Positions 1 to 21,943 of a DNA stretch of 21,943 nucleotides are shown here, piece by piece; position 1 is the first letter of the stretch; each line of letters begins with the position of its first letter. The stretch covers positions 1 through 21,943 of IMG/VR virus record IMGVR_UViG_3300010158_000357, one strand, 5' to 3'. The DNA is from a virus. The translations under genes were made by a program, and so were the position numbers. The notes under the pieces were generated by a model that was given only the letters and a program-made list of their open reading frames with translations, ran no database searches and was not told the DNA's origin.

Positions 1-1
1 T

Positions 2-1318
2 ACAAAACCTTCTCCAATAACAGCAATTGACCCAGATACTGGAAATCCATATACATATACGCCACAACCTCAAGTAAAAAATCCAAACGTCACACGGGAC
101 GATGATGGAAACTTTGTTTCAACTACACCTACCTATGTTAATGGCATTCCTGTGTTTGCTTCTTATGACGACAAGGGAAAAATTACAGGTTACTCAGGCG
201 ATCCTCGTGTCGTTACTTGGTTAGATGGCGGTCATTATGTCTATGGAAATTGGGATGCACAAGGCAATGCAAAGCCTGCCCAAGTAGCAACAAGGGGAGG
301 TGGTTTTTTTAAAAACTTGGCTCAAGATGTAGCGGGTGCGCTAAAAGACCTCGGCCCGCTTTGGACGGTTGCCAAAATAATTGAACCACAGTTGTCTTTA
401 GTTGATGTTGCAACCGATGTAGCACAAGGTAAGTTTGACCTTGGCACGGTTATGAGCGGGATATCAGGCTATACAGGGTTGCAGAACGCAGATATTGCTG
501 GTATGCAATCAGTGAATGGTTTAAATTCTGTAAGCGGTTTGGACTTATCCAGTGATATAGCAACTAAAGGATTTAATCCAGCGGTGCAGGCGGCATCAAA
601 TATTTCAACAGCAAAGTTGGCGGCCTCTGCAATCAGCGCAGTCCAAGCGGCTGATAAGGGTAACTTCACACCATTGATAGCAATGGGCGCAAATGTAGCA
701 ACCACTGAAAATCTGCCAACTGTGTCATTGGCTATGAGTACGCTATCCGCGGCTAATGCAATTGCAAAAAATGATCTAAGCGGTTTGTTACAAGTTTCTG
801 GAAACTTGGTCAACAGTCCTGATTTGAAAGTTGCGGGAGCCGCGACCAAACTAATCCAAGCATACAACTCTGGCAATCAATCAGCGGTTACTTCGGCGGG
901 TATGGAACTTGCCACTGCAATTGATACGAATGTACCAAGTGCTACCGCAACACTAAAAAGTATTGTGAATAATGCAGTATCTTCGATTAGCCCAACAACA
1001 AAAACTGCTTCGCTATCAGGTGAAGACATTCAAACTGAAGATACAACAAAACCAACTGGCGGATTAAATCAATTTGCTGATGTCAAAAATTTTGTGACTG
1101 ATAACAAGAGCATATTGAATGCTGTAAATTCAGCAAGACAAAATACTGCTACACAAATTTCTGATTCAAAAGTAGGTAATCCACCTGCACAAGTAAATGT
1201 AAGTAAATTAACACCAATAACCAAAACGCCAAGTTTAAATTTGGTAAAAACTGCATCTTTTTATCCGCCTACCTCAAAATTGGCAACAACTTCAGGCAAT
1301 CAAAATAAAGTGGTATAA
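2..1318 (+). CDS. Partial virion-associated protein with alanine-rich helical repeats (5' end outside window)
   Basis: The frame is open from base 2 to the TAA at 1316-1318, so the gene almost certainly begins upstream of the window; a GTG at 152 is only an internal candidate start. I do not recognise a named family. The visible part begins with a Pro/Thr/Asn-rich stretch, then short aromatic/Gly segments. Four degenerate helical repeats of about 35 residues follow between about 390 and 930, each with an Ala/Ser-rich helix, a GNF- or NDL-like turn and a second helix. The C-terminal part is polar, Thr/Ser/Lys-rich and probably disordered. The next gene starts 2 bp downstream, so the two are co-transcribed. 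Position in a run of large low-complexity genes suggests an internal or tail-associated virion protein; this is inferred from context only. Confidence 0.75.
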   Translation, partial: TKPSPITAIDPDTGNPYTYTPQPQVKNPNVTRDDDGNFVSTTPTYVNGIPVFASYDDKGKITGYSGDPRVVTWLDGGHYVYGNWDAQGNAKPAQVATRGGGFFKNLAQDVAGALKDLGPLWTVAKIIEPQLSLVDVATDVAQGKFDLGTVMSGISGYTGLQNADIAGMQSVNGLNSVSGLDLSSDIATKGFNPAVQAASNISTAKLAASAISAVQAADKGNFTPLIAMGANVATTENLPTVSLAMSTLSAANAIAKNDLSGLLQVSGNLVNSPDLKVAGAATKLIQAYNSGNQSAVTSAGMELATAIDTNVPSATATLKSIVNNAVSSISPTTKTASLSGEDIQTEDTTKPTGGLNQFADVKNFVTDNKSILNAVNSARQNTATQISDSKVGNPPAQVNVSKLTPITKTPSLNLVKTASFYPPTSKLATTSGNQNKVV

Positions 1319-1320
1319 AA

Positions 1321-3792
1321 ATGGCTAAAAAAATTATTAACCCTTTTGAAACTAGAACACCAGTACGGACTATAAGTTCGGTGATGCGTAATGCGCCTCG
1401 CAACTTTGGCAGGTCTCAAACAAGAACAGGCGTTGCTCCAATCAACCAAAGCATTGCGGCAAACCCAAATAGACCTGTTACTTCAATCAGTAATCAAAAC
1501 TTAGCAACAAATTCAAATAAACCTGTTGCGCCAATTTCTTCTGTTGGTTCACCTGTTGGAAAAACTCCACTTACTTCTGTAGTCCAGCCTAAAACCCCAA
1601 TATCCAATTTGCCTAGCAAAGTTGTACAACCAGTTAGCAAAACGCCAGTTACTGTCAAGCAACCCGTTAAGCCAATTATTACAACGCCCAAAAAGCCTGT
1701 TACTCCTATAGTAACCACAACAAAGACTCCAGTAAAACCCATAACTACGCCAACCACAAAAACGCCAATAACTATTCCAAAAACTAATACCTCTGGCATA
1801 ACCAGTGTTCTTAATAATCCAGTTGTCAAAACGATTGCAGGTGCTGGCGCTGGTGCTCTTATTGGAAAAGTTTTAGGTGGTGGCACTAAGCAACCCACTG
1901 GTGGTGGAACTTCTGGTAGCACAAGATCACCTGCTGGCGGAACTAGCGGAAGTTCAGGAGTTGTATTAAATCCATCAACTGGTTTGCCATCAGGCACAGG
2001 ATTTGGTAATGAGCCAGATGAATACACGACTGACTCTTTGGGTAATGTTTATAAAACAATGCCTGATGGAACTTCTGTGCTTTATCGCGCCGCTGAGGTA
2101 GAAGATTTTCCAAACACTACAGTTGCTGGTGGAGATACAACCGTAACAGGTGGGGACACTGTCGTTGCTGGTGATACAACTGATGGAGACACTACGGTTA
2201 CTGGGGGAGACATAATTCTTGCTGATGACAATACTGTAGGCGGTGATTACACATTAGGTGGTGGTGACGATTATTCACTTGGTGTTGGCGACTACACACT
2301 AGCGGGTAACGATACGCCAATAGATTTTGGTGGTAATGACTCGGGATACGATTTTAGTTATGACTCTTTTGCAAAAAATGGTGGCTCTATGCATCAAAAA
2401 AGAAAAGGCGGATTGCCTAGATTCGCTGACGGAAACCTTGTTGATGAGACTGGGGCTATCACAGACTATGCGATTAATCCTGAAACTGGAGACTTGTATA
2501 AGCCTTTAGGAACAAACGAGTCTGGTGACTCTTATGTGCCTGTTCTTGGTAGCCAAGGACAAACAAAATCCATGACTCCAACATCTTTGAGCGATGTTGC
2601 GCCAGTATCTAATACTAGTGCCGACACTTCCTATATGCCAGAAGGCGCTGTAGACAACAACGATGGAACTTACACTCTTAATGGCACAACTTTTGATATG
2701 CAAACGGATATGCCTTTGTACAGAGATAATCCAAAAGGCGGTGTGGATGTAGTTACTGACAACAATGATGGAACATATTCAATAGGAGATCAAACCTATG
2801 ATATGCAAACTAATCAACCCATAAACTTTAGTGGCTCGCCAAGCAGTCCTAAACCAGTAGAAGCAATTAAATCTGCTGGTAGTGGAACTCAACAAAGTTT
2901 TCTTGCTAAACAAGCGGCTGACAAAGCAAAAGCAGAAGCATTAACTACAACTACTCCTGATACTGGCGTAGTAGATGCACTTAAAACTTATATATCAAAT
3001 AATCCAGCGCTTGCTGGCGGTGCAATTGGCGCATTGCTAACTTCGTTGATGGGTTCAAGCGGTGATTCAAGCGGTACGAGACAGCCAGTAGATATTTCGG
3101 AATTAACAGCAATAACTCCAAGAACTACAGATTTCGGTGCAGGTATGACAAGCGGTCGCACAGGCACTGGTAGCACTGTTGTTCCCTACCAAGACTACGA
3201 CCAAGGTTCTGATTACCAATACACCCCAGACCAGCGCTTGTATTCAGACCTTGGCATTTCTGGTTATTTGAACGAGCCTGAGATGACTCAGTACACCGAC
3301 GACCAAGGTAATCCAGTGGATCAGTCTGGAATTGACCAGAGCGATACAAGTGGTGAAACCAGCACTGAGGAGCCAGCAATGGCTACTGGTGGTGCTACTC
3401 ATTACACCTTTGGTCGCGCTATTGATCCTGCTGAGAGCCTTGGCTTGGCTAAGGGAATGAGAGCGGGCGGTCTTTCGCAGGCGCACACAATGCACAGCCA
3501 CCACACCAATCCAGTGGTAGACAAGCGCGTGGATTTCCGTCAAGGCTCCGCTGTTAACGGTGCCGGCGATGGTCAATCGGACGACATTCCTGCATGGCTG
3601 GCTGATGGAGAATACGTTATGGATGCCGAATTGGTTTCCATGTTAGGTAACGGTTCTAATAAGGCTGGCGCAAAGGTGCTAGATAAGTTCCGTGAGGAAG
3701 TTCGCGCACACAAAAGAAGCGCACCTCTCGGTAAAATACCCCCAAAGGCTAAATCACCTTTGAACTATATCAAGGAGTCTATGAATGGCTGA
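1321..3792 (+). CDS. Large low-complexity virion protein with conserved C-terminal GDGQSDDIPAWLADGE motif
   Basis: 823 residues. The order is: a Pro/Thr/Lys/Val-rich N-terminus to about residue 155; a glycine/alanine hydrophobic patch (AGAGAGALIGKVLGG) near residue 175; a Gly/Asp/Thr-rich tract of GGDTTV-like units (about 2119-2340); a KGGLPRFADG motif near 2410; two copies of a 23-residue DNNDGTY...DMQT unit (2653-2721 and 2758-2826); and a conserved C-terminal segment containing GDGQSDDIPAWLADGE and LGNGSNKAGAKVLD (about 3560-3690). From memory, that C-terminal segment recurs in uncharacterised structural proteins of environmental phages; its function is unknown. The ATG follows the previous stop by 2 bp. 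The gene overlaps the next by 8 bp. Tail or internal virion protein is the likely role, by context. Confidence 0.85.
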   Translation: MAKKIINPFETRTPVRTISSVMRNAPRNFGRSQTRTGVAPINQSIAANPNRPVTSISNQNLATNSNKPVAPISSVGSPVGKTPLTSVVQPKTPISNLPSKVVQPVSKTPVTVKQPVKPIITTPKKPVTPIVTTTKTPVKPITTPTTKTPITIPKTNTSGITSVLNNPVVKTIAGAGAGALIGKVLGGGTKQPTGGGTSGSTRSPAGGTSGSSGVVLNPSTGLPSGTGFGNEPDEYTTDSLGNVYKTMPDGTSVLYRAAEVEDFPNTTVAGGDTTVTGGDTVVAGDTTDGDTTVTGGDIILADDNTVGGDYTLGGGDDYSLGVGDYTLAGNDTPIDFGGNDSGYDFSYDSFAKNGGSMHQKRKGGLPRFADGNLVDETGAITDYAINPETGDLYKPLGTNESGDSYVPVLGSQGQTKSMTPTSLSDVAPVSNTSADTSYMPEGAVDNNDGTYTLNGTTFDMQTDMPLYRDNPKGGVDVVTDNNDGTYSIGDQTYDMQTNQPINFSGSPSSPKPVEAIKSAGSGTQQSFLAKQAADKAKAEALTTTTPDTGVVDALKTYISNNPALAGGAIGALLTSLMGSSGDSSGTRQPVDISELTAITPRTTDFGAGMTSGRTGTGSTVVPYQDYDQGSDYQYTPDQRLYSDLGISGYLNEPEMTQYTDDQGNPVDQSGIDQSDTSGETSTEEPAMATGGATHYTFGRAIDPAESLGLAKGMRAGGLSQAHTMHSHHTNPVVDKRVDFRQGSAVNGAGDGQSDDIPAWLADGEYVMDAELVSMLGNGSNKAGAKVLDKFREEVRAHKRSAPLGKIPPKAKSPLNYIKESMNG

Positions 3793-4777
3793 TCTATTCC
3801 AAGGCGCGGCACTGCCAGATGTAACCACAACGGTTCAGAAGCAGGATACCGCCCCCGATTACTACAACAATTACCTCCAAGATATTGCAAACTTAGGGCA
3901 GAGCGCTGTCCAACAGGGCGGTGTCGCAGGGTTTAGCCCGCTCCAACAGCAAGCCTTCCAAATGGCTCCAGACATGGCGTTTGCTGGCTCTGGGTCGCTG
4001 GGTCAAGCCAGTCAAATGCTGACAGGCGCAGGCGGTACAGCAACCCCTGAGATTGTTGGTGGTTACATGAACCCGTACCAAGCCAATGTTGTGGACGAGA
4101 TGGGTCGTTTGGTCAACCGCAATGTAAAAGAAAATGTTTTGCCTGCACTCGGTGGCGCGGCGATTGGTTCTGGACAGTTTGGCTCACAGCGCCAGCAACA
4201 GATTACAGGAAACACGCTACGCGACATCCAAAGCGATTTGTTGGGTAAACAATACCAAGCCCTTAGCACTGGATACGATACGGCTACAAAGGCGGCGCAA
4301 GCCGATTTGACTCGGCAATTGACGGCAGGTCAGGGTTTGGGTCAACTAGGTCAAGCACAAAATCAACTTGGTACTGGTGGCCTAAACACCCTATTTAACT
4401 TTGGTGCAAACCAACAGAAGTTAGGGCAAGCGGCGCTTGATTACCCAATGTTGCAAGCACAAAACTATGCAAAACTTTTGCCAGCGGGTACGGTGCCTAT
4501 GGGTTCATTACAGCAGACGGTGGCTCCCGGCACTCAAGGTCAATTTGGACTCAGCCCACTGACTCAAATCGGTTCTTTGGGAACAATACTCGCGTCGTTG
4601 TCTGGTAATTCTGATATATCCAAGGCTATCAAAGAAGGAATGGATGTAACGAAACCAGTAGTAGCAAAGGCAGACGGCGGTGCTGTAATGATGGCAGATG
4701 GAGGAGTACCTATGGGCGCTTCTTACCACGATGGTCAGGGTAATTTCTATGATCAACATGGCTATTTAGTGGGGTAA
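3785..4777 (+). CDS. Gln/Gly/Ala-rich virion or internal protein
   Basis: 330 residues, starting inside the end of the preceding gene in another frame. The body is rich in Gln, Gly, Ala and Leu with predicted helices. It includes a GYMNPYQANVVDEMGR segment near residue 92, which I recognise only as a recurrent motif of unnamed phage proteins. A repeating GQ(L/A)GQ pattern follows at about residues 180-215. The C-terminus carries a KADGGAVMMADGGVPMG segment resembling the FADGG-type motif in the neighbouring large proteins. No enzyme motif, signal peptide or membrane segment is visible. The composition fits a coiled internal or ejection protein. The TAA is followed 3 bp later by the next ATG, so translation is probably coupled. 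Confidence 0.8.
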   Translation: MADLFQGAALPDVTTTVQKQDTAPDYYNNYLQDIANLGQSAVQQGGVAGFSPLQQQAFQMAPDMAFAGSGSLGQASQMLTGAGGTATPEIVGGYMNPYQANVVDEMGRLVNRNVKENVLPALGGAAIGSGQFGSQRQQQITGNTLRDIQSDLLGKQYQALSTGYDTATKAAQADLTRQLTAGQGLGQLGQAQNQLGTGGLNTLFNFGANQQKLGQAALDYPMLQAQNYAKLLPAGTVPMGSLQQTVAPGTQGQFGLSPLTQIGSLGTILASLSGNSDISKAIKEGMDVTKPVVAKADGGAVMMADGGVPMGASYHDGQGNFYDQHGYLVG

Positions 4778-4780
4778 TAA

Positions 4781-6325
4781 ATGAATGAACAACAGGGTGG
4801 TTTAAACCAAGTCTCTCAAGCGCCACCGCCTAATCAGGCTAATCAGCCTGTACAGCCTGCGCCAAAACTAGATCAGGCATCGCAGGCGGATCAAATTGCG
4901 TCTGAAAATCTATCCAACAAGGCAGGATTTGATGTTGACGCAGAGATGAGCAAATACCGTCAGGGTCAAAATATTTTGGATATGCAAATTCAAAAGATGC
5001 AAGAGGCTTTGACAAAGCGTATGCAACCCAATCAAGGTCTGAACTATGACCCTAAATTGTTGGCATTAGGCATAGGCATGGCGCAACCGACTAAAACAGG
5101 AAACTTTTTTGAGTCGCTTGGTCAGGGAGCATCAGCCTACAACAGGGCATCGCAAGATGAGTTGACTGGTCAAAGCGAATTGATGGGTAAACAAGTTGAA
5201 TTGCAAAAAGCGGTTCAAGAAGAGCGCAAACGTCGTTTGTTAGAAAGCGCGTCATCTTCTCTTTATAAAAAAGTTAAAGACCCTTATGGCGAAGAAACTT
5301 TTGTGTTTGATCCTAATGCGGCGCAACGCTTAACGCAATTGTCTGGTGACCCAAAATATGTTGCACAAATAGTAGAGCAACAAAAAAAGTCAAACATAGA
5401 GACTGCGTATCGAAATATGTTTACGCAGGTTAAAACTCCCACTAAAGAAGGTGAAGAGCCTATTACTTCTTACCAAGTAAACCCAACCGCAGTGCGGGAT
5501 ATTTTCCGCTTGGCGGGGCCTAAAGACGCGCTGGAGTTTATCAAGGCTATTCCAGAGATGCGCAAGGCAGGTCTGCTTGGTGACCGTTCAACCGAAGGAA
5601 CGCCATTTGATGCATTAGCAATGATGGCTCAAGACCCAGCCATTCGACAACAAGCGGTACTCGCCGCACAGAGATACAAGTCAGGACTAATAAAAGAAGA
5701 AGATGCCGACAAGTTAGCAAATCAAATGTTAACCATGATGACCTCGCATATGGATCGTCAGTCAGCATTGGCGCAGGCGGCGGCGGTGTCATCTGTCAAC
5801 CAATCTTTAGCGCAACAGCGTTTGTTTGATCAGCAACAAGCCCAAGAGACAAAGAGAAATCTTGCACAACAAACCCAAAAACAGGCTTTCGATACTGCTC
5901 AGGATGTGATCAATCAAGTTAATTTAATTAAGAACCACCCCGGTCGCATGAACGGATTGACTACATACAATCCAGCGCAATTAGTCCGCGGCACAAATTC
6001 TTTTGACTTTATGAATGAAATGGAAAAACTCAAGTCCCAAACATTCTTGGCTAACGTTCAATCAATGAGGGGGTTGGGTGCGCTATCTAACAAAGAAGGC
6101 GACAAAATCACGGATGCAATTGCAAAACTCAATCCCGGGATGTCCAAAAAATCCTTTGATAACTCACTTGTTGAAATTAACAAGTTTATGGTGCGTGCTC
6201 AACAACGTGCAAAAGATATTGCTGAAGGTCGTCCGCCCGTATTTGATGAGGAGCCAGCGTCGCCATCGTCTAGTGGCAAACCAAAATTTACAGTACTTGG
6301 AACTGAACCAGCAAAGGCTCCGTAA
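4781..6325 (+). CDS. Gln-rich coiled-coil internal virion protein
   Basis: 514 residues. The first 45 residues are Gln/Pro/Asn-rich and probably disordered. After that comes mostly charged, Gln-rich helix with coiled-coil character, especially at about residues 45-85, 125-160 and 345-385. A segment LLALGIGMAQPTKTGNFFES (near residue 94) is of a kind seen in unnamed environmental phage proteins. The C-terminus is Pro/Ser-rich. No catalytic motif is visible. The stop overlaps the next start as TAATG, which implies tight translational coupling. By size, composition and place between other internal-type proteins, an ejection or tail-core role is likely but not demonstrated. Confidence 0.8.
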   Translation: MNEQQGGLNQVSQAPPPNQANQPVQPAPKLDQASQADQIASENLSNKAGFDVDAEMSKYRQGQNILDMQIQKMQEALTKRMQPNQGLNYDPKLLALGIGMAQPTKTGNFFESLGQGASAYNRASQDELTGQSELMGKQVELQKAVQEERKRRLLESASSSLYKKVKDPYGEETFVFDPNAAQRLTQLSGDPKYVAQIVEQQKKSNIETAYRNMFTQVKTPTKEGEEPITSYQVNPTAVRDIFRLAGPKDALEFIKAIPEMRKAGLLGDRSTEGTPFDALAMMAQDPAIRQQAVLAAQRYKSGLIKEEDADKLANQMLTMMTSHMDRQSALAQAAAVSSVNQSLAQQRLFDQQQAQETKRNLAQQTQKQAFDTAQDVINQVNLIKNHPGRMNGLTTYNPAQLVRGTNSFDFMNEMEKLKSQTFLANVQSMRGLGALSNKEGDKITDAIAKLNPGMSKKSFDNSLVEINKFMVRAQQRAKDIAEGRPPVFDEEPASPSSSGKPKFTVLGTEPAKAP

Positions 6326-8154
6326 TGTCTGATGTAATTTACAAAATCCAAGCGCCAGACGGAACGATACTGAAGATTCAAGGCCCTTCGGGGGCGACTG
6401 AGGCTGACCTCCAACAAGCGGCGGAGGAGCACTACTCTTCCATAAAGAAACAAGCCCCAGCAGAGCCTGTAAAACCACTTGTTCAAGAGCCTCCGCAAAA
6501 GGTTGCGTCACCAAACCCCTACGCAAACCCAGACACAGTTTATGACCCTGTTAGCGGGGTTCCTATGGATTACGGTATGGGTCAACGCATGGGTGCTACG
6601 TTGATGAGCGGATCGGCTGGAATGCTTAAGCCATTTGCTGGTGCGGCTCAGTTTCTAGGCATCAACAAACCTGCTGAAACTCTAGAAAAAGTTACTAACA
6701 TGGGCGCACAAGTTGGTGGAACGCCAGCCGAAGTTGCTGATATTGTGGGTCAAGTTGCCAGTCCTGCGCCTATGAAGATGTTTGAATTGGCAGGCAAGAT
6801 TCCAAAATTTGTTCCGCAGATTCGTGGAGCCACATCAAAAATAGGTTCTGTCTTAGATAAATCTGTATTGGCTAAGTCTGCCGCACAAGGAGCAGGTTCT
6901 GCGGCTTTTACGCCAACATCAGACACAGGAGACTATGCAGATTTCTTGACAAAGAAAGCCGAGCAGATGGGCGAGGGCGCAGTGCTTGGGGGCGTATTAG
7001 GCAAGGCGGGTCAGTTAGTTTTTGATCCCAAAGTTTCTGCTGAAATGAAGATGTTGAAAGATTTGGGAATGAAGCACTTCACGCCCGGTCAACTCGCGGG
7101 GCAAATCCCAGTGGTTGGAGGCATGATTCAAAAAGCGGAAGAAGCACTGACTAGCGCCCCATTACTTGGTTCAATCATTGGACACGGACAACGCATAGCA
7201 ACCGAAGACTTCAACCGCGCTATGGGTAATCAGGTACTAAAACCTTTGCACGAGACTTTGCCAAAAAGTGTCTCTGCTGGTCAGGACATGATCAACCATT
7301 TGTATTCAAAAATAAATGGTGCGTATAAAAGTTTAGAGCCAAAAATCTCTTTTGGTAACTTTATTGACCCTAAGACCAATTCGACAACTATCAATCGAAT
7401 GATGGATTCGAGTGTCAACATAACAAAAAATCTTGTCCCAGAAGCCGCTCAAAAAGTAGATGACGCTCTGAAGAAAACATTCTTTGAGCCACTCTTGGAA
7501 AGATATTCGCTTGATGGAAAACAATTTCGCATTGCCGAAATGAGTTTGGGCGAGATGGCTAAGACATATATTTCAAGCGCAGACCCAATACAGCGCAGTC
7601 AAGGTTTTGCCCTGCGTGAGTTCCAAGAAGCCTTACGCAATGAATTGACCAAACAAAACCCACAAGTGGGCAAAGAACTTAGAGAGGCGCACGAGGCGTT
7701 TAAAAATTATCTTCGCGTAGAAAAAGCGGCGGCTTTGCGTGGCGCAGATGAGGCTGTATTTTCTGCCAACCAAATGCGTTCCGCGGCTGAGTCTATGGCT
7801 GGTCGTCGTGCAACTGCAAGAGGTATAGGTATGTCAGTGCCTGAGTCTCAGGCGGCGGTCTCCGTTATGGGTAAAGGACTGCCAGATAGCGGTACAGCGG
7901 CTCGTTTGCTAACTCCAGCGGCATTGGGAAAGATGCTTGGATTTGGCGCGGCGGAGGCTGGCGGACATTTTCTTACAAGCGGTGCTCCGTTAGTTGCCGC
8001 GGGCGCTATGTACAACAAACCTGCAATGCGTGGCTTGACTGCATTGGCTACAGAAAGACCAGCGCAAATGCGTGCGGTAGCAGAACCTGTGCGCGGTGGC
8101 TTGTCACAACTTGGTGGTATTTTGGCGGCTAAACGCGAACGCCAAGAAGAATAA
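6325..8154 (+). CDS. Putative ejection/internal virion protein with N-terminal 'PDG...GPSGATEADLQ' module
   Basis: 609 residues, starting at the ATG of the TAATG overlap. The first 40 residues (IQAPDGTILKIQGPSGATEA, then helical) match a short beta-rich module I know from the start of many large phage internal proteins. A Pro-rich linker follows, then a long Ala/Gly-rich helical body with small hydrophobic stretches (about residues 85-120, 195-230, 265-290 and 530-560). These could insert into or cross membranes during DNA ejection. The C-terminus is basic (AKRERQEE). It is the last gene before the intrinsic terminator, so it ends the virion operon present here. Function is inferred from architecture and position; no enzyme motif was found. 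Confidence 0.8.
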   Translation: MSDVIYKIQAPDGTILKIQGPSGATEADLQQAAEEHYSSIKKQAPAEPVKPLVQEPPQKVASPNPYANPDTVYDPVSGVPMDYGMGQRMGATLMSGSAGMLKPFAGAAQFLGINKPAETLEKVTNMGAQVGGTPAEVADIVGQVASPAPMKMFELAGKIPKFVPQIRGATSKIGSVLDKSVLAKSAAQGAGSAAFTPTSDTGDYADFLTKKAEQMGEGAVLGGVLGKAGQLVFDPKVSAEMKMLKDLGMKHFTPGQLAGQIPVVGGMIQKAEEALTSAPLLGSIIGHGQRIATEDFNRAMGNQVLKPLHETLPKSVSAGQDMINHLYSKINGAYKSLEPKISFGNFIDPKTNSTTINRMMDSSVNITKNLVPEAAQKVDDALKKTFFEPLLERYSLDGKQFRIAEMSLGEMAKTYISSADPIQRSQGFALREFQEALRNELTKQNPQVGKELREAHEAFKNYLRVEKAAALRGADEAVFSANQMRSAAESMAGRRATARGIGMSVPESQAAVSVMGKGLPDSGTAARLLTPAALGKMLGFGAAEAGGHFLTSGAPLVAAGAMYNKPAMRGLTALATERPAQMRAVAEPVRGGLSQLGGILAAKRERQEE

Positions 8155-8161
8155 GGAGCAG

Positions 8162-8178
8162 TTGCCACTCTCCTTTTT
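8162..8178 (-). repeat. 17-nt copy of the exonuclease ribosome-binding leader, with no gene behind it
   Basis: Read on the minus strand this is AAAAAGGAGAGTGGCAA, identical to the leader at 9313-9329 that provides the Shine-Dalgarno of the exonuclease gene. Here the ATG is replaced by ACT and no credible reading frame follows. It looks like the remnant of a leftward gene removed at the junction with the virion operon. Confidence 0.6.
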
Positions 8179-8202
8179 GCCCCCTTTTCAGGGGGCTTTT
8201 TT
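8179..8202 (+). terminator. Rho-independent terminator of the virion operon
   Basis: A perfect 6-bp GC stem (GCCCCC 8179-8184 with GGGGGC 8191-8196), a loop TTTTCA and a run of six T. It lies 24 bp after the last virion gene. Read leftward it has no T-run after the hairpin, so it should act only on plus-strand transcription. The final TTA of the T-run also supplies the stop codon of the converging minus-strand gene. Confidence 0.9.
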
Positions 8203-8383
8203 ATGCGTTTCCTGCTGTCATCATTAACAGCATTTGAGTCTGTAGGAAGTTATGCTCGGCATCTTCGACACCGTCGTCAAAGCCTTTCATATACGCTTCC
8301 AACAGAGCCTTTTCTATTTCGGCTTCTGATTTGCCAACGAGCGAGCCACCTCTGAATTCATGTCGTTCACAATTTGTATGCAT
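8201..8383 (-). CDS. Small acidic protein with YMKGFDDG motif
   Basis: 60 residues, last gene of the leftward operon. The upstream GGAAGGGAA is a reasonable ribosome-binding site for the ATG at 8383. That start makes the gene overlap its upstream neighbour by 70 bp in another frame. An internal CTG or TTG start near the helix LLEAYMKGFDDG would shorten the overlap and cannot be excluded. The YMKGFDDG motif is echoed in the small protein at 15037-15243 (YIKGFDHG). No function is recognised. Confidence 0.55.
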   Translation of the reverse strand: MHTNCERHEFRGGSLVGKSEAEIEKALLEAYMKGFDDGVEDAEHNFLQTQMLLMMTAGNA

Positions 8384-8535
8384 CTCTGGTGTTCCCTTCC
8401 AGCAATGATGGGTTGAAGGTATGCCTCCAGTTTATGTGCAAACTGGACGATGTCTACCTCGTCGGCAATGAGCGCATTTGGCTCGTGCAGATCACAGTAA
8501 AAAAAGATTTGTTTGACTTCTTCTTCGCTTAACAT
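8314..8535 (-). CDS. Small conserved phage hypothetical (MLSEEEVKQIF... DLHEPNALIADEVDI)
   Basis: 73 residues, mostly helical and acidic. The start ATG at 8535 is preceded by GAGGAAACC, a good ribosome-binding site that overlaps the stop region of the exonuclease gene, so the two are coupled. The CDLHEPNALIADEVDI segment and the C-terminal RSLANQKPK resemble unnamed small proteins in replication modules of proteobacterial phages, from memory. No catalytic motif is visible. It overlaps the last gene of the operon by 70 bp. Confidence 0.7.
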   Translation of the reverse strand: MLSEEEVKQIFFYCDLHEPNALIADEVDIVQFAHKLEAYLQPIIAGREHQRCIQIVNDMNSEVARSLANQKPK

Positions 8536-8542
8536 GGTTTCC

Positions 8543-9313
8543 TCATTGGTGTTGATTTTTTAATTGCCAGAACGACAGGAGGTGCATAAACATCTCCCAG
8601 CCACGATTTAAATCCTCAGCCTGCCATTCTTTTACAACGACTAGATTGGGGACGCTACGAGACACAAACACGTTTGCACAACGTGCGTGCGGTATGCCTA
8701 GACCAACTCGATATGCCGAGAGTTGCATAAGGTGCTCGTCATAGGCATCGACCTTTGCGGGGTCGCTAAACTCTTTGGTCTTGATGTCAATGACCGCGTT
8801 AAAGGTTCCAGCGCAAAATAAATCGCACTTACCTCCAAAACCTGCCTCATGTGCAAATGCACGTTCGGAAATCCAGACGGCTTCTCCGAAGTGATCTGTG
8901 ATGGCTTTGACGCAGGCGCTAACACTCTCTTGGTGTTTTCCTGTTGGTCTATCTTCATAATGTCCTTGAATAGATGCATGGATATCAGTTCCAGCATCCG
9001 CCGCCGAACGACCCTGTTCTTTGGAATCGTTGATGATTCGGTCGATGTATTCCTTTTCAGGTTCGTCGGGGCGGCGTGGAAGGGTTAGCGCCGCATACAG
9101 CACCTGTTGTTGCATCCAAGCAAGCAGGGCTGGTTTAGCGGCGACATTGAGAACCGTAGTTACCGAGGGTACAAGGTTCATTGTACGGGCATCACGCAAG
9201 GTTGTAGCCCTTTGTCCGCCCTTTTTAGCCTCTACGGTATACATAGGCGCACCGTCACGGGTGTACCAGTGATTGCTTTCGCTGGCGCGAGTTGTTGAAA
9301 CAGTTAAAGTCAT
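8543..9313 (-). CDS. PD-(D/E)XK superfamily exonuclease (Cas4/RecB-like)
   Basis: 256 residues from the ATG at 9313. I prefer it to the GTG 6 bp upstream because AAAAAGGAG lies at ideal distance. The protein carries the motif series of RecB/Cas4-type nucleases: a conserved His in DAGTDIHASIQ (H112), an acidic residue before the core (E150), D164 in FGGKCDLF, the DIKTK signature (D176, K178), and QLSAY (Q197, Y201). These would bind metal and cut DNA ends. Sitting beside an SSB-like gene, it probably resects phage DNA for recombination-dependent replication. The stop overlaps the ribosome-binding site of the next leftward gene. Confidence 0.85.
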   Translation of the reverse strand: MTLTVSTTRASESNHWYTRDGAPMYTVEAKKGGQRATTLRDARTMNLVPSVTTVLNVAAKPALLAWMQQQVLYAALTLPRRPDEPEKEYIDRIINDSKEQGRSAADAGTDIHASIQGHYEDRPTGKHQESVSACVKAITDHFGEAVWISERAFAHEAGFGGKCDLFCAGTFNAVIDIKTKEFSDPAKVDAYDEHLMQLSAYRVGLGIPHARCANVFVSRSVPNLVVVKEWQAEDLNRGWEMFMHLLSFWQLKNQHQ

Positions 9314-9331
9314 TGCCACTCTCCTTTTTAA

Positions 9332-9988
9332 TTAAAACGGGATGTCATCATCCATCTCTTCAAACCCTTTTTTGGGGGCAGTGACAGGGTTGAAGGATTG
9401 TGAGTTACTAAAACGCTCTTTCCATTCGGGCGTTGCTTGTAACTTCTCTTTCATCTTGTTGCTGAAAGTCTCAAACAATTCCATGTTTGGGTCTTCCATG
9501 TCAAAAATTGTTAGTTCGTTATGAGGGTCAGGCAAACCAGCCTTTTTCATTTGTGATGACACTGGGTTAATGCTAGAGATGTTGGTGTACTCGTTGCCAT
9601 CGTTGCCAACTTCTTTGACTACAGACAACAAAGCCCAAGCGCCCAATACATTCTTGAGTTCAAACCCATTGAGTTCTTCTTGGGTAAATGCCCGTGAGCG
9701 CCAGTTCTCAAGTTCTTGACGCAAGATGGCGTTTTCGCCAAGGCTGGCTGTAAAGGTCTTGCTGATGGACAAGGGTTCGCCTTTGTCGGTGGTCAGCGCG
9801 TGACCACTAGCATCCTCGCTATGAACTTCAAACTGCAACATAACCTTGGGTTGTTGCTTGGTAGCGCCCTTCCAAGTGGTGATTTGAGTACCCATGTCGA
9901 TGACGCGGTAGCAACGCGCGAGGTGCATCCCCGGCGGTACTTGTTTAAAAGTGGATACCCCACCTGATGCTTTCACTGTTAATCCCAT
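9332..9988 (-). CDS. Single-stranded DNA-binding protein-like, with DDDIPF C-terminal tip
   Basis: 218 residues from the ATG at 9988, which is preceded by CAGGAGCGAATC. An upstream in-frame ATG at 10048 would add 20 residues but has no good ribosome-binding site and runs deep into the previous gene. The N-terminal 125 residues are beta-rich (PPGMHLARCYRVIDMGTQ and KVMLQFEVH), consistent with an OB-like fold. The C-terminus is flexible and ends in EEMDDDIPF, the acidic tip by which bacterial SSBs recruit partner proteins. It is longer than host SSB (about 175 residues) and belongs to a phage-specific family. It likely coats ssDNA and works with the adjacent exonuclease. Confidence 0.75.
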   Translation of the reverse strand: MGLTVKASGGVSTFKQVPPGMHLARCYRVIDMGTQITTWKGATKQQPKVMLQFEVHSEDASGHALTTDKGEPLSISKTFTASLGENAILRQELENWRSRAFTQEELNGFELKNVLGAWALLSVVKEVGNDGNEYTNISSINPVSSQMKKAGLPDPHNELTIFDMEDPNMELFETFSNKMKEKLQATPEWKERFSNSQSFNPVTAPKKGFEEMDDDIPF

Positions 9989-10170
9989 GATTCGCTCCTG
10001 ATTGATAAAGTTTCTAAAGTCACAATTGGACGTTTTGGCACACCGCATTCACTGCGAATGATGCTCCAGTCGTCCCCACTAGCAACGCCCGCCTCAGCCC
10101 TTTCCAGAGCCTCCTCAAGCATTTGCATTCTTTCCAACATTAGTTGGTGCATTTCTTCTTCACTGTTCAT
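9979..10170 (-). CDS. Small helical protein, first gene of the leftward operon
   Basis: 63 residues. The N-terminal half is a strongly charged amphipathic helix (HQLMLERMQMLEEALERAEAG). The C-terminal half contains DDWSIIRSECGVPKR, a motif I have seen in unnamed small proteins of related phages. It overlaps the SSB-like gene by 10 bp and contains that gene's ribosome-binding site. Its own Shine-Dalgarno is weak. It is the first gene after the divergent control region. Function unknown. Confidence 0.65.
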   Translation of the reverse strand: MNSEEEMHQLMLERMQMLEEALERAEAGVASGDDWSIIRSECGVPKRPIVTLETLSIRSESWD

Positions 10171-10197
10171 AGTTCACTTTTGAGTTAAACACGCCTA

Positions 10198-10228
10198 AGT
10201 GTATCATGTTTAATCTGTAGTTGCACAA
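10198..10228 (-). promoter_or_regulatory. Leftward promoter (extended -10)
   Basis: On the minus strand, TGATACACT (plus positions 10198-10206) is an extended -10 (TG-N-TACACT). A weak -35, TTGTGC, lies at 10223-10228 with a 19-bp spacer. It would drive the operon that begins at 10170. The same nine bases form the candidate terS promoter at 18760-18768. Confidence 0.5.
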
Positions 10229-10249
10229 TTATTTTTTCTGGTGTAAGAT
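10221..10249 (+). promoter_or_regulatory. Rightward promoter for the YdaS-like regulator and replication genes
   Basis: TTGCAC (10221-10226), a 17-bp spacer and TAAGAT (10244-10249), a moderate sigma-70 match. The predicted start is near 10256, followed by AAAGGAAATAAG before the ATG at 10274. Its -35 overlaps the -35 of the leftward promoter, so the two promoters probably compete and can share one operator. Confidence 0.55.
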
Positions 10250-10273
10250 GCAGTTAACCAAAAAGGAAATAAG

Positions 10274-10486
10274 ATGACGTTACAAGAATTTTTTAAAGAC
10301 AAACCAAGAGGCTCAATGATTGCTATGGCTCGTAAGTTGGGTATTAGCAAGACTTGGTTTTCATTGATTGTTACGGGGCGACAACTGCCTAGCCCCGAAC
10401 TGGCTCGTGACATCGAGTTGAGCACAGGCAGAAAAGTGAAGAGGGCGGAACTCCGACCCGACATATTTGGAAAGACAGCGAAATGA
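10274..10486 (+). CDS. YdaS/Cro-like helix-turn-helix regulator
   Basis: 70 residues. A helix-turn-helix spans about residues 15-40 (AMARKLGISKTWFSLIVTGR). The family's typical ending follows: PSPELARDIE, then RAELRPDIFG, the recognisable tail of YdaS-like Cro homologues. It should bind DNA as a dimer and repress or switch promoters. It is the first rightward gene after the divergent control region, the usual place of cro. It shares an ATGA overlap with the initiator gene. No CI-type partner is visible in the window. It is a candidate binder of the GTTTAAG-N5-CTTAAAC palindromes at 14354 and 16533, by inference only. Confidence 0.8.
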   Translation: MTLQEFFKDKPRGSMIAMARKLGISKTWFSLIVTGRQLPSPELARDIELSTGRKVKRAELRPDIFGKTAK

Positions 10487-11235
10487 TATGGTACAAATTC
10501 CACATAGGCGACTACATCTCACACACCATGCACTTAGACGATGCCGAAGACTTGGCATACCGTCGATTGTTGGATTGGTACTACATGAGCGAAAAACCAT
10601 TGCCATTAGACATTGCGTTAGTTTCTAGACGCATACGACTTGATGAGGATGTGGTGGCTCCAGTGTTAGCAGAATTTTTTGTAAAGACTAAAGACGGTTA
10701 TATCAACCCACGAGCAGATAAGGAAATATTTGCTTACAACGTGCGTGTGGAATTAAATAGAAAGTCTGCAAAATTGGGCGGTAGACCTAAAACCATTGAG
10801 GTTCCTAAAGAAGAACCATTAAGCCCCCCCAAACAGAACAGAAACAGAACAGATACAGAACAGAATATAAATACAGATGCTAACGCATCTTTGTCGGGAA
10901 CTCCGTTCCCTCCTTGTCCCCACAAAGCGTTATTAAAACTTTATCAAAAGCATTTGCCTCATCTCACTCAGCCAAGGGTATGGGAAGGCTCTAGGCAGTC
11001 CAGCATGAAGTCCAGATGGATTCAGGCAAGTAAGCCATCGGAGTATTCGCCCAAGGGGTATGACACATTGGAAGATGGGTTGACGTGGTGGGATTCTTTT
11101 TTTGGATACATTGCTAACGACACAAGTCTTGCAAAAGGTTTTGAGACTAATGGCAGGACGTGGCAACCTGATTTGGTGTGGATAGTTAACGCAACAAATT
11201 TTGCAAAAATTATTGATGGGAAATATACAAAATGA
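10483..11235 (+). CDS. DUF1376 (YdaU-type) replication initiation protein
   Basis: 250 residues. The first 85 match DUF1376: WYKFHIGDYISHTMHLDDAE, then AYRRLLDWYYMSEKPLP, a winged-helix-like domain found in phage replication initiators. A Lys/Asn/Pro-rich linker (about residues 90-140) leads to a C-terminal domain with WWDSFFGYI, WQPDLVWIV and TNFAKIIDGKY. That ending is common in such initiators. It probably binds the phage origin and recruits the host helicase. It starts at the ATGA overlap with the regulator and ends in an ATGA overlap with the next gene. A replication origin may lie within the gene, but I see no clear iterons. Confidence 0.8.
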   Translation: MIWYKFHIGDYISHTMHLDDAEDLAYRRLLDWYYMSEKPLPLDIALVSRRIRLDEDVVAPVLAEFFVKTKDGYINPRADKEIFAYNVRVELNRKSAKLGGRPKTIEVPKEEPLSPPKQNRNRTDTEQNINTDANASLSGTPFPPCPHKALLKLYQKHLPHLTQPRVWEGSRQSSMKSRWIQASKPSEYSPKGYDTLEDGLTWWDSFFGYIANDTSLAKGFETNGRTWQPDLVWIVNATNFAKIIDGKYTK

Positions 11236-11474
11236 CATTTGCCAAACCAGAAAGAAAGAATGATTTTGTGGATGTGGATGCGATGCTGTACTGCACGCAC
11301 CCCGGTTGCACCAAGCGGTGGTCAGTGATGATGGAAAGACGGCTATGCAGTTATCACGCATGGAGCGAAGACAAGCCCTCTTACCCTCCTGCCAAGCCAA
11401 TGGAAAAACTTATTGACAAGTTGACCGACAAGCCAATCCCCAAAAGTTATTACGAAAGAGATGAGGATTTTTAA
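11232..11474 (+). CDS. Small protein with zinc-finger-like CTHPGC...CSYH motif
   Basis: 80 residues. Cys and His residues at CTHPGC (about residues 21-26) and LCSYH (about 38-42) form a C-x4-C...C-x2-H pattern able to bind zinc. The C-terminal half is Lys/Pro-rich. It starts in an ATGA overlap with the DUF1376 initiator, and such small Cys proteins often follow these initiators. That suggests an accessory role in replication, but the exact function is not known. It ends as TAATG with the next frame. Confidence 0.7.
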   Translation: MTFAKPERKNDFVDVDAMLYCTHPGCTKRWSVMMERRLCSYHAWSEDKPSYPPAKPMEKLIDKLTDKPIPKSYYERDEDF

Positions 11475-11761
11475 TGGATAAACAACAAGCCCATGAACTA
11501 CTTGATGCAAGAAAACGAGGACTTGCAGTCCTACCTAGCGCGATTGATCAAGCACTATTCCTCACAGGAGACCTTAGAAGAAATGCGTTGGAGTTTGGCG
11601 CAGGAATGGATAAATCGTTACAACATACAAGTTCAACAGGTTGGCAAAGTAAAGGCAAAGACTTGGTGGCTAACACAGGTAGATTTTATGGAAGCCAAGC
11701 GTGGTTTGATATTCGTAACGGACTTAAGAAAACGAATGAACAAATTGAGAACCAAACATGA
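11474..11761 (+). CDS. Small protein, frame 1 of an overlapping pair (HELLDARKRG...ALFLTGDL)
   Basis: 95 residues starting at the ATG of a TAATG overlap with the previous gene and ending in an ATGA overlap with rusA, so its position is ideal for coupled translation. The first 36 residues (HELLDARKRG, then IDQALFLTGDL) resemble a family of small phage proteins with an LLD...G...AL..TGDL pattern, from memory. The remainder looks less protein-like (Ser/Thr/Gly-rich). The frame at 11493-11765 covers the same DNA and looks better in its second half. Both may be translated, or one may be decayed. Confidence 0.5.
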   Translation: MDKQQAHELLDARKRGLAVLPSAIDQALFLTGDLRRNALEFGAGMDKSLQHTSSTGWQSKGKDLVANTGRFYGSQAWFDIRNGLKKTNEQIENQT

Positions 11762-11765
11762 TTGA
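11493..11765 (+). CDS. Small helical protein, frame 2 of an overlapping pair (EEMRWSLAQEWINRYN)
   Basis: 90 residues with a convincing helical, charged/aromatic pattern (LARLIKHY, EEMRWSLAQEWINRYN, KAKTWWLTQVDFMEAKRG, LRKRMNKLR). This is typical of small nucleic-acid-module proteins, though I do not recognise the family. The ATG at 11493 has only a weak ribosome-binding site; an alternative ATG is at 11505. It overlaps the rusA start by 8 bp. The gene lies wholly on top of the frame at 11474-11761, sharing 269 bp. Confidence 0.6.
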   Translation: MNYLMQENEDLQSYLARLIKHYSSQETLEEMRWSLAQEWINRYNIQVQQVGKVKAKTWWLTQVDFMEAKRGLIFVTDLRKRMNKLRTKHD

Positions 11766-12105
11766 GTTAACACTACCTTGGCCTCCGTCGGTCAACACTT
11801 ACTGGCGAAACTTCGATGGTCGAATGATTATTTCTGCTAAAGGGAGAGAGTACCGAGAAACTGTTGGTGACCAGATGATTTTGCAGAAAGCAATCAAACA
11901 CTTTACAGGCCGGCTATGCGTGGAGATTGAGGCATGGCGACCAGACAAACGACGCAGGGATTTAGACAACCTGTTGAAAGCAACGCTCGATGCGCTGGCG
12001 CACGCAGGTGTGTATGAAGACGATTCGCAGATTGTTGACCTACGCATTTATTGGTCAGAAGATATTGGTGGAATGTTGAAAATTAAAATTAAGGAGATTT
12101 TATGA
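11758..12105 (+). CDS. rusA: RusA-type Holliday-junction resolvase
   Basis: 115 residues, close to the 120 of E. coli RusA. The N-terminus TLPWPPSVNTYWR is the family signature. The catalytic acidic residues are visible at D68 and D70 in KRRRDLDNLLKATLDAL and at D89 in GVYEDDSQIVDL, matching D70, D72 and D91 of the E. coli enzyme. It would cut four-way junctions made during recombination or replication of phage DNA, before packaging. It starts in an ATGA overlap and ends in TTATGA with the next gene. Confidence 0.92.
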   Translation: MIELTLPWPPSVNTYWRNFDGRMIISAKGREYRETVGDQMILQKAIKHFTGRLCVEIEAWRPDKRRRDLDNLLKATLDALAHAGVYEDDSQIVDLRIYWSEDIGGMLKIKIKEIL

Positions 12106-12389
12106 TTGCATATGCGTTTCGTTTTCTTAATGACGAAGACAAGCCTACGGGTTGGTACGGGATTGCATTTGCGCCAGACAAAAGAGAATTGTTTTGGCAA
12201 ATTGACCAACATGGAGACCCATACGGTTGTGAAATAAAAGTATTGAATCGTGGTAGTTGTTGTCTTTTAAAAAGTGAAGACGATGAATTTGTAGATGCAG
12301 AGGTAGACACAAACTTTTTGCTGAACGATAAACCTTGGATAAAGCCAACTTGGAAAAAGCCACATGAAACAAGAACCAGAATGGATTGA
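12102..12389 (+). CDS. Hypothetical small phage protein
   Basis: 95 residues. It starts at the ATG of the ATGA overlap with rusA, preceded by AAGGAGATTTT. The sequence is acidic and aromatic (WYGIAFAPDKRELFWQID, then YGCEIKVLNRGSCC), suggesting a small beta-rich fold. No motif allows a functional call. The next small gene overlaps its last 26 bp. Confidence 0.65.
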   Translation: MIAYAFRFLNDEDKPTGWYGIAFAPDKRELFWQIDQHGDPYGCEIKVLNRGSCCLLKSEDDEFVDAEVDTNFLLNDKPWIKPTWKKPHETRTRMD

Positions 12390-12540
12390 TGTATTGGCTT
12401 TGGTTGCTATGCATTCGTTGTTGCAAACAGCCCCTAAAAATACAAAAGTAGAACACATTGCTATTCACTCTTATGAGTTGGCTAAAGCAATGATGTTAGA
12501 AAAAACAGATTTAATAAATCAAGGAGTTAGTAATGATTGA
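12364..12540 (+). CDS. Small helical hypothetical (58 aa)
   Basis: ATG at 12364 to TGA at 12538. The protein is helical (WIDVLALVAMHSLLQ, then HIAIHSYELAKAMMLEK) and resembles small phage proteins with a MHxLL...SYxLAxAM pattern, from memory. It overlaps the upstream gene by 26 bp in another frame, and its own end contains the ribosome-binding site (CAAGGAGTTAGT) and start of the downstream gene. It fills what would otherwise be a 143-bp gap. Function unknown. Confidence 0.6.
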   Translation: MKQEPEWIDVLALVAMHSLLQTAPKNTKVEHIAIHSYELAKAMMLEKTDLINQGVSND

Positions 12541-13042
12541 CCAATTTGATATGTTTGAGGGCGAGGGTTCTTTTCTCGCAAAGATGCGCAATAACTGGAA
12601 CAAGTCGATTGAGGCTGACGGTGGGTTTTGTCCATGCTGTGGCAAGTGGGGCAAGGTCTATAAAACCAAACTAAGTCAGCACCTTGCGTTATGCCTGCGA
12701 TGGATGTATATCCACGGAGATGCGGTGGATGGATGGGTTGATGTGCAAAATACAGCGCCACGTTGGATGCTCAAGAGTAAGACATATCCTTTGCTTGAGC
12801 ATTGGGACTTAATTGAATCGAAGTCAACGCGCTCAGGAATTTGGCGCGTGAGTTTGAAGGGTCAAGACTTTGTACAGGGACTAACTAACTTACCAAGTGC
12901 TGTACACATCTATGACAACAAGGTGTGGGGATTTGAGGCAGAAGAAGTTTCTTTTCGAGGTTGTTTTGGCACCCACTTTGACTTCGATGAGATGATGTCA
13001 GACCAATTTAAGTGGGCTAACTTACAGGAGAAAAAGCAATGA
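12533..13042 (+). CDS. Conserved phage hypothetical with CPCCGK zinc motif
   Basis: 169 residues, with CAAGGAG 9 bp before the ATG. GGFCPCCGKWGKVYKTKLS near residue 31 is a probable zinc-knuckle half. APRWMLKS, HWDLIES and SGIWRVSLKGQDFVQG follow, then VHIYDNKVWGF. This order matches a widespread unnamed protein of proteobacterial phages and resembles a winged-helix followed by a small beta domain. A DNA-binding or regulatory role is plausible. It ends in an ATGA overlap with the membrane peptide. Confidence 0.75.
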   Translation: MIDQFDMFEGEGSFLAKMRNNWNKSIEADGGFCPCCGKWGKVYKTKLSQHLALCLRWMYIHGDAVDGWVDVQNTAPRWMLKSKTYPLLEHWDLIESKSTRSGIWRVSLKGQDFVQGLTNLPSAVHIYDNKVWGFEAEEVSFRGCFGTHFDFDEMMSDQFKWANLQEKKQ

Positions 13043-13164
13043 CGCTTGATACTTTTTGGACAGCCATTTTTGTTACGTTAGCGTTGACTGGCGTACTGAC
13101 TTGGATTGTTGGAATATTTGCTGTTTGGTTTTATTGGATGAGCAATCGTCCACCACAGGAGTAA
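13039..13164 (+). CDS. 41-residue single-pass membrane peptide
   Basis: ATG at 13039 to TAA at 13162-13164, with CAGGAGAAAAAGCA as ribosome-binding site. A strongly hydrophobic segment at residues 9-34 (FVTLALTGVLTWIVGIFAVW) makes one transmembrane helix. A short Arg/Pro tail (SNRPPQE) follows. It lies in a packed operon between soluble proteins. It could affect the host membrane or exclude other phages, but nothing in the sequence decides this. Confidence 0.65.
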   Translation: MTLDTFWTAIFVTLALTGVLTWIVGIFAVWFYWMSNRPPQE

Positions 13165-13167
13165 GAG

Positions 13168-13500
13168 ATGAACGAAGACAGAGACCCCCACAAAGCCGTT
13201 GACTACATATTGCTCAACGGTAAAAACTTTGCAAAGGCAAAAGCCGAGCGTTGTTACATTGAAGAATTTCGTAAATCTCTTAAAGCGTTGTTGATGAAAA
13301 GATCGTTGGAATCAGCAATAGGAGCGCAGGAGCGTGATGCATATGCAGACCCTGAGTATGTCAAGTTGCTTGAGGGTTTGCGAGTGGCAATTGAAACGGA
13401 AGAAAAGTTACGTTGGGATTTGATTGGTGCGCAGGCACGAGTTGAAATATGGCGCACTGAGCAGGCAAATAACAGAGCAGAAGGAAAGGCTACGCAATGA
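13168..13500 (+). CDS. Conserved coiled-coil phage protein
   Basis: 110 residues, start preceded by AGGAGTAAG. The order DPHKAVDYILLNGKNFAKAK, RCYIEEFRKSLKALLM, AQERDAYADPEYVKLLEGL and EEKLRWDLIGAQARVEIWR is that of a conserved helical protein in many proteobacterial phages, for which no function is established. It looks like two long antiparallel helices. It ends in an ATGA overlap with the next gene. Confidence 0.75.
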   Translation: MNEDRDPHKAVDYILLNGKNFAKAKAERCYIEEFRKSLKALLMKRSLESAIGAQERDAYADPEYVKLLEGLRVAIETEEKLRWDLIGAQARVEIWRTEQANNRAEGKATQ

Positions 13501-13706
13501 CGATTGATGATGACATTGTTGAACGGATATATGAACTGCCTGAGAACAAGCAATTACGCGAAGATGTAAAGAGGTTCATCATTAAAAAACAAATACTTGA
13601 TGCCGCAGATAACTGCCCCATGTGCGCCGAACATAAAAAGTCTAGACATCTTTGGCAAGAGATAGCCCTGTACTTATTTGAAAAAAAAGGAGTGAAGAAT
13701 GGTTGA
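13497..13706 (+). CDS. Small hypothetical with CPMC motif
   Basis: 69 residues, start in an ATGA overlap. It is acidic and helical, with a single CPMCAEH motif near residue 40 that could contribute to metal binding. The ATG of the next gene (13699) lies inside its 3' end. Function unknown. Confidence 0.65.
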   Translation: MTIDDDIVERIYELPENKQLREDVKRFIIKKQILDAADNCPMCAEHKKSRHLWQEIALYLFEKKGVKNG

Positions 13707-13878
13707 AGAAGACGAAGAATTTACTCGCATAGAGATGGAGTCTCGCATCAAGCAAGAGTACATCCGAAACATGAAGACACCCACCAGAGAACAACTAATG
13801 GCTGAGGTCACCGTGCTGACTGAGATGGTGCGCGTCTTGTCTGACAAGGTTACTGAGTTGGAGGGTAAGCATGACTGA
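13699..13878 (+). CDS. Small coiled-coil protein (59 aa)
   Basis: ATG at 13699, preceded by AAAGGAGTGAAGA; TGA at 13876-13878. Acidic N-terminus, then REQLMAEVTVLTEMVRVLSD with heptad spacing typical of a short coiled coil, so probably oligomeric. It overlaps both neighbours by 8 bp. Function unknown. Confidence 0.6.
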   Translation: MVEEDEEFTRIEMESRIKQEYIRNMKTPTREQLMAEVTVLTEMVRVLSDKVTELEGKHD

Positions 13879-14026
13879 AGAAGATGATGACATCCAAGAC
13901 TACGTTCGCCCTTGGGTGGGGCTGACGGATGATGAGTATCAAGATATTTTGAAAAAAGCAGACGGATGTGGATTTTTAGTTTTTTACAATTTAATAGAAG
14001 AAAAACTAAGGCATAAAAACACATGA
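13871..14026 (+). CDS. Small protein with WVGLTDDE ... IEEKLRHKN motif (51 aa)
   Basis: ATG at 13871, preceded by GGAGGGTAAGC; TGA at 14024-14026 overlapping the next start as ATGA. RPWVGLTDDEYQDI followed by FYNLIEEKLRHKN matches the short C-terminal module (WxGLTDEE...FARAIEAKLKEKN) that recurs at the ends of many variable phage proteins. Here it stands alone without the usual variable N-terminal part. Function unknown. Confidence 0.65.
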   Translation: MTEEDDDIQDYVRPWVGLTDDEYQDILKKADGCGFLVFYNLIEEKLRHKNT

Positions 14027-14325
14027 CTACAAAAGCAGAACGCAAGCATATGAACACCGTGGCTGAACTTGGGTGCGCGGTATGCAGGCGTATGGGGTAC
14101 GCGGGTACGCCTGCCGAGTTGCACCATCCAAGGCGATTGGCGGGGGGTTGGGGGCGTTCTAGCCACATGAGTGTCATACCGCTATGCCCAGAGCACCACA
14201 GAGGCTCTACGGGCGTTCACGGGCTTGGCACGAAAGGATTCCCTAAACACTGGGGCTACACCGAAGAAGACTTGCTAATTGACACTTTAGGATTACTTGA
14301 GGGCAATATTAGGGAAATCACCTAG
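14023..14325 (+). CDS. Ref-like HNH nuclease (RecA-dependent nuclease family)
   Basis: 100 residues. Metal and catalytic residues follow the Ref pattern: C18 and C21 (LGCAVCRRMG), H34 and H35 (AELHHPRR), C55, H58 and H59 (VIPLCPEHHRG). GVHGLGTKGFPKHWGYTEEDL follows. The phage P1 family member Ref cuts DNA where RecA has paired strands. This version is only the nuclease core, lacking P1 Ref's N-terminal extension. With the exonuclease, SSB-like protein and RusA it completes a recombination set. Its last codons and stop lie inside the upstream box of the first promoter cassette. Confidence 0.85.
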   Translation: MTTKAERKHMNTVAELGCAVCRRMGYAGTPAELHHPRRLAGGWGRSSHMSVIPLCPEHHRGSTGVHGLGTKGFPKHWGYTEEDLLIDTLGLLEGNIREIT

Positions 14326-14331
14326 AAAATA
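14310..14331 (+). promoter_or_regulatory. Upstream box, copy A (TAGG-N7-CCTA type)
   Basis: TAGGGAAATC followed by ACCTAGAAAATA. It contains the inverted pair TAGG...CCTA and an A-rich tail. It begins 36 bp before the -35 of promoter A. Related boxes begin at 16493 (26 bp before its -35) and 17245 (36 bp). The 10-bp difference is one helical turn. The box spans the stop codon of the Ref-like gene. Confidence 0.6.
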
Positions 14332-14345
14332 TTTGCAAATAGTTG

Positions 14346-14373
14346 TTGACATCGTTTAAGACTGGCTTAAACT
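14346..14373 (+). promoter_or_regulatory. Promoter cassette A with palindromic operator
   Basis: Consensus -35 TTGACA (14346-14351), a 16-bp spacer and -10 TAAACT (14368-14373). A perfect inverted repeat GTTTAAG-N5-CTTAAAC (14354-14372) fills the spacer and -10, so a bound repressor would block RNA polymerase. The 20 bases ending in this half-site (14341-14360) are identical at 17276-17295. It drives the gene at 14428 and probably the genes through the Mom-like one. Confidence 0.75.
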
Positions 14374-14379
14374 ACACAC

Positions 14380-14427
14380 ATCGACACAGCAATAACGCAC
14401 AGTCGATACAGTGAAGGAAACAGTGAA
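14380..14427 (+). other. Leader A: 5'-terminal hairpin and repeat-flanked RBS
   Basis: The predicted transcript start (7 bases after the -10) is the first base of a 6-bp stem ATCGAC (14380-14385) / GTCGAT (14402-14407). The loop holds ACAGCAATA and GCA. The RBS follows as AGTGAA-GGAAA-CAGTGAA before the ATG. Leaders B and C share the loop but have different, still complementary stems. Confidence 0.65.
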
Positions 14428-14712
14428 ATGAACAACGACCTAAACCTCAACAGCGTAGACACTCTCGGTTCTTTGTTGGCGCAGATTGCCGACCTTACAA
14501 AACAAGCCGAGGCTATCAAGGACGCAATCAAGGAATCAGCCAGCAAGGGTGGCGCTAAGGTAGTCGAAGGCGCTATCTTCAAAGCCACCTACAGCGACTC
14601 CAACGTCACAACTTTTGACAAGGACAAATTCATCGCTAAGTTCGGCGCGACTGAGTACGCAAACTACACCAAGACCAGCGCTCGTTTCACCGTCAAAGTT
14701 ACATCACGTTAA
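14428..14712 (+). CDS. Conserved small phage protein under cassette A promoter
   Basis: 94 residues. The N-terminal helix VDTLGSLLAQIADLTKQAEA, with coiled-coil pattern, is followed by GGAKVVEGAIFKATYSDSNV, DKDKFIAKFG and FTVKVTSR. I recognise this order from unnamed phage proteins in early regions. Codons favour C endings (aac, gac, atc, ttc) far more than in neighbouring genes, and the promoter is consensus-like, so strong expression is likely. The biochemical role is unknown. Confidence 0.75.
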   Translation: MNNDLNLNSVDTLGSLLAQIADLTKQAEAIKDAIKESASKGGAKVVEGAIFKATYSDSNVTTFDKDKFIAKFGATEYANYTKTSARFTVKVTSR

Positions 14713-14725
14713 TCAGGAGTCCAAC

Positions 14726-15022
14726 ATGAAAAACCCAGCATGGAAAAAAGACTTTGTGGTTGTAATGCACAGCGATTACGACAACACATGGATTGACAAA
14801 ACTATCCCTTGCACCTTAAAGCAGGCTGTTAAGTTTGTCTATGCCAAGCGTTGGAGTCACGCCTTGGATAAAGGCACTGTACGCATTTTGAGCACTGCTG
14901 ATTGGGCAAAACTCAAACTGGAAGGGGAGCGCGATGCCAAAGTTGCCCCGTTCAATTACGACGCGCCATACAACCCCCAGTTTTTGGGCGCACAACCAGC
15001 CCGTGCAGGCGAAGACTATTAA
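14726..15022 (+). CDS. Hypothetical small phage protein
   Basis: 98 residues from the ATG at 14726, preceded by CAGGAGTCCAAC. A longer frame reaches back to 14615 but would overlap the previous gene and has no ribosome-binding site. The sequence (KKDFVVVMHSDYDNTWIDKT, then LKQAVKFVYAKRW and STADWAKLKLEGER) suggests a small alpha/beta fold with a Pro-rich tail. No functional motif is recognised. Confidence 0.7.
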   Translation: MKNPAWKKDFVVVMHSDYDNTWIDKTIPCTLKQAVKFVYAKRWSHALDKGTVRILSTADWAKLKLEGERDAKVAPFNYDAPYNPQFLGAQPARAGEDY

Positions 15023-15036
15023 AAAGGAGCCACAAC

Positions 15037-15243
15037 ATGAACGAATCAACTATGAGCGAATACATCAAAGGCTTTGACCACGGGTGCGACTACATCGTGG
15101 CGGAGATCGAGCGATACACCAAGGAGGCTAACAGCCACGACGCGATGGTGCTGGTCGATTTGGTTAAGCGCCTCAAGATGGAGGAAAACACCAAGAATAT
15201 TGCGGCTATTCCATCACTTAAAGGGCAGGAGAAAGTTTTGTGA
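15037..15243 (+). CDS. Small helical protein with YIKGFDHG motif
   Basis: 68 residues from the ATG at 15037, with AAAAAGGAGCCACAAC as ribosome-binding site. SEYIKGFDHGCDYIVAEIER is followed by a second helix (AMVLVDLVKRLKMEE). The YIKGFDHG motif is echoed by YMKGFDDG in the protein at 8201-8383. It overlaps the GTG start of the Mom-like gene by 4 bp (GTGA), so the two are probably translated together. Function unknown. Confidence 0.65.
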   Translation: MNESTMSEYIKGFDHGCDYIVAEIERYTKEANSHDAMVLVDLVKRLKMEENTKNIAAIPSLKGQEKVL

Positions 15244-16016
15244 AAGCCCATCAAAGAATTATTCGTGAACAGGCTGAGTTCAAAGAATCTTCTTCTCTTT
15301 TTCCAGTTGTACCTGAAAACATTTGTTTGGATGATGCTCAATTCAAACGCATTGACTACCTGACAGCAAAACCAATCATTGAGGAACATGAATGGATTGG
15401 CACAATGCCTTTGCCTAAGTCATGCCGCTATATGTTTGGCGTTTATTTTGAAAATATATTGGGTGGGGTTGCTGTGTTTGTTGAACCATCAACTCGTCAA
15501 TTTAATGCTTTGTATCCTAGAGTTGTGTTGCAATTAAACAGAGGTGCTTGCGTCTGGTGGACACCAAAAAATACAGCAAGTTGGCTTATCTCTAAAAGTT
15601 GTGATTACCTTAAAAACGAAAACATAAAAGCCATAATTGCGTATTGCACACCAGAGGCTGGTGAGATCGGCACAATCTATCAGGCTTGCAATTTCCTTTA
15701 TGTTGGAGACACAACCAAATCTAAAGCATATTTTTTAGACAACCATTGGGTGTCTGCTAGAACTATGGCTGACAAAACTGCATGGGCTAAAGACAAGCAC
15801 CCTATGTGGGCAAAGGCTTTCCAAGAAATACCTGTACGAAATCAAAAGCCAAAGCATAGATATATCAAGTTAATCGGCAACAAAAACGAGAACAGAAAAT
15901 TTTTTAAGGTCTACAACTATGAGGCCAAACCATATCCAAGGCGGGAGAGTTCAGAGGTGAACGCTGTATCCAATACAGAGGCAAGGTTCGATTCCTTGAT
16001 CCCGCTCCATCAATAG
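15240..16016 (+). CDS. Mom-like GNAT-fold DNA modification acyltransferase
   Basis: 258 residues from a GTG start in a GTGA overlap; CAGGAGAAAGTTTT lies just upstream. The order fits the phage Mom family: KPIIEEHEWIGTMPLPKSCR, then CRYMFGVYFENILGGVAVF, RVVLQLNRGACVWW, TASWLISKSCDYLK, IIAYCTPEAGEIGTIYQACN and FLYVG. Mu Mom (231 residues) converts adenine in DNA to N6-carbamoylmethyladenine, which blocks restriction. A similar anti-restriction role is likely here, but the donor and product are unknown. No com-like regulator is visible. The last 23 codons before the stop are read through a tRNA-Gly-like sequence (15941-16009), so the native C-terminus may have ended earlier. Confidence 0.65.
   Translation: MKAHQRIIREQAEFKESSSLFPVVPENICLDDAQFKRIDYLTAKPIIEEHEWIGTMPLPKSCRYMFGVYFENILGGVAVFVEPSTRQFNALYPRVVLQLNRGACVWWTPKNTASWLISKSCDYLKNENIKAIIAYCTPEAGEIGTIYQACNFLYVGDTTKSKAYFLDNHWVSARTMADKTAWAKDKHPMWAKAFQEIPVRNQKPKHRYIKLIGNKNENRKFFKVYNYEAKPYPRRESSEVNAVSNTEARFDSLIPLHQ
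15941..16009 (+). tRNA. Compact tRNA-Gly-like element with encoded CCA
   Basis: Cloverleaf of 69 nt including CCA. Acceptor stem GCGGGA/TCCCGC (G1-C72 to A6-T67) with G7 opposite A66; discriminator T73; CCA at 16007-16009. D-arm GTTC-AGAGGT-GAAC. Anticodon arm CTGTA-TCCAA-TACAG, a 5-nt loop, or a 4-bp stem with 7-nt loop ATCCAAT. T-arm CAAGG-TTCGATT-CCTTG, which is canonical. Glycine identity features (G1-C72, C2-G71, G3-C70, U73, CC in the anticodon) are kept. U8 and a D-loop base are missing and the variable region is only 3 nt, so it is probably not a normal decoding tRNA. Read as ATCCAAT the anticodon would be CCA (Trp), but the acceptor argues for Gly. Confidence 0.6.
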
Positions 16017-16025
16017 GTAAAACAA

Positions 16026-16508
16026 ATGCGCAGAATAACGCCTGAAGGCCGTTTAGCGGACTTTCACCCAGAGGTAGGCAAACTCTGGCGTAGTCGCCAT
16101 GAAGAGCCAGAGCAGGAGGTATTCAAGCGCCAGCCACCGTGGATGGCTCCAGAGTCCGAAGACATTGACAACAAAATTGATTTGGAGCGCTTGATTCCAA
16201 AAACTTTGGAACAACTGACCGATAGAGAAAGGGCTTGCCTTTGGTTTCGGTTTTGGGACGACCGCACGCTTGATGATGTCGGGCAGTTCTTTCGAGTGAC
16301 CAAGGAGAGGGTACGCCAGATTGAGGCTAAAGCGCTCCGTAAATTAAGACACCCATCTCGTAGTGATCGACTGTATCCCTTCATTGACCGATGCCCAATA
16401 GAGCAACGTAAGCAAAAGGAAGAGGCTGAAAAACATCGTAAGTGGGCTATTAAGTGGCGCGAAGACCAGTTGATTGAGAAACTTTTGGCACTTAGGGAAA
16501 CTACTTAG
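16026..16508 (+). CDS. Stand-alone sigma-70 region 4 protein
   Basis: 160 residues; the ribosome-binding site AGGTAAAAC lies before the ATG. Residues 54-120 form a sigma region 4: [20 protein letters not shown] (4.1), then [20 protein letters not shown] and [12 protein letters not shown] (4.2). The last part is nearly the RpoD recognition helix for TTGACA. Regions 1-3 are absent: residues 1-53 are a polar Arg/Pro-rich tail and residues 121-160 a charged helix. It cannot open promoters alone. It may compete with or replace region 4 of host sigma, act as an anti- or co-sigma factor, or bind -35 elements. It ends inside the upstream box of cassette B. Confidence 0.8.
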
Positions 16509-16514
16509 AAAATA
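16493..16514 (+). promoter_or_regulatory. Upstream box, copy B
   Basis: TAGGGAAACT followed by ACTTAGAAAATA. It matches copies A and C with one change in the inverted pair (CTTA for CCTA). It begins 26 bp before the -35 of promoter B, exactly 10 bp closer than in A and C. It covers the last codons and stop of the sigma region 4 gene. Confidence 0.6.
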
Positions 16515-16518
16515 ATTG

Positions 16519-16551
16519 TTGACAGGCTGTTCGTTTAAGATATACTTAAAC
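16519..16551 (+). promoter_or_regulatory. Promoter cassette B with palindromic operator
   Basis: TTGACA (16519-16524), a 16-bp spacer and TATACT (16541-16546). A perfect GTTTAAG-N5-CTTAAAC inverted repeat (16533-16551) overlaps the -10 and reaches towards the start site. It lies directly behind the sigma region 4 gene and drives the zinc-binding protein at 16598. Confidence 0.75.
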
Positions 16552-16552
16552 C

Positions 16553-16597
16553 AACAACAGCAATAGTGCAGTTGTAAACAGTGAAGGAACAGTGAAT
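16553..16597 (+). other. Leader B: 5'-terminal hairpin and repeat-flanked RBS
   Basis: The stem ACAAC (16554-16558) / GTTGT (16571-16575) starts one base after the predicted transcript start. The alternative pairing CAAC (16552-16555) / GTTG (16571-16574) aligns better with leaders A and C. The loop contains the shared AGCAATA...GCA. The RBS is AGTGAA-GGAA-CAGTGAA. Confidence 0.55.
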
Positions 16598-17212
16598 ATG
16601 GAAACAAATCAAATCAGAGGTAATTGCCAGTGTTGCGGTCGCCAGCAGGCTATCAAAAACGGCAAGATGGCAAAACATGGTTACACCGTAGAGCACGGTT
16701 GGTTCAATGGTGTGTGTTCTGGTGAGCGCCACGCCCCTATCCAAGTAAGCCGTACAGAGACTGACAAAATCATTGCTGACATCAAGGCAGAGATTCCAGA
16801 GTTGTTGAAACAGGCAGAGCAGGTAATCATGGGCAAGTTGTTGCCGCAGTTTGTGATTACTGGTCGCCACAGCAAAAGAGTCACTATTCCTTACGTCGAA
16901 GCAAACTCCTATGACCAGCGCCAAGCCCGTCAACAATTAGAGTGGGAATTAAAAATGAAGGCGCGTGCCGGCGAATCATTTATCAAAACACTTGGTGAAA
17001 TCGCTGATGAGTACCACGGTAAGCCTTTGGTCACAGTTACCAAGACAGCCCCAGTACAAATCGAAATTGGCGAGAAAAGAACCGCACACGATGCAATCTA
17101 TGTAGCCACCCAATTAGACGGCGCACGGGTTTACTTCAAAGCCCAGAGAGAAGAGAAAGTTTGGAAGAGTTGGATTGGCTCCACCGCTTGGAGAAAGATG
17201 GAGAAGGTCTAA
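16598..17212 (+). CDS. Conserved phage protein with N-terminal zinc motif (CQCCGR...HGY...GVC)
   Basis: 204 residues from the ATG at 16598; an in-frame GTG at 16592 lies within the RBS repeat and is unlikely. The N-terminus GNCQCCGRQQAIKNGKMAKH, then GYTVEHGWFNGVCSGE carries Cys and His residues spaced for one zinc site. This motif recurs in unnamed phage proteins. A long helical middle (about residues 50-130) is followed by a beta-rich end (ARVYFKAQREEKVWKSW). It is driven by cassette B. Function unknown; nucleic-acid binding is plausible. Confidence 0.7.
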   Translation: METNQIRGNCQCCGRQQAIKNGKMAKHGYTVEHGWFNGVCSGERHAPIQVSRTETDKIIADIKAEIPELLKQAEQVIMGKLLPQFVITGRHSKRVTIPYVEANSYDQRQARQQLEWELKMKARAGESFIKTLGEIADEYHGKPLVTVTKTAPVQIEIGEKRTAHDAIYVATQLDGARVYFKAQREEKVWKSWIGSTAWRKMEKV

Positions 17213-17216
17213 AGCA

Positions 17217-17239
17217 GGGGGGGCGAAAGCCCCTCTCCC
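17217..17239 (+). other. GC-rich intergenic hairpin with GAAA tetraloop
   Basis: GGGGC-GAAA-GCCCC (17220-17233), with flanking GGG and CCC able to extend the stem past a small bulge. No T-run follows, so it is not a classical intrinsic terminator. It may stabilise the upstream mRNA or mark the boundary before cassette C. Confidence 0.5.
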
Positions 17240-17244
17240 AATAC

Positions 17245-17266
17245 TAGGGAAAGTACCTAGAAAATA
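17245..17266 (+). promoter_or_regulatory. Upstream box, copy C
   Basis: TAGGGAAAGT followed by ACCTAGAAAATA, with the TAGG...CCTA inverted pair intact. It begins 36 bp before the -35 of promoter C. Unlike copies A and B it lies outside any coding sequence. Confidence 0.6.
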
Positions 17267-17280
17267 AATTGATAAAGTTG

Positions 17281-17308
17281 TTGACATCGTTTAAGTTGGT
17301 GTTATACT
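17281..17308 (+). promoter_or_regulatory. Promoter cassette C with degenerate operator
   Basis: TTGACA (17281-17286), a 16-bp spacer and TATACT (17303-17308), the best -35/-10 pair of the three. The left operator half GTTTAAG (17289-17295) is intact. The right half is GTTATAC (17301-17307), 5 of 7 matches. Repression by the shared regulator should therefore be weaker here. It drives the papain-like gene. Confidence 0.75.
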
Positions 17309-17314
17309 AGTATC

Positions 17315-17361
17315 ACTGACACAGCAATACCGCATAGTCAGTAACAGTGAAGGAAAGTGAA
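17315..17361 (+). other. Leader C: 5'-terminal hairpin and repeat-flanked RBS
   Basis: Stem ACTGAC (17315-17320) / GTCAGT (17337-17342), with a 16-nt loop matching leader A at 13 of 16 positions. The predicted transcript start is the first stem base. The RBS is AGTGAA-GGAA-AGTGAA. Confidence 0.65.
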
Positions 17362-17754
17362 ATGAACTATCAACACAATGACGGAGGCCGCAAAGCCGCA
17401 GGCTTCAAGGGAACAGCAGGCGACTGTGGTGCCCGTGCAATGGCAATCGCACTGTGCCTCGACTACAAGGCCGTGTACAAGGAACTGGCTCAAGCCAATG
17501 CCGACAACGGTCGTGCTAAGTCAGCCCGTAACGGCATCAACAAAGACATCTACGCAGAGGTGCTGAAGCGTTACGGTTGGGTGTGGCACAAGGCTCCCCA
17601 GTTCACAGGCCGTAAAGCGCGTTGCAGTGATATGCCCAAGGGTGTGGTCATTGCCAAGCAGGCCCACCACTTCGTGGCCGTGATCGACGGTGTGGCTAAC
17701 GACATCTGGAACTGCACCGAGCGTATGGTGTACGGGTACTGGGTTAAGCAATAA
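17362..17754 (+). CDS. Putative papain-like cysteine protease/transferase fold protein
   Basis: 130 residues from the ATG at 17362. GTAGDCGARAMAIALCLDY places a Cys (C22) at the start of a helix. KQAHHFVAVIDGVANDIWNC supplies a His (H102 or H103) and an Asp/Asn further on, the Cys-His-Asp order of papain-like folds. SARNGIN lies between. Similar small phage proteins are known to me only as unnamed. Codons are strongly C/G-ending and unlike the flanking AT-rich genes, which suggests high expression or a different origin. Cassette C is directly upstream. Target and activity are unknown; an early anti-host role is a guess. Confidence 0.6.
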   Translation: MNYQHNDGGRKAAGFKGTAGDCGARAMAIALCLDYKAVYKELAQANADNGRAKSARNGINKDIYAEVLKRYGWVWHKAPQFTGRKARCSDMPKGVVIAKQAHHFVAVIDGVANDIWNCTERMVYGYWVKQ

Positions 17755-17760
17755 ACCAAC

Positions 17761-17799
17761 GGGGGGTTCTCCCCCCACTAACAGTGAAGGAATAGTGAA
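17761..17799 (+). other. GC hairpin followed by fourth RBS-repeat copy (D)
   Basis: GGGGGG-TTCT-CCCCCC (17761-17776) makes a very stable hairpin without a T-run. It is followed by AACAGTGAAGGAATAGTGAA just before the ATG at 17800. This is the RBS part of the cassette without its promoter or AGCAATA hairpin. The hairpin may set expression between the two genes. Confidence 0.55.
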
Positions 17800-18003
17800 A
17801 TGATTCGTTTTAGCAAACAAAATTTAATCAACGCTTTGGAAACAAAAATTGCAAAGATGGAAGATATATGGGGGTTTGTCACCACTAACGGTACAAACCA
17901 AATTAAAGACAAAACAGATTTTGATCGCGTTATGGCTTATGGCGAATACATCTCATTGTTGGATATTTATGAGTCTGTTAGAGATAACACATTTTTAAAT
18001 TAG
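17800..18003 (+). CDS. Small hypothetical protein
   Basis: 67 residues; the start is set by RBS repeat D. Two helices (KQNLINALETKIAKMED and FDRVMAYGEYISLLDIYESV) are separated by a polar turn. Codons are AT-rich, in contrast to the gene just upstream. It is probably co-transcribed from promoter C. Function unknown. Confidence 0.65.
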   Translation: MIRFSKQNLINALETKIAKMEDIWGFVTTNGTNQIKDKTDFDRVMAYGEYISLLDIYESVRDNTFLN

Positions 18004-18012
18004 GAGCACACG

Positions 18013-18216
18013 ATGAATTTCCAAACCAGAATTGAAACCACCGAAAGAGGTGAAGTGGTATTTACTGATAAGCACGACGACGAGGTCTGGTTGTCTATTC
18101 ATGTAAAGGGTGGTGGTGCTCACGTCACCTTGACTTTTGAGCAGGCACGTCAGATGATTCACGCATTGCAGTGCGTCGTTGACAACGTCCCAGTACCAGA
18201 GGAGGAAGAGGCATGA
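18013..18216 (+). CDS. Small conserved phage protein (DDEVWLSIHVKGGGAHVTL)
   Basis: 67 residues with a good ribosome-binding site (TAGGAGCACACG). The first 45 residues are beta-strand-like (VVFTDK, EVWLSIHVKGGGAHVTLT). A helix (EQARQMIHALQCVVD) and an acidic tail follow. I know similar unnamed small proteins in phages of this kind. It ends in an ATGA overlap with the next gene. Confidence 0.7.
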   Translation: MNFQTRIETTERGEVVFTDKHDDEVWLSIHVKGGGAHVTLTFEQARQMIHALQCVVDNVPVPEEEEA

Positions 18217-18431
18217 ACAAGCAGGAAATAGACGAGATGATGAGTCATCTCCCGAGCCAGCAAATACCAGAAGAAACCTTGTTTGAAAAGGTTGGAATTG
18301 CTATAATGGTTTTGTTGGTTGTGTTTCTTTTGGCGTGGGTTCCAGACTTTGTGTTGACTGAGCAGGAATGCGCACAGCAGGAGTCGAGCGCCTACGTCAA
18401 AAACCTTTGCAAAGAATCAACGAAACCTTAA
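18213..18431 (+). CDS. Small single-pass membrane protein
   Basis: 72 residues, start in an ATGA overlap. One transmembrane helix (IAIMVLLVVFLLAWV, about residues 29-43) follows an acidic cytoplasm-like N-terminus. The C-terminal part has two Cys (EQECAQQE and KNLCKE) that could pair outside the membrane. No holin or spanin signature is clear. A strong extended -10 promoter lies inside the gene (18299-18307). Confidence 0.6.
   Translation: MNKQEIDEMMSHLPSQQIPEETLFEKVGIAIMVLLVVFLLAWVPDFVLTEQECAQQESSAYVKNLCKESTKP
18279..18307 (+). promoter_or_regulatory. Extended -10 promoter within the membrane-protein gene
   Basis: TTGTTT (18279-18284), a 17-bp spacer and TATAAT (18302-18307) preceded by TGC, a perfect extended -10. 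A transcript from about 18314 would carry the structured segment 18442-18752 and the terminase genes. Because it lies in coding sequence, chance occurrence remains possible. Confidence 0.5.
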
Positions 18432-18441
18432 TGGTTTCACA

Positions 18442-18752
18442 ATGGTTTTCGGAGGTCTGTAATCTTTATATAGGTGAAGTAGGCCAAGCCCGTGTGATTC
18501 GGGACAAAGCATCCGAGGGAAGGTGACTCGGAGCCATCACGCATGGGGATTGGTAGCCCTGTACAGGCTATTTTGGTACAGCGATAGAGAGTTATTGTGT
18601 AGGTTCGGCCTGCCGTGATTTTCGCAGTCCCCAGCCGTGTTGGTAGTGCGTAATGCGGGTTAGCGCCGCACTCTTGCGTGTTGTGCAAATACTAAAGACG
18701 GAAACACTGCTTTATGTGAGCGTGCTACCAACAACCTATTGGCGAAAACCAT
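18442..18752 (+). ncRNA. Candidate structured RNA before terS
   Basis: The 372 bp between 18431 and the terS start hold no convincing gene. The ends pair perfectly over 10 bp (18442-18451 with 18743-18752). A further 7 bp with one bulge follows (18453-18460 with 18731-18737). Inside are an 11-bp helix with two G-U pairs (18640-18650 with 18721-18731), a 7-bp helix (18492-18498 with 18536-18542) enclosing a 6-bp hairpin (18512-18517 with 18527-18532), and a 5-bp hairpin (18554-18558 with 18566-18570). The loop of that hairpin could pair downstream (18559-18564 with 18576-18581) as a pseudoknot. I do not recognise it as tmRNA, RNase P RNA, 6S RNA or a group I/II intron. Strand is assumed from the neighbouring genes. 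Confidence 0.5.
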
Positions 18753-18768
18753 AAAGGTTTGATACACT
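18739..18768 (+). promoter_or_regulatory. Candidate terS promoter
   Basis: TTGGCG (18739-18744), an 18-bp spacer and the extended -10 TGATACACT (18760-18768), identical in nine bases to the leftward promoter at 10198-10206. The predicted start is near 18775, 29 bp before the terS ATG. Its -35 overlaps the 3' strand of the structured segment's closing helix. Confidence 0.45.
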
Positions 18769-18803
18769 GGCAACAATCAATCAAACCGAAGGGAATACGG
18801 GTC

Positions 18804-19388
18804 ATGCCAGAAACCGCCACAAAGGGGACAAAACGCCCCGCAAAGCCATCAAAGCCTAAAGTACAGGCAAAGGGTGCTACCGCGCCCGCAAAGGTTCCAG
18901 ACCCCGCAAAACAAGTCCCCATTGGTAGACCAGTAGAGTTCACAGACGCTATAGCAGACGAGATATGCTGGAGACTCACTCACGGTGAGCCATTAGTGCA
19001 AATGTGCAAGGACGACCACCTACCGCACGTCGCAACAATCTATCGTTGGTTGGCTCGCTTCCCAATCTTCTGCGATATGTACGCACGCGCACGAGAGGAT
19101 CAGGCTGACACTAACGCTGACGAAATCCTCCAGATCGCTGATGAGCACCCTCCCGAGTACACCGACAAAGACGGTCGCACTACGCTGGACGCAACCTACA
19201 TCAACTGGCAGAGGAGTCGCATAGAGGCACGCAAGTGGACGGCGGCGAAACTCAAGCCACGCAAGTACGGCGACCGCTTTGCTGTTGAGGGCGTAGTGGG
19301 TGGAGCGCCTATCGCCACTGAAAACAAAAGCATAGACAGGTTTACAGAGATCGTTAAAAACATCGAGATGACTAAACGTGCTGGCTAA
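18804..19388 (+). CDS. terS: Terminase small subunit
   Basis: 194 residues from the ATG at 18804, preceded by GAAGGGAATACGGGTC. Longer in-frame starts (TTG at 18759) fall in the promoter. The first 45 residues are a Lys/Pro/Ala-rich basic tail. A helix-turn-helix follows: ICWRLTHGEPLVQMCKDD, then HVATIYRWLARFPIFCDMYA and RAREDQADTNADEILQIADE. This is the usual order of one phage TerS class. It binds the packaging site on phage DNA and loads TerL. DGRTTLDATYINWQRSRIEA and the end KLKPRKYGDR are also typical. It is adjacent to terL. Confidence 0.85.
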   Translation: MPETATKGTKRPAKPSKPKVQAKGATAPAKVPDPAKQVPIGRPVEFTDAIADEICWRLTHGEPLVQMCKDDHLPHVATIYRWLARFPIFCDMYARAREDQADTNADEILQIADEHPPEYTDKDGRTTLDATYINWQRSRIEARKWTAAKLKPRKYGDRFAVEGVVGGAPIATENKSIDRFTEIVKNIEMTKRAG

Positions 19389-19389
19389 A

Positions 19390-19406
19390 AAGTATTACAA
19401 ATACTT
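19390..19406 (+). other. 7-bp hairpin between terS and terL
   Basis: AAGTATT-ACA-AATACTT, a perfect 7-bp inverted repeat with a 3-base loop, 1 bp after the terS stop. No T-run follows. It may stabilise the message or slow translation coupling, or it may be a protein-binding site. Confidence 0.4.
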
Positions 19407-19464
19407 CTGCTTGGTGTCGAAAAACACGGGGTTTTATCCCTTGTTTGGGTTTTAGGTAATACTT

Positions 19465-20883
19465 GTGTTAACAGAACTACTCGAAGACCCAGAAGTTCAG
19501 GCGGAGTTCAACGCCAAGCCAGAGCACGACCGCATTGCGTTAATCGCTCACCTTGAGTGGGTGGCGAGCGCCCACAAGTACCAGATACCTCCGCCGTTGG
19601 AGTTGGATTGGACGGTGTGGGCTTTGATTGCAGGCAGGGGCGCGGGCAAGTCCCATGCTGGTAGCCATGCGCTTTGGTGGTGGTGTTGGACGCACCCCGG
19701 CTCCCGTGGGCTGGTGTTGGCTCCAACATCTAACGACATCAAGTTCACCTGCTTCGAGGGCAAGTCAGGACTGCTCGCTAACATCCCTCCTGAATTGGTG
19801 GCTAAGTACAACAAACAAGACCACGAGATTACGTTGTCCAATGGATCGAGCATTCGTGGCATTAGCGCTGACTCCTATGAGCGACTACGCGGCCCGCAGT
19901 TCCATTGGTGCTGGGCGGACGAGTTGGCGGCATTCCAATACCTCGGCGCTGGTGAGGCGTGGGACATGATGATGATGGGTTTGCGTCTGGGCGACCAACC
20001 TCGTGTGATTGTGACCACGACACCGCGCCCAAAGGATTTAATCCTTGACCTGATAAGCCGTGAGGGTGACGACGTAATCATTGATCGCGCCAGCACCTAC
20101 GAGAACAAAGCCAACTTAGCGGCTACCTTCAGCAAGCAACTTGAGCAGTACAAGGGTACGAAGTTGTATCAGCAGGAGGTGCTCGGCGAGGTGGTAGACC
20201 TCGAAGACGGCAAGGTGGTGAGCAGGGATATGTTCAAGATGTGGCCTGCTGGTAAGCCCTTCCCTAAGTTTGAGTACATCATTCAGTCCTATGACTGCGC
20301 CTACACCGACAAGTCCTACAACGACCCAACGGCGATGACAACGTGGGGAGTGTTCAAGCCACAGGACAACCCGATGTCCGTGCTCCTGATTGACTGTTGG
20401 GCAGAGCACCTGACGTTCCCTAAACTCAAGGAGCGGGCGCAGGACGAGTGGCGAGTGTCTTACGGTGAAGGCAGAGATGCCAAGCGCCCTGACCTGATAC
20501 TGGTGGAGGAGAAGGCGGCGGGTCTATCCCTGATTCAAGAGTTGCAGAAGGCGCACTTGATGGTGCGGGGATATAACCCCGGTCGCGCTGACAAGATGCA
20601 ACGCCTCCAAATCACCGCGGCTATCTTTGTTGCCAAGCGTGTCTGGCTCCCAGAGTCCGAGGTGCATAAGGGCTATGTGAAGGATTGGGCTGAAGGGTTC
20701 CTGTCCCAGATATGCGCATTCCCTGACTCACAGCATGATGACTATGTGGACTCAGCGACTCAGGCGATGCGTTGGTTGAAGGATATGGGCTGGCTCGACA
20801 TTGACCCTGAGCCACGGTATGATGACGACGACGACGATTACTTCGATGCCCAGCCTGCGCGGGTCAACCCATATGCGGTGTAA
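19465..20883 (+). CDS. terL: Terminase large subunit (packaging ATPase/nuclease)
   Basis: 472 residues from the GTG at 19465; TTAGGTAA about 8 bp upstream is its ribosome-binding site and no nearby ATG fits better. Walker A is AGRGAGKS (residues 56-63). Walker B is FHWCWADE (D152, E153). The coupling motif is TTTPRP (184-189). The C-terminal RNase H-like nuclease has acidic residues at QSYDCAY (D277), LILVEEKAAG and QHDDYVDSATQA. It drives DNA into the capsid and cuts it at headful or site ends. A run of six Asp near residue 453 (RYDDDDDDYFD) is an unusual acidic tail. The next gene starts 2 bp after the stop. Confidence 0.93.
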   Translation: MLTELLEDPEVQAEFNAKPEHDRIALIAHLEWVASAHKYQIPPPLELDWTVWALIAGRGAGKSHAGSHALWWWCWTHPGSRGLVLAPTSNDIKFTCFEGKSGLLANIPPELVAKYNKQDHEITLSNGSSIRGISADSYERLRGPQFHWCWADELAAFQYLGAGEAWDMMMMGLRLGDQPRVIVTTTPRPKDLILDLISREGDDVIIDRASTYENKANLAATFSKQLEQYKGTKLYQQEVLGEVVDLEDGKVVSRDMFKMWPAGKPFPKFEYIIQSYDCAYTDKSYNDPTAMTTWGVFKPQDNPMSVLLIDCWAEHLTFPKLKERAQDEWRVSYGEGRDAKRPDLILVEEKAAGLSLIQELQKAHLMVRGYNPGRADKMQRLQITAAIFVAKRVWLPESEVHKGYVKDWAEGFLSQICAFPDSQHDDYVDSATQAMRWLKDMGWLDIDPEPRYDDDDDDYFDAQPARVNPYAV

Positions 20884-20885
20884 CT

Positions 20886-21943
20886 ATGCCTAACTACTCC
20901 AAAATTGCCAGAGGATTGACAAGCGCGTTAAGAACGGAAGACGCAACAGCCAACGCAATTGGCAAAGCGGCGCAGTCGGCAGGGCAAAAGGCTCCAGTGG
21001 TTGCCAACAAGCCTTTGACCACCAATCAAGACTTCTATCAATCTTTGGGTGACGCAATCCAAGAGCGCGTGGCTAACAGGCAAAACCTAATTGAGTCTCT
21101 GCCCTACAAGTATGACGCTGGGCATTATGTGTTTACGGAAGACAGCGCTCGCAAGAACTGGCCTCCGATGAAAATTCTGTACCGCGATCTGGCTGGTAAC
21201 AAATTGATGAGGGAAGACCAGAACGACCCGCTCAGTAAAGTCATTAAAGATGAAGTAACAGGCAAGGCTTTACGCACGCCCCATGAGCAGGGTTACAAAG
21301 TCAGACTAGAGCACGCCCCTGATAACTGGTCTGAGTTCTTGATCCCCGAGTCAGCAATTAAGGGCATGGTTAGCGAATCCAAAGGCGGTGCAATCCGCGG
21401 TGGTCTCTCAAGATTTGCAGATGGTGGGGCGGCGTTTGGCGTGATGCCACAGATGAAGCCAAGGCGTGCGCACCAAGACCGCGAGGCGTCTAAGAATGTG
21501 CCTGTCGATGCGGCAAGAGGGTTTGTGTCTGGAGCGCTAGGACAGTTGGGTGACCTAGAGTCCCTCATTCGTATGTTGCCGTATCTAGATGAGAAGACTA
21601 TCCTGCCGACCAGCGAAGAGATTGAGAAGCGCCTGCCATTTAAGTCGGATACGCCAGTGAGTCGTGCGGCTACTGGGTTGGGACAGTTGGGTGGCTCGTT
21701 CTACACTGGCCCCGGCTCGGGCTTTCATGCGCTTGGCTCTGCTTATAAAGGTGCTAAAACTTTAGGTAAAGAGTTGGCAGAGACTGCTGGACATAGGATT
21801 GCAACGGGTCAGTCCCTAATCCCCGGCGTGCCTGCATCCCTTGCTAACCCACCAGTAATGCACATTGTCAAACCGACTGGCGGCAATTGGTTGCCATCTA
21901 CTGACCGCATCGTGTACAGAACACAACTTGACCGCGAGTTAGA
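20886..21943 (+). CDS. Partial large virion/polyvalent-type protein (3' end outside window)
   Basis: Open from the ATG at 20886 to the window edge: 352 residues visible, no stop. The Shine-Dalgarno is weak, so coupling to terL is likely. The N-terminal region is charged and globular (YKYDAGHYVFTEDSARKNW, FLIPESAIKG). At about residues 160-173 it has RGGLSRFADGG, shared with the large proteins at the left end. After that come GFVSGALGQLGDLESLI, LPTSEEIEKRLP and VMHIVKPTGGNWLP. I know similar stretches only from long unnamed proteins of environmental phages. The segments resemble parts of very long multi-domain virion proteins. It is not a portal by anything visible so far. Confidence 0.75.
   Translation, partial: MPNYSKIARGLTSALRTEDATANAIGKAAQSAGQKAPVVANKPLTTNQDFYQSLGDAIQERVANRQNLIESLPYKYDAGHYVFTEDSARKNWPPMKILYRDLAGNKLMREDQNDPLSKVIKDEVTGKALRTPHEQGYKVRLEHAPDNWSEFLIPESAIKGMVSESKGGAIRGGLSRFADGGAAFGVMPQMKPRRAHQDREASKNVPVDAARGFVSGALGQLGDLESLIRMLPYLDEKTILPTSEEIEKRLPFKSDTPVSRAATGLGQLGGSFYTGPGSGFHALGSAYKGAKTLGKELAETAGHRIATGQSLIPGVPASLANPPVMHIVKPTGGNWLPSTDRIVYRTQLDREL

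Follow-up and report, generated by a model that had tools for sequence, protein, structure and literature searches.

A covarying tRNA-Gly-like RNA at the 3' end of phage mom genes as a likely dedicated glycine donor for Mom

INTRODUCTION

Why should a phage gene for a DNA-modifying enzyme end in what looks like a tRNA? The window analysed here, a stretch of 21,943 nucleotides from an IMG/VR virus record, contains such a gene, and a first-pass annotation had proposed that the tRNA-like RNA is charged with glycine and feeds the enzyme rather than the ribosome. The gene belongs to the mom family. In phage Mu, Mom is a tightly controlled enzyme, and its product, carbamoylmethyl-adenine, can formally be seen as glycinamide attached to the base. 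Other large phage base modifications shield DNA from restriction, and that of Mom is likewise large. We found no established donor for Mom in the open-access literature, where a published assumption is that it uses an acyl-CoA such as glycyl-CoA (PMC7824862). Nor did we find any tRNA-dependent modification of a DNA base in the open-access literature; preprints lay outside this search, and an earlier report may exist. A precedent comes from Staphylococcus aureus, where the Fem transferases that act on peptidoglycan are proposed to draw on three diverted tRNA-Gly isoacceptors whose D-loop is altered and whose EF-Tu features are weak (PMC4052509).

RESULTS

The element and the gene that carries it

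The features of the locus are as follows, all on the plus strand.

15240..16016, mom-family gene, GTG start, 258 amino acids, its last codons within the element (Pfam PF25680, phrog_1384, Mu Mom fold)
15941..16009, tRNA-Gly-like RNA element of 69 nt, full cloverleaf with encoded CCA (covariance-model scores and fold)
15941..15946, acceptor stem 5' strand, GCGGGA, pairing with 16000-16005 (fold)
15948..15948, position 8, an A replacing the canonical U8 (A in 19/23 relatives, U in 1/23)
15949..15962, D arm with a short loop (Rfam match and fold)
15964..15978, anticodon arm CTGTATCCAATACAG (Rfam match and fold; the helix covaries among relatives)
15969..15971, anticodon UCC (Gly), C35 and C36 (NCC in 23/23 relatives)
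15982..15998, T arm CAAGG-TTCGATT-CCTTG (Rfam match and fold)
16000..16005, acceptor stem 3' strand, TCCCGC (fold)
16006..16009, U73 discriminator and encoded CCA (U73 in 22/23 relatives)

Divided by structural segment, the element reads GCGGGAG A GTTC AGAGGT GAAC G CTGTA TCCAA TACAG AGG CAAGG TTCGATT CCTTG ATCCCGC T CCA. It folds with -24.6 kcal/mol (z -2.6), and the fold, the Rfam match and the relatives described below agree on a cloverleaf with acceptor, D, anticodon and T arms. The acceptor stem had been described as intact, which holds for G1-C72, C2-G71 and G3-C70; pair 7-66 is a mismatch, leaving six acceptor pairs. The other features noted by the first-pass annotation can all be read in the element: T73 (U73), the encoded CCA, an intact T arm, the absence of U8, a shortened D-loop and variable region, and an abnormal anticodon loop, which has 5 nt. 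The CC that it placed in this loop is there, but with UCC as the anticodon the preceding base is A and not U33. The element therefore has all the identity elements for glycyl-tRNA synthetase (GlyRS), namely G1-C72, C2-G71, U73, C35 and C36, and lacks both U8 and U33, which a decoding tRNA would have.

The Rfam tRNA model (RF00005) matches the element over its full length with 26 bits (E 0.00097, in a 150-nt slice), below the gathering cut-off of 29 bits and hence below the score of a decoding tRNA. A whole-window Rfam scan gave no match, and ARAGORN with default settings missed the element in the window. We trained a covariance model on 16 ordinary phage tRNAs, window excluded (R1), and ran it over the whole window with filters off; it found the element with 42.9 bits (E 1.5e-10), the next-best place in the window scoring only 12.8 bits, and a model trained on an enlarged set of relatives, window again left out (R3), gave 35.7 bits (E 2.7e-5), where the E-values of models built in this analysis are rough. 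Compared with phage tRNA-Gly(UCC/CCC), the element is missing U8, one base of the D-loop, two of the anticodon loop and some of the variable loop, and its differences within stems are paired changes. From the fold, the Rfam and R1 scores and this comparison we conclude, on sequence grounds, that the element is a tRNA homologue derived from tRNA-Gly, and that a chance hairpin is excluded.

The whole element is read in frame by the mom gene (ORF 15240-16016), as had been claimed. The protein matches PF25680 with 90.8 bits (cut-off 27.1) over profile positions 3-201 of 202, in other words the whole domain, and also matches phrog_1384. In a structure search with the predicted model, the top match is Mu Mom (8BV8; E 3.7e-12, TM 0.62/0.71), and a profile comparison with the same protein gives E 1.1e-21. 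CoA-dependent GNATs make up most of the structural neighbours. The AlphaFold model is good for residues 1-237, while residues 238-258, which are encoded by the element, have pLDDT below 50. The Mu protein ends in PYPK, at the same point where the element starts in the window: the Mom domain stops where the RNA element starts. The position of Mu S124 is apparently Ser in the window and Ala or Thr in some relatives, as read by eye; we therefore make no claim about the active site. The Mom ORFs of L181, L182, L186, L214, L221, L225 and L230 extend into a long C-terminal part that resembles a GIY-YIG-type nuclease (motif identified by eye).

A cassette shared by otherwise unrelated phages

The element lies within a longer conserved block.

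15927..16010, plus strand, 84-nt block that is 100% identical in the unrelated phages L002 and L003 (nucleotide comparison; homology stops after CCA and one T)

One long homologous block, consisting of mom and the element, is common to the window phage (G001, a 50.3-kb record) and the L003 phage, which otherwise share only small patches; the element is the last sequence that they have in common. The mom copies of L002 and L003 differ from that of the window at 148-158 of 774 nt (about 20%), whereas the element is 100% identical. Of the changed codons, 87-96 are synonymous, and the Mom protein of the window is 88% identical to those of L002 and L003. Since recombination could yield a short identical patch, the wider family described below is the stronger argument.

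The surroundings of the cassette differ. In the window, mom is followed by a gene for a sigma-70 region 4 protein (16026-16508; Pfam 62.6 bits), and its place is taken in L003 by a gene for an unrelated protein of 677 amino acids. Comparison with G001 also revealed diverged repeats at window positions 14304-14433 and 17239-17367, about 79% identical, between the genes flanking the mom region.

A family of elements beside mom genes

Applied to further Mom loci, R1 found an element just upstream of mom in L023 and another in L222, which starts directly behind the PKR codons, just as the window element does. More were seen on inspection of the 3' ends of related mom genes. We then built a model from eight mom-linked elements, window excluded (R2), which at E<1e-5 gave 15 matches among a first hundred Mom loci and 11 among a further hundred; the second set includes a few near-copies of the first, and most of its matches lie outside the training set. 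All matches are at the mom 3' end and on the same strand, except for those in L023 and L236; the latter (1091-1161, minus strand) is in a bacterial genome, a Myxococcales MAG, about 800 nt upstream of mom and on the opposite strand. In all, models trained without the window place an element at the mom 3' end of about two dozen further phages. On whole records of the phages used to build it, R3 finds a single match each, always the mom-adjacent one. The conservation beside mom genes that the first-pass annotation had put forward as a check is therefore strongly positive.

The element begins close to the YPKR motif in 22 loci, at points ranging from 4 nt within the motif to 7 nt past it. The reading frame of mom runs into the element in each of the three phases and terminates upstream of it, within it or downstream of it. 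The peptide encoded there is thus not conserved, and selection acts on the RNA rather than on the peptide. Because a tRNA above the Rfam cut-off is present in only 2 of 25 phages with the element, the element stands outside tRNA arrays. Some Mom phages have lone tRNAs; these are Arg, Ile and Leu/Glu, so Mom phages do not generally carry such a tRNA at another place in the genome.

Several other matches were set aside. L180:708 (708-783) resembles the 3' end of tmRNA and L195:736 (736-832) is tRNA-Ser-like; both lie about 1.2 kb upstream of mom and outside the family. A weak match at L195:1529, inside A12, is spurious and was not counted, although it is still one of the 24 rows of an alignment. 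A degenerate tRNA-like element of a type other than Gly was observed about 1.6 kb downstream of mom in L139 (1501-1574; G047 4292-4365).

The first-pass annotation regarded relatives lacking the element, or stems decaying without compensation, as refuting its proposal. Relatives lacking it do occur: no element was detectable in 48 of the 73 Mom genes of a subgroup placed on a tree, and none was found in ten named-phage Mom loci or in the mom region of phage Mu. The stems, on the other hand, covary strongly (see below). Eight presence changes are required on the tree, meaning that the element was gained or lost several times. It is therefore not obligatory, and Mom can act without it, in which case it presumably uses host Gly-tRNA or another donor.

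Covariation and conserved identity elements

The first eight sequences were aligned using MAFFT, with the structure specified by us and no model fitting; 96.3% of their pair cells pair, with both-side changes in 15 of 21 pairs. Among 98 distinct sequences the figures are 96.7% and 18 of 21 pairs, in an alignment that, like the other larger ones, was made by fitting to the model and is thereby biased towards the structure. In these 98 sequences there are 468 double-changed cells, compared to 124.6 in shuffles, and slid structures leave only 35-44% of cells paired.

The bases that bacterial GlyRS reads are G1-C72, C2-G71, U73 and C35-C36. The first two pairs are invariant (98/98 distinct sequences), and among 23 elements U73 occurs in 22 and C35-C36 in all 23. 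Base 34 is free (U, A, C or G), and every variant is a glycine anticodon: UCC 11, ACC 9, CCC 2 and GCC 1 in the 23 relatives. By contrast U8, U33 and T54-T55, which belong to the tertiary shape of tRNA and to decoding, are largely lost, with U8 in 1/23, U33 in 9/23 and T54-T55 as TT in 4/23; the T arm and D-loop are altered in most relatives. This pattern is the one expected of an RNA that is charged with glycine and has no need to decode, and suggests such a role.

Searching from the RNA pattern

A reverse search of IMG/VR used a Mom-free pattern made up of the T arm, U73 and the 3' strand of the acceptor stem. It found at least 120 loci, on phage contigs; among the matches listed, 105 of 120 conform to the cloverleaf descriptor, mom lies beside the element in 109 of 120, and in 105 of 120 the element overlaps the 3' end of mom or directly adjoins it. 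Also among the matches listed, two elements are 185 nt after mom, two are just upstream of it, and 11 of 120 have no Mom in the stretch examined; three of seven of these checked on the whole record do encode Mom. Two long IMG/VR records carry the pattern and no Mom. The Mom proteins of the loci found in this way are mostly 25-37% identical to the earlier Mom set. Because the pattern was derived from mom-linked elements, the search reveals the neighbours of this RNA type, and not the number of types.

Cultured and named phages

In Psychrobacter phage vB_PmaS_Y8A (locus L440 2001-2141, OQ059336.1), the element occurs as two tandem copies, one at 7786-7853 (49.7 bits) and the other at about 7858-7926 (45.3 bits). 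They start a few nucleotides after the gene for WBF05279, which is annotated as hypothetical and matches Pfam Mom with 188 bits; the second mom gene of this phage has no element. The genome was reported to be without tRNA genes (PMC10434257). In Verrucomicrobia phage P8625 (L443; NC_029047.1 1995-2070), an element of 67.5 bits lies inside the annotated gp04 and adjoins a ParB/DNA-methylase gene; a search of the 32.9-kb genome for Pfam Mom found none.

DISCUSSION

We consider it likely that the element belongs to a widespread phage family of dedicated, non-ribosomal tRNA-Gly donors for Mom, made together with mom. The basis computed here is RNA homology, covariation, the identity elements, the loss of decoding features, the linkage to Mom and a non-conserved peptide, and the glycyl-donor reading of the first-pass annotation is supported by these comparisons. 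That phages use an aminoacyl-tRNA for DNA base modification, with a phage-encoded non-ribosomal Gly-tRNA giving its glycine to Mom, is also probable in our judgement.

We infer the following steps, from maturation and charging of the RNA through evasion of EF-Tu to glycine donation and its chemistry. The cloverleaf would sit at the 3' end of the mom transcript and be freed by RNase P and 3' nucleases of the host; where an element encodes no CCA, its 3' end would be finished by the CCA-adding enzyme. Host GlyRS could then charge the element via G1-C72, C2-G71, U73 and C35-C36. Because U8, U33 and often normal T- and D-loops are lost, the charged element would be poorly accepted by EF-Tu and the ribosome, and would remain available. 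Mom, which has a GNAT fold, would take the glycine and use it to form the carbamoylmethyl group at N6 of adenine in phage DNA, possibly through a glycyl-N6 intermediate that rearranges intramolecularly via a five-membered ring. Against this donor role, RNA processing would cut the mom mRNA within its coding end, and P8625 and the two long IMG/VR records have the element or pattern without Mom. The Mom genes with no detectable element, the published acyl-CoA view (PMC7824862) and the CoA dependence of most structural neighbours also count against it.

The closest parallel is the tRNA-Gly of the S. aureus FemX/A/B system, in which tRNA-Gly is a non-ribosomal glycine donor to a transferase, as proposed here, and the T-stem and D-loop are altered (PMC4052509). 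The staphylococcal tRNAs are chromosomal, full-size and used for peptidoglycan, whereas the phage RNA is nested in a DNA-modification gene and is more degenerate, having mostly shed U8 and U33. Mu Mom (PF25680, 8BV8) has the same enzyme family, fold and PYP(K/R) end as the window protein, and differs in that its mom region is without the element. Canonical phage tRNA-Gly genes (UCC/CCC) visibly share ancestry with the element, a few deletions and paired changes apart; unlike them, it scores under the Rfam cut-off, is missed by default ARAGORN, lies outside arrays and has lost decoding features.

The tRNA-like fold might instead regulate the mom mRNA in cis, limiting Mom synthesis when it is bound or cut by GlyRS, RNase P or Mom itself. 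The element is within the mom transcript, usually overlapping the coding end, and translation of Mu mom is controlled by the RNA-binding protein Com (PMC6483171). Such a regulator would have no need for G1-C72, C2-G71, U73 and C35-C36 together in essentially all members, and the element is upstream of mom in L023, L360 and L426 and in tandem after the mom stop in Y8A; we regard this explanation as unlikely. A glycyl donor for another mom-associated reaction, for example that of a methylase or ParB-like protein, would suit P8625, whose element is beside the ParB/DNA-methylase gene with no Pfam Mom. Given that Mom is the common partner (109 of 120 loci among the matches listed) and that its own product is formally glycinamide on adenine, we find this quite improbable.

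Phages do carry tRNAs that protect translation from host tRNA-cutting defences, and a decoy or replacement tRNA of this kind could travel near anti-defence genes such as mom. The loss of U8, U33 and the T-loop would make it a poor replacement, the linkage is, as largely seen, specifically to mom, and no single codon is served because position 34 is free; this explanation has little to recommend it. The first-pass annotation also listed a decayed tRNA or an attachment-site relic. The deletions relative to canonical tRNA-Gly would fit either, and the homology between two phages ends exactly at CCA. Both are contradicted by the strong covariation and the 84-nt identity, and an integrase (PF00589) is present in only 1 of 12 phages with the element and absent from the window phage. 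Decay is ruled out by the covariation, and the relic is rejected on the covariation together with the missing integrase (window phage and 11 of 12 element phages); the chance that either is correct is minimal.

A mom-linked tRNA-Gly across many phages points to an aminoacyl-tRNA, rather than an acyl-CoA, as the donor for Mom. The analysis adds an RNA family with covarying stems that escapes annotation tools, and other orphan phage tRNA-like genes may likewise supply enzymes rather than ribosomes. Psychrobacter phage Y8A provides cultured material that makes the question of the Mom donor testable. If true, the proposal that Mom takes its glycine from a phage-encoded tRNA would answer that question, provide the first tRNA-dependent DNA modification system, and join the chemistry of translation to the modification of DNA.
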